A model generated the notes under the pieces. It had not been told where the DNA came from, ran no database searches, and saw only the letters and a list, made by a program, of their open reading frames with translations. Shown one piece after another: positions 1-64,000 of a stretch of DNA of 64,000 nt (positions are counted from its first letter, which is position 1; each line of letters begins with the position of its first letter). This DNA comes from Microcoleus sp. FACHB-1515. GTDB taxonomy: Bacteria > Cyanobacteriota > Cyanobacteriia > Elainellales > Elainellaceae. The translations under genes were made by a program, and so were the position numbers. The stretch spans positions 62,001 through 126,000 of the forward strand of contig NZ_JACJPO010000018.1 in assembly GCF_014696105.1 (NCBI RefSeq), written 5' to 3'.

Positions 1-1
1 T

Positions 2-1324
2 TGCGAATTTTGCGGCAGTCGCATCCGTCTCGAAGCAGCGATCGCCCTCCCTTTCCCAAAGCAACTGCCTGATGCAGACCCATCACTCGCTCCATCGCTG
101 TCAAAAGGGTTTGCCACAATCAAGGAAGCTCAATTTCTCTGCGAATTCATGCCGCATCGCCCCATCTATCTCGACTGCCACGCCACCACCCCGATCGATC
201 CGATTGTCCTAGAAGCCATGCTGCCTTACTTCACCACTCAGTTTGGCAATCCAGCCAGCAATTCACATACTTTTGGTTGGGAAGCCGAAAGTGCCGTGAA
301 GCAGGCGCGATCGGATTTGGCCGAGTCGATCGGCGCAGCGCCCGAAGAAATCGTGTTCACCAGCGGCGCAACCGAGGCAAACAATCTTGCGATCAAGGGC
401 GTAGCCGAGGCGTATTTCGATCGCGGACGACACATCATCACCGTTGCAACCGAACACAACGCCGTTCTTGACCCCTGCCGCTATCTGGAGTCGATCGGCT
501 TTGAGGTGTCGATTCTTCCCGTGCAGCCCGACGGCCTGATCGCGCTTGCTGAGCTTGAGCAGGCGTTTCGCCCCGACACGATTCTTGTCTCGGTGATGAT
601 GGCAAATAACGAAATTGGCGTCTTGCAGCCGATCGCCCAAATTGGCGCACTCTGCCACAGCCGCAACGTGCTGTTTCACACTGATGCAGCGCAGGCGATC
701 GGCAAAATTCCGATCGACGTGAATGCGATGGCGATCGACCTGATGTCTCTGACCGCGCACAAAATCTACGGGCCAAAAGGAATTGGAGCGTTGTATGTGC
801 GGCGTCGCAATCCACGAGTTCAGCTTGCACCGCAGCTTCACGGCGGCGGGCATGAGCGCGGAATGCGCTCGGGCACGCTCTACCCGCCGCAAATTGTTGG
901 CTTTGCGAAAGCGATCGAACTCGGCATCGCCCAGCAGCCCGAAGAATTTCAGCGAATTCGGCAACTGCGCGATCGCCTGTGGACACAGCTCAGCGCGATC
1001 GACGGCATTCTTCTCAATGGACATTCTATCGAACGACTACCGGGAAATCTGAATGTGAGTATTGCAGACGTAGACGGTTCTGCCTTACTGCTCGGTCTTC
1101 AGCCTGTCGTTGCGCTTTCTTCCGGTTCTGCCTGCACTAGCGCGAAAACCGAACCGTCTCATGTGCTGCGAGCGATCGGACGATTGGACGATCTTGCTTA
1201 TGCTTCATTGCGATTTGGCATCGGACGGTTCAACACGGAAGCCGAAATCGATCGCGTGGCGACAGTGGCGATCGAAACAATTACCGCCCTCCGCCACGCT
1301 TCCCAACAAAGCTACAGCAGCTAG
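2..1324 (+). CDS. Cysteine desulfurase (IscS/NifS family), 5' limit uncertain
   Basis: PLP enzyme that takes sulfur from cysteine as a protein persulfide for Fe-S cluster and other sulfur-carrier synthesis in the cytosol. From the ATG at 149 the protein is 391 residues, the usual family length, and begins RPIYLDCHATTP as family members do. Visible motifs are His103 (TEHNAV), Asp179 (HTDAAQ), the PLP lysine K205 (TAHKIYGPKG) and the persulfide cysteine C329 in SSGSACTS. I prefer the ATG at 149. However, there is no Shine-Dalgarno close to it, and the same frame is open back to base 2 with a CEFC pair at its edge, so an N-terminal extension running out of the window cannot be excluded. Its stop codon abuts the stop of the convergent thioredoxin gene. 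Confidence 0.93.
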   Translation, partial: CEFCGSRIRLEAAIALPFPKQLPDADPSLAPSLSKGFATIKEAQFLCEFMPHRPIYLDCHATTPIDPIVLEAMLPYFTTQFGNPASNSHTFGWEAESAVKQARSDLAESIGAAPEEIVFTSGATEANNLAIKGVAEAYFDRGRHIITVATEHNAVLDPCRYLESIGFEVSILPVQPDGLIALAELEQAFRPDTILVSVMMANNEIGVLQPIAQIGALCHSRNVLFHTDAAQAIGKIPIDVNAMAIDLMSLTAHKIYGPKGIGALYVRRRNPRVQLAPQLHGGGHERGMRSGTLYPPQIVGFAKAIELGIAQQPEEFQRIRQLRDRLWTQLSAIDGILLNGHSIERLPGNLNVSIADVDGSALLLGLQPVVALSSGSACTSAKTEPSHVLRAIGRLDDLAYASLRFGIGRFNTEAEIDRVATVAIETITALRHASQQSYSS

Positions 1325-1678
1325 TTATAGCAGCAAATAGCTTTTCTTGAGCTGTTCGAGGGCGACGGCTAGCCCTTGAGCCGCTGTGCGAATCTCGGCG
1401 GGTGTGTGGAACTGATCGAGGCGGTGGAGCAACTGGCCGCGATCGAACAGCAGTACTGTCGGCAAAGTTGAAAGACGATAGGTGCTCGCAAGCTTCAGGT
1501 TGGCGTCGGCATTGATGCTGACGAGCTTAAGCTGACCGTCCCAGTCGCCCTGAAGCTGATTGAGCAGCGGGTACATTAGGCGACAAACGCCACACCAAGG
1601 TGCCCAAAAATTCACCAAAACCGGAGTCGAAGCATTCAAAACTTCTTGCTGAAACGTTTCTTCGCTAACCGCTTCCAC
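1325..1678 (-). CDS. Thioredoxin-like protein with WCGVC active site
   Basis: A 117-residue single-domain thioredoxin fold, soluble and without a signal peptide. The redox motif is W28-C-G-V-C32, a variant of the classical WCGPC; replacing the proline usually shifts redox potential and partner range. The cis-proline loop (STLPT) is present. The start is a GTG at 1678. Variant thioredoxins with a non-proline residue here occur in cyanobacteria; I cannot assign a class safely. It converges on the cysteine desulfurase with no spacer: the TAG at 1322-1324 is directly followed by the reverse-strand TAA at 1325-1327. A link to sulfur transfer is possible but not shown, because the two genes are not co-transcribed. 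Confidence 0.88.
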   Translation of the reverse strand: MEAVSEETFQQEVLNASTPVLVNFWAPWCGVCRLMYPLLNQLQGDWDGQLKLVSINADANLKLASTYRLSTLPTVLLFDRGQLLHRLDQFHTPAEIRTAAQGLAVALEQLKKSYLLL

Positions 1679-1733
1679 GTTGATCCCTCTATGGTTTTCT
1701 TAAATTTTTGCTTTGATCTTGCTTAAAATCATC

Positions 1734-2447
1734 CTACCAGTGGACAAGATTGGCGGCATGAATTAAAGCTGGATGTCCCCACCAAAGTAGGAGGACAAAA
1801 GCGGCTACGCCTAAATAGGCGGGCTTGATGAATTCTTGCCAGACCACTGTTTGTCTTCCCTGCACGATTGCCAAAAACGGCACGATCGAAGTGCGCTCTT
1901 TCACCTTGTCAAACGCTTCGCCATAGCGCCAACTCAGACGGCGATCGCCATGCCAAACGCCAAACAGATGATGCAGCACCAGCCCGATCGAAGTCACCAG
2001 CGTAAACGTTGTCCCCAGCCAAAGCGTGTGGGCAATGCACCAGATGATCTGCCCGACCATCTGTGGATGGCGCGTTATCCGGATAATCCCCGTTTCATAC
2101 AGGTGGACTTGCGGCTTTTCGATCGCCGCAATTTCCAGCAAATTAAACGTGGCGGGGTAGAGAAACAAAAATGAAATGGCCGACAAAATCCAAACGATCG
2201 ACTGCACAGTGGGAACGCCCTGCACGTTCCACAGGCGCAACCCGTCATAGCGGTGGTTGAAAAAGTAAACGATGAGGATGACGGCAAGCGGCAAGCTAAC
2301 CAGCGCGAACAGGACGCGATAGAGTCTTGCGCCAATTCGCTTTTCTGCTTTTGCCCGAAGTGAGGCCAGTCCGCTGTGGGCGACCGCAAACGTAAGCAAC
2401 AAGCCCAGCATCACAAAATGACTGGGCGTCAGCCAGCTAGAAGACAT
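1734..2447 (-). CDS. NnrU / 15-cis-zeta-carotene isomerase (Z-ISO) family membrane protein
   Basis: A 237-residue integral membrane protein with about six hydrophobic segments. The N-terminal AHSGLASLR motif and the RITRHPQMVGQ motif are typical of the NnrU family, which includes plant Z-ISO, a haem-dependent isomerase of 9,15,9'-tri-cis-zeta-carotene in the poly-cis carotenoid pathway. In a cyanobacterium Z-ISO is the more likely role than the denitrification-linked NnrU role. The conserved histidines in AHSGL and RHPQM are candidate haem ligands. It starts at an ATG without a clear ribosome binding site and lies 55 bases upstream of the thioredoxin gene on the same strand, so the two may share a transcript. 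The function is inferred from family membership. Confidence 0.8.
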   Translation of the reverse strand: MSSSWLTPSHFVMLGLLLTFAVAHSGLASLRAKAEKRIGARLYRVLFALVSLPLAVILIVYFFNHRYDGLRLWNVQGVPTVQSIVWILSAISFLFLYPATFNLLEIAAIEKPQVHLYETGIIRITRHPQMVGQIIWCIAHTLWLGTTFTLVTSIGLVLHHLFGVWHGDRRLSWRYGEAFDKVKERTSIVPFLAIVQGRQTVVWQEFIKPAYLGVAAFVLLLWWGHPALIHAANLVHW

Positions 2448-2611
2448 CGCGAATGAAGCGCCGTGTAAAAGAATGCTTAACTAAAGATACAACACTTGTC
2501 GTTCGGGCGATCGCTTTTCTCCTCTAGAAAGAGGCAAGATCCGCCACAGGCAAGCTAGCGATCGACGCTTTACCAGACACCGTTCAGCTCAGCGCCCACC
2601 TCGAAGCTCGA

Positions 2612-3040
2612 CTAATTCCGCTCTTCCTGCGGCAGTGTTGCTTCCAGCATGAGACAGTTGCGCCCGTTCACTTGCAGGCGATATTCCACCCGATCCATGA
2701 GTCGATTGAGAATGAGCCAGCCATATCCACCCTCCTGCTTGTCTTCGGGCGTGGGCGGCAGATAGGTGGAAAGGTCGTAGCCGCGTCCGTGATCCCAAAT
2801 TTCCAGCACAATGTCTCGATTTTTCAGCTCCAGCCGCATCAAGACGGGCAGATTGGGCTGGTCGCGATGGGCATGACGCACCACGTTGGAATAGGCTTCG
2901 ACTAGGACGAGCCGGAGTCGATTTGCCTGGCGCGGCCAATCAACATCATCACCTAGCTCGATTTCTAATGCGCCAAGCAGCCAGCTTTCTACAATGTTGA
3001 GAAATTTTAGGTCACTTGGTACATGCAACTCGGTTCGCAT
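2612..3040 (-). CDS. RsbW-type anti-sigma factor / serine kinase (HATPase_c)
   Basis: A 142-residue GHKL ATPase of the RsbW/SpoIIAB type. The N box is EAYSNVVRHAH, G1 is DHGRGYD and the glycine-rich lid is GGYGW, all of which bind ATP. Such proteins bind a sigma factor or phosphorylate an STAS antagonist. The start codon lies 3 bases after the stop of the upstream RsbU-type phosphatase gene, so the two are translated from one message and probably act in one partner-switching pathway. No STAS (RsbV) or sigma gene is in the window, so the target is unknown. The sequence is short and complete, with no membrane segment. Confidence 0.88.
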   Translation of the reverse strand: MRTELHVPSDLKFLNIVESWLLGALEIELGDDVDWPRQANRLRLVLVEAYSNVVRHAHRDQPNLPVLMRLELKNRDIVLEIWDHGRGYDLSTYLPPTPEDKQEGGYGWLILNRLMDRVEYRLQVNGRNCLMLEATLPQEERN

Positions 3041-3043
3041 GAG

Positions 3044-4744
3044 CTACAAAACCTCCAAAGCAAGTATGGTCTGGTCGTCTTCCTGAATTTCGGTATGTGA
3101 CTGAATGTGCGACAGCAGCTTTGGCAAATCGAGCACTGCCTGCTGCTGAAGCAACCGCCACAAGCCTTCCTGCTGAAGCATGGCGTTTTTGCCGTTGTGA
3201 TTGGCATCGACGACGGTTGCCTCGGTGATGCCGTCGCTTGCCAGCAGCAGAATATCGTTCGATCGCAACGTCACCTCGCCCGCAGGAGCTTTCCAAACGG
3301 GCAAAATTCCCAGCGGCACACCCCGCACCTTCAGGTAGGTGGGAGTCTGCGTTTCGGTGCGCGACCACACTAGGGGATAGATATGTCCAGCATTGGCATA
3401 GCATAGCTGGCCGCTAGTGGGGCGATAGCGAGCCAGCACGATCGTAATGAAGCAGTTGCTGCCAACGAGGTTGTCAGACAAGCTGCTGTTTAGATGCTGC
3501 ATCACGATATCCGGTTCTGGTGAAGTTTCCTGTCCCAGTTCGCGCCGCAAAACCGAGATGGCGCTTGCCATGAACAGCGCAGCCGGAACGCCTTTGCCAG
3601 AAACATCTCCGACTGCCAGCCACAGATCGCCCTGCGGATGCTGATACACCTCAAAGAAATCGCCGCCGACTTCTCTAGCCGGATAGCAGCAGGCTTGCAC
3701 CTTGGCCGCATCCAGTTCGGGCAACTGCTGGCGAAGCAGATTGCTCTGAATTTGATGGGCGACCGCGAGTTCCGATCGCATCTGCTCGGTTTGCTGCTGA
3801 ATGCGCTGGTACAGCTTGGCTTGCGAAATGGCAAGCGCAGCTTGTTCGGCAACGCCGTTGAGCAGTTCGATTTCTTCACTTGTCCAGGGTGGCGCAGGGC
3901 CATTGCGGTAGAGCATGAGAACGGCCAACAGTTCTTGCTGATAGGTGAGCGGAACGAACAACTGAGCGCGGGGCGGATGATCGCCGCTGCACTGACTCAG
4001 TTGAATCTGGCGATGCTGGAAAACCGATCGCAGCGCTTCTGCTTCAGTCAAACAGGGGGCATCGAGCAGTTCGACGGGGGCGTTGGCTGAGAGGGATGCA
4101 ATCGACACCAGTGCTTCGGTCGAAGGCAGCGAGTAGGAAAACGCTTCGGGCAACAGGCGATACTGGGCAGTACCGTTCACGGTTTCGACGGGGCGAAGGA
4201 TACAAGTGTCTGCACCGAAGGTTTGTCCGATCGCGCTGGCGATCGTTTGCAGCATACTGCGATAGTCGAGCGATTCGCGGATCGCAGTGGTGACGGCATT
4301 GAACAAAGATTCACGACGGAGGGCGCGACGCAGTTCGATCGTGCGATGCTTGAGCACCTGATAGGTTTCAGCCGCTTGCTGCACCACCGATCGCAATTCA
4401 TCCGGGTTCCAAGGCTTGGTGATATATTTAAATACCTTGCCCGTGTTGATTGCACTGACTAAATCTTCAACGTCCGTGTAGCCCGTCAGGACGATTCGGA
4501 TCGTGTCGGGAAACGCCTCAACGGTGCGGCTCAGAAACTCGATTCCGCTCATCTTGGGCATTCGCTGATCGGAAATGATGATGCTCATTTCGCCGACGCG
4601 ATCGAGAATTTGCAGCGCTTCGAGGGCGCTTGCGGCTTTGAACACCTCAAAGTCCCGACGAAAGGTGCGGTAGAGCAAATCGAGATTGTCTGATTCGTCA
4701 TCAACAACCATCAATCTCAGCTTACTTTTCTCTGGCAGAGCCAT
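3044..4744 (-). CDS. Response regulator with GAF and PP2C/SpoIIE phosphatase output
   Basis: A 566-residue cytosolic regulator. The receiver domain comes first (MVVDDE acidic pair, phospho-acceptor Asp in IISDQRMP, switch Thr in VLTGYT, Lys in TKPWN). A GAF-like region occupies about residues 160-310, then a coiled coil, then an RsbU/SpoIIE-type PP2C domain from about residue 350 (GGDFFEV, GDVSGKGVPAAL, DGITEA). It should dephosphorylate a serine-phosphorylated STAS protein when its receiver is phosphorylated. The ATG at 4744 is chosen over an upstream TTG because GGAG lies 6 bases before it and the receiver begins directly after. It is followed 3 bases later by the RsbW-type gene. The cognate histidine kinase is not identified. 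Confidence 0.92.
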   Translation of the reverse strand: MALPEKSKLRLMVVDDESDNLDLLYRTFRRDFEVFKAASALEALQILDRVGEMSIIISDQRMPKMSGIEFLSRTVEAFPDTIRIVLTGYTDVEDLVSAINTGKVFKYITKPWNPDELRSVVQQAAETYQVLKHRTIELRRALRRESLFNAVTTAIRESLDYRSMLQTIASAIGQTFGADTCILRPVETVNGTAQYRLLPEAFSYSLPSTEALVSIASLSANAPVELLDAPCLTEAEALRSVFQHRQIQLSQCSGDHPPRAQLFVPLTYQQELLAVLMLYRNGPAPPWTSEEIELLNGVAEQAALAISQAKLYQRIQQQTEQMRSELAVAHQIQSNLLRQQLPELDAAKVQACCYPAREVGGDFFEVYQHPQGDLWLAVGDVSGKGVPAALFMASAISVLRRELGQETSPEPDIVMQHLNSSLSDNLVGSNCFITIVLARYRPTSGQLCYANAGHIYPLVWSRTETQTPTYLKVRGVPLGILPVWKAPAGEVTLRSNDILLLASDGITEATVVDANHNGKNAMLQQEGLWRLLQQQAVLDLPKLLSHIQSHTEIQEDDQTILALEVL

Positions 4745-5117
4745 ACGACACTCCACTGCGAAACCAAAATGCGACTCACGTTCAACGGAAAGCTCGCCAT
4801 CGCGATTGCTGCCAGACAAGCTTGCACAGAGTCAAAAAATCAAATCTTTTGAATGCACGGCTTGGCGTGACGATCGCCCCCAACAGCAAAATACCCCAGA
4901 CTTCACATTCGCTAACTTCCTTGGTGCCACGACTCACTGAACTGAGGTTTGTTTAAAGCACCGCAGTCCAAAGTAGGAGCAGGTGAAAGCAAGTGTTCAA
5001 GTTAGCGACGCGATCGACTGGGGGTAGATGCAGAAAATACCCTCATTCTACTTTGATGAGCATCCGGTGCGGTAGAAGAGGGCATTTCAATTACAGGAAC
5101 TTTATGAAGTTTGGCTG
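4745..5117. other. Intergenic region between the RsbU-type and NarL-type regulator genes
   Basis: This stretch of about 370 bases contains no convincing gene. The left part must hold the promoter and leader of the RsbU-type operon, but I see no clear -10/-35 pair. The right part holds the terminator hairpin of the NarL-type gene, listed separately. Confidence 0.6.
5033..5087 (-). terminator. Intrinsic terminator of the NarL-type regulator gene
   Basis: Inverted repeat with arms at 5035-5051 and 5072-5087: 15 paired bases with one mismatch and one bulge, loop of 20 bases. Read on the minus strand it lies about 30 bases after the stop codon and is followed by ATTTTCT, giving the form of a Rho-independent terminator. 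Confidence 0.55.
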
Positions 5118-5831
5118 CTAGCCAACCAAGCCCGATCGCAACGCTCGGACAGCGGCTTGCGTCCGGTCATCGGCACACAGCTTGTTGAGGATGTTGCGGA
5201 CGTGCGTTTTCACCGTTCCCACCGTGATGTAGAGCTTTTCAGCGATCGCCGCATTGCTGCATCCGGCCACGATCAGCTCTAGCACTTCCAGTTCGCGCTC
5301 AGTCAGCGGATAGGTTTCGAGAATCTGGCTGTATTCTGGAGCGACTGCACCGATCGACACGGTGCTTTTTGGATCGGCAGCTCCTAACTGTGGCTGGCGG
5401 GTTTGCTTGAGGACGATGCGAGCGATCGCCGGATCGATCCAGCTATTGCCGCTGTTGGTGACTCTCAGCGCTTCAACAAGCTGCTCCAAGCTCACATCCT
5501 TCATGCAGTAGGAGTCTGCGCCAGCCGCAAACGCCGCCAAAACCACATCTTCATTATCGTTGAGCGTCAAAATCAGCACTTTGGTGGTGGCGTCTTCCTG
5601 CTCAGCCTGTGCCGATTTGAACTGGCGCGTCAGGTCGATGCCGTCCATGTCGGGCAGGCCGATATCAACGATCGCAATGTCGGGCTGCGTTTGCTGCAAC
5701 AGCTTTAGGCCTTCGGTCGCATTGGCAGCTTCACCAATGACCTTGACGCCCTCTTGCTGCTGAAGGGCGGTACGCATTCCCACGCGAGTCAGGTCATGGT
5801 CTTCAATTAGGGCAACACGAATTTCACTCAT
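5118..5831 (-). CDS. NarL/FixJ-family response regulator
   Basis: A 237-residue two-domain transcription factor. The receiver has the acidic pair in LIEDHD, the phospho-acceptor Asp in IVDIGLPDMDG, a Thr in LILTLND and Lys in YCMKDVS. A linker of about 40 residues leads to a LuxR-type helix-turn-helix (LTERELEVLELIVAG, then the recognition helix in TVGTVKTHVRNIL). It should bind DNA as a dimer after phosphorylation. Cyanobacteria carry several regulators of this type, including Rre1-like proteins, and I cannot choose among them. It stands alone between rsmH (175 bases upstream) and its own terminator, with no kinase beside it. Confidence 0.92.
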   Translation of the reverse strand: MSEIRVALIEDHDLTRVGMRTALQQQEGVKVIGEAANATEGLKLLQQTQPDIAIVDIGLPDMDGIDLTRQFKSAQAEQEDATTKVLILTLNDNEDVVLAAFAAGADSYCMKDVSLEQLVEALRVTNSGNSWIDPAIARIVLKQTRQPQLGAADPKSTVSIGAVAPEYSQILETYPLTERELEVLELIVAGCSNAAIAEKLYITVGTVKTHVRNILNKLCADDRTQAAVRALRSGLVG

Positions 5832-6006
5832 GGTTTTCTAAATGTCAGGCAATGGCAATGCGAAACGGATAGCAAAAGCTGCTTAGGTCAAATATACCGA
5901 TTTGGTTGCGAGTCTAATATACCTATTGGGGTAGAAATTCCCCGATCTTGTCATCTCGTCATCCTATCCTAGCAAGAGACAAGTTGCAGCTTGAAGAGGT
6001 AAATCT

Positions 6007-6891
6007 TTAGCCGCGCTCTGCTTCAACTCGTCGCGCAAATCGCAGCTTAGCCGATCGCGCCCGACTATTCGCTTCCAGTTCAGATTCTTGCGGCACGATC
6101 GGCTTTTTCGTTAGCACTTCCAGCCAAGGTGAATCTTTGAAGGCATGTTTCACCAGGCGATCTTCCAAACTGTGAAAGCTGATAATGCCAATCCGCCCGT
6201 CTGGGTTCAGCCAGGTAGGAGCTTTTTGCAGAAAAGTTTCGAGAACGGCAAGTTCCTGGTTGACGGCAATTCTGAGGGCTTGAAAGACGCGAGTGGCGGG
6301 GTGGATGCGTCCGTAGCGGTAGGAGCGCGGAACGCTGTAGGCGATCGCGTCTGCCAGTTCGATCGTCGTCTGAAACGGTCTGCGCTCCACAATTCGCCGC
6401 GCAATTCGTCGCGACAAGCGTTCTTCGCCATAGTGAAAGAAAATGTCGGCCAGTTTTGCTTCGTCCCAAGTGTTGATGATGTCTGCGGCAGTTAATTCCT
6501 GTCGCTGATCCATTCGCATATCGAGCGGTGCTTCGAGGCGGAAGCTGAAGCCGCGATCGCCCGTGTCAAACTGCGCCGAACTCACACCCAAATCGGCAAT
6601 GATGCCGTCAAATAATTCCACAGGTCGAAATTCAGCAAAGTTGCTCCGGTGGAACTGGACGCGATCGCCAAACTCCTTCAGTTTCGCCTGAGCCGCTTGG
6701 ATGGCTTGTGCGTCTTGGTCGATCGCCGTAATCCGCACGTCCGCCGCCGCTTCAAGAATCATCCGACTGTGGCCGCCGCCGCCGACTGTGGCATCGAGAT
6801 AATGTCCGCCCGGACGCACGGACAGCCCTTCCACGACTTCTGAACCGAGGACGGGAATATGAACAAAGGCAGGCGGAGACGGCTGGATCAT
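6007..6891 (-). CDS. rsmH: 16S rRNA (cytosine-1402 N4)-methyltransferase RsmH (MraW)
   Basis: S-adenosylmethionine-dependent methyltransferase that modifies C1402 in the P site of 16S rRNA. The 294-residue length is normal. Signatures are [13 protein letters not shown] at the N terminus, the SAM loop [47 protein letters not shown] and the C-terminal [13 protein letters not shown] place the start at the ATG at 6891; an upstream TTG at 6903 would add four residues and neither has a strong ribosome binding site. In many bacteria rsmH heads the division/cell-wall cluster, but here it stands alone, divergent from ndhH. Confidence 0.95.
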
Positions 6892-6990
6892 GCAATCGAA
6901 CAAAAGGAATGCATTTCCAGTATGGCGGCTGGGTGGCGATCGCTTCAGGTTTGGTTATCGTGATCCCTGAAAAAAGCTGATAATTTGCCC

Positions 6991-7019
6991 TAGAAGTTGT
7001 CGATCGATCGACACTTCTA
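6991..7019. repeat. Near-perfect 29-base palindrome in the rsmH-ndhH divergent region
   Basis: Arms 6991-7005 and 7006-7019 are complementary except for one bulged T at 6998. The axis is GATCGATC. It sits between two divergent genes, upstream of a TATAAT box, and so could be an operator or a hairpin. No family of binding protein is recognised. Confidence 0.55.
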
Positions 7020-7034
7020 CGGATGCACAATCCG

Positions 7035-7040
7035 TATAAT
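7035..7040 (+). promoter_or_regulatory. Candidate -10 box of the ndhH promoter
   Basis: A perfect TATAAT lies about 100 bases before the ndhH start. No good -35 hexamer is present at 16-18 bases upstream, so a regulator may assist. Transcription would begin near 7047, leaving a leader of about 95 bases that contains the hairpin at 7089-7128. Confidence 0.4.
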
Positions 7041-7088
7041 TAAGAAAGCGCAACAATTTATCAGAATATGAGTTTTGGCGAGGGATTG

Positions 7089-7128
7089 CCCCTCGCGACC
7101 AAGGCCACCTGACATCGATCGCGAGGGG
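7089..7128 (+). promoter_or_regulatory. Leader hairpin covering the ndhH ribosome binding site
   Basis: A perfect 10-base inverted repeat (CCCCTCGCGA at 7089-7098, its complement at 7119-7128) encloses a 20-base loop. The right arm contains most of the purine-rich AGGGGAG (7124-7130) that serves as Shine-Dalgarno for the ATG at 7142. When folded it would hide the site from the ribosome. Confidence 0.5.
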
Positions 7129-7141
7129 AGACTGTTTAGCT

Positions 7142-8326
7142 ATGGCAATGATCGAAACCAAAACCGAACCGATGGTGATCAACATGGGGCCGCACCATCC
7201 CTCCATGCACGGAGTGATGCGGCTGATTGTCACCTTGGACGGTGAAGACGTGGTGGACTGCGAACCTGTCATCGGCTATTTGCACCGAGGCATGGAAAAA
7301 ATCGCAGAAAACCGCACGAATACGATGTTTGTGCCCTATGTGTCTCGCTGGGACTACGCAGCAGGCATGTTCAACGAAGCCGTGACGGTGAACGCGCCGG
7401 AAATTCTGGCGGGCATCGACGTTCCCAGACGCGCCCGCTACATTCGCGTGATCATGCTGGAACTGAACCGCATTGCCAACCATTTGCTGTGGCTTGGCCC
7501 GTTCATGGCCGACGTGGGCGCTCAGACCCCATTCTTCTACATCTTCCGTGAACGGGAGATGATCTATGACCTGTGGGAAGCCGTGTCGGGCTACCGCTTG
7601 ATCAACAACAACTACTTCCGCATTGGCGGCGTGGCGGCGGACTTGACCTACGGCTGGGTGGACAAGTGCCAAGAGTTCTGCGAGTACTTTTTGCCCAAGG
7701 TCGATGAGTACGAACGCCTGATCACGGACAACCCGATCTTCCGTAGACGGGTCGAGGGCGTGGGCACGATCGGACGTGACGAAGCGATCAACTGGGGCTT
7801 GTCGGGACCGATGCTGCGGGCGTCCGGCGTCAAGTGGGATTTACGAAAAGTCGATCACTACGAAGTCTACGACGAACTTGACTGGGAAGTGCAGTGGGAA
7901 ACGGCGGGCGACTGCTTTGCCCGCTACATCGTCCGCATCCGCGAAATGCGCGAATCCGCCAAGATCATCATGCAGGCGCTCAAAGCCTTGCCGGGTGGCC
8001 CCTACGAAAACTTGGAAGCCAAGCGGATCGCCGCAGGGCCAAAATCTGAATGGAACGGGTTTGATTACCAGTTCATCGGCAAAAAAATCGCGCCGACTTT
8101 CAAGATTCCCAAGGGCGAACACTACTTCCGCATTGAAAGCGGCAAAGGTGAATTGGGCATTTACCTGATTGGCGATGACAACGTGTTTCCTTGGCGGTGG
8201 AAGATTCGGGCGGCAGACTTCAACAATCTGCCAATTTTCCCGAAACTGCTTAAAGGCGTGAAGGTGGCAGACATCATGGCGATTTTGGGCAGCGTCGATA
8301 TCATCATGGGATCGGTCGATCGCTAA
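7142..8326 (+). CDS. ndhH: NAD(P)H-quinone oxidoreductase subunit H (NDH-1, thylakoid)
   Basis: A 394-residue subunit of the peripheral arm of the cyanobacterial NDH-1 complex, homologous to the 49-kDa/NuoD subunit that forms the quinone pocket next to cluster N2. Motifs include [14 protein letters not shown] near the N terminus, [32 protein letters not shown] and [13 protein letters not shown]; the C terminus is the family-typical DIIMGSVDR. The complex works in cyclic electron flow, respiration and CO2 uptake. AGGGGAG lies 11 bases before the ATG. It is monocistronic, with a leader hairpin and its own terminator; other ndh genes are not adjacent, which is normal for ndhH in cyanobacteria. 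Confidence 0.97.
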
Positions 8327-8348
8327 CCTCATCCAATTTGAACTTCGC

Positions 8349-8376
8349 AAGGCGCGGCATTGGCTGCGCCTTTTTT
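8349..8376 (+). terminator. Intrinsic terminator of ndhH
   Basis: Stem AAGGCGC/GCGCCTT (8349-8355 with 8366-8372), a 10-base loop, and six T residues (8371-8376), placed 22 bases after the ndhH stop. Confidence 0.8.
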
Positions 8377-8401
8377 CTGCTTTGAATTTGAAGCAGCTTC
8401 C

Positions 8402-10150
8402 CTAAAATCCCAAATCCGCCTTGGCCGATTCCGCCGCTTTGATCACGGCCTCTGTCGGCACTTCTTCCCAGTCGATCGCGCCAATTTCGGCATAAAAGGT
8501 TTCGTCATACGGACGGGTGCGAATCACGACGGGCATCGGCACGGCATGACCGAGAATCAAGGCTTGCTGTTTGGAGTCGAGTTTCGCCAGCACCGATCGC
8601 AAACTTTGCCCGCCTGACACTCCGGTAAAAATCGCCTCAATATCTTTCTCGTCGTTCAACAAAGCGGTGATGCGCGTCCCGACCTGCGACATCACTTCGT
8701 TATCGATGCCGGACGGACGCTGATCGACGACGAGTAAGGTAACGAAATATTTCCGCATTTCGCGGGCGATCGTGCCAAAGATCGTTTGACCGACCGTAGA
8801 CGGGTCGAGAAAGCGGTGGGCTTCTTCGATCGTAATGACGAGCGGTTGGGGGCGATCGCTGACGTTTTTGGTCTGCAAAAATTTCTCGGCTTTGTGGACA
8901 TAGCTGGCGTGAATGCGGCGGGCGATCACGTTCGTCGCCAGCATATATGACAGCAAATTCGACTGCGACCCGAATTCCACCACGACATGCTTTCCGGCTT
9001 CCAGCGATTCGAGAATTTGACTGACATAGTTGTGCGGGCAGGTTTGCCTGAGATATTTCAGGTCGTCAAGCCGCTGCAACTTGCGCTGAAGCGCCATAAT
9101 TGAGGACTTGCTGCCCATCTTGACTTCACAAAATTCCTGAATTTCCTCATTGCTCATCGACAGCAGGCGCGTAATCCAGCTTCGCCCGAATTCGTTGCGG
9201 AGAATAATCGCGTTCTCCAGGCTAGCTTCTGAGAGGTTCAACTCGCCGCGCACCAGCATCAAATCTTCCACGTCGATCTGGTCGTAGCTGATGAAAAGCT
9301 CTTGAGCATCGCGCACACCACGCCGCTTGGTCGATTCCGGGTCAAGCGTGTAGATCTGCACCTGTCCGGGAAATAGCTGCCGCAGGCCTTTGACGGTGCT
9401 GAACTGCTTGCCTTCGCGAGTCGCTTCCCAGCCGTATTCCGAGTGCATATCGAAAATTAAATTCACCGCCGCCCGCTTGCGAATAATCCCCGACAGCAAG
9501 AGGCGCGTCAGAAATGATTTGCCTGTGCCAGACTTGCCAAACACGCCGTTGCTGCGCTCGACAAATCGATCGAGGTCAATACAAATCGGCACGTCCATAT
9601 CGATCGGCATTCCGATCGCAAAATTGCGTCGGTGCGGGTCATCTTCCCAGCCAAAAACCGCACGAAAGTCGCGATCGCTGGCATCAAACACCTGCGAAAA
9701 ATGGCTCGGAATCGTCTTCACAGGCAACAGTTCAAAGCCGCTATTCGACTGCGGCTCGAACGATCCGAGTGACAGTTGACCTTCGGAAACTTTTGATTTC
9801 TTCTTTTTTTCTGGCTTAAATTCTTCTGGCGTTTCGCTGGGTGCAGTCGGCGTAAACATCAGCATTGGCGTGAGGCTAACCGTGCCGTAAGTGCCGCTGC
9901 CTGCGAGAACTTCCTGCAAAAATAAATTATTCGGATCGGGCGGATTGGCAAGGATGCGCGGATTTGCGGTTCCCAAGGCAACATCGGTGAGCATACAGAA
10001 AAAGCGCGATCGCCGCCCCTGCACGACGAGAAATTTTCCGACGCGCATTTCTTCAACGGAAACGTCGGGATGCAAACGCACTTCTAAGCCTTGACTCAAA
10101 GAGCCTTGAATCACTGAACCAAGAGGCTGCTCAAGTTCCATGCCAACCAT
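8402..10150 (-). CDS. HerA-type ATPase (DUF87 domain)
   Basis: A 582-residue soluble ATPase of the FtsK-HerA superfamily. An N-terminal beta-barrel-like region (about residues 1-110, HAS-barrel position) is followed by a charged lysine-rich linker (KPEKKKKSK) and the ATPase core: Walker A GKSGTGKS near residue 215, FDMHSEYGW, Walker B-like LVITIEEAHRF, and the C-terminal VGTRITALLN segment. HerA proteins form hexamers that pump DNA and usually pair with the NurA nuclease; no nurA is in this window. The start may be the ATG at 10150 or the ATG at 10141. It is bounded by ndhH (convergent) and trpA (same strand, about 180 bases downstream). The biological role in cyanobacteria is not established. 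Confidence 0.85.
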   Translation of the reverse strand: MVGMELEQPLGSVIQGSLSQGLEVRLHPDVSVEEMRVGKFLVVQGRRSRFFCMLTDVALGTANPRILANPPDPNNLFLQEVLAGSGTYGTVSLTPMLMFTPTAPSETPEEFKPEKKKKSKVSEGQLSLGSFEPQSNSGFELLPVKTIPSHFSQVFDASDRDFRAVFGWEDDPHRRNFAIGMPIDMDVPICIDLDRFVERSNGVFGKSGTGKSFLTRLLLSGIIRKRAAVNLIFDMHSEYGWEATREGKQFSTVKGLRQLFPGQVQIYTLDPESTKRRGVRDAQELFISYDQIDVEDLMLVRGELNLSEASLENAIILRNEFGRSWITRLLSMSNEEIQEFCEVKMGSKSSIMALQRKLQRLDDLKYLRQTCPHNYVSQILESLEAGKHVVVEFGSQSNLLSYMLATNVIARRIHASYVHKAEKFLQTKNVSDRPQPLVITIEEAHRFLDPSTVGQTIFGTIAREMRKYFVTLLVVDQRPSGIDNEVMSQVGTRITALLNDEKDIEAIFTGVSGGQSLRSVLAKLDSKQQALILGHAVPMPVVIRTRPYDETFYAEIGAIDWEEVPTEAVIKAAESAKADLGF

Positions 10151-10330
10151 CGCTCGATCGAACTGCTTCCATAATACAGTCGTTCGATAATACGATCGTT
10201 CTAATTCAGGTTTCGATTGATTTTTGCCGTAGAAATCGATTGCTTTCAGTCAGCAATTCGTCAGTTTTAGCCGATTGATTTGCTCTGTGAGTTCGGCGAA
10301 ATTAGAATTCAAAAAAGCAATTTTTGTGGA

Positions 10331-11125
10331 CTAGCTGAGTGCCATCTTGAGGCTGCGGCAGAAAGATTCGATCGCCATCAATCCCTGTTCTGGCGAGCCT
10401 TCTGCCAAGCGTTTGACAAACGCGCTGCCCACAATCACCGCATCTGCGCCCCACTCCATCACCTGCTGCGCTTGCGACGGCTCCGAGATGCCAAATCCCA
10501 CGCCGATCGCTTTGTCCGTAACACTGCGTAAATCGCTGACCAACTCCTGCACACGGTCTTGAATTTGTGTTCGCATTCCCGTCACGCCTGTCACGCTGAC
10601 CAGATAAACAAAGCCCTGCGACTGGCGAGCGATCGCTTCAATTCGCTCTTTGGGACTGGTGGGCGCAACCAGCAGCACGACCTCAATGCCGATCGCTGTT
10701 GCAGGCTGAAGCAGCGCATCGACTTCTTCCAGCGGCAAATCGGGCACGACTAAGCCGCTGACGCCCGCCGCTTTGATCTCTTTCAAAAATGGTTCGATGC
10801 CGCGATTGAGAATGGGATTGTAGTAGGTGAATAGGACGATCGGCGCGTTCAGCTTCGGCGTTATGTCGCGCAGCATATCGAGGACGCGATCGATCGTCGT
10901 GCCGTTTTCCAACGCGCGAGTCGCCGCCGCCTGAATGACTGGCCCATCGGCAAGCGGGTCGGAATAGGGCACGCCAAGCTCAATGATGTCTGCACCGTTG
11001 GCATCGAGCAGTTGCAGCGCTTTGGCCGTTGTTTCAAGGTCGGGGTCGCCCGCTGTAATAAACGGAATTAAAGCGCACTGGGCGCGATCGCGCAGAGCGG
11101 TCATGCGATCGGAAACAGAAATCAT
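10331..11125 (-). CDS. trpA: Tryptophan synthase alpha subunit
   Basis: Cleaves indole-3-glycerol phosphate to indole and glyceraldehyde-3-phosphate in the last step of tryptophan synthesis, working in an alpha2beta2 complex with TrpB. The 264-residue TIM barrel shows the catalytic Glu in [11 protein letters not shown] and the catalytic Asp of PLADGP, the [10 protein letters not shown] strand, VVPDLPLEE and the phosphate-binding GVGFGIS and IVGSAFVK loops. I use the ATG at 11125 because family members begin at this point; an upstream GTG at 11155 would add ten residues. It stands alone, with no other trp genes nearby, as is common in cyanobacteria. Confidence 0.96.
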
Positions 11126-11319
11126 TCGCGGCAAATCGTTAAGTTGGGGCGGCACTGTAGGCAGATTTTACCGTATTTGGTGATTCAGCGCGGATTTGCT
11201 GCGATCGCTACAGTTTCGTCAACCTTACAGTCTCGCCAAAACTCCAAATCAATTCTTAAGTTTCGACGTTTGCGGCAGCGTTTCTCGGTAGGATCGATCG
11301 CTTCTTCTTCCAAATTCTC

Positions 11320-12312
11320 ATGCCATCTCATCGCTTTCGCATTGGAACGTTTAACCTGTGCAATCTTGCTTTGCCGAATACACGTTTCTATCGTGAAGTT
11401 TATAGCCCTGAAACCTACCGCCGCAAAAAAACTTGGACAGCGAATCAGCTTCAGCGAATGCGAGCCGACATTGTTGGTTTTCAAGAAGTTTTTCATACTG
11501 AAGCCTTACAGGAAACTTTAACCGAAAGTCGAATCTATGATTCGGCAAAACTTGTTGTTTCCAAGCATATCAATGACAGTCCTGCTGTTGCTTTAGTTTC
11601 TAACTTTCCAATCTTGAGCTATCAGGTGATCGAGCAGTTTCCCGCTGCTGCCAAACTCGATATTCAAGGAGAACTGCTGTCGTTCGATCGCTTCTCGCGT
11701 CCTGTTTTATCTGTCAAAATTGCGATTCATGGTGTGGAGTGCATTGTCTTTGTCGTTCACCTCAAATCCAAACGTCCAATTTTGCCGGAAGATGTCGATC
11801 GCCACGACCCGATCGAACGAGCAAAAGGGCAGGCGCGATCGCTCATTTTGCGGGCGGCAGAAGCGACAGCTTTGCGAATGCTGCTGATGGAAACGCTGCA
11901 AAATCAAGACTATCCTGTGATTGTGATGGGTGATGTGAATGACACGGCGCTTGCCGTCACAACGCAAATCATCGCAGGAGAACCGCCGCATCGAGAACTG
12001 CCGAGCGATCGCAAACGCCAAATTTGGGATGTGCTGCTCTACAACGTTAAGGACATTCAGGCACGTCGCAGCTACGGCGATTTTTTCTATACGCACATTC
12101 ACAACGGGCACTACGAAACGCTTGATCAAATCTTGGTTAGCCAAGAATTTGTATCAGGAAATCCGCGCCGAATTGGACGAGTCGGCCATGTTTCAGTGCT
12201 GAACGATCACCTGATCGATCAAGCTTTAATGGATGAAGAAATTCCGCTTTGGCAATCGGATCATGGGCAGCTTGTCGCCGTACTGGAACTCGATCGCGAC
12301 GAATCTCAGTAG
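11320..12312 (+). CDS. Endonuclease/exonuclease/phosphatase (EEP) family protein
   Basis: A 330-residue metal-dependent hydrolase of the DNase I/exonuclease III fold. Fold markers are GTFNLCNL at residues 8-15, the catalytic Glu in IVGFQEVF, the VVHLKSKR strand, the metal-binding GDVND pair and the C-terminal SDHGQLVA with the catalytic Asp-His. No signal peptide is visible, so it is probably cytosolic. Substrates in this family range from DNA to phosphoinositides and none can be chosen here. Its last 7 bases overlap the end of the convergent aminotransferase gene. Confidence 0.85.
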   Translation: MPSHRFRIGTFNLCNLALPNTRFYREVYSPETYRRKKTWTANQLQRMRADIVGFQEVFHTEALQETLTESRIYDSAKLVVSKHINDSPAVALVSNFPILSYQVIEQFPAAAKLDIQGELLSFDRFSRPVLSVKIAIHGVECIVFVVHLKSKRPILPEDVDRHDPIERAKGQARSLILRAAEATALRMLLMETLQNQDYPVIVMGDVNDTALAVTTQIIAGEPPHRELPSDRKRQIWDVLLYNVKDIQARRSYGDFFYTHIHNGHYETLDQILVSQEFVSGNPRRIGRVGHVSVLNDHLIDQALMDEEIPLWQSDHGQLVAVLELDRDESQ

Positions 12313-13472
12313 CTTTGGTGCAAAATTTGCAGTGCAGTTGCTAAACATTCATAGTCCGCAAGCTGATTATAAAGCTGTGCTGAAATTCGCAAAATGCGCT
12401 TTGGCGATCGCGGCCAAGCTTGAAGCTGAACTTGAATAGCACGATCGACTAGCTGTCGATACAGCAATTCGCAGTCCCCATCTGGCAATGGAATGGCGGC
12501 CATTGCACCAAGCATTGCTGCCGGACAAGGCGGCGAAATTTTGAGCGCATCACACAGCAAATGGCGAGCCGCGATCGCCAAATTTCGATTATGCTGCATC
12601 AGTTCCGGCCAGCCACCAGGCAGCAGCGAACCGAGATATTCGATCGCTTTGGGAATGCTGAAAACTGCACTGGGATCAGCCGTTCCTGTCCAGTCAAATT
12701 CAAGCTGAAAGCGCGATCGATCTTGCCGCAAAGAGTTAGCGCCATGACTGATTGCCAGCGGACGAATTTGTGACTGTTGGGCGCGATCGACTACTAAAAA
12801 AGCAGCACTTTTTGGGGCACAAAGCCATTTATGTGCATTTCCGGTGTAATAGGTTGCACCGAGCTTTTTCAAGTTCAGCGGCAGCATTCCCGGTGCGTGC
12901 GCTCCGTCCACCAAAGTTGCAATTCCTGCGGCTGACAGCTTAGAAATGATTGGTTCGATCGGTAACACTAAACCTGTTTGACTTGTGACGTGATCGATGA
13001 GGAGTAATCGTGTTTTATCTGTCACTTTTGCTAACACGAATTCAATCACCTGATCGGCAGATTCGATCGGAAATGGAAGCTCGGCAACCGTCACGATCGC
13101 CCCAGCTTGTGCCGCCACAAAATCCAAGGCATTGCGCGAAGCATTGTATTCGTGGCTGGTCGTTAATAGCTCATCGCCCGGACGCACATGGAGCGATCGC
13201 AACACGGCATTTACGCCCGCTGTGGCATTGGGAACAAACACCAAATCCGCCGCATCTGCCTCCACAAAAGCAGCCATTGCCTCACGCGATCGATCAAGCA
13301 GTTCCTCATAATCCCAAACAAAAAATCGCATCGGATCGCGCTCTAATCGATCGCGCCATGCCTGCTGTTCCTGCTGCACCGCGATCGGACAAGCACCAAA
13401 CGAACCGTGATTGAGAAACGTGATCGCCGGATCGATCGACCAGTGCGATCGAAAGGAAGAATGCGAAATCAT
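12306..13472 (-). CDS. Class V aminotransferase (isopenicillin-N epimerase-like)
   Basis: A 388-residue PLP enzyme of fold type I. It starts with the family-typical TFLNHGSFGACP and contains FVPNATAGVNAV, the PLP-binding Asp in TLVDGAHAPG and the Schiff-base lysine in YTGNAHKWLCAPK. Relatives include isopenicillin N epimerase and cysteine desulfurase/lyase-like proteins, but a penicillin pathway is not expected here. The active substrate is unknown; there is no Cys-bearing SSGSAC loop, so it is not a second IscS. It starts at an ATG, stands alone and overlaps the convergent EEP gene by 7 bases. Confidence 0.87.
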   Translation of the reverse strand: MISHSSFRSHWSIDPAITFLNHGSFGACPIAVQQEQQAWRDRLERDPMRFFVWDYEELLDRSREAMAAFVEADAADLVFVPNATAGVNAVLRSLHVRPGDELLTTSHEYNASRNALDFVAAQAGAIVTVAELPFPIESADQVIEFVLAKVTDKTRLLLIDHVTSQTGLVLPIEPIISKLSAAGIATLVDGAHAPGMLPLNLKKLGATYYTGNAHKWLCAPKSAAFLVVDRAQQSQIRPLAISHGANSLRQDRSRFQLEFDWTGTADPSAVFSIPKAIEYLGSLLPGGWPELMQHNRNLAIAARHLLCDALKISPPCPAAMLGAMAAIPLPDGDCELLYRQLVDRAIQVQLQAWPRSPKRILRISAQLYNQLADYECLATALQILHQSY

Positions 13473-13523
13473 TGCAGCATCAAACTAGCAGTGATTGGTT
13501 GGACAGATAGTCTGTAGATTCTG

Positions 13524-13576
13524 TGTTGCAAATTAAGGGGCACTCAAGGTAGGACTGGCGAACTATATTTGCAACA
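13524..13576. repeat. Inverted repeat behind the isochorismatase-like gene
   Basis: Arms TGTTGCAAAT (13524-13533) and its perfect complement (13567-13576) are separated by 33 bases. The repeat begins 3 bases after the minus-strand stop at 13579, so it may end that transcript, but there is no T tract. Confidence 0.4.
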
Positions 13577-13578
13577 GG

Positions 13579-14613
13579 CTAGAGTTGCAGATCCGGCCAA
13601 GACTCGATCGAATCGGTCGATTTGACCAGGTGCATTCCAGCTTTGGAGAACCGATCGAACGCGGCATCTCCGGCCTCAGTGAAGTCCACCACGTCCGGCA
13701 CGACAACTGGAGAAGTGCAATCTTCCAGCAGATACACCTTTTGCGCCAGCGTCGGATCGATCGCTTGAATTTCGTTCAGCAAATCATCGATCGTCCAGGC
13801 GACGCAGTGACTTTTCGCTTGTCCGGCAATAATCAGATAGTCAAACTCTAAAAGTTTTTGCAAGAAGCTTGTATTTTTTTGGGCGATCGATCGGCTTTCC
13901 TGATCGACCAGCACTTCCGGACGCAGAACCGAGTAATTTTCCGTCAGCGGATTACTGCCTTTGATTTCAAAGCGCGTTTGACTTTGCCGCGCCAGATTGT
14001 GAAAAAAGCAGGCTTCCTCGAAGGCGGAAACAAGCGCGTGACCAATGCCGCCCAGCATCGAGTGAAACGGCCAAATCGTCAGCGGATACTTGCCGTCCTG
14101 ACTCAGTTGCCGCACGTAATGCTCGGCGTAAATTTGTAGCAACTCCGGCTCATAGCCCAGACTGGCCGCAATCAGCGGATTGACGCGCCACTGCTGCGGT
14201 ACGTCCTTCGGCTCGATCATCGTCATCGCAGGCGGATGGTTGCCCGACTCGTCCACCCAAAAAGCGGGATGAAAAATTTGCGCTGCCGTGTGCGTATCCA
14301 TTGTGGGCGCGATCGCCGTCAGATACGGCAAATTGCGATAGACAAATTCGCACAGCCGCACGTTATCTTCAACGGCTCCGCGACCCGATCGCCCTCCGAC
14401 GAACAATTCAAAATCTGGAATGCAAAAGGTGTTTTGCACGTCGATCGCCATCAGGCAAATCTTCACGCGATCGCTGGCCGCAGGCGAAATGTCGTGCTGT
14501 TTTGCCCAGGCTTGCGCTTCCGCTGCTCTGGTTTGATAGGGAACGCGCCACACTTGGCCGACGCGATCGGCCTGAAAGAAGGTAGGAATCGGAAGCTGAG
14601 TCGTCAAGCTCAT
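13579..14613 (-). CDS. Isochorismatase-like hydrolase (nicotinamidase superfamily), large form
   Basis: A 344-residue cysteine hydrolase, longer than the usual 180-230 residues of nicotinamidases. The catalytic Asp is in CLMAIDVQNTFC, the catalytic Cys is in GQAKSHCVAWTIDD, and DTHTAAQIFHPAFW supplies the metal-site Asp and His positions expected for nicotinamidase. Extra length lies between the DTH motif and the cysteine, in a tail-like insertion around WPFHSMLGG. It could act on nicotinamide or another small amide; the substrate is not settled. I chose the ATG at 14613 over a TTG at 14631. No NAD-pathway gene is adjacent. Confidence 0.83.
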   Translation of the reverse strand: MSLTTQLPIPTFFQADRVGQVWRVPYQTRAAEAQAWAKQHDISPAASDRVKICLMAIDVQNTFCIPDFELFVGGRSGRGAVEDNVRLCEFVYRNLPYLTAIAPTMDTHTAAQIFHPAFWVDESGNHPPAMTMIEPKDVPQQWRVNPLIAASLGYEPELLQIYAEHYVRQLSQDGKYPLTIWPFHSMLGGIGHALVSAFEEACFFHNLARQSQTRFEIKGSNPLTENYSVLRPEVLVDQESRSIAQKNTSFLQKLLEFDYLIIAGQAKSHCVAWTIDDLLNEIQAIDPTLAQKVYLLEDCTSPVVVPDVVDFTEAGDAAFDRFSKAGMHLVKSTDSIESWPDLQL

Positions 14614-14733
14614 CGCAGCAACAAAACTCAATTTGTCTTCAGTCTAGCGGTCAGCAAGCAATTTCGACCTTTTGACAGTGTTGGCGATCGCATCTGCAAA
14701 GCTAACTTGAATTGAAGAATTCAAACTGAAACG

Positions 14734-14967
14734 ATGACGACTGAGAAGCCCGACAGCGCACCCAATCAAGACGAAGTACAGCACTCCTATGAAGATGTGA
14801 AAACCGATGTGCGGATGGCCGACCCGATCGATCTCGTCTACAAAGGCGGCTTTCAGGGCAATCCTCGCGACATCGTCAGCAATCCGGCTGTTGCCCCGGA
14901 GATGCTTGACAACATGACGGATCTCAACGATCATCTCCGCCGCGATTCGGAAGATTCATCGCTTTAA
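14734..14967 (+). CDS. Small acidic hypothetical protein
   Basis: A 77-residue hydrophilic, acidic protein (MTTEKPDSAPNQDEV at the start) without membrane segment, cysteines or recognisable domain. It has a normal ATG and codon use like its neighbours. A 7-base dyad (TTGAATT/AATTCAA, 14707-14724) lies 10 bases upstream of the start and may influence its expression. I do not recognise the family. Confidence 0.6.
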   Translation: MTTEKPDSAPNQDEVQHSYEDVKTDVRMADPIDLVYKGGFQGNPRDIVSNPAVAPEMLDNMTDLNDHLRRDSEDSSL

Positions 14968-15006
14968 AGACAAACCTTTCATCACGCAAAACTCAGGCCG
15001 ATCGCC

Positions 15007-15294
15007 TCACTCAGACGGTGCGATCGGCGCAAAATTGTCAGGAAGCTCATCCACTCGCTCAATTTTTAGTTCTTCGCACAATCGCTTCAGTTGCGAAATG
15101 CTGAGCCGCGCTTCCGTTTTACCAGAAATCCAGCGCTGATAGGTTGCACGGGGAATTCCGCAACGCATGGCGAGTTCGTCCTGCGTCAGCGTCGTGCGAT
15201 CGATTCTCATGATTTCTAGCGGCGAATCGCCTGCTTGTCTTTGTCGCTTGTTGCGCTCGGCCATGTTGATGCAACTAAGCTCATTTTGAGGCAT
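15007..15294 (-). CDS. Small XRE-type helix-turn-helix regulator
   Basis: A 95-residue DNA-binding protein with an HTH_3-type domain at about residues 30-80 (TLTQDELAMRCGIPRATYQRW, in which the recognition helix is IPRATYQRWI). Its tail ELKIERVDELPDN resembles other small cyanobacterial XRE proteins. Two start codons are possible: the ATG at 15294, which sits inside an inverted repeat, and the ATG at 15264 (MAERNKRQR), which would place both palindromic sites upstream. The operator pattern suggests that the protein represses its own gene. No toxin gene partner is recognised next to it. Confidence 0.82.
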   Translation of the reverse strand: MPQNELSCINMAERNKRQRQAGDSPLEIMRIDRTTLTQDELAMRCGIPRATYQRWISGKTEARLSISQLKRLCEELKIERVDELPDNFAPIAPSE

Positions 15295-15329
15295 CTATCG
15301 ACAGTCTCAAAACAATGCCTCAAAATGAG
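15280..15329. promoter_or_regulatory. Twin palindromic operator sites at the XRE gene start
   Basis: A perfect 15-base inverted repeat (15280-15294 and 15315-15329, 20-base spacer). The outer 11 bases of each arm, CTCATTTTGAG, are themselves palindromic (CTCA TTT TGAG), so there are two identical sites about 39 bases apart. They flank the probable promoter of the minus-strand XRE gene and reach its first ATG. Confidence 0.65.
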
Positions 15330-15418
15330 ATATCTTCTAACTACTGCAAAGGACAGCCTGCGGAATGACTGGCTGCGACTGTCCTTGCATCAGTGTCGCA
15401 TTTGCCTGGATAAAACCA

Positions 15419-15652
15419 ATGAGCTATCAAGATCTTCTGCATCCTTGGGTGATCTATCGCTTAAACGCGCACCTCAAACATCATCCGATCGCCCGCTTTC
15501 GTCAGCGCAATGATGCAGAGGCTTATTTGCTGGTGGTGAAACAGATGATTTCACAGATTGAGTTTGCGATCGTCTTCGATCCGCCACCTCCCGCCATTCA
15601 AATCCGCAGCATCACAGAGGAAACGGCAGAACACACCTCTATGATTGACTGA
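15419..15652 (+). CDS. Small conserved-looking hypothetical protein
   Basis: A 77-residue basic-to-neutral protein starting MSYQDLLHPWVIYRLN. It has no signal peptide or transmembrane segment, and a proline run (FDPPPPAIQIR) near the C terminus. I take the ATG at 15419 rather than an upstream ATG at 15365 because the upstream extension is unlike the rest. It ends 19 bases before the CAX gene on the same strand, so the two may be co-transcribed. Function unknown. Confidence 0.65.
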   Translation: MSYQDLLHPWVIYRLNAHLKHHPIARFRQRNDAEAYLLVVKQMISQIEFAIVFDPPPPAIQIRSITEETAEHTSMID

Positions 15653-15671
15653 AGAAAGCTCATCTCTCGTC

Positions 15672-16754
15672 ATGTCAACCAAAAATTTAATTTCCTTTGG
15701 CCTGCTGCTGTTCATTCCCATTTCGATCGCCGCCGAAAAGCTCGAATGGGGCGCACTGACCGTCTTCATCACGGCAGCACTGGCGATCGTGCCGCTGGCA
15801 ATCTGGCTGAGTACCGCAACTGAAGAAGTCGCGATCGTGGCGGGGCCATCGATCGGCGGCTTGCTCAACGCCGTTTTTGGAAATGCCACTGAACTGATTA
15901 TCGCGATCGTCGCCCTCCGCGCCGGACTGGTCGATATCGTCAAGGCAAGTATTACCGGAACCATCATCAGTAACCTGCTGCTCGTTATGGGCTTGTCGAT
16001 GCTGCTGGGCGGCTTGCGCTACAAAGAACAAATATTTCAGCCTGTCGTCGCTCGCGCCAACGGATCGACAATGACCTTGGCCGTAACCGCGATCGTGCTT
16101 CCGGCAATGGTGATCTCGACTTCAAACGTGGTGGAACCCAAGGCGATCGAAAATCTGTCGCTGTTCGTGGCGATCGTCCTGATTGCCGTCTACGCGGCCA
16201 CCGTTTTGTTTTCGCTCAAAACCCACAGCTATTTATATGACGTGGGCGTGGCGGATCTGGAAGAGGAAGGACACGGCGAAGGGGAAAAGCCGAATTTAAC
16301 TTTGTGGATTGGCGTGTTGCTGATTTCGACGATCGCCGTTGCCTTTGAATCGGAAATTTTTGTGGGTGCAGTCGAAGAAGCGACGGCAGGCTTGGGCTTA
16401 ACGCCGCTGTTTACCGGAGTGATTTTGCTGCCGCTGGTCGGCGGTGCTGCCGAATATGTCACCGCCGTTCGAGTCGCGATTAAAAACAATATGGATCTGT
16501 CCGTCTCGGTCGCAATGGGGTCGAGCCTGCTGGTCGCGCTGCTGGTTGCGCCGATTTTGGTGCTGCTGGGACGGGCGATCGGTCAGCCGATGGATCTGAG
16601 CTTCAATCTGTTTGAAGTCGTTGCTGTGACGCTGGCCGTTGCCGTCGCCAACATCATCACGCTCGACGGTCAATCAAACTGGCTCGAAGGCGCTTTGCTG
16701 CTGGCAACCTACACCGTGTTGGGCGCAGCGTTCTACTTCCATCCGGTCATGTGA
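15672..16754 (+). CDS. Calcium/proton antiporter (CAX family)
   Basis: A 360-residue inner-membrane cation exchanger with about eleven transmembrane helices in two inverted halves. Each half carries the CAX signature: GNATELIIAIVALRAG in the first and GGAAEYVTAVRVAIKN in the second, whose glutamates bind Ca2+. An acidic loop (LEEEGHGEGE) separates the halves. It should export Ca2+ (or Mn2+) in exchange for H+. The ATG at 15672 is preferred to a TTG at 15645. The gene overlaps the following phosphopantetheinyl transferase by 4 bases (GTGA). Confidence 0.93.
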   Translation: MSTKNLISFGLLLFIPISIAAEKLEWGALTVFITAALAIVPLAIWLSTATEEVAIVAGPSIGGLLNAVFGNATELIIAIVALRAGLVDIVKASITGTIISNLLLVMGLSMLLGGLRYKEQIFQPVVARANGSTMTLAVTAIVLPAMVISTSNVVEPKAIENLSLFVAIVLIAVYAATVLFSLKTHSYLYDVGVADLEEEGHGEGEKPNLTLWIGVLLISTIAVAFESEIFVGAVEEATAGLGLTPLFTGVILLPLVGGAAEYVTAVRVAIKNNMDLSVSVAMGSSLLVALLVAPILVLLGRAIGQPMDLSFNLFEVVAVTLAVAVANIITLDGQSNWLEGALLLATYTVLGAAFYFHPVM

Positions 16755-17416
16755 TTTGGCAGCTTCCGCGATCGCATCCTTCCCTTTCACCCGGTCAGGT
16801 GCAGGTTTGGCGCGTCAATCTCACCGTTTCCACTTCCCCGCTGCGATCGCTCCTCGACGCTGCCGAACAAGCTCGTGCCGATCGCCTCCGACTGCCCGCC
16901 CCTTTCATCGCCAGTCACGCCGCCCTCCGGCTCATCCTCAGCCGATACCTGCAAACTCCGCCCGATCGCCTGCAATTTGCCTGCGGCGATCGCGGCAAAC
17001 CGTTTCTGGTCGATGGTGCGATCGAGTTTAACCTGTCACATTCGAGCGATTGGGCGCTGATTGCCGTCGCGATCGATCAGCCTGTCGGTGTGGATGTCGA
17101 ACAAATTCGATCGATCGAGTTTCGATCGCTGCTCGATCGCTATTTTCATCCGCAAGAAGTGAGGGCGATCGCTTGCCTTCCGTCCGAAGAACAGCAGCTT
17201 GCTTTTTTTCGCTGTTGGACAAGAAAAGAAGCGTATTTGAAGGCGATCGGCTGTGGAATTGCCAACGGTTTAAATGAACAAATTCCGATCGACTGGACAA
17301 TTTGGGAGTTGAATGTTGCGTCGAATTTTGTGGGAGCGGTGGCAATTCAGGGGCGATCGAACTTGTTGCAGTGGAATTGGTCTTGGGACGCGATCGATCG
17401 AACTTTCACTAGTTAA
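16751..17416 (+). CDS. Sfp-type 4'-phosphopantetheinyl transferase
   Basis: Transfers the phosphopantetheine arm of CoA to a serine of acyl, peptidyl or aryl carrier proteins. The 221 residues include FNLSHSSDWALIAV, the Mg-binding GVDVEQI, and FFRCWTRKEAYLKAIG, the two hallmark motifs of the Sfp/HetI group. Cyanobacteria generally use one Sfp-like enzyme for fatty acid, polyketide and heterocyst glycolipid carriers. It starts with GTG at 16751, overlapping the CAX stop (GTGA), so translation is probably coupled. No polyketide or peptide synthetase lies in the window. Confidence 0.93.
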   Translation: MIWQLPRSHPSLSPGQVQVWRVNLTVSTSPLRSLLDAAEQARADRLRLPAPFIASHAALRLILSRYLQTPPDRLQFACGDRGKPFLVDGAIEFNLSHSSDWALIAVAIDQPVGVDVEQIRSIEFRSLLDRYFHPQEVRAIACLPSEEQQLAFFRCWTRKEAYLKAIGCGIANGLNEQIPIDWTIWELNVASNFVGAVAIQGRSNLLQWNWSWDAIDRTFTS

Positions 17417-17533
17417 AGTCGATCGCGACTCCTCCAAGTTCTCAAAGCAATTTGTCAGCGTGTGGAAGGAATAAATGCCTCTTGCTCGTTTTCACTGATC
17501 GCAAGCCGCAGCAGGTGTTCGATCGCCCTTCAA

Positions 17534-17562
17534 TAAAAAACCCGCCCTGTCTCCAGAGCGGG
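17534..17562 (-). terminator. Intrinsic terminator of apcE
   Basis: Read on the minus strand: stem CCCGC...GCGGG with inner CTG/CAG pairs (17541-17562), loop of 4 bases, then six T residues (17535-17540). It lies 46 bases after the apcE stop. Confidence 0.85.
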
Positions 17563-17607
17563 AAAAAACCATTCAACGAATTGGATTCGTTGTCAAAACT
17601 CTAGCAT

Positions 17608-21440
<3,833 letters not shown>

Positions 21441-21444
21441 ATAA

Positions 21445-21600
21445 CGAGGCAATAGTGAACAGCAACAGAGCGGGAAAATCCGGTGCAAGTCCGGTGCTGT
21501 GCCGCAACTGTAAGAGGGCGTTGACTTTAAACAGCCTCAAGCCAGAATGCCGCGCTGCTGCTTCCTTCACTCTATTTCCTGCGCGACACAGGAAAGGAGT
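21445..21600 (+). ncRNA. Cobalamin (B12) riboswitch with expression platform
   Basis: The conserved core GGGAA...GGTGCAAGTCC...TGTGCCGCAACTGTAA (about 21472-21513) and the B12 box AAGCCAGAATGCC (21539-21551) identify an adenosylcobalamin riboswitch. Downstream, TTCCTG (21576-21581) pairs perfectly with CAGGAA (21589-21594), which runs into the Shine-Dalgarno AAAGGAG of the CbiX gene. This hairpin is a likely expression platform acting on translation. Bound cobalamin should lower expression of the chelatase. The 5' border is approximate. Confidence 0.9.
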
Positions 21601-21605
21601 TTTTG

Positions 21606-22604
21606 ATGGTTTCTGCCCCGGATAAACAGTCTTTACAATTGGCTAAACTGCCGATCGATCGCCCCGTCTTGCTGATTGGACATGGCAGCCGTGATGAAGC
21701 AGGTCGGCAAGGACTGCTTGATTTTGCCGAAGCGTATCAGGCACTCGATCGATCGCGTCCGGTCATCCCCTGCTTCCTTGAACTGACCGAACCGACGATT
21801 CAGCAAGGAGTCGATCGCTGCGTTGAGTTGGGCTATACCGAGTTGTCTGCGCTGCCGATTTTGCTGTTTGCGGCTCGTCACAACAAGTTTGATGTAACCA
21901 ATGAACTCGATCGCGCTCGGCTGCGGCATCCGCAGGTGAAGTTTCACTACGGGCGGCATTTTGGCATCACGCCGGGAATTTTGGATTTGTGGAAAGATCG
22001 GCTCTTGGAACTCGATCGCCTTTCGGAAATTTCCCGCGCTGATACGGTTTTGCTGTTTGTCGGACGGGGATCGAGCGATCCGGATGCGAATAGCGATGTG
22101 TCGAAGATGGCACGATTAGTGTGGGAAGGCAGCGGCTATAGTACGGTTGAAACTTGCTTTATTGGAATTACGCATCCGCGCATGGAGGAAGGCTTCCGGC
22201 GGGCACGTCTCTATCAACCTCGTCGGATTATTGTGCTGCCGTACTTTTTGTTTACGGGGGCGTTGCTGAAAAAGATTTATCAGATTGCCGACGAGCAGCG
22301 ATCGCACTTCCCCGACATTCAGGTGGACTGTCTGCCGGAAATGGGGTTGCATCCGCAGCTATTTCACGTGTTGCGCGATCGCGAGATTGAAACGCAGCTT
22401 GGTCAGGTGCAGATGAACTGTGAGATGTGCAAGTTCCGGCTTGCTGCTTTAGGGGATGATCACGGGCACAGTCACGCACACGGGCACAGCCACAGTCATG
22501 AGCATGGACATCATCACCATCATGGACATGATCACAGTCATGCAGCGATCGATCCCTATGCGGAACCGGAGGCTTATCACCAGCGGATTTGGCAAGTTCC
22601 GTAG
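21606..22604 (+). CDS. CbiX-type sirohydrochlorin cobaltochelatase with His-rich tail
   Basis: Inserts Co2+ (or possibly Fe2+/Ni2+) into sirohydrochlorin early in cobalamin or sirohaem synthesis. The 332-residue protein holds two CbiX halves: [15 protein letters not shown] (catalytic His26) and [16 protein letters not shown]. Thus it is a long, double-domain CbiX. A C-terminal stretch encoded by 22457-22547 is almost only His, Gly, Ser, Asp and Glu ([20 protein letters not shown]), a metal store known from other CbiX proteins. The Cys pair NCEMCKF before it could bind metal or a cluster. The ATG at 21606 has AGGAG 6 bases upstream. The cobalamin riboswitch in the leader supports the cobalt role. 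The isolated first-half His and the later RG in the second half suggest that only the N-terminal half is catalytic. Confidence 0.93.
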
Positions 22605-22633
22605 GGTTGGATTGCCTTTGATTTTCCGAGCCA

Positions 22634-22664
22634 GTGGAGGCTAGGGGGTTCCCCCCTCCTCCAC
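22634..22664. repeat. Long GC-rich hairpin between cbiX and cdsA
   Basis: GTGGAGG (22634-22640) and AGGGGG pair with CCCCCCTCCTCCAC (22651-22664), with a two-base bulge and a tiny loop. It sits between two convergent genes and resembles the GC-rich intergenic hairpins dispersed in cyanobacterial chromosomes. A terminator role is possible, but no T tract follows. Confidence 0.5.
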
Positions 22665-22800
22665 ACCTCCAACCCCGATCTAGGGGCTGCCCTCTGGACT
22701 CCCAAAGGTCATATCTGTGGGTGTCAATGTGCGCCACATTGGCTTACCCGCCGCGTCCCTCATTTCCGAACCGTTGCCTTTTTGCCCTCTGCCTCTCGCT

Positions 22801-23670
22801 TTAGTTGGGTAGGAGGGGGAGCAGGAGGGTGACGAAGTAGTAAACGAGTGGGGCGGTGAAGACGTAGCTGTCGGCGCGATCGAGAATGCCGCCGTGACCG
22901 GGGATTAGTTGGCCGGAGTCTTTGACGCCTGCATCGCGTTTCATCATTGATTCGGTTAGGTCTCCGAGGAGGCTGGCAATCCCGATGATTAGGCCGAGGG
23001 CGAGTCCCGTTAGCGGCCAGCCTGACCAGTCGAGCAGCCAAGAGCCTGCGATCGCGACTGCCACGCTTGCTGCCACGCCAAAGACTGCGCCTTCAACGGT
23101 TTTCTTGGGACTGATGCTCGATAGCTTAGTGCGTCCAAAGAATTTGCCGAAGACGTAAGCACCGATGTCGGCTGCCCAAATGCAGAAGAAGGCAAGTAGC
23201 GTCGTCGTCAGGCCGATCGGTAGAGCGTCGAGGTTCAGCGAAGTCGGCCAGAAGCCATCGAGCGGTAGATTGCTGACGGCTGCTTGACCGAGCGATCGCA
23301 ACCGCACCCAGTAGCTCGGCAGATAGCCGCAGTAGAACAGGCCGAGAATTGAAGCGGAAATGTCGGCGATCGAGGCAAGATTTGGCTGAAACAAGAGGTA
23401 GAAGCAGATGCAGGTTCCGGCAACGGGGAGAACGGCATCGGCAAGGGTGGTGGGAGCGATCGTTGAGATGACAAGTAGCGCTTGACTGACGACGATCGTG
23501 GTTTTGGCAGCGGGCGCGATGCCTTTAGCCTGCGTTAATTGAAAATATTCAAGCTGACCGAGGTAGATAATCACGCCAAACCCCAGCGTGAAGTACCAAC
23601 CGCCCAGCAGCGTCATTCCTAAAGCAAAAATAATGGCAACGATCGCGCTCAAGACACGAGGTAGCGGCAT
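22801..23670 (-). CDS. cdsA: Phosphatidate cytidylyltransferase
   Basis: Makes CDP-diacylglycerol from phosphatidic acid and CTP, feeding phosphatidylglycerol synthesis. The 289-residue membrane protein has about seven or eight hydrophobic segments and the C-terminal CdsA signature SLLGDLTESMMKRDAGVKDS followed by PGHGGILDRADS. An IWAADIGAYVFGKFFGRTKL motif precedes it, also typical. It starts at an ATG (MPLPRVLSAIVA) and stands alone, convergent with cbiX and divergent from the glutaminase gene. Confidence 0.96.
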   Translation of the reverse strand: MPLPRVLSAIVAIIFALGMTLLGGWYFTLGFGVIIYLGQLEYFQLTQAKGIAPAAKTTIVVSQALLVISTIAPTTLADAVLPVAGTCICFYLLFQPNLASIADISASILGLFYCGYLPSYWVRLRSLGQAAVSNLPLDGFWPTSLNLDALPIGLTTTLLAFFCIWAADIGAYVFGKFFGRTKLSSISPKKTVEGAVFGVAASVAVAIAGSWLLDWSGWPLTGLALGLIIGIASLLGDLTESMMKRDAGVKDSGQLIPGHGGILDRADSYVFTAPLVYYFVTLLLPLLPN

Positions 23671-23852
23671 GGCAAATTCCTATCGCAGTCAGTTGATATG
23701 AATTCAGGCAGTGAGTGGCGATCGAATTTCTTAAGTTGAAGTTAAGTTTAACTTTGCCACACCCTAAGACGCATTTAACAAAAAACAAATCTATCGTTTA
23801 CCACTTGACAAGATGGAGGGCAAGCTTTTTTAGATTCTATCGAGGAAAAATG

Positions 23853-23880
23853 GGGCGGCGATTTCGCTCGATCGCCGCCC
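23853..23880. repeat. Perfect 10-bp inverted repeat upstream of the glutaminase gene
   Basis: GGGCGGCGAT (23853-23862) and its complement (23871-23880) enclose an 8-base loop, 72 bases before the glutaminase ATG. On the minus strand it is followed by ATTTTTCC, so it looks like a terminator for leftward transcription, although no leftward gene ends here. Confidence 0.5.
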
Positions 23881-23952
23881 TGTCAATCTGCTGGAGTCAA
23901 GTATGGCGGTTTGCTGCTTGATTTTTGCGCCTTGAACGAACCTTGATTAACA

Positions 23953-24891
23953 ATGATGCAAGATGCCTTTGGCGCAACGATCTTGAATTTATTTGCTGAA
24001 TTGAATTTGGCCGATCTCGAACAGTGGATACAGCAGGCGCGATCGCAAGCCGCAAGCGGGCGCGTGGCCGATCGAATTCCGCTGCTTGCCAAAGCACAGC
24101 CGGATGAATTTGCCTTGTGCATTGACGGCGAAGTGCGACAGGTTTGGGGATCGATCGATCGCCGCTTTGTACTGATGAGCGCGATCAAGCCGTTTGTGCT
24201 GCTGCAACTGCTGCAACAGGTCGGCGCAAAAACCGTGTTTGGCTGGGTGGGAACAGAAGCTTCAGATGCGCCGTTTAACTCGCTGGTGCAACTGACGCTC
24301 GATCGCGGACAGCCGCGCAACCCAATGATTAACAGCGGTGCGATCGTGCTGGCCGACAAGCTTCCTGGCAAAACGGCGGGCGATCGCTGCGAAAATCTGC
24401 GCCTGTGGCTCAACCACTACGCTGGCTGCAAGCTCACGTTTGATGCGGCAATGCTGGCCTCAGTGCAGTCGGCAGGGCGAGTTCCCAATCAGGCGATCGT
24501 GCAGGCACTCACGACCGCCAATCGCCTCGATCGGCCACAGCTTGCCCTAGAAACTTATGAGCAGATTTGCTGCCTGTCTGCCAACGTGCAGGATTTAGCC
24601 CGATTGGGCTTGCTGCTGGCGCTTCCGCAGCCGCAAATTCAAGCTGCGAATCGCGCTGCTGTGAACGCTTTGATGCTCACCTGCGGCCTGTATGAAGCTT
24701 CTGGCGCTTATGCCGTCCGCATCGGTCTACCGATCAAATCGGGGATCAGCGGGGCGCTGCTGGCGACGATTCCAGGAAGAGGAGCGATCGCCTGCTACAG
24801 CCCTGCTCTTGACTCGGTTGGCAATCCGGTCGTTGGGCTAGCGCTAATCGAGACGATCGCCCGCGAACTCAACCTCAGCATCTTCGCCTGA
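23953..24891 (+). CDS. glsA: Glutaminase (glutaminase A family)
   Basis: Hydrolyses glutamine to glutamate and ammonia. The 312-residue protein has the beta-lactamase-like fold signatures of the family: Ser-x-x-Lys in VLMSAIKPFVLL, the NPMINSGAI motif, ETYEQICCLS in place of the usual Tyr region, and the C-terminal KSGISGALLATIPGRG. It is soluble, without signal peptide. Two ATGs (23953, 23956) are possible and neither has a strong ribosome binding site. Its last 48 bases overlap the end of the convergent S9 peptidase gene. Confidence 0.92.
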   Translation: MMQDAFGATILNLFAELNLADLEQWIQQARSQAASGRVADRIPLLAKAQPDEFALCIDGEVRQVWGSIDRRFVLMSAIKPFVLLQLLQQVGAKTVFGWVGTEASDAPFNSLVQLTLDRGQPRNPMINSGAIVLADKLPGKTAGDRCENLRLWLNHYAGCKLTFDAAMLASVQSAGRVPNQAIVQALTTANRLDRPQLALETYEQICCLSANVQDLARLGLLLALPQPQIQAANRAAVNALMLTCGLYEASGAYAVRIGLPIKSGISGALLATIPGRGAIACYSPALDSVGNPVVGLALIETIARELNLSIFA

Positions 24892-27234
24892 AGGCGGTGC
24901 GCCCTTGAGATAGCGATCGCACCACTGCACCATTTCCCACAGCACATGCCCGACCGCTTGACGCGATCGATAGCCGTGATCTTCCAGCGGCAAAACGACC
25001 CAGCGAACCGTTGCGCCCAAGCCTTTAAGCGCTTCGTAGAGTCGTTCGGTTTGCATCGGGTAAGTGCCTGCGTTGCTGTCGTTGCCGCCATGAATCAGCA
25101 GCAGGGGCGCTTTAATTTTGGCAGCGTGGGTGAAGGGTGACATTTCAATGTAGGTGTCGATCGCGTCCCAAAAGGTGCGCTGTTCGCCTTGAAAGCCGAA
25201 GGGCGTGAGGGTGCGATTGTATGCGCCGCTGCGAGCAATCCCCAGTTTGAAGAAGTCGGTATGAGCAAGCAGATTTGCAGTGGTGAAGCCGCCGTAGGAA
25301 TGTCCGCCAATGCCCAATCGATCGCGATCGCTCACGCCCCGCTCAACCAGGTAATCGATCGCCGCTTTCGTTCCAGCAATTAGCTGCTCGACGTAGGTAT
25401 CGTTCGGTTCTGCCTCGCCTTCACCGACGATCGGCAAGCTGGGATCATCCAAAACGGCGTAACCCTGCGTCAGCAAAAACAGAACCGAAGTGTAATGTGG
25501 GCGGCTGAAGGTGTTGGTTGCGGTGGTGATTTGTCCGGCCAGTTCGCGGTCTTTGAATTCGGCAGGATACACCCAGAAGATCGTTGGCAGTGCGCCGTCT
25601 CGATCGCGGTCATATCCCGCTGGCAGATAGAGATTCGCGGTTAGCTGAACGCCGTCCGATCGCTGATAACGCACTAGTTCTTTTTGCACTCCGGCAAATT
25701 CTGGAGCGGGATCGCGGTAGTCCGTAAGCTGCCGAATCGTGCCGTTCTGATGCAGAAAGTAGTTCGGTGGTTCCGTCTGGGATTGGCGGCGCGTCAGCAA
25801 AGCGCCATCGTCTAAAATATCAACCACATTTTCAAAATACGGATCTTCGCACTGCCACAGGCGCGTACTTTCTCCGGTTTCGCAGTCGAAGCGATCGAGA
25901 AACGGATACACGCCTTTTGGTGATGCCCCTCTGCCGCTAAAGTAAATCCCTTCCCCGTCCGGCGTGATGTGCAGCACATCGCGGCCAAATTTTCCCGGTG
26001 TCGCCAGCGGCATTCCCGGATCGCGATAGCGGTCTTCGGAACTGCGATCGACCAGCAGCAGGGCGCGATCGGGCTGAGCAGGATTGAGTCGCCACAGTCG
26101 CAAACGGCGCGTATCGAAAGAACTTTCCCACGCCAAAGCGAGATCGTCGCGTCCCCACGACACCTTACGGAATCGGTCTTCAGATTTCCACAAGAGGCGC
26201 GGTTCTTCAACAAATGGCGCATCGAGTTCAAGTAGTGCATCTCGATAGGGCACATCGCGATCGGGATCGCCTTCGTCGAGCGCTTCAATCCAGTAGAGCG
26301 TGGCGGGGCGATCGTTTCGCCAATGGCTGCGTCTGCATCCCGGTCGCACCGAGTCGAATTTAGTGGAAAGACTGTCGGCTAACGGCAAATTATCAACTTC
26401 ATAAACAGGTGTTCCTGCTGCATCCAAAACTTGAATTTTCTTAGGAAAGAATCCGGCAGGAAGCTGATAGGAATAAGGCCGATGCAGCGTTTTCAACAGA
26501 ATATAATTGCCGTCAGGAGAAGGCCGCGCTTCGTCAATGATGCAGGATTCGACTAAACGCGATCGCGACCCGTCTAGCTTGATGGCCTCCAGCGTCGAAG
26601 TCACATAGTAGTCAAACAGAGTTTCATCGTCCGGCGATTGAAGCAGATTGGTGTAGGTGCGATTTGGCGTTTTGCGTCCAAGATTTTCCTGCACGATCGG
26701 GCCAGCAGGAACGATCGATCGATCCGGCAGTTCGCCCCGTTCATCCCACACACATTTGCAAATCAAAGTGTCCGAATTCAGCCAGCGATACGGTGTTCCA
26801 TACGTGGCATTGAGAATCGGAGCAGTGAGCGATCGCGCCTTGCCCTCCTCCAAATTCAGCACCCACAATTCAAGGCCATTCGGCTGCATCAAGGTGAAAG
26901 CGAGGTGGCGATCGTCTGGCGACCACTTGAAATAGCTCAATCGAGGATCGTCCGGCAAATCGACGGGCTGCGGCTGAAATTCGTCAAATTTGCCCAGCTT
27001 CATGCTGCGATAAGTGCCGTGACGAGCGGGCGTATTCGTGTTGGGATTAATGCGAAATCCGGCGATCGCCACTTCTGGCTCGGCAAGTTCCGCGATCGAC
27101 AGCATGGCGGGCTGTTCTAGCTCAACGACCCACTGGCGATCGGGCGAAAGCATCAGAGCGGGCGGCGGCGCAGCATCGAGAATTTTGGCGATCGGGTCGG
27201 GCGGCGTTTGCCAGCTCAGCGCAAAATCAGTCAT
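24844..27234 (-). CDS. S9 family peptidase (glutamyl endopeptidase-like)
   Basis: A 796-residue serine peptidase of the prolyl oligopeptidase clan, most like the S9D group that includes the chloroplast glutamyl endopeptidase CGEP. A beta-propeller fills the first 500 residues or so. The hydrolase domain shows the nucleophile Ser in GIGGHSYGGFTTANLL, the Asp in LLIHGGNDSNAGT and the His in LEDHGYRS. No signal peptide is visible. I use the ATG at 27234 (MTDFALSWQTPPDP) rather than a TTG at 27270. The C-terminal 15 or so codons overlap the convergent glutaminase gene. Confidence 0.9.
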   Translation of the reverse strand: MTDFALSWQTPPDPIAKILDAAPPPALMLSPDRQWVVELEQPAMLSIAELAEPEVAIAGFRINPNTNTPARHGTYRSMKLGKFDEFQPQPVDLPDDPRLSYFKWSPDDRHLAFTLMQPNGLELWVLNLEEGKARSLTAPILNATYGTPYRWLNSDTLICKCVWDERGELPDRSIVPAGPIVQENLGRKTPNRTYTNLLQSPDDETLFDYYVTSTLEAIKLDGSRSRLVESCIIDEARPSPDGNYILLKTLHRPYSYQLPAGFFPKKIQVLDAAGTPVYEVDNLPLADSLSTKFDSVRPGCRRSHWRNDRPATLYWIEALDEGDPDRDVPYRDALLELDAPFVEEPRLLWKSEDRFRKVSWGRDDLALAWESSFDTRRLRLWRLNPAQPDRALLLVDRSSEDRYRDPGMPLATPGKFGRDVLHITPDGEGIYFSGRGASPKGVYPFLDRFDCETGESTRLWQCEDPYFENVVDILDDGALLTRRQSQTEPPNYFLHQNGTIRQLTDYRDPAPEFAGVQKELVRYQRSDGVQLTANLYLPAGYDRDRDGALPTIFWVYPAEFKDRELAGQITTATNTFSRPHYTSVLFLLTQGYAVLDDPSLPIVGEGEAEPNDTYVEQLIAGTKAAIDYLVERGVSDRDRLGIGGHSYGGFTTANLLAHTDFFKLGIARSGAYNRTLTPFGFQGEQRTFWDAIDTYIEMSPFTHAAKIKAPLLLIHGGNDSNAGTYPMQTERLYEALKGLGATVRWVVLPLEDHGYRSRQAVGHVLWEMVQWCDRYLKGAPPSGEDAEVEFAGDRLD

Positions 27235-27451
27235 GTCGATCGACGGATGGTGAAGCTTGCATGATAGCAAGTTCGAGTTGACGATGGTGCGAGTTCGGCG
27301 CGAGCCGATCAGCCCAATTGGAACATTTTGCTAAATAACTATTAAATTTCAATGATTAGCGGGCGAGATCTGACAAGATTCGTAGAATTCGATCGATCGC
27401 CAGCTTGTTCAACTCCAGACAGCCATTCAATTTCAAACAGGACGAACGTTA

Positions 27452-27796
27452 ATGATTGTTAGCTTTATTATTCTTGCTCTTGTCACAGCAGTGAGTCTGC
27501 TGATTCTCTCCTATATTCCTTTCTTGGGAATTGAAATTGACAGTCCCGTGAAAGCGCTGATTTCCGGCGTTGTATTCGGATTGCTCAATGCGTTTGTGCG
27601 TCCAGTAATTGCCTTTTTCTCGATTCCGCTCACCTTCATCACCTTCGGCTTGTTTACCTGGGTGATTAATATCATCATCTTTGGTTTAGCCGCTTGGCTG
27701 GTGCAGGGTTTCCGCTTGCGAAATGGAATCGTGAGCGCAATTTTGGGCGCGATCGCACTCGCCCTCGTTAACAGCTTGCTTCTGCAAATCGTCTAA
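27452..27796 (+). CDS. Small four-helix membrane protein (phage holin IV / YvlD-like)
   Basis: A 114-residue protein with four predicted transmembrane helices and the family pattern FGLLNAFVRPVIAFFSIPLTFITFGLF. The family is widespread in bacteria under the name mycobacterial four-TMS phage holin superfamily or YvlD, but its role is not established and nothing phage-like surrounds it. AGGA lies 9 bases before the ATG. It is followed by a 12-base perfect hairpin shared with the convergent flv2 end. Confidence 0.85.
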   Translation: MIVSFIILALVTAVSLLILSYIPFLGIEIDSPVKALISGVVFGLLNAFVRPVIAFFSIPLTFITFGLFTWVINIIIFGLAAWLVQGFRLRNGIVSAILGAIALALVNSLLLQIV

Positions 27797-27816
27797 TTGT
27801 CTCGGTCTAATCGTTT

Positions 27817-27852
27817 CGGTGGTTCAGCCGCTTTATGAGTGCTGAACCACCG
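27817..27852. terminator. Bidirectional hairpin between the YvlD-like gene and flv2
   Basis: A perfect 12-base stem (CGGTGGTTCAGC at 27817-27828, complement at 27841-27852) with a 12-base loop lies between two convergent stop codons (27796 and 27859). There is no long T tract on either side, so Rho-independent action is uncertain. Confidence 0.55.
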
Positions 27853-27858
27853 ATCGTC

Positions 27859-29583
27859 CTACAGGCCATGCATTCCCGACTTGCGATGCTCGATCGCTGA
27901 AATGCCTGTCGGCTCCAGCACTTCACCATTGTCTACCGTTGCATAGATCAGCCAGCGATCGCCGCAGGCCATGCGATTTTGCACCGTGCATTCTAGATAA
28001 GCCAAGGCATCACTGAGAATCAAACAGCCGTTGCTGGCCGTTTGCGTGTCCAGTGCGGCGAACGGATTGGCGTTCGGCTGGCTGCGGCTGGAGAAATGGC
28101 GGCGTAGCTGCCGACCTTCTTTGAGAATGTTGAGGACGAAGCGATCGCCTGGAGATGTAAGGCGATCGGCGTTTTGATCTGGCGCAACCGCAATCATCAG
28201 TCCGGGCGGGTTAAACGAGGCTTGCGACACCCAAGAGGTGAGAATGCCGCTGTGATTCTCGCCCGATCGCGTCGTCACCACGCAAAGCGAACCGACGATC
28301 CGCCCGACTGCTTGCGCCGTGCGATCGCTGCTGGTTTGAATTACGGCCTGACGCGGCGATCGCAATTTCTTCGTCTTCTTGAGAACCTGAGCAAACTCTG
28401 CACCTGCCGCTTCACACGCTTCTAGCGTTGCTGCATCCGGACTGAAGCGGACGCGAATCGGCGCAAAGCCAAAGCGGTAGTTGGCATCTTGCAGCTTGGT
28501 TTCGATCAGATCGATCGCCTCACCGCTCCAGCCATAAGAGCCGAACACGCCTGCCAGCTTGGTTTTCGCCGCTGCTGATAGAACCAGTCCCAAAGCCGTC
28601 TGAATCTGCGTCGGCGCGTGACCGCCTAGCGTGGGCGATCCAATGATGAAGCCGTCGCAAGCCTGAATCGATCGCGTAATCTCGGCAGGTTCCGCCTGTT
28701 CGCAGTTGATCGACTCGACCGCCACGCCCGCCTGAATCAAGCCTTGCGCGATCGCCTGCGCCAACGCCGCCGTATTTCCATAAGCCGACGCATACAGCAG
28801 GGCAACCCGCAACTCCTGCGATTTTTGCTGTTGACACCACTGGCGATAGTCGTAGCTAAGGCGGCTGAGGCTGTAGCGGACGATCGCGCCGTGTCCGGGT
28901 GCGTATGCCTTGGCGGGAAACGAAGTCAGCTTATCGATCGCAGCTTCGACCTGTTTGGCTTGGGCAGCGTGGAGGCAGTCAAAATAATAGCGGCGATCGC
29001 CATCAAGCTGCTTCCAATTTTCATCAAACACTTCGTCTGCACAAAGATGAACGCCAAACAATTTGTCGGTGAACAGCAGGCGCGTTTGTGGATCGTAAGT
29101 GCACAGTTCATCTGCCCAGCGCGGCATCGGAACCGGAATAAACTGCAACAAATGCCCTTGTCCCAGATCGATCGTTTCGTCCGATCGAACTGCTTGCACT
29201 TTCCAATCAAAACTCGTTGCCTTGAGCGCATTCGCCGCAGGTTTCGAACAAACGATCGTTGCCTGCGGAGCTTTTTTCATCAGCACAGAAAGCGTAGCGA
29301 TTCGATTAGAATTGACGTGCCCCAAGATGATGTAGTCCAATCGATCGAGGTCGATTTGCTGACTCAATTCCTGCACAAAAATCTCAGTGAACGATTCTCC
29401 TGGGGGATCAATTAAAGCAGTGCGATCGCCTCGAATGAGATAAGAATTTGCAGTTGTGCCGCGCTGACGAGCATATTCAATTTCAAACTTGAGGCGATCC
29501 CAGGTGCGCGATCGCAAAATCGAGGTGCGCGATGCAATTTGAGCAACTTGAACATCGCGGGAACGAGTAGCAGTTTGCAGCAT
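27859..29583 (-). CDS. flv2: Flavodiiron protein Flv2 (non-canonical metal site)
   Basis: A 574-residue class C flavodiiron protein: metallo-beta-lactamase-like domain, flavodoxin domain (from about residue 260, with ALLYASAYGNTAA) and C-terminal flavin reductase-like domain (from about 430). The usual H-x-E-x-D-H iron ligands are replaced: H89-V-N-S-N-R94. The position of the next ligand His is R155 and of the bridging Asp is K174. This pattern of lost ligands is the mark of Flv2 (or Flv1) rather than Flv4. In Synechocystis Flv2 and Flv4 form a heterodimer that protects photosystem II under low CO2 and high light. AGGA lies 8 bases before the ATG, 12 bases after the PsiE-like gene. Confidence 0.93.
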   Translation of the reverse strand: MLQTATRSRDVQVAQIASRTSILRSRTWDRLKFEIEYARQRGTTANSYLIRGDRTALIDPPGESFTEIFVQELSQQIDLDRLDYIILGHVNSNRIATLSVLMKKAPQATIVCSKPAANALKATSFDWKVQAVRSDETIDLGQGHLLQFIPVPMPRWADELCTYDPQTRLLFTDKLFGVHLCADEVFDENWKQLDGDRRYYFDCLHAAQAKQVEAAIDKLTSFPAKAYAPGHGAIVRYSLSRLSYDYRQWCQQQKSQELRVALLYASAYGNTAALAQAIAQGLIQAGVAVESINCEQAEPAEITRSIQACDGFIIGSPTLGGHAPTQIQTALGLVLSAAAKTKLAGVFGSYGWSGEAIDLIETKLQDANYRFGFAPIRVRFSPDAATLEACEAAGAEFAQVLKKTKKLRSPRQAVIQTSSDRTAQAVGRIVGSLCVVTTRSGENHSGILTSWVSQASFNPPGLMIAVAPDQNADRLTSPGDRFVLNILKEGRQLRRHFSSRSQPNANPFAALDTQTASNGCLILSDALAYLECTVQNRMACGDRWLIYATVDNGEVLEPTGISAIEHRKSGMHGL

Positions 29584-29595
29584 GATTAAGTTCCT

Positions 29596-30138
29596 TTATT
29601 CAGTGCGATCGAAAATCGTAGCGATCACAGAGGGGCTGTGTAATTCATCCGTTTCGGTGCGACGGCGATGCCGCTCTGATACTTGCTGTTCCGGATCAAT
29701 GCCGTCAAATGTCGGCGGCATCCAAACACGCACGACGAGTAAAACAGCTAGAACAAGTAGAAACGAACAGGTGGCTAAAACTTGCGTCCAAGGCGTTTCC
29801 AAAATGCCGCGCACAATGATTTCTCGCAGCACAGAAACGATCGAAACTTCAACAGCAACACCGATCGAAACGCGATGTTCCTGCAAATAAATGATCAGCA
29901 GTCGAAACAGTTCAACTAAGATCAACAGAAACAAAATATCCGACGTGACATTTTGGAAATCCAGCGGTGGCAAGAGTGACAGCACCATCTCGCGCAACTG
30001 CATCACCATGAAGCTGAACAGCCCGATGCAAAGCGAAATCACAATCAGATCTTGAATCGCTTCGAGAACACGAATAACGCTGACGCTGTAGAGCGAATCT
30101 AACCAGTGACCTGTTGAATTTCTGAGTGGTTTTTGCAT
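29596..30138 (-). CDS. PsiE-family membrane protein of the flv4-2 operon (Sll0218-like)
   Basis: A 180-residue protein with four hydrophobic helices and a PsiE-like pattern (LVELFRLLIIYLQEHRVSI, IIVRGI). Its position between flv4 and flv2 matches sll0218 in the Synechocystis flv4-sll0218-flv2 operon, where this protein stabilises photosystem II. I start at the ATG at 30138 because GAGG lies 8 bases upstream. A TTG at 30219 would extend it by 27 residues and overlap flv4 by 17 bases. The hydrophilic C-terminal tail (about 40 residues, EQQVSERHRRRTETDE) is charged. Identity is inferred from context and topology. Confidence 0.85.
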   Translation of the reverse strand: MQKPLRNSTGHWLDSLYSVSVIRVLEAIQDLIVISLCIGLFSFMVMQLREMVLSLLPPLDFQNVTSDILFLLILVELFRLLIIYLQEHRVSIGVAVEVSIVSVLREIIVRGILETPWTQVLATCSFLLVLAVLLVVRVWMPPTFDGIDPEQQVSERHRRRTETDELHSPSVIATIFDRTE

Positions 30139-30202
30139 TGGAATAGCCTCGATCGAAGGTAGATTTTGGAACCGTAACCGTTCGTTGAATTCTTTAGTTG
30201 GT

Positions 30203-31927
30203 TTAGTAGTGGTTGCCAACTTTGCGATGATGCACAGCGGTTAGCGCATCCTGTTTCGCAATTCGGCCAACCTGAACGCTGCTGTAAACGATCCAGTGAT
30301 CGCTACTTTCCAAGCGGCTTTTGACTTCGCATTCCAAATAAGCTAAAGCATCTGCCAAAATTGGTGAACCGTTCGTGGCTGCGTAGGTTTTGACGCCTGA
30401 AAATCGATCGCTTCCCGGTGCAAATCGCTTGAGAAAATGCTTCATCAGCGCTTGCGAATTGCCTTCTTCTAAAACATTGAGAACAAATCGATCGCCTGGA
30501 TGTAGTAAAGCTTCGATCGCTCGATCTTTGGCAACCGAAATTGCGACGCCCATCGGATCTAAACTCGCCTGCATCACCCAAGAGGCAATCATCGCACTCG
30601 ATATATCGCCCTTCTGTGCCGTCAAAACATACAAGCCATTGCTCAAGCGTCCCAGAGCGCGATCGAGATTGGAATCGATCGATTTCATCTGCTTAACAGT
30701 ACGATCGCGAGTCACCCAATGACCCAGATCAATACCCGCTTCATCACAAATCTGTTCGATCGATTGAGAAGGTGCTTCTTTCACCAAAATTGGCGGGAAC
30801 GCTTCGCTCAATCCAATTTCTTGAAACTGATTGCGGAGTGGATAGATTGGCTCATCTTCACCGCCGCCAGATTCAAACAATCCGATCGACTGCTTGGAAT
30901 GAGCAGCGGCCAAGATAGTGCTTAAAATCGCATGAGCATCAGTGTTTGACTGCGGCGGCATTCCGATTACAATCCCCGCCGCAATGTTCACCAGTTCGCG
31001 GACTTCTTGGAGTTCAGTTGTGTTTAAATCAATCAACTCAACAGCAGCTTCAGTTTTAACAATGCCGTGTGCGATCGATCGCGCTAACTGCTCAGAATAG
31101 CCGTAATCTTCGGCATAGAAAACGACAACCAAAACATCCGCTTTCGTTTGTTCTTGACTCCAAACTCGGTAGGAATCGATCCAATCGGGCAGATAGTGCA
31201 GCAGCAAGGGGCCATGTCCGGTTGCGATCGTTTTGATGTCAAGTTTCTCAATTCGCTTCAGGGCAGCAAGAACCGATCGCGCATTCGGAGCCATCAAACA
31301 GTCGTAATAATATTTGTAGTCAGCCGAGAGAATTTCCGGGTCTTCATCAAAGGTGTGATCGTCGCAGTAGTGCATTCCAAACGCATCACAGGTGAACAGA
31401 ACTCCGGTTTTGTAGTCGAAGGTGAAAATTGTATCCGGCCAGTGCAGATTCGGAGCAGAAACAAATTCCAATTCGTGACCTTGACCCAAATCGAGGCGAT
31501 CGCCGCTCTTGACAATTAGATGATTGAACGGCTGATGCACCATATTTTCGAGAAATTGAATTGCCACTTTTGCGCCGACGATCGTAATTTGGGGCGCAAG
31601 CTGCAACACATCTTTTACGAGTCCGCTGTGGTCAGGTTCGGTATGGCTAATAATCAGGTAGTCGATCGAAGTTGGATCGATTAATCCGGTTAGCAAATCC
31701 AGATAAAGCTGACGAAATTTTTGATGACTAGTATCGACGAGCGCAATTTTTTCGGCACGAATCAAAAAGGAATTGTAGGTAGTTCCATTATTAAGACCAA
31801 ATTCGATATCGAAGCGATCGCGATCCCAATCGAGCGATCGAATCGCCGTTGTTTCGGCGGCAATTTCGATCGACTGCATTGTTAAACGGGCTGAGGCGGC
31901 GGGCGGCTGAGGCGTAACGGCAACCAT
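30203..31927 (-). CDS. flv4: Flavodiiron protein Flv4
   Basis: A 574-residue class C flavodiiron protein. Iron ligands H95-x-E97-x-D99-H100 are intact (ISHTEPDHSG), as are H162 (NLHWPD), D181 (TCDAFG) and the His of ATGHGPLL. The flavodoxin domain begins near residue 265 (VLVVVFYAEDYGY), and the flavin reductase-like domain near 440 (LGRLSNGLYVLTAQ). It is the first gene of the operon. GGAGG lies 7 bases before the ATG at 31927, a strong ribosome binding site. Together with flv2 and the PsiE-like gene it should form a photosystem II electron-sink module. Confidence 0.94.
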   Translation of the reverse strand: MVAVTPQPPAASARLTMQSIEIAAETTAIRSLDWDRDRFDIEFGLNNGTTYNSFLIRAEKIALVDTSHQKFRQLYLDLLTGLIDPTSIDYLIISHTEPDHSGLVKDVLQLAPQITIVGAKVAIQFLENMVHQPFNHLIVKSGDRLDLGQGHELEFVSAPNLHWPDTIFTFDYKTGVLFTCDAFGMHYCDDHTFDEDPEILSADYKYYYDCLMAPNARSVLAALKRIEKLDIKTIATGHGPLLLHYLPDWIDSYRVWSQEQTKADVLVVVFYAEDYGYSEQLARSIAHGIVKTEAAVELIDLNTTELQEVRELVNIAAGIVIGMPPQSNTDAHAILSTILAAAHSKQSIGLFESGGGEDEPIYPLRNQFQEIGLSEAFPPILVKEAPSQSIEQICDEAGIDLGHWVTRDRTVKQMKSIDSNLDRALGRLSNGLYVLTAQKGDISSAMIASWVMQASLDPMGVAISVAKDRAIEALLHPGDRFVLNVLEEGNSQALMKHFLKRFAPGSDRFSGVKTYAATNGSPILADALAYLECEVKSRLESSDHWIVYSSVQVGRIAKQDALTAVHHRKVGNHY

Positions 31928-32089
31928 TCACTTTCCTCCCAACTTTGACACTTCTTAACGCTTTCCGTATCGTCACCTAGCTGGAAGAGTTTGTAAAATG
32001 TCAATACTCAAAGCTTGTGATTAGCTATTTTTATATTTCTAGACCCAATCGTTAAGTAAAACTAAGCTCTATGTTGGACGGTCGGAGCC
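31928..32089 (-). promoter_or_regulatory. Upstream region of the flv4 operon
   Basis: Between the histidine kinase stop and flv4. Reading on the minus strand, a perfect TTGACA lies at 32004-31999, but the matching -10 at the usual distance is poor. Just upstream is a partial dyad around AAGCTT (32006-32018) with neighbouring TCAATA. In Synechocystis this operon is controlled by a LysR-type CO2 regulator whose motif contains TCAAT, so this segment is worth testing; the match is incomplete. Confidence 0.25.
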
Positions 32090-33298
32090 TTACGCTTTCG
32101 CGATCGCTGTCTGTGTATCGATTGGAAAGTCGATCGGAAAAATGACGGTGAACGTTGAGCCTTTGCCGCTTTGGGATTGCAGATCGATCGAGCCGTGCAG
32201 CAGTTTGACCAAACGAGAAACAATTGCCAATCCCAATCCGGTGCTGTCGCCGTTGCGGTGGTTGCCGCACTCGTAGGGTTCAAAAATGCGGGTTTGGTCT
32301 TCAATCTGGATGCCTGTGCCCGTGTCGGAGATGGCGATCGCCCAATGATCCGGCGCAATTGTCCAACTGCGAATTTGGATGTGGCCTGTGTCGGTGTAGC
32401 GAATGGCGTTGCTGATCAAATTGGTGAGGATTTGCTGGAGGCGCAGGCGATCGCAAATGACTTGATCGGGAGCGCGATCGGTGTCGATCGCAATCTCGAT
32501 TTGTTTCGCGCTGGCAAGCGGTTTGAGCATTTCCACCAGATCGGCAATCAAGCTGCAAACTTCGATCGCGGCAGGCTGAACTGAGATTTTTCCGGCTTCA
32601 TAGCGCGAAATTTCCAGGGCGTCGTTGAGCAACCGCAAAAGCTGCCTGCCGCCTTGCAGGACGCGATCGATACTTTCCAAGTTGGTGACAGAGTTTTTCA
32701 CCTGATCGCTTTGGCGATGCTGCCGCAAAAATAAATCGGCGTAGCCAATAATTGCGGTGAGTGGCGTTTTGAGTTCGTGGGCAAGCTGGGCGAGGTTGGT
32801 GCGGCTGGCGCGAACGAGGCGCGTGAGTTCTTGATTGGTGAGCTTGAGTTGCGTTTGAAGCTGTTCCAGTTCGCGCAATCGACCTTCGGTATAGCTGTTG
32901 AAGCAGCGAGCGATCGCTTCGTCCACAACGGCATCGATCAAGCGCACGGCGCGGAGCAGTTCTTGCGGCGAACTTTTCAGTAAGTCGGGTTCTAGCACTT
33001 CAAAGATGGTCGATCGCACCAGATGATATTCCTGAGCAATTTCTGAGGGATCGAAGCCCTGCTCGGCTCGCAAGTCGCCATGTTCCAAGCTGGCAGCCAC
33101 CAGCGATTTCACGTCGTTGGCTTGCGTTTGCGACAGCATTGTTGCCATCGCATCGATCACGATCGGCAAGCTGTCGCGCACGGCTTTGTAGCTCAGTTCA
33201 CGTGTCGCTTCGATGCGCGGATCTTGGCGAACGGCGTTCACCCAGCGATCGACAATGACTTCGCGCTTTTCGAGCAGCAGTTGAGCAAAATCGTTCAT
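32090..33298 (-). CDS. Sensor histidine kinase with RsbRD-like N terminus
   Basis: A 402-residue soluble kinase. The N-terminal helical domain (about 1-130, MNDFAQLLLEKREVIVDRW) resembles the RsbRD/RsbT co-antagonist N domain that is found in stressosome proteins. A coiled coil leads to the HisKA domain with the phospho-acceptor His in LAHELKTPLTAIIGYADL and the HATPase with NLISNAIRY, SDTGTGIQ and GLGLAIV. No membrane helix or PAS/GAF domain is present, so the input is probably protein-bound. It overlaps the small coiled-coil gene upstream by 4 bases (ATGA) and lies 162 bases before flv4, so its own transcript may read toward the flv operon. No response regulator is adjacent. Confidence 0.91.
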   Translation of the reverse strand: MNDFAQLLLEKREVIVDRWVNAVRQDPRIEATRELSYKAVRDSLPIVIDAMATMLSQTQANDVKSLVAASLEHGDLRAEQGFDPSEIAQEYHLVRSTIFEVLEPDLLKSSPQELLRAVRLIDAVVDEAIARCFNSYTEGRLRELEQLQTQLKLTNQELTRLVRASRTNLAQLAHELKTPLTAIIGYADLFLRQHRQSDQVKNSVTNLESIDRVLQGGRQLLRLLNDALEISRYEAGKISVQPAAIEVCSLIADLVEMLKPLASAKQIEIAIDTDRAPDQVICDRLRLQQILTNLISNAIRYTDTGHIQIRSWTIAPDHWAIAISDTGTGIQIEDQTRIFEPYECGNHRNGDSTGLGLAIVSRLVKLLHGSIDLQSQSGKGSTFTVIFPIDFPIDTQTAIAKA

Positions 33299-33654
33299 GG
33301 TGAAGGGCGGCGAATGCCCAAGCGGTCTTCTAGGACAATGATTCGATCGCGCAGTTCGATCGCCAAAGTTGCCAGTCGGTTAAACATCGGGTCACTTGCC
33401 AAGGCAGACGTGCCTGCCGGAGCAGAAGGTGGTGGCACGGCAGGAAGCGGCGGATTGTTTCCGACTCGACCGATCGCGGCTTCCAGCCGACTGACTCGCG
33501 ATTGCAGCAGCGTGTTTTGCGCTTCGAGTCGGGAAATTTGCGAACTAAGCTGAGCGGTGGACTGGGCAGAAGCTGACGTGGCGCGGAAGCTGAGCGCGAT
33601 CGCCAGCGCCAAAATCATCAGCAGTTGCAGCCAGCGAAATCGAAGAAAATTCAT
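33295..33654 (-). CDS. Small secreted or anchored coiled-coil protein
   Basis: A 119-residue protein with an N-terminal signal peptide or anchor (RWLQLLMILALAIALS, cleavable near ATSASAQ), a heptad-rich segment (AQLSSQISRLEAQNTLLQ), a proline-rich hinge and a second helix (FNRLATLAIELRDRIIVLED). No domain family recognised. It lies 3 bases after the glycosyltransferase stop and overlaps the kinase start by 4 bases, so it is in one operon with both and could be a periplasmic partner of the signalling route. Confidence 0.8.
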   Translation of the reverse strand: MNFLRFRWLQLLMILALAIALSFRATSASAQSTAQLSSQISRLEAQNTLLQSRVSRLEAAIGRVGNNPPLPAVPPPSAPAGTSALASDPMFNRLATLAIELRDRIIVLEDRLGIRRPSP

Positions 33655-33657
33655 TTC

Positions 33658-34932
33658 TTAAAGCTTGAGGAGGTCGCTTGTTTCTACGATCGCACGATCG
33701 CGCTGTAACTGAGCTGAATTATTAAGACAGCGTAAATAAATGTCTCGATGCTGCTGCCCGATCGACGGCCAGCCAAACGGCTCAACGAACGCTGCTCCTT
33801 GCTGGGCAAGCTGCGATCGCAACGCTCGATTCGTCAGCAATTCCAGCAAGGCCGCTGCCAAAGCCGATCGATCGCGAGTCGGAATTTGCCGCACCACGTT
33901 TGCCGCCAAGTTTGGGTCGGGCGTGGTCGAGACGGTGGCGATCGTGGGTAAATGATGCGCCAGCAGTGCCAGCAGCGATCCGCTTTTGAGCGTTACGCCA
34001 TGATGAAACGGCAAAACGCCAATATCCGAGCCGCTGAGACAGTGAGACGCTTCTGCCGCAGGCAAATATCCGGTGAGATGAACCCGATCGCCCAAGTCCA
34101 AATCGGAGACGATCGCCGCCAATTTGTCCCAATATGCTGCCGCCTCTACACCTCGCAACGCCAAACTTTCGACACCGCCAATCAAAAGCAATCGCGCCTG
34201 TGGCTGCTGAGGTGCAATTTCGGCAAACGCATTCAGCAAGATTTCCAGTCCTTTCACAGGATGCAAAAAGCCAAAGAACGCGACAACTTCCGCTTCCTCC
34301 GGCCAGCCGCATTTTTGGCGAATCGATCGCCGTGCAGTGGATCGATCGATCGGCGCAACTTCAACATTGGCCGCGATCGAAATCCGATGCAGTCGGGGTT
34401 GAAGGGCGGGGAGTCGATCGAGCAGGACGGTTTCGGCTTCGGCGTTTGTGGTGACGATCGCCTCACTGCCCGTCAGCAAAAAGCCATCTTCGCGATCCCA
34501 CCAGCCGCGCTTTTGGCCCCACTGCTTCAAACTTTCAATCAATTGCAGCGGAATGCCTTTGGGTTGCCATTCCCACCAGCCATATTCATGCACGGTCGTA
34601 ACGATCGGTTTGCGCCAGCCGCTCAGCCGCAAGAGGAGGGGCAACAGAAAAATGGCTCGCTCAAATCCATAGGTTCCCGCTGCGTGCTGAATGTGCAGTA
34701 GGTCAGCATTGCTCATGTGGATCGATCGCACCAACGCAGGCAAATCGCGCAGTCGCCAACCTTGCACAACAGGTTTCACCGTCGGATCAGCAGTTGAATT
34801 CAACAGTTCGGTTGTTGTCAGCACGATCGATTCAACAGCAATGGCTTGAAGCTGATGGCGTAAACAAGCAGTGTAGTGAGCGACGCCGCAGCGATCGGGC
34901 TGATAGGTTCCGGCAACAAAAGCAACTTGCAT
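33658..34932 (-). CDS. Glycosyltransferase family 4 protein
   Basis: A 424-residue GT-B enzyme. The N domain has FVAGTYQPDRCGVAHYTACL, typical of the GT4 fold, and a central VTTVHEYGWWEW stretch. The C domain has VVAFFGFLHPVKGLEILLNAF and ASHCLSGSDIGVLPFHHGVTLKSGSLL, the sugar-nucleotide binding region with the usual acidic residue replaced or shifted. No signal peptide; likely peripheral at the membrane. It would add a sugar to a lipid or polysaccharide. It is followed by the coiled-coil and kinase genes and preceded by a TraX-like gene 42 bases upstream. The acceptor is unknown. Confidence 0.87.
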   Translation of the reverse strand: MQVAFVAGTYQPDRCGVAHYTACLRHQLQAIAVESIVLTTTELLNSTADPTVKPVVQGWRLRDLPALVRSIHMSNADLLHIQHAAGTYGFERAIFLLPLLLRLSGWRKPIVTTVHEYGWWEWQPKGIPLQLIESLKQWGQKRGWWDREDGFLLTGSEAIVTTNAEAETVLLDRLPALQPRLHRISIAANVEVAPIDRSTARRSIRQKCGWPEEAEVVAFFGFLHPVKGLEILLNAFAEIAPQQPQARLLLIGGVESLALRGVEAAAYWDKLAAIVSDLDLGDRVHLTGYLPAAEASHCLSGSDIGVLPFHHGVTLKSGSLLALLAHHLPTIATVSTTPDPNLAANVVRQIPTRDRSALAAALLELLTNRALRSQLAQQGAAFVEPFGWPSIGQQHRDIYLRCLNNSAQLQRDRAIVETSDLLKL

Positions 34933-34974
34933 GAAGGCTATCTTTACGGACGGGTGCGATCGATCGAATCTGCT

Positions 34975-35634
34975 TTAGGAAAGATAGGCGCGAATCAAAA
35001 TCAAAATCAGCAGATGTCCGGGGTAGAACAAATAGAACCAGCGTGCTTTTGCGCCTTGTCGTCCGCTTGTCGAGATTAAGATCAAAGGGGCAAAAATGGC
35101 GGGAAACTGAGATGTGCCAAAGTTGGGCAGCGCGATCGCCAACATCACATGCAGCCCAATCCAGCCAATCCACCACAGCAGATGCCGCTGAAACTGCGCC
35201 AGCATCGCAATAATCAAGATTCCATAGCCCCAGTAGTCCATATTGGCGACGGTGGCGACGCCTGCACCCGCCAGCCAAATTGCCACCTGCCATGCAGGAG
35301 CAACTCGCGCCCCTCGCAGGCACAGCAGCCCCACCAGCAGCGTAAACAGAATATTCAACTGTCCCGGTACGCCAAACGCCCGCCAGTAGATATATTGCGA
35401 CAGACAGCCCCAGATGAATAGTCGCCATGCATAGCGCCCAAAGTGGCGCGTATGCGCTTCACCTTGCGTCAACAGCCAGGCAAACAGGGGAAAGCTCAAG
35501 CGGCCAATTACCCGCAATCCTTCAACATCCGGGTATAAAATCGCGCCGACGTGATCGAGCACCATCAGCAAGGCGGCAATCAGCTTGACGTGATATTGCG
35601 TGAGCGATCGAATCGGAAGTCTCGACTTTTCCAC
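34975..35634 (-). CDS. TraX-family membrane protein
   Basis: A 219-residue protein with about seven membrane helices and the TraX-family pattern KLIAALLMVLDHVGAILYP near the N terminus. TraX acetylates F pilin in Escherichia coli, but chromosomal TraX homologues are widespread and probably acylate other substrates such as sugars. No conjugation genes are nearby. Likely first gene of an operon with the glycosyltransferase, which fits a sugar or envelope modification role. Confidence 0.82.
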   Translation of the reverse strand: MEKSRLPIRSLTQYHVKLIAALLMVLDHVGAILYPDVEGLRVIGRLSFPLFAWLLTQGEAHTRHFGRYAWRLFIWGCLSQYIYWRAFGVPGQLNILFTLLVGLLCLRGARVAPAWQVAIWLAGAGVATVANMDYWGYGILIIAMLAQFQRHLLWWIGWIGLHVMLAIALPNFGTSQFPAIFAPLILISTSGRQGAKARWFYLFYPGHLLILILIRAYLS

Positions 35635-35883
35635 CGCTCAAGCTCCAATGCAATTTCTAATCGCGTTTCTTTCACTCTAGCGGTTGCAGGCCGTATGGGT
35701 GAAGAATGATGTGCCCGACACGTCCCGAAACCGATCGCCTCGTCACAGGAGTCACACAGTTGAGAAAGTAGAAGCAAGGGTGGATGAATCTGTACAGTGA
35801 AGTGTGGCATGTCGCAAAGCTGGCCGAAGTTTGCTTTTTGGCTCGCACTCCATCTCACTGCGTAATTGGGGGAATTTGAAAGA

Positions 35884-36930
35884 ATGCTGGATGTTGCCAT
35901 TGTCGGCGCAGGCTTGTCAGGCTTGATTTGCGCTCAGCAACTGAGGCGATCGGGCTATCAGGTTGCCCTGATCGAAAAATCGCGCGGCCTGGGTGGACGG
36001 CTTGCCACGCGCCGCCTGCCAAACACCTGTGCAGATCACGGCGTTCGCTTTTTGGATGAGCAAGGCACTCGAACGGGTGAACTGATTCAAGCAGGGCGCG
36101 ATCGCAATTTACTTCAGGCTTGGACGGATTCCGAACACCAACTGAATGGTGAACTGGGTTCGACTGCCGTTCCTCCGCGCTATGCAGCCGCAGACGGCAT
36201 GACAGCGATCGCCAAAGCCCTCGCCACCCAGCTTGAGATTCACCACAGCCTGCGCGTCGTTCAGCTGGCGGCGGGCGAAAGCTGGCGGCTGACTTGCGAA
36301 TCAGGCGAAGCGTTTGAGGCGCGATCGATCGGGCTGGCGATTCCGGCTCCCCAGGCCGCCACGCTGATTGAATCGATCGCGTTTCCCCCGACTGATTTGC
36401 TGACTCAGGTGCGATCGGTTGAGTTCGATCCGTGCCTGACGGTGATCGCGACTTATGACCGCAAGTATCAAGCTGAAGTGGAAAGCTTGCCTTGGCGATC
36501 GATCGAGGTGAATCACGACGATGTGACTTGGATTGGCATCGACAGCAGCAAGCGCAAAAATTCTGCGGCTCCGGTGATGGTGTTGCACAGCAGCGCGGAA
36601 TTTGCGCTCAGATTTTTGGAGGCTGAGGATTTGCAGGCGATCGCAAATCACCTGCTCGATTGCGCCTCGAACCTGCTGCCCTGGCTCAATCAGCCAGAAA
36701 TTTTGCAGATTCACCGCTGGCGCTATGCGTTTGTGCGGCGAGCCTGTCCCGATTTGACTTTGTTGGCGACGCATCCGCTGCCGATCGCGTGCTGTGGCGA
36801 TTGGTGCGGCGGCACAAATGTAGAAGCGGCGTTGCGCTCGGGTGAAGCAACTGCCGCTCAGATTAATCAACTGCTGGACGATCGCACCGTGCCGCCGCTC
36901 GATTTTGCGGCCATTCTTGATGAATCGTAG
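35884..36930 (+). CDS. FAD-dependent oxidoreductase (renalase/amine oxidase-like)
   Basis: A 348-residue NAD(P)/FAD-binding protein. The Rossmann motif VAIVGAGLSGLICAQQL comes at the N terminus, followed by EKSRGLGGRLATRR, a motif of the renalase-like group, and the C-terminal AVNLQ-like cofactor region CCGDWCGGTNVEAALRSGE. I use the ATG at 35884; a TTG at 35866 would add six residues. A GGGGGA lies 11 bases before the ATG. Substrate not known. Stands alone, convergent with the DUF3747 gene. Confidence 0.85.
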   Translation: MLDVAIVGAGLSGLICAQQLRRSGYQVALIEKSRGLGGRLATRRLPNTCADHGVRFLDEQGTRTGELIQAGRDRNLLQAWTDSEHQLNGELGSTAVPPRYAAADGMTAIAKALATQLEIHHSLRVVQLAAGESWRLTCESGEAFEARSIGLAIPAPQAATLIESIAFPPTDLLTQVRSVEFDPCLTVIATYDRKYQAEVESLPWRSIEVNHDDVTWIGIDSSKRKNSAAPVMVLHSSAEFALRFLEAEDLQAIANHLLDCASNLLPWLNQPEILQIHRWRYAFVRRACPDLTLLATHPLPIACCGDWCGGTNVEAALRSGEATAAQINQLLDDRTVPPLDFAAILDES

Positions 36931-36940
36931 AAACGGTTGA

Positions 36941-36970
36941 TGTAGGGGCATGACGCATCGTGCCCCTACA
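36941..36970. repeat. Hairpin TGTAGGGGCA/TGCCCCTACA between convergent genes
   Basis: Perfect 10-base arms (36941-36950, 36961-36970) with a 10-base loop lie between convergent stops at 36930 and 36985. The same kind of sequence (a TRAGGGCA arm and a central GCATG-like loop) occurs at 48492-48517. This is one of the dispersed intergenic hairpins common in cyanobacteria and may end transcription from both sides. Confidence 0.6.
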
Positions 36971-36984
36971 GAAGTTCACACGGG

Positions 36985-38382
36985 TTAGGGAACGTTCACA
37001 ACGATCGGATCGGCAGGACGCACCACAGGCAGGTTTGCCCAAGGCTCAGCGGAATTGGGCTGCTGGGGGGACAGTTGAGCGGTCGGCTGTCCAGCGCGAA
37101 CGGCGTTGAGCATCCGCATTGTGGCGGCAGCAGCATAGTTGCGGCGAGCCGGAGCGTCGGGTGCAAAGCTAGTACCCGTTTCATTCACAGGAGAAGCAAC
37201 ACCGCCATAAGCCGACATTTCGCTGATGCCTTGGCTTGCCCAGTGGTTTGCCGTATCTGAGAAGGAACGCGCCTGCTGAGTCGGGCTGAGCTGCTGGCTT
37301 CGACCTTGCAACGTTTGACCGTAGATCGCAGCGCGGCGCAAGATGGCAATCAGTTCTGCACGGGTGACAGGTTGAGCCGGACGGAACGAGCCGTCTTGGT
37401 AGCCGCTGACGATGTTGAGATCGCGAGCGACTTGAATCTTGGCGGCACTCCAGCGCGAAGCATTGACATCACGGTAGGGCGATCGCGCCACCGAAGATGG
37501 AACTGTGATCGCTGGAATTGTTTGCGACGTGCGCGGCAACTGGCGCAAACCATCGATCACCATCGAAACCAACTGTTCACGGGTCAAGGTCGCTTGCGGA
37601 CGGAACGTATTGTCTTCCGAGAAGCCAGCAATAAAGCCGCTGTTGACTGCCTGCTGAATTTCGCTGGCATAAATGTCGCCTTGAACATCGCGGAAGCTGA
37701 TGCCGGGCGTCGGCGTTGGCGTGGGAACCGGAGTTGGGCTAGGGGTCGGTGTGGGATTAGGGGTCGGCGTCGGGTTGGGCGTCGGTGTCGGGTTGGGCGT
37801 TGGGGTTGGGCTGGGCGTCGGCGTCGGAGCAGCACCGTCATAGGTGAGGTAGACATGGCCGAGGGTGCGATCGCCAAACGTCCGCTTGGTAAAGCGCCAG
37901 CCGGGATTGAGGTTGATTTTGGCGAAACCCGGAATGGTTCCGTTGGCGCGACCGATTTCGAGTGTCGGCTGGCTGCGATTGTCCGGCGCACCCACCAGCA
38001 CCAAGTCACCGTTGCGGTTGACGACGCGCAGGCTGTAGCGCAAGCCCAAGTCTTCGCCATTCATGCGAATTGAGTAGCCGTTGCTGTCGGTGCTGCGACC
38101 ACAGATGCCCGTAAAGTCAAAGTTGAGCAGCAGCGGTTCCACCTGAACCGGATTATTGCCCGACTCGCTCCAGCACTGACGAGCATTAGAAACTTGTTCG
38201 AGCACAAGAAGCTGATGTTGCGATTGTCCATATGGAGCCGCAACCGCAACGAATTTATTTTGATCGACTTCGCGCTGTCCAAACGTGGCGGCCAAAGCGG
38301 GGGTTAGCGTGGCGATCGAACCCGCAGCGGCAGTGGCAGTAGCAGCGATGGCAGCGATCGAACGACGAAGAGAAGATTTCAT
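36985..38382 (-). CDS. DUF3747 domain protein with three SLH domains
   Basis: A 465-residue exported protein. A signal peptide is at 1-31 ([17 protein letters not shown], cut near ALAATFG). DUF3747 spans about 32-185 ([34 protein letters not shown]). A Pro-Thr linker ([14 protein letters not shown]) follows, then SLH domains: [14 protein letters not shown]..., [15 protein letters not shown]... and [15 protein letters not shown].... SLH domains anchor proteins to the peptidoglycan or its secondary polymers. Thus it probably sits at the cell surface or periplasm. The ATG at 38382 has AGG 9 bases upstream. Function unknown beyond anchoring. Confidence 0.9.
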
Positions 38383-38783
38383 AGCGAATAACCTGTCAGT
38401 GATGGCTAGGGCAGATGAAGTAGAGCAATTGAAGCTTCAAAACGTTTCAGTAGAATTGCTCTGGTGATGTTTTGATTATTTGCTGGCGATCGCGCCTTAG
38501 GGTGCAGTTCCGTTCGACTTTGTCAACTGTGCCAGTGTCCTGTATCAACTGCTGCTGCGTCGTTCCAAACATTTGCCGCCGCAAATTCACGTAGACTGGC
38601 GCTTTTCCTGATTCCGGAAGGTTTCAAAAAAAGGCGATCGCTAGTCCAATCAAAAATCTGTCTATCAGCGGGAACCAGGGAACAAAACGGCGATCATCGT
38701 GCTGATGGAGGATTCAGCAAGGGGCGCTCGCAATGCCAAAATAGAAGGCTCTCCTGTTTGCAACCCGCCTCCAGTTGACCGCT
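38383..38783. other. Divergent intergenic region, DUF3747 gene / ABC exporter
   Basis: About 400 bases without a convincing gene, which must contain the promoters of both divergent genes. I see a TTCCGGAA palindrome near 38611-38618 and a poly-A run, but no clear -10/-35 pairs. Confidence 0.5.
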
Positions 38784-40592
38784 ATGACCTCTGATTCCAT
38801 TCGCGAAAAATCTCGACTGCGTGAAACCGACTGGCGACTGCTGCGGCGACTGTTTCCGTATGCGCGGCAGAATACTCGGCTGCTGGCGATCGCGCTGATC
38901 ATGCTCATTCCACTTTCGCTTTCGGATGCGATTCAGCCGATTTTGGTGGGACAGGCGATTTCGCTGATTCGGGGTGAGCCGACAGTAGGATTTTTGCAGG
39001 GGCGAACTTTGGCGCAGGGACTCAATCTTTTGGTGGGGCTGCTGCTGGTGACGATTTTGGTGCAGCTTTCCCTGACGGGGGTGCAGAATTTTCTGATTCA
39101 AAAAGTCGGCCAGCGAATCACCGCCAGCATTCGCGCAGATTTGTTTGATCACGTCACGTCGTTAGCGGTGCGGTTTTTCGATCGCACTCCGGTCGGTCGC
39201 CTGATCACTCGGCTCACCAGCGATGTGGATGCATTGGGCGATGTGTTTTCAACGGGCGCGATCGGCATTTTGAGCGATCTTTTTTCGATGCTGACGATCG
39301 TGGTGGTGATGTTTACGCTTCAGTGGGAATTGGCGCTCTTGCTGGTATTGATGCTGCTGCCAATTACCGCTTTAATTATTTTGTTTCAGCAGCGCTATCG
39401 CCGCGCCAACTATCGCGCTAGAGAAGAATTATCAGCACTCAATTCCACGCTGCAAGAAAACATTGTCGGCATTAACGTCGTGCAGCTTTTTCGACGTGAA
39501 CAGTTCAACGCTGATTTGTTTCGTAAAATCAATTTGCGATACATCAAAGAAGTCGATCGCACCATTTTTTATGATTCTGCCGTTTCCGCTACGCTAGAGT
39601 GGGTGTCGCTCGTGGCGATCGGTGGTGTTCTCTGGCTCGGCGGCGTTCTCGTCACGCAAAATCAAATCACCTTTGGAACGCTCGCTTCATTTATTTTGTT
39701 TGGTCAGCGACTGTTCAATCCGCTGCGTCAATTTGCAGAAAAATTCACGTCCATTCAAGCGGGATTTACTGCGCTAGAGCGAGTGGGTGATATTCTCAAC
39801 GAACCGATCGAAATTCGCGATCCTGCCGACTTCCGCCTGTCAATTTCCGACACTCCAAATCGTCCGGGCGAAATTCGCTTTGAGCAAGTTTGGTTTGGCT
39901 ACAAACCCAATGAATATGTGTTGAAAAATTTAGATTTCACGATTCGTCCGGGTGAAAAAGTTGCGCTGGTTGGCCCGACAGGAGCCGGAAAAAGTTCGAT
40001 TATTCGCTTGCTGTGTCGGCTATATGAAACGACGAAAGGGCGAATCTTGCTCGACGGCGTGGATATTCGCGACCTCCCCCAAGCGGAACTGCGTCGCCGC
40101 CTGACGGTGATTTTGCAGGACGGCTTTTTGTTTGCGGGAGATGTGAAAAGCAATATTGCGCTGGGGGAGGATTATTCGATCGAGCAAATTCGCCACGCTG
40201 CCGAACAAACCAACGTTGCTCAGTTTATCGAGCAGCTACCCCAAGGATATAACACGGAACTGCGCGAACGCGGCACGAATTTATCTGGCGGGCAAAAGCA
40301 GCTTTTGGCGTTTGCTCGCGCTGCCGTGCGGAATCCGCCGATTCTCGTCCTTGATGAAGCAACGGCCAATCTCGATGTCGGAACGGAATCGCTGATTCAA
40401 GAAGCGCTAGAGCGACTGCTGGAAGGCCGAACGGCGATCATCATCGCGCACCGACTTTCGACCATTCGCAATGTCGATCGCATCCTGGTTCTCAAGCAAG
40501 GCCAGCTTGTTGAATCTGGCACGCACGAGGAACTGCTGAACCTGAGTGGACTGTATGCCAGCCTCTATCGTCTGCAAATGCTGGAAGGCTAG
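38784..40592 (+). CDS. ABC exporter, fused permease and ATPase (MsbA/MDR type)
   Basis: A 602-residue half-transporter that works as a dimer in the cytoplasmic membrane. Six membrane helices with an ABC transporter transmembrane domain type 1 occupy 20-325 (ITRLTSDVDALGDVFSTG is its coupling region). The ATPase has Walker A GPTGAGKSS, Q-loop, signature LSGGQKQL, Walker B ILVLDEAT and the H-loop IIAHRLST. Such proteins export lipids, drugs or peptides. The ATG at 38784 is used; a TTG at 38775 lies in frame. Its stop codon shares three bases with the stop of the opposite-strand CAP gene. Confidence 0.93.
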   Translation: MTSDSIREKSRLRETDWRLLRRLFPYARQNTRLLAIALIMLIPLSLSDAIQPILVGQAISLIRGEPTVGFLQGRTLAQGLNLLVGLLLVTILVQLSLTGVQNFLIQKVGQRITASIRADLFDHVTSLAVRFFDRTPVGRLITRLTSDVDALGDVFSTGAIGILSDLFSMLTIVVVMFTLQWELALLLVLMLLPITALIILFQQRYRRANYRAREELSALNSTLQENIVGINVVQLFRREQFNADLFRKINLRYIKEVDRTIFYDSAVSATLEWVSLVAIGGVLWLGGVLVTQNQITFGTLASFILFGQRLFNPLRQFAEKFTSIQAGFTALERVGDILNEPIEIRDPADFRLSISDTPNRPGEIRFEQVWFGYKPNEYVLKNLDFTIRPGEKVALVGPTGAGKSSIIRLLCRLYETTKGRILLDGVDIRDLPQAELRRRLTVILQDGFLFAGDVKSNIALGEDYSIEQIRHAAEQTNVAQFIEQLPQGYNTELRERGTNLSGGQKQLLAFARAAVRNPPILVLDEATANLDVGTESLIQEALERLLEGRTAIIIAHRLSTIRNVDRILVLKQGQLVESGTHEELLNLSGLYASLYRLQMLEG

Positions 40593-41395
40593 CCGTTGCG
40601 TCCGTTATCGGGGACGTTGGGGATGACGCGGACATCGATCGGTGTGCCCATCGACTGCGACCAGTAGGAACTAAATGTGAACCGTCCAGGATCAGGCTTG
40701 AGGACAAAATAGCCAACGCCAATTTCCTGCACCTGATAGGCCAGCATGTTAGCGCGATGGCCGGGACTGTTGATCCAGCCGCGCATGGCGCTTTCGGCTG
40801 TAGTGTGTCCCGCTGCCAGATTTTCGGCAGCTTGTGAAAAGTCATAGCCTGCCGCTTTAATGCGATCCCAGGGGGAGGAGCCGTCTTTTCCGGTGTGGCT
40901 CCAGTTGTCGTCGATCGCCAAACTGCGAGCATACGCGTGAGCCGCCTGCGTCAGTTGCGTATTCACCGCGAGCGCAGGCAACCCTTTTGACTCGCGAAAC
41001 GCATTGGTGCGCTGCACGATTTCATAAGCTTCGCTGACTTTATTTGTGCGTGTGGCGGCAACCTGAAGCCGATAGCGCATCGCGTCGTCGCTCTTGGGCA
41101 GCACGCGAAGGAAATATGTTCCTGCGGATAAACCCTGGATGTCGATCGCGTCTAAACCGCTGGCCGATCGCGAACTGGCAACGGTTTCGCCAAGCTCTGC
41201 ACGTCCATCGCGATCGCGGTCTTGAATCAGTTCCACATCCGCATTTGCGCCCAAGCTACGCAGTTTGAGATTCAAGCTGCTGCGCTGCTTCAGGTTGAAC
41301 TGATACAGCTTGTGATCGTCTCCCAGTCGGTCGTTCAGCCGAACAGGATTCGATCGCACCTTGAGGCTTTGGGCTGAGTTCAAACGAAATGACAT
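40589..41395 (-). CDS. CAP/SCP domain protein with N-terminal PPC-like domain
   Basis: A 268-residue protein. The N half (about 20-115) looks like a bacterial pre-peptidase C-terminal domain (DDHKLYQFNLKQRSSLNLKLRSL, DVELIQDRDRDG, SAGTYFLRVLP). The C half is a CAP/SCP domain (RTNAFRESKGLPALAVNTQLTQAAHAYA, WSHTGKDG, AENLAAG, MRGWINSPGHRANML). A YkwD-like role outside the cell is usual. There is no clear signal peptide at the N terminus, which is odd for the family. The stop codons of this gene and of the ABC exporter overlap in the palindrome CTAG. Confidence 0.88.
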   Translation of the reverse strand: MSFRLNSAQSLKVRSNPVRLNDRLGDDHKLYQFNLKQRSSLNLKLRSLGANADVELIQDRDRDGRAELGETVASSRSASGLDAIDIQGLSAGTYFLRVLPKSDDAMRYRLQVAATRTNKVSEAYEIVQRTNAFRESKGLPALAVNTQLTQAAHAYARSLAIDDNWSHTGKDGSSPWDRIKAAGYDFSQAAENLAAGHTTAESAMRGWINSPGHRANMLAYQVQEIGVGYFVLKPDPGRFTFSSYWSQSMGTPIDVRVIPNVPDNGRNG

Positions 41396-41463
41396 CGCTG
41401 CTGCCTGTGAACAACGAATGGCTTGACGGACGATCGAGCGCGAATGTGCCCGCTCAGAACGAT

Positions 41464-41853
41464 TTACGATGGCAAAACGGCGATGCAGTCAATTTCGACC
41501 CGCACATCTTTGGGCAGGCGAGCGACTTCCACACAGGCGCGAGCGGGCGCAGTTGCCTCGTCAAACCAGCGGGCATAGACAACGTTCATGGCGTTGAAAT
41601 CGTTCAGATCCGCAAGATAGACAGTGGTTTTAACCACATCTGCGATCGATGCGCCTGCTGCCTGCAAAACCGCGACGAGGTTGGCGATCGCCTGCTCGGT
41701 TTGCTGACTCACTTCTGCGCTGACGATCGCGCCCGTCTGAGGATCAAGCGGAATTTGACCTGAAACAAAAAGAAACGACCCAGCAGCGATCGCTTGACTG
41801 TATGGCCCGACGGGGGCAGGAGCTTGTTCAGTGTGAATGACAGTGCGACTCAT
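41464..41853 (-). CDS. RidA family enamine/imine deaminase
   Basis: A 129-residue trimeric enzyme of the YjgF/YER057c/UK114 family, which hydrolyses reactive enamines from PLP enzymes. Features are the start [31 protein letters not shown], and the active-site arginine region [20 protein letters not shown]. It starts at an ATG 5 bases after the stop of the nudix gene, so it is the last gene of the ktrB-ktrA-anmK-hypothetical-nudix-ridA series. Confidence 0.93.
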
Positions 41854-41858
41854 GTGAA

Positions 41859-42290
41859 TTATCCAAGCGCAGGACGATGACCAGTGGCGCGATAGTGTTG
41901 ATAGTCGCGCAAAATGGAATCGTGGTCAAAGCACAAGTTCGTCGGCAGTTGGTCGAGTTCAAACACTTGCACGCTCTGGGCATCGTCGCCTGCTTGAGGT
42001 GTGCCGCTGGCAGTGGCAAGAAAGACAACGCTGAGCGTGTGCTGGCGCGGGTCGCGATCGGGATCAGAATATACGTGAAACTGCTCAACCAGCTTGACTT
42101 CCAAGCCTGTTTCTTCTTGCGCTTCGCGTTTGGCAGCGGTTTCAACTGATTCGCCATAATCAACAAAGCCACCGGGAAGCGCCCAGCCGAAAGGCTCATT
42201 GCGCCGCTCAATAAGGACGATCGCCGCCTGCGATCGATCGCTCAGTTCAATAATCAAATCAACAGTCGGAGTCGGATTGCGGTGAGCCAC
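41859..42290 (-). CDS. Nudix hydrolase
   Basis: A 143-residue hydrolase with a complete nudix box ([25 protein letters not shown]), here given in part: [15 protein letters not shown] then REAQEETG. The box binds Mg2+ and nucleoside diphosphate-X substrates. The flanking ALPGGF and the N-terminal VDLIIEL are like the ADP-ribose pyrophosphatase group, but the substrate is not certain. It lies 5 bases before ridA and 54 bases after the hypothetical gene. Confidence 0.9.
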
Positions 42291-42344
42291 ACATATAACG
42301 GAAAAACTGCTTTCTCAGGATAGCGATCGCTGAGTGCGGCGCGA

Positions 42345-42854
42345 TTAAGCTTCGTGACGTTCGACGATCGCTTCCATCGTGCTGCTGAGATAGTGGCCGG
42401 ACATGATGCTGCTGGACAAGCAATATTTGTGAGTGTCGAGGCGATGGAGCGTTTCAAATCCGGTTCGACGCTGACGATCGCCCAAAACCCAGTAGCGCTG
42501 TACGATCGATTCGGGCGCGATCCAGCCTTCACCTTCGACGCGACCCAGTTCACTATGTTGCAAAACAAAAGTGTATTGGCGCTCACCCGGATTGAGGCGT
42601 CCGCGATATTGAAAAGAAACTTCGGGGCGATCGATCGTGGGAAACATTAGCTTTGTCACCATCGTATACCAGCCGTCGCGACTCCAGGCCACCAGGATTT
42701 TGCCTTTGACGGTGACAGGCAGGCCATCGCGATCGAGCCAGCTTCCTTGCAGCGTCCAGCGGCCTGCTTCCAAAAGAAAAGAGTGAGACACAATAGCCAT
42801 TCCTGATATCTTATTCGCCCAAGGCCGATCGAAAGACGCTGAATTATCTTTCAT
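42345..42854 (-). CDS. Conserved-looking cyanobacterial protein of unknown function
   Basis: A 169-residue protein rich in beta-strand-like segments (GRWTLQGSWLDRDGLPVTVKG, FPTIDRPEVSFQYRGRL, YTFVLQHSELGRVEGEG), which suggests a lipocalin- or barrel-like fold. No family recognised. The ATG at 42854 has AGG about 11 bases before it and lies 5 bases after the anmK stop; the ATG at 42800 (MAIVSHSFLLEAG) is also possible. It is likely translated with anmK. Confidence 0.7.
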   Translation of the reverse strand: MKDNSASFDRPWANKISGMAIVSHSFLLEAGRWTLQGSWLDRDGLPVTVKGKILVAWSRDGWYTMVTKLMFPTIDRPEVSFQYRGRLNPGERQYTFVLQHSELGRVEGEGWIAPESIVQRYWVLGDRQRRTGFETLHRLDTHKYCLSSSIMSGHYLSSTMEAIVERHEA

Positions 42855-42859
42855 CAGTA

Positions 42860-43993
42860 TTACCTAGAGAACTGGCGACTCGGTATGTAGCTTTCCCCCA
42901 GAATCATGGCTTTCGCTGCACCTGTCACCTCCGGAAGATTACCGGGGATGCCGAGTTGATGCCAATAGGCAAGGACGGCAAACGCGATCGCTTCCTTAAA
43001 ATCCGCATTCAATCCGGCCTCATCCGTCGTAAGCACCGTTGCTTGAAATCGTGCCTGAAGGCGCGATCGCAAGTAGCGGTTGTGACTGCCGCCGCCGCAG
43101 AGCAACACTTGATCTGGCAACCGAGGCAAAAAGTTCTCGTAACTATGAGCGATCGAAGCGGCGGTAAGTTCCGTCAGCGTGGCGAGAATGTCAGCCGAAT
43201 CAAGGTCATGGGCTTCGGCCAGTCGATCGCGTAGGTAATCCGCGCCAAACAATTCGCGTCCGGTCGATTTGGGCGGTGGCGCTTGAAAAAAGTCGTGACC
43301 CAGCCAGCGATCGACCAGTTCCAGGTCAGGCTGGCCGCTGGCTGCCCATGCGCCATCGCGATCGTATCGCTGAGTTCCATCCGATAGCTGCTGGACAGCG
43401 AGATCGAGAAGCGAATTGCCAGGACCCGTATCCCAACCGAGGACTTGGCTGCGATCGGCAGGCAGATAGGTGACATTGCCGATGCCGCCGATGTTTTGCA
43501 CCGCCCGATCGAGCGTGGGATGCGTCAGCAAGCAGGCATCGACGGGCGACACCATTGGCGCACCTTCGCCGCCCACTGCAATGTCAGCGGCGCGAAAGTT
43601 GCTGACTGTCGGAATCTGAGTGAGGCGGGCGATCGCGGCTCCGCGACCCAGTTGGACACTATAAGCTAGAGAGTGGTCGCTCGAACGGGGATGATGAAAA
43701 ACCGTTTGGCCGTGTGAGCCAATCAGATCGACGGATGGCTGATTAGCGGCTAAGGCAATCGCCGCCTCCGCAAAAACTGCCGCAATCTCGTCATCCAAAG
43801 CGGCAAAATCAGCGAGGGAAAGCGAGGCTCCACCTGCGACCGCAAGAATGCGATCGCGCAAATCGGCAGGATAGGGATAAGTCTGAGCAGCAATCAGTTG
43901 AGCTTGCAAATCGTGAGTTGTGCCGCTGATTTCAACAAGCGCTGCGTCAATGCCGTCTACCGAGGTGCCGCTGATCAAGCCAATCACGCGCAT
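42860..43993 (-). CDS. anmK: Anhydro-N-acetylmuramic acid kinase
   Basis: Phosphorylates 1,6-anhydroMurNAc, a peptidoglycan turnover product, to MurNAc-6-P. The 377-residue protein has the ASKHA-type motifs: [56 protein letters not shown] and [10 protein letters not shown]. The ATG at 43993 is preceded by GAG and lies 8 bases after ktrA; an upstream GTG at 44005 overlaps ktrA. Its place after ktrAB is probably just operon sharing. Confidence 0.94.
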
Positions 43994-44001
43994 GGAAATT
44001 C

Positions 44002-44703
44002 TCACGTAGGAAGTGCGCCAAGTCCTTGATTCGAGCCGATCACGACGATCGCTTCGCCGCGACGCAGCCGCCGACTTGGTAGCGGATTAATTGTGAAGCG
44101 ACCATCATAGCTGACGGCCAGCAGCGTCAGGTCGTATTTGTTACGCAGTTGCAGTTCGGCGATCGTTTTGCCGTCAAACGCTTCGGGAACCAGCAGTTCG
44201 ACAATGCTGTTTTCCGGGTCAAGATCGAAGCGATCGAGAATGTTGGGCTGTGTGAGCGATCGTGCCAGTTCGCAGCCTGCTTGGTGTTCTGGAAAGATGA
44301 CCAGATCGGCTCCGACTTTTTTGAGCAGCTTTTCATGAATTTGCGACGAGGCTTTAGCAACGACATGTTCCACGCCGCCATCTTTAAGATTGAGCGTTGT
44401 AATTACGCTTTCTTCCACATAGTTGCCGATCGCCACGATGATCGTGTTGAATTCAAAGACGCCTGCTTCTTTGAGGGCGGCAGGGTCAGTTGAATCGAGT
44501 TCGATCGCTCGCACGGCTAAGTTGTCGCTGAGCAATTGGGCGACGCGCTTTTCGTCTGAATCGATTCCCATGACCTCAAAGCCGGAATTGTGCAGCGTTT
44601 GGCAGACCGCACGGCCAAATCGCCCCAATCCGATGACCGCAAACTGCTTGCTCGGTCGGGTGCTGCGTAGACTGCCAAAAAAGCCTAAAGAAGACAGGTT
44701 CAC
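44002..44703 (-). CDS. ktrA: KtrA/TrkA-type cytosolic K+ channel regulator
   Basis: A 233-residue RCK protein: Rossmann-fold NAD(H)/ATP-binding N domain ([26 protein letters not shown]) and a C-terminal TrkA-C domain ([34 protein letters not shown]). It forms a ring that gates the KtrB membrane subunit. The start is GTG at 44703, supported by GGAG 7 bases upstream; a TTG at 44739 is less likely. It follows ktrB by 94 bases and precedes anmK by 8. Confidence 0.92.
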
Positions 44704-44797
44704 GAATTTTCTCCGAGGATATCGAGCAACTGCAAGCAAACGTTCAATCTAAGCCTCGGTCTTTAAACTAGCAGCGATCGCGCTTGCCAAAACAGCT

Positions 44798-46144
44798 TTA
44801 ACCAACCAGCAGATTTTCCTGAGGAAAGCGGATGACGGTTGGCTTGGGATCGCCCAACAGCGCACCGATCAGCAGCAGCACGCCCACCCGACCGATATAC
44901 ATTGTTGCCACCAGCACTAGTTTGGCAAAAACCGACAGACCTGCCGTAATGCCCGTAGACAGCCCGACCGTACAAAACGCCGAAACCACTTCAAACAGAA
45001 TTTGAATAAAGTCTAGCTGCGGATCAGAAATGGTGATCAGTCCGGTCATGACAATCAGCGTGATGATCGACCCGACGGCGACGGCGATCGCTTTGAGAAT
45101 AACAGGGATCGGCAGTTGGCGCTCGTAGATCTGCACCGTTTCCTGTCCGCGCAAGACGGCAACCGTACTGCGCGTGAGAACCCGCAAGGTCGTGGTTTTG
45201 ATGCCGCCCGCTGTGCTGCCCGGACTGCCGCCGATGAACATGAGCGCGATCGAAATGAACAAGCCTGCCGTTGTCATTTCACCGACATTGATCGTGTTGA
45301 ATCCGGCTGTGCGCGGCGTCACTGCGGCAAACCACGCGGTCAACAGGCGCGTTACCGGATCGAGCGGGGCAAGCGTACCGGGATTGTTGACTTCAGTGAG
45401 AAACAATCCGATCGTGCCAAGCACCAGTAGAACCAGCGTGGTGCTGACGGCAACTTTGAAATTGAGCGAGAGTACAGGTCGCTCGATCGATGGCTGCTTG
45501 CCTCGGTGAAGTCGCGATCGCAGCCACAGATACATCTCAAAAATCGCCTCATAGCCGATGCCGCCAAAAATAATCAAACCGGGAATTACCAGATTGATCA
45601 GCCATGAAGACTGGTAGCCGACCAAATTATCGGAGAACAAGCTAAAGCCCGCATTGTTCCAAGCTGTAATGCTGTGAAAAAGAGCTAGCCACACCGCTCG
45701 ACCGAAATCGTGATCTGGCAAAAACACTGGGATCATCAAAAGTGCGCCCGTCAACTCAAACAGCAGCGTTGTCGCGATGATGGACTGAATCACTTGTGAA
45801 ACGCCTTCGAGTCCGGGGCGATCGAGCGCTTGCTGAACGGCCACCTTATCGCGCAGCCCAAACCTGCGACCCAGCAGCAGCAGCAGAAATGTCGTTGCCG
45901 TCATGTAGCCCAAGCCGCCAATTTGCACAAGAGCGGCAATGACAACATGCCCCCAGTCCGAAAAATAAGTTCCGGTATCAACAATGATGTGCCCCGTTAC
46001 GCAAACCGCCGAAGTTGACGTAAAGAGCGCCACGATCGGATCGTTCCAGTCGCCGCTGCTGGTGGCTCCGGGCAGCAGCAAGAGCAGCGTTCCGATCGCA
46101 ATCACAGCCAAAAATCCCAGACAAATCGTTCGAGAAACGGTCAT
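44798..46144 (-). CDS. ktrB: KtrB-type K+/Na+-dependent transporter membrane subunit
   Basis: A 448-residue membrane protein of the Trk/Ktr/HKT superfamily with four M1-P-M2 repeats. All four selectivity-filter glycines are visible: TSAVCVTGHII, AWNNAGFSLFS, TPRTAGFNTI and AFCTVGLSTGI. The glycine-rich gate loop FIGGSPGSTAGGIKTTT lies in the third repeat. It imports K+ (and depends on Na+) under osmotic stress. The ATG at 46144 lies only 42 bases from the ATG of the divergent methyltransferase gene. Confidence 0.94.
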   Translation of the reverse strand: MTVSRTICLGFLAVIAIGTLLLLLPGATSSGDWNDPIVALFTSTSAVCVTGHIIVDTGTYFSDWGHVVIAALVQIGGLGYMTATTFLLLLLGRRFGLRDKVAVQQALDRPGLEGVSQVIQSIIATTLLFELTGALLMIPVFLPDHDFGRAVWLALFHSITAWNNAGFSLFSDNLVGYQSSWLINLVIPGLIIFGGIGYEAIFEMYLWLRSRLHRGKQPSIERPVLSLNFKVAVSTTLVLLVLGTIGLFLTEVNNPGTLAPLDPVTRLLTAWFAAVTPRTAGFNTINVGEMTTAGLFISIALMFIGGSPGSTAGGIKTTTLRVLTRSTVAVLRGQETVQIYERQLPIPVILKAIAVAVGSIITLIVMTGLITISDPQLDFIQILFEVVSAFCTVGLSTGITAGLSVFAKLVLVATMYIGRVGVLLLIGALLGDPKPTVIRFPQENLLVG

Positions 46145-46186
46145 CAGCTAGAATTTTGCAAGAATATTTTCTGAGATTACCCTGTG

Positions 46187-47035
46187 ATGACCGCTTCTTT
46201 GCAACAGCAAATCCGTGAATTCTACGATGCCTCCTCTGGCCTGTGGGAACAGATTTGGGGTGAACACATGCATCACGGCTACTACGGCGCAACCGGAAGC
46301 GATCGCAAAGACCGCCGCCAAGCCCAAATTGATTTAATTGAAGAACTGCTGGCTTGGGGAAACGTTTCCCAGGCTGAAAACATTCTCGATGTTGGCTGCG
46401 GCATCGGCGGCAGTTCGCTCTACCTTGCCGAAAAATTCAACGCCCGCGCAACGGGAATCACTCTCAGTCCTGTGCAGGCCAACCGCGCAATCGATCGCGC
46501 CCGCACCGCCAACCTGAGCGATCGCACTCAGTTCCTTGTTGCCGACGCGCTCAACACGCCCTTTGCCGACAACAGCTTTGATTTCGTCTGGTCGCTCGAA
46601 AGCGGCGAACATATGCCAGACAAAGCCCGCTTTCTGCAAGAGTGCTATCGCGTCCTCAAACCGGGCGGCACATTTCTGATGGCAACTTGGTGTCACCGAT
46701 CGATCGACCAAGCCCCGCTCACTGCCGACGAACAAAACCACCTCAACGACATCTACCGCGTCTACTGTCTCCCCTACGTGATCTCGCTGCCGCAGTACGA
46801 AGCGATCGCCCGCTCGATCGGATTTGCCGACATTCGCACAGCCGACTGGTCACAAGCCGTCGCTCCCTTTTGGAACGTCGTCATTGATTCTGCCCTCACC
46901 CCGTCTGCAATTTGGGGCTTACTGCAATCCGGTTGGACAACGATTCAGGCCGCCCTATCGCTGGGATTGATGCAGCGCGGCTACGATCGCGGCCTGGTCA
47001 AGTTCGGCCTCCTCTACGGCACAAAGGAGGAATGA
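46187..47035 (+). CDS. Gamma-tocopherol methyltransferase (tocopherol O-methyltransferase)
   Basis: SAM-dependent enzyme that methylates gamma- to alpha-tocopherol at the thylakoid or inner membrane. The 282-residue protein closely follows the plant VTE4 pattern: REFYDASSGLWEQIWGEHMHHGYY, SAM loop ILDVGCGIGGSSLYL, ATGITLSPVQANRA, SLESGEHMPDK, MATWCHR, VAPFWNVVIDSAL, and the C-terminal SGWTTIQAALSLGLMQRGYDRG. Cyanobacterial homologue is slr0089. ATG at 46187 preferred; a GTG at 46184 precedes it. It is divergent from ktrB with a 42-base spacer. Confidence 0.92.
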   Translation: MTASLQQQIREFYDASSGLWEQIWGEHMHHGYYGATGSDRKDRRQAQIDLIEELLAWGNVSQAENILDVGCGIGGSSLYLAEKFNARATGITLSPVQANRAIDRARTANLSDRTQFLVADALNTPFADNSFDFVWSLESGEHMPDKARFLQECYRVLKPGGTFLMATWCHRSIDQAPLTADEQNHLNDIYRVYCLPYVISLPQYEAIARSIGFADIRTADWSQAVAPFWNVVIDSALTPSAIWGLLQSGWTTIQAALSLGLMQRGYDRGLVKFGLLYGTKEE

Positions 47036-47163
47036 GGAAAACGCAGAAAAGGCAGGAGGCTCGAAAGCGAGGGACGCGGACGACCGACCGATGCCAAGAC
47101 CACATTGACTGAGCGATCGCTCCCCCCTCAATTCCCCTTGAGAACCCGGACTTTGAGCAGTTC

Positions 47164-47200
47164 GGCTCCCTCCTTAGTAAGGAGGGTTGGGGAGGATCAC
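47164..47200. repeat. Dispersed intergenic hairpin repeat, copy 1
   Basis: GGCTCCCTCCTTAGTAAGGAGGG then TTGGGGAGGATCA. The CCCTCCTTA/TAAGGAGGG arms make a hairpin. A second copy lies at 49628-49663, differing in only a few bases. Noncoding, and part of the stretch 47036-47330, which holds no gene. Confidence 0.7.
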
Positions 47201-47330
47201 TCCTGTTAAACCTCACCCTAGCCTCTACTGGTTCAGAAAATCAGAGGTAATCTTCACCCTAAAAAATCCATCTACCGAATCCTAATTCGCCACAGTAGCC
47301 TAGAGAAGTTTGATTTCGATCGCCCTCTCC

Positions 47331-48242
47331 ATGCTGCAATTTCAACCGCCTGGCTTCGTTCAACGCGCCACCTCCACCTCTCTTGGCGTCCTCGCCTACT
47401 ACACCAGCGATCGAGACTTTTGGAACACCCCGCTCGATACCGTGTCGGGAGCGCTGCGCGATCGCCCGCCCTTAATTTTTCTACACAGCTTAGGTGGCGG
47501 CTCCTCAGCCTATGAATGGTCAAAAGTTTATCCCGCCTTTGCCGCCGACTATTCGATCGTTGCTCCAGATTTAATCGGCTGGGGACAATCCACACATCCC
47601 GTAAGGGACTACCAGCCCGAAGATTACTTTCAGGTGATCGCAGAATTCATTGAGAGTTTGGGCGAAAGCGCGATCGTGATAGCCTCCTCACTCACAGCGG
47701 GACTCACCATCCGCCTCGCCATCCAAAAGCCGAACTTATTCAAGTCGCTATTTCTCGTTTCGCCTTCTGGCTACGGCGATTTCGGCATCGACTATGGGCG
47801 CGGCATTCCCGCTCAGATTGCCAAAATTCCCTTCCTCGATCGCTTCATTTACTCGGTTGGCGCCGCGAACGAAGCCGCCGTGCGAAACTTTCTTGAGCAA
47901 TTTTTGTTTGCCGATCGATCGCGCCTCACAGACGAAATCGTGCAGGCCTATCTCGCTTCTGCCCTGCAAATGAACGCTGAATATGCCGCACTGTCTTCAC
48001 TGCGGGGCGATCTGTGCTTTGATCTGTCGCTCTATATGAATCAACTGCATGTGCCGACGGCGATCGTTTGGGGCGAAAAATCGCGCTTTGGCACTGTTGA
48101 TCAAGGTCGCCGCTTGGCCGCTCTGAATCCAAAAGCCGTGCAGACGTTCGACGTGATTTCCGACTCTGGCGTTTTACCGCACCTCGAACTGCCTGCTGTC
48201 GTTGTTGGCCTGCTTCAGCGGCATCTCAACGCTTCTCAGTAA
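47331..48242 (+). CDS. Alpha/beta hydrolase with atypical nucleophile elbow
   Basis: A 303-residue hydrolase. The oxyanion region is IFLHSLGGGSSAYEWS, and PDLIGWGQSTHP is the classical strand. The usual G-x-S-x-G nucleophile elbow reads A-S-S-L-T (VIASSLTAGLTIRLA), with a serine still in the nucleophile place. The Asp and His partners (SRFGTVDQGRR; VLPHLELP) are plausible. The ATG at 47331 is chosen over a TTG at 47310. Substrate unknown; a pheophytinase- or dehalogenase-like role cannot be told apart. It is followed by a tiny ORF. Confidence 0.82.
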   Translation: MLQFQPPGFVQRATSTSLGVLAYYTSDRDFWNTPLDTVSGALRDRPPLIFLHSLGGGSSAYEWSKVYPAFAADYSIVAPDLIGWGQSTHPVRDYQPEDYFQVIAEFIESLGESAIVIASSLTAGLTIRLAIQKPNLFKSLFLVSPSGYGDFGIDYGRGIPAQIAKIPFLDRFIYSVGAANEAAVRNFLEQFLFADRSRLTDEIVQAYLASALQMNAEYAALSSLRGDLCFDLSLYMNQLHVPTAIVWGEKSRFGTVDQGRRLAALNPKAVQTFDVISDSGVLPHLELPAVVVGLLQRHLNASQ

Positions 48243-48334
48243 GTGACAGCCTTTCCAGTCAGCGACAGCCCTGAGATAGGTGGCAAATGTTGCAAAATCT
48301 ACACACAATAAAGATGTACTGATTGAGTCCGATC

Positions 48335-48484
48335 ATGGCAAGCAACGACAGCCGCAAACAGCGCATCATGGAACATCTCGCCCGCAGTTCTGGAGATTAC
48401 GTCACCAAGGCTGCCGCAAATCCGACGATCTCATCCGATCGCCGCCAGCAAATCATGGAACATATTCGACTAAGCAAAGGTTGA
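48335..48484 (+). CDS. Tiny protein with two IMEH repeats
   Basis: A 49-codon ORF beginning MASNDSRKQRIMEHLARSSG and ending RRQQIMEHIRLSKG. The two ends are imperfect copies of QxIMEHxxxSxG, separated by about 17 residues. It is below the length usually called, has its ATG after a weak GAG, and its repeats make it look genuinely coding. No family recognised. It is followed by a hairpin at 48492-48517. Confidence 0.55.
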   Translation: MASNDSRKQRIMEHLARSSGDYVTKAAANPTISSDRRQQIMEHIRLSKG

Positions 48485-48491
48485 ATTTTTT

Positions 48492-48517
48492 TAAGGGCAT
48501 GGCACGCCGTGCCCTTA
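48492..48517. repeat. Hairpin TAAGGGCA/TGCCCTTA between convergent genes
   Basis: Arms 48492-48499 and 48510-48517 pair perfectly, with an inner GGC/GCC pair. It is between the tiny ORF stop (48484) and the ABC ATPase stop (48515) and resembles the hairpin at 36941-36970. Terminator role possible. Confidence 0.55.
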
Positions 48518-49405
48518 CGATTGCGTTACCTCGACGTAGATATGTTCGAGGCGAACAGGTTGACGAGCGATCGAGTCCAGCTTCACGCCGTCAAACCGCT
48601 CCAAAATTTCTTTTAGCTCCAGCGATTCCGGTAGCCAAAAGGCCAGATCGCTGCCGTAGTAGCGATGCTGCCAGTGGAACGATTGAGCACGGGCGATCGC
48701 ATTCTCCGGCTCAGGCGTTTGGACAACAACAATTTCTTGTGCGGCAATGCGCTGACGAAGCTGATCGATCGATCCTTCCGCAACAATTTGCCCACTTTTT
48801 AAAATGCCAATTCGATTAGATAGCCGTTCCGCTTCATCTAGCAGGTGAGTCGTCAGCAAAACAGTAATTCCCTGCTTTTGAAGCTGACGAATCAGATCCC
48901 AAACTTCATACCGCGCTTCGATGTCGAGTCCGGTTGTCGGTTCATCGAGAATGACCAGTTTTGGCTGATGAACGAGCGCAACCGCAATATTGAGCCGCCG
49001 CTGCATTCCGCCGCTGAGCGTTTCAACCGGACTGGAAGCGCGATCGAGCAGATGCACTGCTTCCAAACAGCGCTGCACCTGTTGCTGGAGACGATCGCCC
49101 CGCAAGCCGTAAATTCTGCCAAAAAACTGCAAATTTTCGCGACAGCTTAGCGTTTTGTAGAGCAAATTTTCTTGCGGAGCAATACCAATTAGCGGTTTGG
49201 TTTGTTCAGAAACAAGCTGATTGTTGATAGCGATCGAGCCGCGATCGGCTTTGAGTAAATTGCAAATAATGTTGATCGTTGTGGTTTTTCCGGCTCCATT
49301 GGCACCTAGCAAACCATAAATTTCTCCCGGAGCAATGTGCAGCGATAAATTCCGCAGAACCAATCGATCGCCAAACCGCTTATGTAACCCTTCAATTCTT
49401 AACAT
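48515..49405 (-). CDS. ABC transporter ATP-binding protein (orphan)
   Basis: A 296-residue ATPase: Walker A GLLGANGAGKTTT, Q-loop APQENLLY, signature LSGGMQRRL, Walker B LVILDEPTTGLD, H-loop LTTHLLDEAE, then a C-terminal domain of about 90 residues (EIVVVQTPEPENAI) typical of the CcmA/NatA/DrrA subfamily. No permease gene is next to it, so its partner must lie elsewhere. The ATG at 49405 begins MLRIEGLHKRFG; an upstream in-frame ATG at 49528 would add 41 unrelated residues. Its stop is close to the tiny ORF hairpin. Confidence 0.9.
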   Translation of the reverse strand: MLRIEGLHKRFGDRLVLRNLSLHIAPGEIYGLLGANGAGKTTTINIICNLLKADRGSIAINNQLVSEQTKPLIGIAPQENLLYKTLSCRENLQFFGRIYGLRGDRLQQQVQRCLEAVHLLDRASSPVETLSGGMQRRLNIAVALVHQPKLVILDEPTTGLDIEARYEVWDLIRQLQKQGITVLLTTHLLDEAERLSNRIGILKSGQIVAEGSIDQLRQRIAAQEIVVVQTPEPENAIARAQSFHWQHRYYGSDLAFWLPESLELKEILERFDGVKLDSIARQPVRLEHIYVEVTQS

Positions 49406-49552
49406 CGTATTTCGTCTTTGTCGTGGACAGGTCGCCTGTTTCCAGCAGCATAAACTCATCTTCAGTAGCATACAATCTAAGCCAAAATCTGCTGAATCGA
49501 TCGGGAGCGATCGCAGGACAGCATTCAATCTTTCCGGCTAGAAAATAATGAA

Positions 49553-49583
49553 ACCTAGCGCTGTCCATGTAGCAGCGCTAGGT
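49553..49583. terminator. Hairpin between the DUF4347 mosaic gene and the ABC ATPase
   Basis: Perfect 11-base arms ACCTAGCGCTG (49553-49563) and complement (49573-49583), loop of 9 bases. On the minus strand it is followed by TTCATTATTTTC, which is T-rich. It could end the mosaic gene transcript about 240 bases after its stop. Confidence 0.45.
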
Positions 49584-49627
49584 CTTGAAGTTAGGACATG
49601 CTTTAACAGCTCTAGCAGGAGCGGTTT

Positions 49628-49663
49628 GGCTCCCTCCTTATTAAGGAGGGCGGGAGAGGATCA
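49628..49663. repeat. Dispersed intergenic hairpin repeat, copy 2
   Basis: GGCTCCCTCCTTATTAAGGAGGG then CGGGAGAGGATCA, nearly identical to 47164-47200. The gene-free stretch 49406-49821 also contains the hairpin at 49553-49583 and nothing else I can name. Confidence 0.7.
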
Positions 49664-49821
49664 TGCGGTCGGAACAACGCCCTAACTTTGGATTCCGATT
49701 AGCAGCTTAACTGCATTGAAGTGTTGGTGAGCAGAATGACTAGAAGTGAATCAAACACTTGAGTCAGTGATGAGTTTTCGCCCTCGCTAGATCTTCTGCC
49801 CATTCACACTTCAAGAATCAA

Positions 49822-52800
49822 TTAAGCAGGTTCCCACCGTCCAACTTCACCACCATAAAGGCTGGCGTAGTATAGGTAGCCATCGGGTCCGGTTTCCATG
49901 TCAACGATGTATTGCAAGCTATCAACAACCTGAGTCGATCGAACGGTTCCATCCGCATTCAAGAACGTTGTATAGACCGTTCCTTGACCCACATCGTTGT
50001 AGAACAATGCACCGTTATACGCGGCAGGCAGCGTATTTCCGGTGTAGAAATCACCCATGATCCAAGCAGTCGCGCCAATTCCATCTGGGTTTTGAGCCGC
50101 ATCATGGTTGCGAACCAGGAGCGGGGTGGTCGCTTGTCCATTGCGGTAGAAGTCTTCAGCTTGTGGCAAAGCTCTGTACCTGCTGTTTTGGAAAGCTCCT
50201 TCAAAGTACGGCCATCCGAAGTTTGCACCCCTTGTACCGACGTTGATTTCCTCCCATGTTGTCCAGCCCACGTCCGCGATATACGGAGTGCCTGTGCCCG
50301 GTTGGATGGTGAACCGGAAGGGATTACGCAATCCTGAATTCCAGACTTTCGAGCGGTTGCTGTCTGGATTGCCGTTAAAGAACGGATTATCTGACAAGCC
50401 GCGCCCCGTGAGCGGATCGATTCGCAGCAGCTTACCCGATAGGTTATCGACATCATGTACCCGAATGGTGCGCGCATCAACGCCGTTGTACGAAGTTCCA
50501 TCACCAATTGAGACAAACAAAGAGCCATCGAGTCCAAATTTGATTTGTCCGATGCTGTGGCTGGTGCTGTCGCCTGAGATGTAGTCTCGAATGTTGTTGT
50601 TTCGATCGAAGTCACTGTCAGTGGACTGATAGTCTCGACCAATGTTGGCGCTGTCTGGATCTTCAATCAAAGATGCGGGTGCTGTGATGCTTGAGCCATT
50701 CACGATGCCCGACGGGAGAGTCGTGAAATTGGCCGTGCTGTCAACATCAGGACGGCTCGTGTACTGCCAAAGGCTGTTTCGACCCAGCAGGATGACTTCG
50801 CTGTTGGGCAGCGCTGTCGTGTAGTTCGTAGCTGGATTGGCCGTAACTCGAATCAGGCGACCCGGACGATTGCCGGATTCATCTGGAGCGGCCAGCCCGC
50901 TGCTGTTCTGCGTTTCGGGCGGATCGTAGGTGAACAGCAGGTAAACAAAATCTCGACCTCGGCCTTGTCCGAAGAAGGGATCGACTGCTAGCCCCAGCAA
51001 ACCGCGATCGGCAACGTCATTCACTTGATACGAGATGTCAATGAAAGGAGTCGCCTGAAGCCCACCAGGTCCAGCCACCCTGACGACGCCTCCCTTCTGT
51101 GCAATAAACATCAGTTGACCGTTGGGCGACCAGTCAAACGTGGTGGGCTGATTAAGCCCGGTGAAGACTGATTCTCGACGGATGGTGTCGCCTGTTGGCG
51201 GTGGGGGCGGGGGTGGGGGGGGCGGCGCATCTCCAACGATCAGTTGTGCGTCTGCCCAGTTTGCGTGGTCAAAACTCAGACCGTCGCCCGCGTCGTTGAC
51301 GATCAGCGTCAGGGATTGTCTACCGGAAACATCCACATTGACCAATCGGGTGGCACTGCTGCCAGTCATCACGCCGCTATCAAACAGCACTTCGCCATCC
51401 GCCACGACCTGAAAGACAACTGAGCCGTTCGGACCCACTCTATCATCCACGCCAACAGCGGCAGTAAATCGGTTATAGCCTCCTCCCAAGCTGTAGCTGA
51501 TTCGTGAGTTGGAGTGAGCGCCCAAGCCTTTGCTGTAGACCGTGCCGTTGAGCGTCAGCGGACTGCCATCTCCAGGTGCGGCTTCCCCATTGCTTTCATC
51601 TCTTTCGACAGGTCCCCAACCGTTCGTTGCGGTTGTCCAAGGCAAATCGCTCAGATAGGTCGACGTTGCGGCAACTCGATCGCGAATGGCGATCGCCGAA
51701 GTTCGCGATGGGCCAAGGTCGGCTCCGCTCGGATTTTCAATCAGCAAACTGACACTGACATTGGTGCCTGCCACGCCATCATCTAGCGTTTGCACGGTGA
51801 TGTTCTTCAGCGATTCTCCTGGCTCAAAGGTCAGGGTAGACGAAGGAATGGCAACGTAGTTGACGCCCGCGACGCCTGTTGTGTTGCCGCCCGCGTAGTA
51901 ACTGATCGTTGCAGTGCCCGTCGTATCTCCTGTTCGCTGAATGGGAACGAGGACAGCACCGCCTTCTGTGACTTGGAAACTGTTGGTTCCCACCACGATC
52001 GTGGAGGCAACGTTGACCTGGAACGTTCCGAGTGAGAGATCGGCAGTGGTTCGGTTGCCCAGCGTATCGCGAACCGCTCCGGACAATAAGGTTGCCGTGT
52101 AGGTTCCCCGGTCATTCCAGTTCCAGATGCCATCCGCTGCGGTGAGCCGATAAGTCGCCGTGACGGAGTTGCTGTTTGTGGTGGGCGTGACGCTGACAAA
52201 CTGGGCAAGCTGCGAGAAGCTGTCCGGACCAGTGACGCGAATATCCGCGCTATCGATCGTGGCGACGTTCACCGCCGAAGCATCCGCATAGGTCACGGTA
52301 AACGTGTAGGGAGCAGCAAGGCTCGCATTCAACGCGGAAGCCGCAAGCGTCGCGGTGGGCGCGATCGTTTCGGATGGTGTGGGTGTGGGCGTGGGTGTGG
52401 GTGTGGGCGTGGGTGTGGGTGTGGGCGTGGGCGTGCCGGAAGCAGGAATTAGCCGCGCTCCTGCCCAGTTGCCATGATCAAAACCAATACCGTTGCCGCC
52501 GTCGGTCACCACCAAGCGCAACGACTGTCGTCCCGTCAGGTCAAGATCGACTGTGCGAGTTGCTGTCGAACCGCGCATGAGGCCGCTGTCAAACAGCCGT
52601 GTGCCATCTGCCCACACTTGGAAGGCTATGCTGCCGTTGTCACCCATCGCATCGTCCACACCGATGTCAGAGATGAAGCGAGTGTAGTTGCCGCCGAGGG
52701 CGTAGGTGATGTCGGAATTGGCATGAACACCCAGACCGCTAGCATAGGTGACGCCATTGAGCGTGAGGACGCCGCCATCACCTGCGGCTTGTTCGCCATT

Positions 52801-53886
52801 GGCTCGATTGCGCTCCACAGGTCCCCAGCCGTTCGTCGCCGATGTCCAGTTGAGGCTGCTCAAAGCCACAGACGCTGATGGTGTGGGCGTGGGCGTGGGT
52901 GTGGGTGTGGGCGTGGGTGTGGGCGTGGGTGTGGGCGTGGGCGTGCCGGAAGCAGGAATTAGCCGCGCTCCTGCCCAGTTGCCATGATCAAAACCAATAC
53001 CGTTGCCGCCGTCGGTCACCACCAAGCGCAACGACTGTCGTCCCGTCAGGTCAAGATCGACTGTGCGAGTTGCTGTCGAACCGCGCATGAGGCCGCTGTC
53101 AAACAGCCGTGTGCCATCTGCCCACACTTGGAAGACGACTCTGCCGTTGTCACCCACCGCATCGTCTACACCGATGTCAGAGATGAAGCGAGTGTAGTTG
53201 CCGCCGAGGGCGTAAGTGATGTCGGAATTGGCATGAACACCCAGACCGCTAGCATAGGTGACGCCATTGAGCGTGAGGACGCCGCCATCACCTGCGGCTT
53301 GTTCACCATTGGCTCGATTGCGCTCCACAGGTCCCCAGCCGTTCGTCGCCGATGTCCAGTTCAAAGTGCTCAGGTCAGGCAGTACTGCCTTGAATGCTTC
53401 GACTGCTGCAAGATCGATCGCCAGGCTAGATTCAATTTCACCCGTTTTGACTTCTAGATCCCAATCTCCCCCCAGTGAAGAATGGCCTGTGAAGTCATCA
53501 GAAGCAGCAACGTCGGCTCCAGTTAAATGACTGAAGTAGTTGACGAAATCAATTCCAGATTCACCAGCGGCAACATTGCATCCGTAGAAGAGCAAATCAG
53601 CATCTTCTGCTAGCGCCTTCGACCAGCTTGCTATCTCTTCAGTTCTGCCAGCGATCGCCTCTGCATCGTAACGAGTTTGCCCCAGCGTGAAACCACCTTC
53701 ACGACCATGAGAAACAATGTGAAGACTGCTGATATTGGCTTTTTGAGCCAGTGTATCCGTGATTTGAGTAATCGCGTCTCGACGGGGATCAAGAAGAACG
53801 ATATCTGAACGAGGATTGATCGCAGCTATCAAGCTTTGCTCGTCTGCGATTCCAGAATCAATAAATACAATTGAAGATGAACTCAT
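49822..53886 (-). CDS. Large mosaic protein: DUF4347, NPCBM-like repeats, Calx-beta, glucose/sorbosone dehydrogenase
   Basis: A 1354-residue protein. In order (nucleotide positions): DUF4347 at about 53880-53400 (SIVFIDSGIADEQSLIAAI, SLHIVSHGREGG, FYGCNVAAGESG); NPCBM-like domain 1 at about 53380-52950; Pro-Thr repeat linker 52945-52884; NPCBM-like domain 2 at about 52870-52440; second Pro-Thr linker 52437-52376; an Ig-like domain at about 52370-52010; a Calx-beta domain at about 52000-51680 (QVTEGGAVLVPIQRTG); NPCBM-like domain 3 at about 51665-51240; a proline run at about 51228-51197; and a PQQ-type glucose/sorbosone dehydrogenase propeller at 51180-49825 (GLNQPTTFDWSPNGQLMF, DRGLLGLAVDPFF). 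DUF4347 heads many cyanobacterial surface proteins. The ATG at 53886 is used; upstream codons are unlike the family. No signal peptide is seen. Confidence 0.9.
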   Translation of the reverse strand: MSSSSIVFIDSGIADEQSLIAAINPRSDIVLLDPRRDAITQITDTLAQKANISSLHIVSHGREGGFTLGQTRYDAEAIAGRTEEIASWSKALAEDADLLFYGCNVAAGESGIDFVNYFSHLTGADVAASDDFTGHSSLGGDWDLEVKTGEIESSLAIDLAAVEAFKAVLPDLSTLNWTSATNGWGPVERNRANGEQAAGDGGVLTLNGVTYASGLGVHANSDITYALGGNYTRFISDIGVDDAVGDNGRVVFQVWADGTRLFDSGLMRGSTATRTVDLDLTGRQSLRLVVTDGGNGIGFDHGNWAGARLIPASGTPTPTPTPTPTPTPTPTPTPTPSASVALSSLNWTSATNGWGPVERNRANGEQAAGDGGVLTLNGVTYASGLGVHANSDITYALGGNYTRFISDIGVDDAMGDNGSIAFQVWADGTRLFDSGLMRGSTATRTVDLDLTGRQSLRLVVTDGGNGIGFDHGNWAGARLIPASGTPTPTPTPTPTPTPTPTPTPSETIAPTATLAASALNASLAAPYTFTVTYADASAVNVATIDSADIRVTGPDSFSQLAQFVSVTPTTNSNSVTATYRLTAADGIWNWNDRGTYTATLLSGAVRDTLGNRTTADLSLGTFQVNVASTIVVGTNSFQVTEGGAVLVPIQRTGDTTGTATISYYAGGNTTGVAGVNYVAIPSSTLTFEPGESLKNITVQTLDDGVAGTNVSVSLLIENPSGADLGPSRTSAIAIRDRVAATSTYLSDLPWTTATNGWGPVERDESNGEAAPGDGSPLTLNGTVYSKGLGAHSNSRISYSLGGGYNRFTAAVGVDDRVGPNGSVVFQVVADGEVLFDSGVMTGSSATRLVNVDVSGRQSLTLIVNDAGDGLSFDHANWADAQLIVGDAPPPPPPPPPPTGDTIRRESVFTGLNQPTTFDWSPNGQLMFIAQKGGVVRVAGPGGLQATPFIDISYQVNDVADRGLLGLAVDPFFGQGRGRDFVYLLFTYDPPETQNSSGLAAPDESGNRPGRLIRVTANPATNYTTALPNSEVILLGRNSLWQYTSRPDVDSTANFTTLPSGIVNGSSITAPASLIEDPDSANIGRDYQSTDSDFDRNNNIRDYISGDSTSHSIGQIKFGLDGSLFVSIGDGTSYNGVDARTIRVHDVDNLSGKLLRIDPLTGRGLSDNPFFNGNPDSNRSKVWNSGLRNPFRFTIQPGTGTPYIADVGWTTWEEINVGTRGANFGWPYFEGAFQNSRYRALPQAEDFYRNGQATTPLLVRNHDAAQNPDGIGATAWIMGDFYTGNTLPAAYNGALFYNDVGQGTVYTTFLNADGTVRSTQVVDSLQYIVDMETGPDGYLYYASLYGGEVGRWEPA
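52376..52433 (+). repeat. GGGYGT microsatellite (Pro-Thr linker, copy 2)
   Basis: Nine GGG tracts spaced by TGT or CGT on the plus strand, encoding a (PT)n linker on the minus strand. The plus strand, the template here, matches the pattern for G-quadruplex formation. Confidence 0.85.
52440..53390 (-). repeat. Tandem 510-bp near-identical duplication
   Basis: Two copies of an NPCBM-like domain plus Pro-Thr linker lie exactly 510 bases apart (for example AGCAGGAATT at 52441 and at 52951). Only a handful of substitutions differ, such as those near 52621-52662 versus 53131-53172. This is a recent duplication or a gene-converted pair. Confidence 0.9.
52884..52943 (+). repeat. GGGYGT microsatellite (Pro-Thr linker, copy 1)
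   Basis: Ten GGG tracts spaced by TGT or CGT, same pattern as at 52376-52433. It encodes the linker between NPCBM-like domains 1 and 2 and is part of the duplicated unit. Confidence 0.85.
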
Positions 53887-54022
53887 TTCGATGGGTTTCC
53901 TGATACTAATACGTGAATTAGACAAACGAAAACCAGGCGATCGAAATCGATCGCGCACTAAAGCGAATTCTCAAGCTGACCTGTGCTCAGCTTGTTTGCA
54001 TCAGGTCTTTTTATATGCTCGT

Positions 54023-54028
54023 ATTATA
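54023..54028 (-). promoter_or_regulatory. Candidate -10 box of the mosaic gene
   Basis: TATAAT read on the minus strand, about 140 bases upstream of the ATG at 53886, in an AT-rich stretch. No good -35 hexamer is visible at 16-19 bases. Confidence 0.25.
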
Positions 54029-54165
54029 AAATTCGCTTTTACTTTTGCTGACTCTTGACTTGTTTTGTTACTTATTCTTTCGTTACTTATCCTGTTGATT
54101 TTTGATCCCTGTTGGTGCTAAGTAATTGTGAAAGAATAGAAACAATTTTGGGGCACAAATCTCCT

Positions 54166-54759
54166 TTAGAAGTCAGCCAGATTGCTGGCAAGCTTGGGCG
54201 AATGACGATGAGCCATGTGAGGCATCAGAAGCGTCGATATGCGCCGAATTTTTGGCAGGTAGCTCAATAAAGTCTCGACAGCAAGCGGATCGCAAGCAAA
54301 ATCGCTTTCGCGATTATTGGCACGATGACTCGCTCGATCGCTCACCAAAGCGCTAGCCAAAACTTGACGCTCATCCACCGCAGCGATCGCGGTAAGATTG
54401 AGAGCTTGACCTGAATGATGAAGCGCTTGGGACGTTTTTGCAGCAGCAGAAATACAACTGATTGTCTGGCTTGAGAAATCAAAAACAGAAAAGCTAAGCC
54501 AATCGGAAAGCGCGTTACCGCTGTTGGGCAAGCGAATGAAGCGAGGGTTCATGCTGTTTCGCGTAGAGTCGCTGCCAACTGCAATCAGATGGCGACACTT
54601 CAGCCAACCTACCTTCAGCAAAACTGAGATTTGATAAACAAGTTGTGCAAAAACGCTGCTATGGCTCACTGGCAATATTGCAGTAGCAACTTCCGCAGGT
54701 TTACGAATAGAAGCTATGGCGTTTGTAGCGCAACGGGGGCGATCGTTTAGGTTACTCAT
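54166..54759 (-). CDS. Hypothetical protein (197 residues)
   Basis: Begins MSNLNDRPRCATNAIAS at the ATG at 54759, which has AGG 7 bases upstream; an upstream ATG at 54783 is in frame but has no ribosome binding site. The protein is soluble, serine- and alanine-rich, with no signal peptide or clear membrane helix. It does not match a family I know, and its base composition is like its neighbours. It may be a lineage-specific gene. The AT-rich 54760-55057 stretch upstream of it has no other gene. Confidence 0.5.
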   Translation of the reverse strand: MSNLNDRPRCATNAIASIRKPAEVATAILPVSHSSVFAQLVYQISVLLKVGWLKCRHLIAVGSDSTRNSMNPRFIRLPNSGNALSDWLSFSVFDFSSQTISCISAAAKTSQALHHSGQALNLTAIAAVDERQVLASALVSDRASHRANNRESDFACDPLAVETLLSYLPKIRRISTLLMPHMAHRHSPKLASNLADF

Positions 54760-55057
54760 CAAGACACCTGGCAGTGCACACAATCGGACTTGATTTATCT
54801 CTAATACAGAGACAATTTATTATAGTGGGAGAATTTACGGAGATTCTATGAGGTTTTTACCCTTAAGACACGCTGTTTTAAAAAGATTTCGTGAACTAAC
54901 CGCTTACTTTTCAGAAACTTGGTAAAGCTGCAACGATCGATCGCTTGAACTGTGCGCGAACCTGTCGATAGAATTAATAAAAACTTAATAAATTCTCCGC
55001 TTCTTTTGCGCTAATAGAGATTTCAAAACAAAGATTGATTCAGTGAAATCGATCGCT

Positions 55058-56002
55058 TTAACTGCGCTTCACAATCATTCGCGTCCGCAGCTCATAGCCG
55101 CCAAGCAGCAGCGTCGCGATCGCCAGCGGCAGCAAATAATAAATGCCTCGGTAGGCAATCAGCGAGCCGAACAGCGCAGGCGTGGAAATCGAGTGCGACA
55201 GCATCAAAATCACGACCGTTTCAAACACACCCAGCCCGCCGGGAACATTGCTGATCACGCCAGCAATTTGCGCTAGCAGGAAAATTCCCAAGTAGCTGCT
55301 GTAGGTAGGCGAGACGGGCAACAGCACATAGAGAACCGAGGCGGCCAGCGACCAGTCCACAGCAGCAACAGCAATTTGGGCGATCGCTAGCTGGATGGGG
55401 ACATGCGGCAAAGTGAAGCGACCGAGCCGAATCGGTCTACGGCTGACCAGATTCCACAACAGATAGACCGCAATGATCGCGACAAATAAAACGCCGATCG
55501 ATCGTGCCGATCGCAGCGGCAAATTTAGCGTGGCAGGAATCGGTGGCGGCAAAATTGTGAAAACGCCGCCCGCAACAGCAAACAGTCCCAGCCAAAAACT
55601 GAGCGAACTAAACGCGATGATTCGGGCAATCTGCATGGCAGACAGTCCCCAAGCGCTGTAGAGCCGATAGCGAATGGCACTGCCGCTGAGCAGCGCAAAG
55701 CCAACGCTGTTGCCCACAGCCGTACTGATTCCCGACACCAGTGCGGTTTGTCGATAAGGCAGTGGATGGCGAACGTAGCGCACGGCGATCGAATCATAAG
55801 TGGCAATTGCAACATAGTTCAGCTTGGTCAGCGTCAGGGCGAGCAGCAGTTTGGCAGCGGGGAGCGATCGCAAGCTTTGCAGCAGGTCGAATCGTTGATA
55901 GTGCTGTAGCTCCTGGTGCAGTGCCCAAATCGACAAAGCAAACAAGCCGATTCCCAGCAGGGCAGGCAGGACAGCAGCAAGACGACTGGCGGATTTGTTC
56001 AT
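55058..56002 (-). CDS. Lysylphosphatidylglycerol flippase-type membrane protein (UPF0104/MprF N-domain family)
   Basis: A 314-residue membrane protein with about eight helices. It belongs to the family of the N-terminal flippase half of MprF (YbhN/UPF0104), with SGISTAVGNSVGFALLSGSAIRYRLY and the C-terminal ISNVPGGLGVFETVVILML. It would move an amino-acylated lipid to the outer leaflet. Its ATG overlaps the stop of the transferase gene (ATGA, 55999-56002), so the two halves of MprF are on separate but coupled genes. The start ATG is the family-normal place. Confidence 0.88.
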   Translation of the reverse strand: MNKSASRLAAVLPALLGIGLFALSIWALHQELQHYQRFDLLQSLRSLPAAKLLLALTLTKLNYVAIATYDSIAVRYVRHPLPYRQTALVSGISTAVGNSVGFALLSGSAIRYRLYSAWGLSAMQIARIIAFSSLSFWLGLFAVAGGVFTILPPPIPATLNLPLRSARSIGVLFVAIIAVYLLWNLVSRRPIRLGRFTLPHVPIQLAIAQIAVAAVDWSLAASVLYVLLPVSPTYSSYLGIFLLAQIAGVISNVPGGLGVFETVVILMLSHSISTPALFGSLIAYRGIYYLLPLAIATLLLGGYELRTRMIVKRS

Positions 56003-57669
56003 GATCCAGGTTTGAAATAGTCTAGGAGGCGATCGCCAGAATCAGCGCGAACCAGCGCGATCGCCACGTCCGGCAGCGCAACCAGATTGGGAAAAATCAG
56101 ATAGCGCGGTTCCCAGCGGGGATGAAATTTGTCTTTGTAGCTGTGCAGTCCCTGAAAGTTATAGAACTGGTTGAGGTGATTGTAGAGGTAGTGAATTCCT
56201 CGTTCGAGGCGGCGCGATTTTGCCGTTTCCCCGACGCCCGACAGTGCCGACAGGCCGAGGTTGAACCCGTCGTATCCCTGCTGTTTGTAGTGTTGAAACA
56301 GCGAGAGGAAGAGAAAATCCATCGTGCCGTTTTCAATTTCTTGGCGACGGCGCATCAGGTCGATCGTGATGTCGTTCAGTTGATATTCGGAGATGAGGTT
56401 GGCAAACGCGCTGACCTGGCCTGTGGGCGTTCGGATCAAAGCAACCTCGCAGTTTCGCAAATAGTCGTCGTCAAACCAGCCGATCGAAAACTTCTTCTCT
56501 GACCCGCTGACCATTTGCAGCCACTCGTCACTGACCGATCGCAACTCGCGCAGCAGTTCACCCGAAATTGGCGGCTCCTGTAGCTCAAAGCGAAATCCAG
56601 CTTTGGTGAGCTTGTTGATCGCCGTTCGCAGATTGCGTCCTGCCTTTCCTTCGAGCGTAAAAGTTTTGAGATCGACGATCGCTTCTTCGCCAATTTGCAG
56701 CGTGTCAAGGCCGAGCGATCGATACAGCGGCACATCGTCCGGCAAGGTTTGATAAAAAGCGGGGTACCAATCGTTGCGGGCGCAAAATTCGCGAAAGCCG
56801 ATGATCGCTTCTTGGCGATCGTCTGCTGGCCCAATTGGATCGCCCAGTGCGATCGCGCCGCGCCCCTTTGCCACATAGCCAATCACGCTGCGGCCAGACG
56901 GACTGAAGTAATACGCTTTGTCGTCAAACAGCAAAAATCGAGCGAGGGACGATCGCCCATACTGCTCAACAATCGCCTGAACGCGCTGACGTTCGGTTAC
57001 TGTCGGCTGCGATCGCACCAAAACGGGACGCAAAATCATCAGCACGGCATAGGCGATCGTGACGGTTCCGATGATGTAGATCGAGTCGGCAAAAAATCGT
57101 CCAAAGCGCGTTGTCGGCTGCAATCCCGCTTGATCGTCGGTGAAGAACATCGCCAAAGTTTGACCGATCGCATCCGTTAAGCTGAAATTGATCGAGTATT
57201 GGCGATCGAGCAGGTAAAAGCCGATCGTGCCGTAGGCCAGCGTAAACAGCAGCGCTGCGATGAACGCGCGAATGCCCTGCGCGATCGAGGGGCGATCGGA
57301 CTGAGCGGTAAACAGATCGCGCATCCACCAAAGCTGCACCAGCAACATTGCCGACAGCAAGCCTTCCTCATAGTCCAGCCCTTTGAGCAAATGGCTGACC
57401 AGCGAAACCAGCAGCAGTGCGATCGCCAGCAGCCAAGCGACGCGCTTACGCCTGAGCAGATTCGCGGCCAGCGTCAGCAGCAAAAAGCCGCTAATTGCTG
57501 CAAATAAATGTCCGCCCGCCCGCACCTCAAACGGATAAAACTGCCGCAGCCAGCGGACGCGATCGCCCAAGCTCGGCGTAACGGCAGAAAGCAAATTCAC
57601 CACGCCGACGATCGCCGTCAGCAGTGCCACCATCCCCAGTTGAATGCGTGTTGCGCGAGAAGTGATCAC
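55999..57669 (-). CDS. DUF2156 lipid aminoacyltransferase (phosphatidylglycerol lysyltransferase-like)
   Basis: A 556-residue protein: about six N-terminal membrane helices (residues 1-250) and a cytosolic DUF2156 domain (about 270-556), a double GNAT fold like the catalytic half of MprF. Motifs are YFSPSGRSVIGYVAKGRGAIALGDP, NLRTAINKLTKAGF, and the C-terminal FNLGLSALSGVG and SYKDKFHPRWEPRYL. It would transfer an amino acid from a tRNA to phosphatidylglycerol. The start is a GTG at 57669, because GAGG lies 8 bases before it; a TTG at 57750 is less likely. It lies 83 bases after the hydrolase gene and overlaps the flippase gene by 4 bases. The amino acid is unknown. Confidence 0.9.
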   Translation of the reverse strand: MITSRATRIQLGMVALLTAIVGVVNLLSAVTPSLGDRVRWLRQFYPFEVRAGGHLFAAISGFLLLTLAANLLRRKRVAWLLAIALLLVSLVSHLLKGLDYEEGLLSAMLLVQLWWMRDLFTAQSDRPSIAQGIRAFIAALLFTLAYGTIGFYLLDRQYSINFSLTDAIGQTLAMFFTDDQAGLQPTTRFGRFFADSIYIIGTVTIAYAVLMILRPVLVRSQPTVTERQRVQAIVEQYGRSSLARFLLFDDKAYYFSPSGRSVIGYVAKGRGAIALGDPIGPADDRQEAIIGFREFCARNDWYPAFYQTLPDDVPLYRSLGLDTLQIGEEAIVDLKTFTLEGKAGRNLRTAINKLTKAGFRFELQEPPISGELLRELRSVSDEWLQMVSGSEKKFSIGWFDDDYLRNCEVALIRTPTGQVSAFANLISEYQLNDITIDLMRRRQEIENGTMDFLFLSLFQHYKQQGYDGFNLGLSALSGVGETAKSRRLERGIHYLYNHLNQFYNFQGLHSYKDKFHPRWEPRYLIFPNLVALPDVAIALVRADSGDRLLDYFKPGS

Positions 57670-57752
57670 GTATGGAACCTCGTTGCGATCGGGCTTGTTC
57701 AAATCGCGAATTTCGATCGAGCATTCGCTTTTTTGCCAATCGATTGACAACT

Positions 57753-58694
57753 TTAGTTTTGCATTCGCTGCTTGAACTGTTCGCCAACATAAGTTAAAGA
57801 ATCGTTGAGATGTTTGTGGAAATAATTCCAGCCGATGTCTGCGCCCGATAATCCATGTCCGCCTGGAAAAATGTTGAACTCGTTTGGAATATCAAGCTGA
57901 TTTAACCGCTGGTGAAACTGCTGCGTTGAAGCAACAAAATCGGTATCGTTGCGTCCCGCATCCAGATAAATTCGCACTTGCTGAAGCTGCTGCGGTGGCA
58001 ACTGCCCGATAAAAGTTTGAGGGCTATTTTGCGCTCCGCTGTTATCTGTGAAATAACCGCTGTGGCTAAACATGACGCTGAAGTGATTCAGATGCCGCAA
58101 GCCAATATTCAACGCACCCCAACCGCCTGAAGAAATGCCGCCGATCGCCCAAAACTGCGGAGATTCCATTGTGCGATAGCGCGATTTCACCACCTGCACC
58201 AGTTCCGACCCGATCAGCGTTCCCACCTTGCCATTTTCTCCGTCGAAATATTGCGGATCAAACAGCGGACTCGACCCGCGATCGTCGTTGCCATCCGGCG
58301 TAATCACGATCGAAGGTGGCAGCTTATCGCTGTGGTAAAGCTGGTCAAGAAGCGGCACGATGCCATACTTATCGGCATAGGCACGGGCGTCATCATGTCC
58401 ACCGTGCAGCAGAAAAATCACCGGATAGCGGCGATCGAGATGCTGAGCATATCCGGGTGGCAAAATCACGCCGTATTGCCGCTGCGTTCCCATTGCTTGA
58501 CTGTTGAAACTTTGAAGCTGAAAGCGCAATCCATCCGGCAGTTGCACTTCGGCAGCAGGTGCATCAAGCTGTGGCGCACCTTCAACAAAAACGTACCAAT
58601 AAGCAAAGGCAAATAAAGCAGCGATCGTCCCAGTGGTAATCAAAATAATTGTGCGAATCATGTTTTGTTTCTTCAGGTGAATCGATCGAGCCAT
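57753..58694 (-). CDS. Membrane-anchored or secreted esterase (alpha/beta hydrolase, esterase D-like)
   Basis: A 313-residue hydrolase with an N-terminal anchor or signal (IRTIILITTGTIAALFAFAYW). The catalytic domain (about 45-313) follows the esterase family D pattern: VIFLLHGGHDDARAYA, nucleophile Ser in GGISSGGWGALN, and His in FPGGHGLSG. A start at the ATG at 58661 (MIRTIIL) is also possible. It is the first gene of the operon with the DUF2156 and flippase genes. In alpha-proteobacteria an alpha/beta hydrolase (AcvB) in an lpiA operon removes lysine from lysyl-PG, so a similar role is a hypothesis here. Confidence 0.87.
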   Translation of the reverse strand: MARSIHLKKQNMIRTIILITTGTIAALFAFAYWYVFVEGAPQLDAPAAEVQLPDGLRFQLQSFNSQAMGTQRQYGVILPPGYAQHLDRRYPVIFLLHGGHDDARAYADKYGIVPLLDQLYHSDKLPPSIVITPDGNDDRGSSPLFDPQYFDGENGKVGTLIGSELVQVVKSRYRTMESPQFWAIGGISSGGWGALNIGLRHLNHFSVMFSHSGYFTDNSGAQNSPQTFIGQLPPQQLQQVRIYLDAGRNDTDFVASTQQFHQRLNQLDIPNEFNIFPGGHGLSGADIGWNYFHKHLNDSLTYVGEQFKQRMQN

Positions 58695-58885
58695 AATGAT
58701 TTGCTCTTAATTTCTAAAATGTTGAACTTACTATTGCAGGTGGATTTGTCAAACCAATGTCGGCAAAATGTCAGTCGCATGGAGCGCAATGTTTAGACAC
58801 ATATCCGCGCTCAATCTTCACAGCGCTGTCATCAGCGCGACATATTTTTCTTCTAAAGTTTGAATGACGAGCGCGATCGCCCTCT

Positions 58886-59701
58886 ATGCCGCAAGATCTT
58901 TTAGCCGGGAACGCAATTCACCTGCGCCGAAGCACCATTTTTCAGGTCGCTTATCATCCAGGCGCATCACCTGCTTTGGTGTTTTTGCATGGCGGCTTGG
59001 GCAATCGGTTTAACTGGCGCTGGCAGTATGAATTTGCGATCGCCCAGGGTTGGGAAGCACTCGCTTACGATTTGGCCGGACATGGACAATCGCCGCCCTA
59101 CCCGCGCTATTCGATCGGGCGACACTGCCGCGATCTCAGCCGACTGCTCGATCGCTACTCAATTCACGCTCCGGTCTTGTGCTGCCACAGCTACGGCGTA
59201 CCGATCGGCCTGGAGTGGGCACAGCGAAATGAGGTTTGCGCTCTTGTTCTGATTGCAGGCGGCACGCATAATCTTGATCCTTGGTGGGAAGTGCCTGCGA
59301 TGAAGCTGCTCACCTGGGGCGGACGGCATCTCTATCGCCTGCCTGCCATTCAGCAATTGACCCGCAAGCTGTCGAGTTCCCATTCGCATCAGCGGCTCGA
59401 TCGCTTTTTTGCCGAATCTCCCGTTCCGCATGAAGAACAGCCCTATCGCGCTCTGGAAATCTTTTGGGGCTACAACTTCTTCGATCGACACGGAAATCCG
59501 CACTTTAAGGATGTGCCGACTTTGGTGATTAGCGGCGGTGAAGATTCGACGTTTAATGCCGAAATGGGCGCAGAACTCGCCTCGCACTTTCACCACAGCC
59601 GCCACCTGCACATCTCCACAGGCGGACATTTGCTGATGGCTGAGTTGCCCGAACAGGTGAACAACGCCATCGCCCAGCTTGTCAAGAGCATATCCCGGTG
59701 A
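58886..59701 (+). CDS. Alpha/beta hydrolase
   Basis: A 271-residue soluble hydrolase: VFLHGGLGNRFNWRWQYEFA oxyanion region, YDLAGHGQSPP strand, nucleophile Ser in CCHSYGVPIGLEWA (in the C-H-S-Y-G form of the elbow), Asp in VISGGEDSTF, and His in TGGHLLMAE. Fits the general ABH family of esterases and lactonases, with no special substrate visible. The ATG is at 58886. It overlaps the following gene by 4 bases (GTGA), so the two are translated together. Confidence 0.88.
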   Translation: MPQDLLAGNAIHLRRSTIFQVAYHPGASPALVFLHGGLGNRFNWRWQYEFAIAQGWEALAYDLAGHGQSPPYPRYSIGRHCRDLSRLLDRYSIHAPVLCCHSYGVPIGLEWAQRNEVCALVLIAGGTHNLDPWWEVPAMKLLTWGGRHLYRLPAIQQLTRKLSSSHSHQRLDRFFAESPVPHEEQPYRALEIFWGYNFFDRHGNPHFKDVPTLVISGGEDSTFNAEMGAELASHFHHSRHLHISTGGHLLMAELPEQVNNAIAQLVKSISR

Positions 59702-61098
59702 AGCTTCGCAGGCTCATCCTGACTGCGGGTGCAGTGTTCAGCCTCGTGCTGCTGATGCAAATTGTTCTGCTACAAGGAACGCGATCGAGCAGGCAGGCGA
59801 TCGTACCCGTTGCCCAACCGCAGCCTACCTGCACAGGCATTCCGTTTCCGCAAAGCCAAACAGATGTATCGGCAGCATTTCAAGCCGCAGCGGGCGTTCA
59901 GGTTAAACAAATCACCAGCACTGCGGGCGGCAATGTGCTGTCGTACTATGACATCCAACTGTTTTCGCCGCAGACTGGACAGTTGATGTACAACGCGATC
60001 GAGCCGCAACCAGAACGCAATAAAGAATCGATCGTCTCCCGTCTACGAGTTTGGTTCAATGGCAAAATCGCTGACCCACCGGGGATCAAGAAAAACAGCA
60101 TTTGGCAAATTGTCAGCGCCAATCTTGACGGCAGCGGAGCGCGATCGATCCTGACGCGCATTCCGCCTTCAGAATCTTCAGCGCGATTTGACCTCAGCTA
60201 TGACGGAAAGTTCGTCAGCTATTTGCGGCTGAACAATGCGCCGGATGCAGGCTGGGATCTGTACGGCTTTTCGCTGGCCGACTGTCGCGAACGGCGGATC
60301 ACGCAGCAGCAGTGGTCAGCACAAACGCCCAGGCTGAAAACTTCGCCCGCCACTTGGGACGCAGCAGCGAAGAAGTATCTGATTGCCTTTTCGATCGACA
60401 ACGCCCTCTACCTCGTCTATCAGGACGGCATTGCCCCCAATGGCCAATCTGCCCCGCAGCAAATTCCGCTGGGCGATTCCGAAAACGCCAACTCGTTCCA
60501 CCGCATCCGCCTCAATCCGCGCTTTCCCCACATTCTTTTGTATCGCCGCAATCCGGCAGCGGGCGATCGCGACGACCCCTCGGACAACATCTGGGTGTCC
60601 GACTGGACAAAAGCGCCGATCGCCCAGCAGTGGTTCAACAAAAACGACGCGCCGCACTCGATCTGGACGCCTGATGGTTTGCGCGTAGGCATCGATCGCA
60701 TTTGGACGGAATACACGATCGTGCAGCCGGACGGAACGCTGATTCCAAATTTGACTCCCGCTTCTGTGCAGTCGCGGCAAATTGGGCCGTTTGGCAAAGG
60801 CGATTCTAACTACGCCAGCGTGTTTTACGGCAGCTATTCGCCAGATGGTCGCGAGATTGCGATCGCCACTCAGCCCGAAGCCCACGCAGGCGGCAAAATT
60901 TGGCTGATGAATGCCGAAACCGGAGCCGTCCGCTATCTGACTGAGGCGTTGTCCTTGGGACCAGTGGAGACCGGACAGCCGCGCCTCGGATTTTTCAACG
61001 GCAACCGGGGAATTGCCTTCAGCAGCGATCGCAGTTGGGGAAAATCCACTTCCGCCCCGCCGCAAATCTACACGATTACGGAACTTCCCGATGTCTAA
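59698..61098 (+). CDS. Secreted or anchored beta-propeller protein (TolB/PD40-like)
   Basis: A 466-residue protein with an N-terminal membrane anchor (LILTAGAVFSLVLLMQIVLL) and a periplasmic body made of repeated strands such as WDLYGFSLADCRERRIT, IWVSDWTKAPIAQQW, YSPDGREIAIATQPE and KIWLMNAETG. These are like PD40/TolB-type propeller blades. No catalytic motif seen; an oligogalacturonate lyase-like function is one possibility. It starts with GTG at 59698, overlapping the hydrolase stop. Confidence 0.78.
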   Translation: MKLRRLILTAGAVFSLVLLMQIVLLQGTRSSRQAIVPVAQPQPTCTGIPFPQSQTDVSAAFQAAAGVQVKQITSTAGGNVLSYYDIQLFSPQTGQLMYNAIEPQPERNKESIVSRLRVWFNGKIADPPGIKKNSIWQIVSANLDGSGARSILTRIPPSESSARFDLSYDGKFVSYLRLNNAPDAGWDLYGFSLADCRERRITQQQWSAQTPRLKTSPATWDAAAKKYLIAFSIDNALYLVYQDGIAPNGQSAPQQIPLGDSENANSFHRIRLNPRFPHILLYRRNPAAGDRDDPSDNIWVSDWTKAPIAQQWFNKNDAPHSIWTPDGLRVGIDRIWTEYTIVQPDGTLIPNLTPASVQSRQIGPFGKGDSNYASVFYGSYSPDGREIAIATQPEAHAGGKIWLMNAETGAVRYLTEALSLGPVETGQPRLGFFNGNRGIAFSSDRSWGKSTSAPPQIYTITELPDV

Positions 61099-61208
61099 CT
61101 GCTTTGCCATTGATGAATACTTGAAACTGACAAACGATGACACTACAGCGATACACGATCGACACATTCAACTGATAGATTTCTAAGCGTTCCAGTTCAG
61201 AGGTTTTG

Positions 61209-61403
61209 ATGAAAAACGCTACAACCAATCAAACCGCTTCCATTGAGATCAACTCAAATTCTGCGATCGCTCCACACTCGTCAGAACATCCCGGTACGCT
61301 GCATCTCACGCATCCTCACGATCCGCTTTTGCTGAACGAATTGATTCCCTCTGATGCGGCTTACTGTGATGCCATGCAGGACTATATGAGCCGTCATATT
61401 TAA
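61209..61403 (+). CDS. Small hypothetical protein (64 residues)
   Basis: Begins MKNATTNQTASIEINSN, ATG at 61209 with AGAGG 5 bases upstream, a good ribosome binding site. The protein is polar, with His and Pro in LHLTHPHDPLLLNELIP. No family known. It is followed by a possible second small ORF. Confidence 0.5.
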   Translation: MKNATTNQTASIEINSNSAIAPHSSEHPGTLHLTHPHDPLLLNELIPSDAAYCDAMQDYMSRHI

Positions 61404-61419
61404 GGAGAGAACAACTGCA

Positions 61420-61641
61420 TTGAGTGCGATCGCCAATCTTTTAGCAGCAAACGTGACCAGAGCTAAAGCAAAAGGCGATCGCGCTCAATTTCATGTCTGG
61501 AAGCAGCGGAAAGCTGAATCGATCGCCTCCAGAAGTTCAACACGCAGGGCTAGATCGCCTGTCTGTTCTGAAGTTGAGCGCAGCGAATCAGAAATACAAC
61601 GAACTGTCACGCCGATTATTGCCATAAATCAAATTGTGTAA
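61420..61641 (+). CDS. Possible small basic protein (73 residues)
   Basis: A TTG-start frame (61420) after AAGGAGAG (61402-61409), spaced 12 bases. The product is basic and low in hydrophobic residues (RAKAKGDRAQFHVWKQRKAES). The start is weak and there is no known family; it may be untranslated. Confidence 0.3.
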   Translation: MSAIANLLAANVTRAKAKGDRAQFHVWKQRKAESIASRSSTRRARSPVCSEVERSESEIQRTVTPIIAINQIV

Positions 61642-62027
61642 AACTTGGTAAAGTCGGTGTGTTGCTCCATGCGAGAACTGCTAGTTTATCAATAGGCGCA
61701 AGAGAAAAGATTCAACTCCAAATTTTCTCGGCCTAGAGCCTGCGCCTCCTGCTCAGAGCCGAACACAACATCTAGTTTCTGTTAGCTATCTACCTTGAAA
61801 GTAATGCGATCGCTATCCGTCTAGACTCTTTTTTCAGGCGTAATCGCAATTACGAAAGTATAGTCTCCTACAGAGATTTCGGTTAACTGGAAATTAGTCG
61901 TGTTGTGCGTTTGATGTCCACCTTAGTTGTGATATTTCGATCGTTCGATTCGCTACGTTTGTCCGATCAACTGGTTCAATTTCACTTCATTTATCTTCCA
62001 CATTGAACCAAATAGTCACTTCTATCG
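61642..62027 (+). ncRNA. Gene-free stretch ending in a terminator: possible noncoding RNA
   Basis: About 385 bases without a convincing ORF. On the plus strand a TATAGT (61859-61864) and, further right, a strong terminator suggest a transcript of about 190 bases. I do not match it to 6S RNA, tmRNA, RNase P RNA, Yfr1 or Yfr2 by eye. A hairpin GAGAAAA/TTTTCTC lies near 61700-61729. Confidence 0.3.
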
Positions 62028-62066
62028 AGGTCTAGCAAATCGCTAGACCTTTAGTTTTTTCTTTTT
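62028..62066 (+). terminator. Strong intrinsic terminator
   Basis: Perfect 9-base stem AGGTCTAGC (62028-62036) / GCTAGACCT (62042-62050) with a 5-base loop, then a T-rich tail (62051-62066). It acts on the plus strand, 31 bases before the stop of the opposite-strand LRAT-PspA gene. Confidence 0.85.
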
Positions 62067-62097
62067 GTTCTGAAGCGTCGTGTTTGAGGCAGTTGAG

Positions 62098-62799
62098 CTA
62101 AAGAGAGCGAGTGAGTTTGCGATCGATCACGCTGCGGTTTTGCTCTAGCGATCGCTGCATCGTGTCAAGCTGATCAAGCTGCATCTTGAAATCATCAGCG
62201 GCTTTTTGAAAGCGCACCTTCCGCTCTAAAGCTGCCCGCGCCAAATCTTCGCGATTTTGCTTCAGAGCAAGCTGGGCGACGCGCTGCCAAGTGTTCACAT
62301 CCTGCATCGCCTGGTCATACTGCGGCTGAAGATGGCTGCGGGCATAGGTGATATTGTGAACGGCCTGATCGAACGATTGCACGGCAGCGATCGGATCTCC
62401 GGTTTCAGCCGCTTCTGCAATCAGCGGTGGAGCACTTTCGCCGCCGACGCCGCCGACGCCCAAGCCAAAATCGGCCAGTTGCTGACATTCGTTGCGTCCG
62501 GTTTTGCACCAGGTGGCAAAGTGTTCGCAGTTGTTGGTGAGCAAATTGTAGTTTTGCTCACCCAGGCGGCTTTCGGCACGCTCAATGACAATATCGGGAA
62601 TGTAGGAAACGGGATGATGTTTCACAAATATCTGTCTGCCCATCGCGAATTCTGCGATCGAGGTGCGGGCGATCATCGCTGTGTCGGTTTTACGAAAGTG
62701 AATCACCGTGCCATCACCGCAGTCGATGCCGTGATGCTCATAGATGCCAGAAAGTCCCGCAAACGGTCGCAGAACGTAGATTTGATCGCCTCGTGCCAT
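62098..62799 (-). CDS. LRAT-like acyl-enzyme fused to a PspA/IM30-like coiled coil
   Basis: A 233-residue protein. The N half (1-125) follows the LRAT/NlpC-P60-like pattern: YEHHGIDCGDGTVIHF with catalytic His near H23 and H34, and LLTNNCEHFATWC with the thiol C91. LRAT proteins move fatty acyl chains or act as phospholipases. The C half (about 135-233) is helical and follows PspA/IM30 (Vipp1): W171-x3-A-x-LAL then REDLARAALERK, as in the helical hairpin of these ESCRT-III-like membrane remodellers. The PspA part is incomplete: only the hairpin is present, not the later helices. No signal peptide. It lies 23 bases after the FHA gene, on the same strand, and is probably the last gene of that operon. 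The fusion is inferred by eye. Confidence 0.8.
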   Translation of the reverse strand: MARGDQIYVLRPFAGLSGIYEHHGIDCGDGTVIHFRKTDTAMIARTSIAEFAMGRQIFVKHHPVSYIPDIVIERAESRLGEQNYNLLTNNCEHFATWCKTGRNECQQLADFGLGVGGVGGESAPPLIAEAAETGDPIAAVQSFDQAVHNITYARSHLQPQYDQAMQDVNTWQRVAQLALKQNREDLARAALERKVRFQKAADDFKMQLDQLDTMQRSLEQNRSVIDRKLTRSL

Positions 62800-62822
62800 T
62801 ATGGGGTATTAGGTTATCGGCA

Positions 62823-63248
62823 TTAAGAAGGATTCCAGGGCAGATCGACTTCGGGCGGCTGGACGGTGATATCGGTGTCCATGCTGGTGTCGGGACGTTC
62901 GCTCACGGTGCGATCGCCTGCCAGCGCATCTTCCTTGAGCGCTTCTGAGCCAATGCGAATCCGCAAATTCGGCCCGCTGCGGGCGAGGCGAATGACTGCA
63001 CCATCCACAATTTCCACCTGTGTCACTCGCTTGCCGTCCAGATAGGTGCCGTTTGTTCCCAGATTGACGACTTCCCAGCTCTTGCCTGTCCGTCGCAGTT
63101 CCACGTGATGCCGCGACACCACTGCACTGTAGAGAATCACTTGATTGTCAGTCGATCGCCCGATGCGGATGATCGACTCATGCTCTTGGAAATTCCAGTG
63201 CTGAAGTGCAATCTGCTTGAGCGGATGCAAAAGTGTCAGGGTAATCAC
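62823..63248 (-). CDS. FHA domain protein
   Basis: A 141-residue phosphothreonine-binding protein. The FHA core is IRIGRSTDNQVILYSAVVSRHHVELR, seen here in parts (IGRSTDNQ, SRHHVEL) and NLGTNGTYLDGKRV. A short acidic tail follows (VSERPDTSMDTDITVQ) with several Thr that might themselves be phosphorylated. It starts with GTG at 63248 with no evident ribosome binding site, 60 bases after the upstream FHA gene. Confidence 0.9.
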   Translation of the reverse strand: MITLTLLHPLKQIALQHWNFQEHESIIRIGRSTDNQVILYSAVVSRHHVELRRTGKSWEVVNLGTNGTYLDGKRVTQVEIVDGAVIRLARSGPNLRIRIGSEALKEDALAGDRTVSERPDTSMDTDITVQPPEVDLPWNPS

Positions 63249-63308
63249 ATTACTGAAAAGGAATCAAAGTAAGCACGGCGATGGGTCAATGAACCGTCCG
63301 AAAAAGCA

Positions 63309-64000
63309 CTAGCTTTGGAACAAAAACGTGACGCGATCGCCTTTTCCGAGGGCAATGCGATCGCCCGCCCGCAGACGATGACGATTACCCATCGGCAAAG
63401 GCGCGTTGTTGATGTAGGTTCCATTTGAACTACCCACGTCTTCGATGTAGTAAATGCCGCCTTCAACGCGAATATCCGCATGAATGCGCGACACAATTTC
63501 GGAATCCGGAAATCCCGACACATCCACATCGGGCGGAATGCGATCGTTCGGTTTGCCAATGTGAATAACGGCCAAATTTCCCGGCAGTTCGATCGTCGTG
63601 TTGGTTTGCACGTGCAGCAGCCGCGCAGTGGGAACCTGAAGCTGCGTGCGATTGGCAGGCGTTGCAGCAACATCCGGCGGCGCAAGTGGCGACGCGATCG
63701 AATCGGGTGCAACTGGGTCGGGCGCAGCGGAGTGAGGCGCGATCGCCGGATCAGGATGGTTCACAGGTTCACTGCCGATCGGCATTGGGTCAGGGGACAC
63801 CAGCGGATCGGGCGAAACCAAATCGGGAATGTCTAAATCTGGTGCAGGAGATTCACCAACGGCAGTTGCAGGAACCGGAGCAACCGTTCGTAAGTTGGTG
63901 CCACACTGTCCGCAAAAGCTCGCATCTGCCTGCACCGCAGCGCCGCAGTTCGAGCAGGTTGTCATCGCGGGCAGCGGCGTATAGCAAGCTTCACACTGAA
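63309..64000 (-). CDS. Zinc-ribbon and FHA domain protein, 5' end outside the window
   Basis: The ATG at 63965 gives 218 residues, but the same frame is open to base 64000 and holds another Cys pair (QCEACYTPLPA), so the true start is probably beyond the window. The zinc-ribbon Cys pairs CSNCG and CGQCG follow. A Pro-, Ala- and Asp-rich linker (about residues 35-105) leads to a C-terminal FHA domain (IHIGKPNDRIPPDVDVSGF, SRIHADIRVEG, GSSNGTYINN). It should read phosphothreonine on a partner. The FHA gene and the LRAT-PspA gene follow on the same strand. Confidence 0.85.
   Translation of the reverse strand, partial: QCEACYTPLPAMTTCSNCGAAVQADASFCGQCGTNLRTVAPVPATAVGESPAPDLDIPDLVSPDPLVSPDPMPIGSEPVNHPDPAIAPHSAAPDPVAPDSIASPLAPPDVAATPANRTQLQVPTARLLHVQTNTTIELPGNLAVIHIGKPNDRIPPDVDVSGFPDSEIVSRIHADIRVEGGIYYIEDVGSSNGTYINNAPLPMGNRHRLRAGDRIALGKGDRVTFLFQS

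Follow-up and report, generated by a model that had tools for sequence, protein, structure and literature searches.

Fusion of a PspA_IM30 domain to an NlpC/P60-type domain has been reported before. Ravi et al. 2024 (mSystems, PMC11237479) note that such a protein exists (AFZ52345.1) and predict that it modifies phosphatidylcholine. Their account is a single sentence, and the main text does not analyse residues, the hairpin, distribution or operons. Literature searches pairing LRAT with PspA returned nothing beyond this paper, and no experimental study of the activity, substrate or localisation of any member. The sequence-only reading of the present locus had held that no described protein combines lipid acyl chemistry with an ESCRT-III-like fold, a claim that the earlier publication overturns. 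The protein described here contains, by Pfam, the published combination of PspA_IM30 and an NlpC/P60-type domain, and is a further, uncharacterised member of an already reported fusion. It has in common with that report both the domain pair and the idea of an enzyme altering membrane lipid.

Human PLAAT3, of the PLAAT/HRASLS enzymes, consists of an LRAT domain followed by a C-terminal TM/CT tail and is recruited by membrane damage; tail-truncated PLAAT3 is not recruited, yet deforms membranes once forcibly recruited (PMC9338259). In Vipp1 polymers, α5 from subunit j binds to the tip of the hairpin in subunit j+3 (interface 1), and α5N binds a tip of the adjacent rung (interface 3). A cross-link forms between L86C and L193C of α5, and polymers do not form without α5 (PMC8281802). 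The isolated α1-3 hairpin of Synechocystis IM30, with a pI of 9.43, binds PG membranes and liposomes in vitro and the cytoplasmic membrane in vivo (PMC12636044). Among bacterial permuted NlpC/P60 enzymes, the phospholipase Tox-Act1 cleaves PG and PE (PMC12994826), and LnsA, of S. aureus lipoprotein N-acylation, probably acts on acyl lipids (PMC7387801). Action on acyl lipids, which PLAATs and LRAT share, is also what we propose for the fusion protein, whereas LnsA and Tox-Act1 lack a PspA hairpin and differ from it in partners and context.

The fusion gene occupies 62098..62799 (-) of the window, by which we mean the whole 64,000-nucleotide stretch of Microcoleus sp. FACHB-1515 DNA analysed. 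The ORF begins with ATG, encodes 233 aa and ends with a stop codon at 62098-62100; its start Met is kept in 99 of 103 relatives in the family alignment. AlphaFold2, run with a 71-row family alignment as input, yields an antiparallel hairpin connected through a flexible linker to a PLAAT-like domain, at a whole-protein mean pLDDT of 87. The LRAT/PLAAT-type permuted papain-like domain spans residues 2-103 (62491..62796 (-)), the Gly-rich linker residues 111-135 (62395..62469 (-); pLDDT <50 at 112-120), and the two helices of the hairpin residues 136-180 and 184-232 (62104..62394 (-)). A chance arrangement or assembly chimera is excluded because 80 independent GTDB loci share the full-length architecture; the 103 aligned members, many in complete or high-quality genomes, likewise rule out an artefact. 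The LRAT-PspA fusion is therefore real, and it is widespread and conserved in cyanobacteria.

The N-terminal half was initially read as an LRAT-type protein with a His-His-Cys set, and this assignment is borne out. Pfam LRAT (PF04970) matches residues 2-103 with an E-value of 8.6e-26 and 91 bits against a curated cut-off of 24.3, and a phmmer search of the PDB aligns residues 35-110 with PLAAT3 (E 2e-4). The domain is modelled at a pLDDT of ~96, and its predicted structure has the expected papain-like LRAT fold: by Foldseek and VIA-align, residues 1-103 match PLAAT3 (7zom) with Z 13.6, an rmsd of 2.0 and 30% identity. The top structural match of the domain (model residues 1-114), tied with PLAAT3, is a Euglena respiratory-supercomplex subunit, 8iuf_E7 (Z 14.3). 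Across the 103 aligned members H22, H23, H34, C91, E92 and H93 are invariant, and the permuted order His-His-Cys with its NCEHF motif is held by H22, H34 and C91 in 103/103. H22 (62734..62736 (-)) is the predicted catalytic His, a role taken from the PLAAT/LRAT family, H34 (62698..62700 (-)) the predicted second active-site His, and C91 within NCEHF (62527..62529 (-)) the predicted acyl-enzyme nucleophile. In our own reading of the alignment, PLAATs have a Trp where the fusion has the invariant H23. The fusion is the sole strong LRAT protein in its source genome. With PLAAT3 it has in common the LRAT fold, the His-His-Cys set, the NCEHF motif and a C-terminal tail of known or, in the fusion, proposed membrane-targeting function, but the PLAAT tail is a transmembrane helix where that of the fusion is a PspA/Vipp1 hairpin, and the host lipids differ. 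The cyanobacterial protein looks like the PLAAT3 plan with an ESCRT-III hairpin as its tail.

The C-terminal half carries the PspA/Vipp1 helix motifs first noticed in it, W171-QRV-A175-Q-LAL and E184-DLARAALERK. Pfam PspA_IM30 (PF04012) matches residues 144-221 above its curated cut-off (E 4.3e-10), and in a phmmer search of the PDB residues 145-230 pair without gaps with Nostoc Vipp1 45-130 (E 2e-9), with a numbering offset of exactly 100 (W171 = W71, L186 = L86). In the model, residues 129-233 superpose on the E. coli PspA hairpin 4whe with an rmsd of 1.5 over 105 residues and also match Vipp1 and Snf7 (Foldseek, VIA-align); the pLDDT reaches 98 around the tip. Generic and unrelated two-helix hairpins match the tail model too, at Z ~10, so it is the sequence evidence that decides. 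Fold scores alone are not decisive, and homology to PspA/Vipp1 in sequence as well as fold rules out an unrelated coiled coil as the C-terminal half.

What has been retained is the α1/α2 hairpin, with a near-identical tip. The protein stops at Vipp1 position ~133 and has the LRAT domain and linker on its N side, and α0, α4, α5 and α6 are absent. The ESCRT-III-like remodelling fold proposed for this half consequently holds for the α1/α2 hairpin with its Vipp1-like tip and fails for the fold as a whole; the initial observation is confirmed and its interpretation partly supported. Given that α0, α4 and α5 are missing and that Vipp1 requires α5, a homopolymer built by the known Vipp1 interfaces is not expected. 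A C-terminal half consisting of the α1/α2 hairpin only would therefore be a targeting or docking element and no remodelling machine by itself.

Conservation within the hairpin is selective. The tip, residues 171-194 (Vipp1 71-94; W...A..AL....EDLARAAL.RK; 62218..62289 (-)), is conserved as in Vipp1/PspA. Taking as reference the positions that are near-invariant in 32 cyanobacterial Vipp1/PspA sequences, the fusion family keeps the same dominant residue at 10/12 in the tip block and at 1/11 in the stem, where Vipp1-invariant residues have been lost (Fisher p 0.0006, a descriptive value because block limits and thresholds were hand-chosen after the table was seen). Two Vipp1-invariant tip positions, L77 and G82, are not kept, and V174 and R183 form a fusion-specific tip signature. 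Since the tip is kept and α5 is missing, and since α5 of Vipp1 binds the hairpin tip, the fusion retains the α5 "socket" without the α5 "plug".

A search for homologues with the same domain order, which the initial reading had called for, recovered the 80 GTDB loci, all cyanobacterial by title or lineage; Leptolyngbya sp. PCC 6406 (L060), a laboratory cyanobacterium, is among the carriers of the gene. The published AFZ52345.1, judged by its description, very probably belongs to the same family; the AFZ accession prefix is presumably one of cyanobacterial genomes. Among 145 genomes sampled from the class, 43 carry the full-length fusion and one more has it truncated where a contig stops; it is present in every one of the 13 genomes sampled from the family to which the source organism belongs (our own count from the table). 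Each of the 43 fusion-bearing genomes also holds further Vipp1/PspA-type matches. Nine of the 145 encode an LRAT domain followed by a Gly-rich hydrophobic stretch and a hairpin, six of which were read at full length or through close relatives.

In a tree of LRAT domains, a branch (100/99) separates the 41 hairpin-tailed rows both from LRATs whose tails are Gly-rich and hydrophobic and from a mixed group, in which hydrophobic-plus-hairpin tails occur alongside the helical tails found in picocyanobacteria. The tails of sister LRATs are thus Gly-rich hydrophobic, hydrophobic plus hairpin, or other helices. Because the tails swap while the catalytic domain stays, the tail appears to behave as a targeting module, like the transmembrane tail of PLAATs. 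The picocyanobacterial LRAT proteins (loci L119-L123 and L137) have a different, helical-looking tail of ~100 aa; in L119 Pfam finds no PspA match in this tail, nor any other. Several related architectures were also encountered. Tandem LRAT domains lie in single ORFs at L178:1088-1912 (-) and L179:967-1791 (+), the first copy having NSKDFA in place of the NCEHF cysteine motif and looking catalytically dead. At L181:616-1761 (-) and L182:721-1866 (+), Vipp1/PspA-like proteins of 381 aa have a Gly/Ala-rich hydrophobic insert between an α0-like start and the hairpin and retain α4/α5; they appear to be PspA proteins that carry a membrane segment of their own. L135:1966-2769 (-) combines a Vipp1 α0-like start with hydrophobic segments rich in Gly and a hairpin of the PspA type, without LRAT or α4/α5, and the 279-aa protein of L180:923-1762 (+) has two PspA-like hairpins in tandem.

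In the window, a double zinc-ribbon and FHA gene (63309..64000 (-), which runs past the window end and is whole in locus L009) is followed by a gene for an FHA-domain protein of 141 aa (62823..63248 (-)) and then, on the same strand and 23 bp downstream, by the fusion gene. Of 80 fetched loci, 72 have at least 1 kb of upstream sequence, and 27 loci, the window locus included (about a third), have an FHA orthologue on the upstream side in the same orientation, usually at <400 bp. The orthologues in L041, L043, L044, L058, L081 and L093 measure ~470-540 aa against 141 aa in the window, and that of L043 has an added Ser/Thr kinase domain (Pfam), a part absent from the window's FHA protein. In other lineages unrelated genes adjoin the fusion gene, so a link to phospho-signalling is suggestive at most, as a lineage-specific hint. 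A conserved operon as the key to function was rejected on the same grounds, with FHA upstream in those 27 loci only. Nor is the fusion gene chromosomally linked to vipp1/pspA, a point against the membrane-targeting model proposed below. Two loci have a gene for an M50B-type membrane metallopeptidase immediately before the LRAT-PspA gene: L058:4896-5666 (+), by Pfam match, and L046:1126-1884 (+), by membership of the same cluster.

Our main reading, to which we assign a probability of roughly 0.6, is that of a cytosolic, membrane-targeted acyl-lipid enzyme, in which the hairpin would recruit a phospholipase A/acyltransferase to anionic stressed membrane, to Vipp1 coats, or to both. A tail that brings the enzyme to the membrane is the best-supported model, if an unproven one. 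For catalysis, substrate, localisation and Vipp1 docking we infer the following course. The LRAT/PLAAT-type domain would form an acyl-thioester on C91, with H22 as base and H34 as third residue, and the acyl chain would then be released as a fatty acid (phospholipase A) or handed to an acceptor (acyltransferase). Cyanobacterial lipids (PG, SQDG, galactolipids) would be the acyl source, unlike phosphatidylcholine in animals. Cyanobacterial thylakoid lipids are mainly MGDG, DGDG, SQDG and PG, and a search of the text of the same paper finds phosphatidylcholine named solely in connection with the chloroplast envelope and in its reference list (PMC5897459). The phosphatidylcholine substrate predicted by Ravi et al. 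should therefore be revised, and we have not adopted it. The hairpin, on its flexible linker, would take the place of the PLAAT membrane tail and bring the catalytic domain to anionic membrane under stress. It could do so through direct electrostatic binding, as for the isolated Vipp1 α1-3 hairpin, or by presenting its Vipp1-like tip to α5 of Vipp1/PspA polymers. Both routes are plausible, and neither excludes the other.

The hairpin may be a mere peripheral anchor that binds lipid directly and is unrelated to Vipp1/PspA polymers, a reading to which we give somewhat less than even odds. The basic tail (pI 9.6; family median 9.7), the binding of the isolated IM30 α1-3 hairpin to PG liposomes and cyanobacterial cytoplasmic membrane, and the Gly-rich hydrophobic tails that related LRATs have instead are all consistent with it. 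However, net tail charge ranges from -2 to +9 across the family, and binding by electrostatics may therefore not be general; the α5-binding tip motif, in contrast, hardly varies. More tentatively, the hairpin may accept α5 in trans and so dock on Vipp1/PspA polymers, bringing lipid-acyl chemistry onto the coat or capping the ends of the polymer. That the tip was selectively retained and the stem lost points this way, as do the part played by the Vipp1 tip in interfaces 1 and 3, where L86, the equivalent of L186, is the cross-linking position, and the co-occurrence of further Vipp1/PspA matches; 6/6 LRAT-hydrophobic-hairpin proteins, which form a separate group in the LRAT tree, retain the tip motif as well. 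The loss of L77 and G82 argues against docking, and the tip residues may serve the turn itself, such that their conservation could partly reflect hairpin folding. That the hairpin is a dimerisation or structural coiled coil only, with no membrane role, is improbable: the match of generic two-helix bundles would allow it, but the specific Vipp1/PspA homology (E 2e-9 to 4e-10) with a PspA-specific tip motif and the hydrophobic nature of the alternative tails of sister LRATs argue otherwise. Least probable is a peptidase or amidase like the classical NlpC/P60 enzymes, which belong to the same superfamily (PMC7387801), given that enzymes of the permuted LRAT branch work on the acyl groups of lipids (PLAATs; Tox-Act1 on PG and PE) and that membrane-type tails suit a lipid substrate.

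The membrane-targeted acyl-lipid enzyme can also be cast in a bolder and, in our view, doubtful form. Here the hairpin tip, as α5 acceptor, would insert the LRAT enzyme in trans into coats of Vipp1/PspA, and lipid acyl chains would be edited exactly at the sites of membrane repair or tubulation by the polymer, gated in one lineage by the adjoining FHA/Ser-Thr-kinase genes. As the family is conserved and its tails have been exchanged in nature for hairpins, hydrophobic stretches and other helices, targeting is testable by tail exchange. If the main model is right, cyanobacteria would couple a PLAAT-like lipid enzyme to Vipp1/PspA membrane repair, a bacterial counterpart of the recruitment of PLAAT3 to damaged organelle membranes, and the cooperation of lipid chemistry with ESCRT-III-type remodelling in thylakoid and plasma-membrane stress would become testable.

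Follow-up and report, generated by a model that had tools for sequence, protein, structure and literature searches.

Do three adjacent genes encoding two FHA proteins and an LRAT/PspA protein form a unit in which phosphothreonine signalling acts on membrane lipids, and how far does their arrangement extend among cyanobacteria? The question is raised by one end of a 64,000-nucleotide stretch of Microcoleus sp. FACHB-1515 (contig NZ_JACJPO010000018.1), hereafter the window (Table 1). The first-pass annotation had described three same-strand genes with short gaps, two FHA proteins (one with a zinc ribbon) preceding an LRAT-PspA gene, and had named a separating promoter or terminator as evidence against the unit. 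The layout is borne out by the open reading frames, the Pfam matches and the gaps of 60 bp (FHA1-FHA2) and 23 bp (FHA2-LRAT/PspA), and a consensus scan, which is weak evidence, returned no minus-strand promoter-like or terminator-like site within the trio. The plus-strand hairpin directly behind the LRAT/PspA gene would fit a terminator of convergent plus-strand transcription. The expectation of a kinase, PP2C or vWA gene past base 64000 failed, as the next gene on the same strand is pgl, encoding 6-phosphogluconolactonase, itself adjoined by divergently oriented genes for HpsJ and a glycosyltransferase-like protein; no kinase, phosphatase (PP2C) or vWA gene adjoins the trio. The trio makes up the 3' portion of a cluster read in one direction, pgl - fraH-like - FHA2 - LRAT/Vipp1-hairpin, which is probably one operon. 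Some 3.4-6 kb from the LRAT gene, a putative esterase gene (57753-58694, minus strand) precedes, on the same strand, a gene for an MprF-like phosphatidylglycerol lysyltransferase (55999-57750, minus strand; LPG_synthase_C, 1.7e-86), possibly a second membrane-lipid modification pair.

Table 1. Features of the locus. Positions are those of the window; L009 is the contig sequence continuing past the window end.
Feature	Position	Strand	Details
pgl	~64218-64973 (L009:6219-6974)	-	upstream of FHA1; TIGR01198, 5.6e-81
FHA1, zinc-ribbon/FHA gene	63309 to ~64046 (start past window end, L009:6047)	-	245 aa
Double zinc ribbon of FHA1, C-terminal part	63891-64000	-	Pfam DZR / Zn_Ribbon
FHA domain of FHA1	63345-63530	-	Pfam PF00498; SRIH and SNGT motifs
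FHA2 gene	62823-63248	-	141 aa, GTG start; Pfam FHA 4.7e-17
FHA domain of FHA2	62985-63170	-	phosphothreonine-pocket motifs GR, SRHH, NGT
Thr114 of FHA2, candidate phosphosite	62907-62909	-	tail motif DRTVS; tail motif count
LRAT/PspA gene	62098-62799	-	233 aa; Pfam LRAT 8.6e-26, PspA_IM30 4.3e-10
LRAT/PLAAT-like catalytic domain	62491-62796 (residues 2-103)	-	Pfam, fold match, invariant H22/H34/C91
PspA/Vipp1-type alpha1-alpha2 hairpin	62137-62370 (residues 144-221)	-	Pfam, structure and profile matches
Strong hairpin	62027-62051	+	10-bp stem then T run; directly 3' of LRAT/PspA gene

Conservation of the gene order was followed across sampled cyanobacterial genomes, and the recurring order ruled out a chance trio of open reading frames. 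Proteins of the FHA1 type were matched in 97 of 292 genomes, many small genomes being without one, and most cyanobacteria having such a protein carry a single copy. Of the 60 genomes having both FHA1 and FHA2, 31, spread over 14 families, carry them side by side in one orientation, and pgl lies directly upstream of FHA1 in 41 of 45 loci examined. These comprise 25 loci selected on their FHA pair (21 adjacent) and 20 further ones taken by the best FHA1 match per genome (20 adjacent). Taken together, these counts point to pgl-FHA1 as an old gene pair and to pgl-FHA1-FHA2 as a widespread trio. The pgl-fraH adjacency (loci L192-L231) also ties the oxidative pentose phosphate pathway by position to a FraH-type protein. 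Given that pgl encodes a sugar-phosphate enzyme with no evident lipid tie, the locus need not represent one pathway.

The LRAT/PspA gene behaves differently, so that the conserved gene order anticipated at first pass held for pgl-FHA1-FHA2 across cyanobacteria and for LRAT/PspA in one clade only. Full-length LRAT/PspA proteins occur in 37 sampled genomes; where FHA2 is also present (29 genomes), the two genes are neighbours in four and apart in 25. The tree built from 110 LRAT/PspA proteins places every FHA-linked gene within one 42-row Leptolyngbya-type clade (SH-aLRT 100), with linkage in 20 of the 38 clade loci with enough flank (21 counting G011, with an M50B gene between) and in none of 64 outside, counts that do not represent independent events because identical or near-identical rows are included. 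The conserved unit is pgl - FraH-like - FHA2, and LRAT/PspA is a later addition confined to the one clade.

Since LRAT/PspA mostly lies apart from the FHA genes, it can function without physical linkage, and the linkage may be lineage-specific only. The chief rival to phosphothreonine control builds on this: an autonomous membrane-lipid maintenance enzyme would merely sit behind the old pgl-fraH-FHA2 operon in the Leptolyngbya-type clade, sharing a promoter, with no phospho-gating. The protein is indeed solitary in the large majority of cyanobacteria, and the slot behind FHA2 is variable, other lineages having M50B or unrelated genes there. However, the linkage has been kept over deep divergence (~46-61% LRAT identity to the window protein in most linked loci) and with short gaps (0-363 bp in 18 linked loci, an M50B gene intervening in two more), and the other flank is scrambled. 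Over the 18 linked loci, FHA2 recurs upstream in 17 and FHA1 in 15, whereas no gene family is found downstream of LRAT in more than three, a contrast that serves as an internal control against mere genome closeness. We regard the autonomous enzyme as a serious though somewhat doubtful explanation. The M50B (membrane metalloprotease) gene lies directly behind FHA2 in L127 (Pfam PF13398), G011, G229 and G174, and separates FHA2 from LRAT in L127 and G011. M50B-like genes in this position were observed in several families (L127:7092-7916, L195:10222-11103, L201, L207), with an HEMGH motif in L127 and L195.

The LRAT/PspA enzyme joins a PLAAT3/LRAT-like fold with an intact triad to a Vipp1/PspA hairpin. 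Its N-terminal part resembles human PLAAT3 (Foldseek: 7zom, E 1.4e-06, TMt 0.79; 4dot, E 3.2e-06, TMt 0.80) and its C-terminal part Vipp1/PspA hairpins (8qbr, E 4.6e-04), and the profile search returned the same two families, PLAAT3/HRASLS and Vipp1/PspA. None of the 110 homologues departs from H22, H34, C91, E92 and H93; which His residues are catalytic was assigned from the PLAAT alignment and from what is established for the PLAAT family. The AlphaFold model has a mean pLDDT of 76.6; confidence is high for the hairpin core and the greater part of the LRAT fold, and pLDDT is below 50 in segment 108-134 of the linker between them. The PspA_IM30 match covers profile positions 43-120 of 220 and the protein ends after the second long helix; by profile match and model, alpha0 and alpha4-alpha5, which are needed for polymer assembly, are absent. 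As it lacks alpha0 and everything from alpha4 onwards, the window protein would not be a polymer-forming ESCRT-III as such. The net charge of the hairpin is small and positive (mean +2.7, range -3 to +9). Because the isolated alpha1-3 hairpin of IM30/Vipp1 suffices to bind anionic membranes (PMC12636044), we infer membrane recruitment of the LRAT protein as well.

It is also conceivable, if unlikely, that the LRAT-like domain is a thiol hydrolase of the NlpC/P60 clan acting on peptides or amides, or deubiquitinase-like, with the hairpin binding Vipp1/PspA polymers rather than membranes. LRAT has been placed within the NlpC/P60 superfamily (Anantharaman and Aravind 2003, as cited in PMC11237479), the Pfam search gave a weak PPPDE peptidase match, and the conserved core of ESCRT-III proteins is this hairpin. 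Nevertheless, the best structure and sequence matches are the human phospholipases PLAAT3/HRASLS, which share the NCEHF motif, and phosphatidylcholine modification was predicted for such a fusion (Ravi et al., PMC11237479). As for the 'membrane stress' and 'repair' role proposed at first pass, it stays conjectural, since the PspA part is the alpha1-alpha2 hairpin alone and no psp operon genes are adjacent: the neighbouring genes are pgl, HpsJ, glycosyltransferase-like and abhydrolase genes, with no pspB/C/F or lia-type partners.

FHA1 consists of a double zinc ribbon, an acidic/proline-rich linker and a C-terminal FHA domain (Pfam: FHA, 1.9e-16; DZR over the whole protein, 2.9e-12), its phosphothreonine pocket having GK where FHA2 has GR. 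We take FraH to have the same make-up of zinc ribbon, proline-rich linker and FHA domain, and fraH of Anabaena to be alr1603, presumably lying after a pgl gene. In probable heterocyst-forming genomes (L212-L214), the relatives of FHA1 have the same domain make-up and have kept the pgl neighbour. Based on architecture, near single copy and pgl synteny, FHA1 would fit as a member of the FraH family. Heterocysts need FraH to form their honeycomb thylakoids, and overexpressing it disturbs thylakoids (PMC11500504); Slr0298 has been named as the Synechocystis homologue (PMC4057619).

The first-pass annotation had also held that the FHA proteins need a Ser/Thr kinase. No kinase gene stands beside the trio; the link itself is found in relatives, in which a kinase domain is fused to FHA2. 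FHA2 of the window has its pocket residues (alignment to the Rv1747 FHA) and no kinase domain, whereas in several relatives, L045, L047, L071, L073, L081 and L127 among them, the frame runs on into a C-terminal Hanks-type kinase domain (Pfam Pkinase 1.8e-37 in L045, 3.1e-31 in L073), four of them LRAT-linked (L071, L073, L081, L127). The catalytic HRD/DFG loops are intact in L045 and L127; HRD reads HRG in L071, L073 and L081, and L059 has HGD in its catalytic loop. An FHA2-kinase with HRD and DFG intact is that of LEGE 07170. One family, f18 (L047, L049, L050, L057), has HLH or HQH for HRD, and GWG for DFG in all but L050; its FHA2-fused kinases are likely pseudokinases, judging by these motifs.

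On the LRAT tree, the nearest linked neighbours of the window (L071, L073) have the FHA2 kinase, and the window and L070 do not, for which the simplest reading is that the domain was most likely lost from FHA2 in the lineage of the window. The short FHA2 tree (106 columns, five changes, weak support) does not establish a single gain or loss of the kinase. As the genome holds 27 other kinase-like matches, a trans-acting kinase is available. A relocated FHA2 kinase was also sought among them and rejected: the best reach 36-38% identity, whereas FHA2-fused kinases share 42-53% with one another, and there is thus no clear relocated copy.

The tails of FHA2 also differ between lineages. Among 55 tails, 21 have a Thr motif behind the FHA domain, where shuffled tails would give 0.6; this is a lead only, as the motif was defined after looking at the data. 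In a second LRAT-linked clade (L083, the linked trio of Leptolyngbya sp. PCC 6406; L090, L096, L102, L104, L107, L115, L125), the tail has neither kinase nor Thr motif and carries a short conserved helix-like stretch (MSSIHALIAKQ, SMKALRKLR), possibly a docking helix. Two FHA2 copies occur in tandem in L197 and L210, and with a few genes between them in L211.

Gene order, domains, intact LRAT/PLAAT catalytic residues, the Vipp1-type hairpin and the kinase fusions in relatives, that is, evidence from sequence and comparison, lead us to a tentative main reading with a probability of roughly 0.45: the cluster would encode a lipid acyl-hydrolase or acyltransferase that is recruited to membranes and regulated through phosphothreonine, with the FHA proteins placing or switching it. 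The LRAT protein would be a soluble phospholipase A or acyltransferase brought by its Vipp1-type hairpin to the anionic thylakoid or plasma membrane. The phosphothreonine would come from a Hanks-type kinase, formerly in cis on FHA2 and, in the genome of the window, in trans; the FraH-like protein and FHA2 would bind the phosphothreonine and so place or switch the LRAT enzyme, and lipid acyl chains would be edited where internal membranes undergo reorganisation. That the locus serves defence or conflict, with a phosphorylation signal setting free a membrane-damaging lipase, is very improbable: a lipase-like effector does lie beside signalling proteins, but no PADLOC match was worth keeping (one ZorA coiled-coil match stood at 0.017), so that an anti-phage role was set aside, and the FraH-type and pgl partners are widespread, with a clade pattern of vertical inheritance. 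The reading of a phosphothreonine-regulated lipid enzyme could be extended, as an improbable speculation, to FraH-family proteins in general, which would reorganise thylakoids by using phosphothreonine signals to bring in membrane enzymes that process lipids or proteins; the leptolyngbyoid LRAT/Vipp1-hairpin protein would be one such effector, taken up into that operon, and FHA2 a former kinase turned bare adaptor.

The probable operon, with a FraH-type protein, an FHA protein with kinase-bearing relatives and an enzyme whose PLAAT-like active site is joined to a Vipp1-type hairpin, suggests how phosphorylation might govern membrane lipid remodelling in these filamentous cyanobacteria. It provides a concrete and testable way in which Ser/Thr phosphorylation could be tied to the editing of membrane lipids, and bears on how FraH reshapes thylakoids. 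The PspA-NlpC/P60 fusion, FraH and FHA-kinases are already known. In the open-access literature, which misses most subscription journals, the pgl-fraH-FHA2(-kinase)-LRAT/Vipp1-hairpin cluster did not turn up and, under those names, neither did LRAT joined with a PspA domain in cyanobacteria.

Among known systems, ArnA of Sulfolobus (5a8i, 8s05) shares the order zinc finger - linker - FHA with FHA1, in a match falling partly on low-complexity linker. Its partner ArnB is a vWA protein, and no ArnB-type partner was seen beside FHA1. FraH of Anabaena PCC 7120 is alike in its zinc ribbon - proline-rich linker - FHA architecture; unlike FHA1, it has no known LRAT neighbour. Internal membranes are where FraH acts (PMC11500504). 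Cyanobacterial FHA-kinases such as tlr1128, listed in 2007 (PMC2176072), combine FHA and a Hanks-type kinase in one protein, as does FHA2 of the relatives; this likeness is one of architecture, the kinase being absent from FHA2 of the window. The published PspA_IM30-NlpC/P60 fusion AFZ52345.1, for which phosphatidylcholine modification was predicted, is of the same kind as the LRAT/PspA protein of the window, and the main text describing it makes no mention of FHA, LRAT or an FHA/kinase linkage (Ravi et al. 2024, PMC11237479). The alpha1-alpha2 hairpin is shared with Vipp1/IM30 and PspA, which, unlike the window protein, have alpha0 and alpha4 onwards. Human PLAAT3/HRASLS, a phospholipase A and acyltransferase, shares the fold and the NCEHF motif, but ends in a C-terminal transmembrane helix where the window protein has a Vipp1-type hairpin. 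In animals, PLAAT enzymes work on the membranes of organelles, and the probable operon offers a prokaryotic parallel to them.
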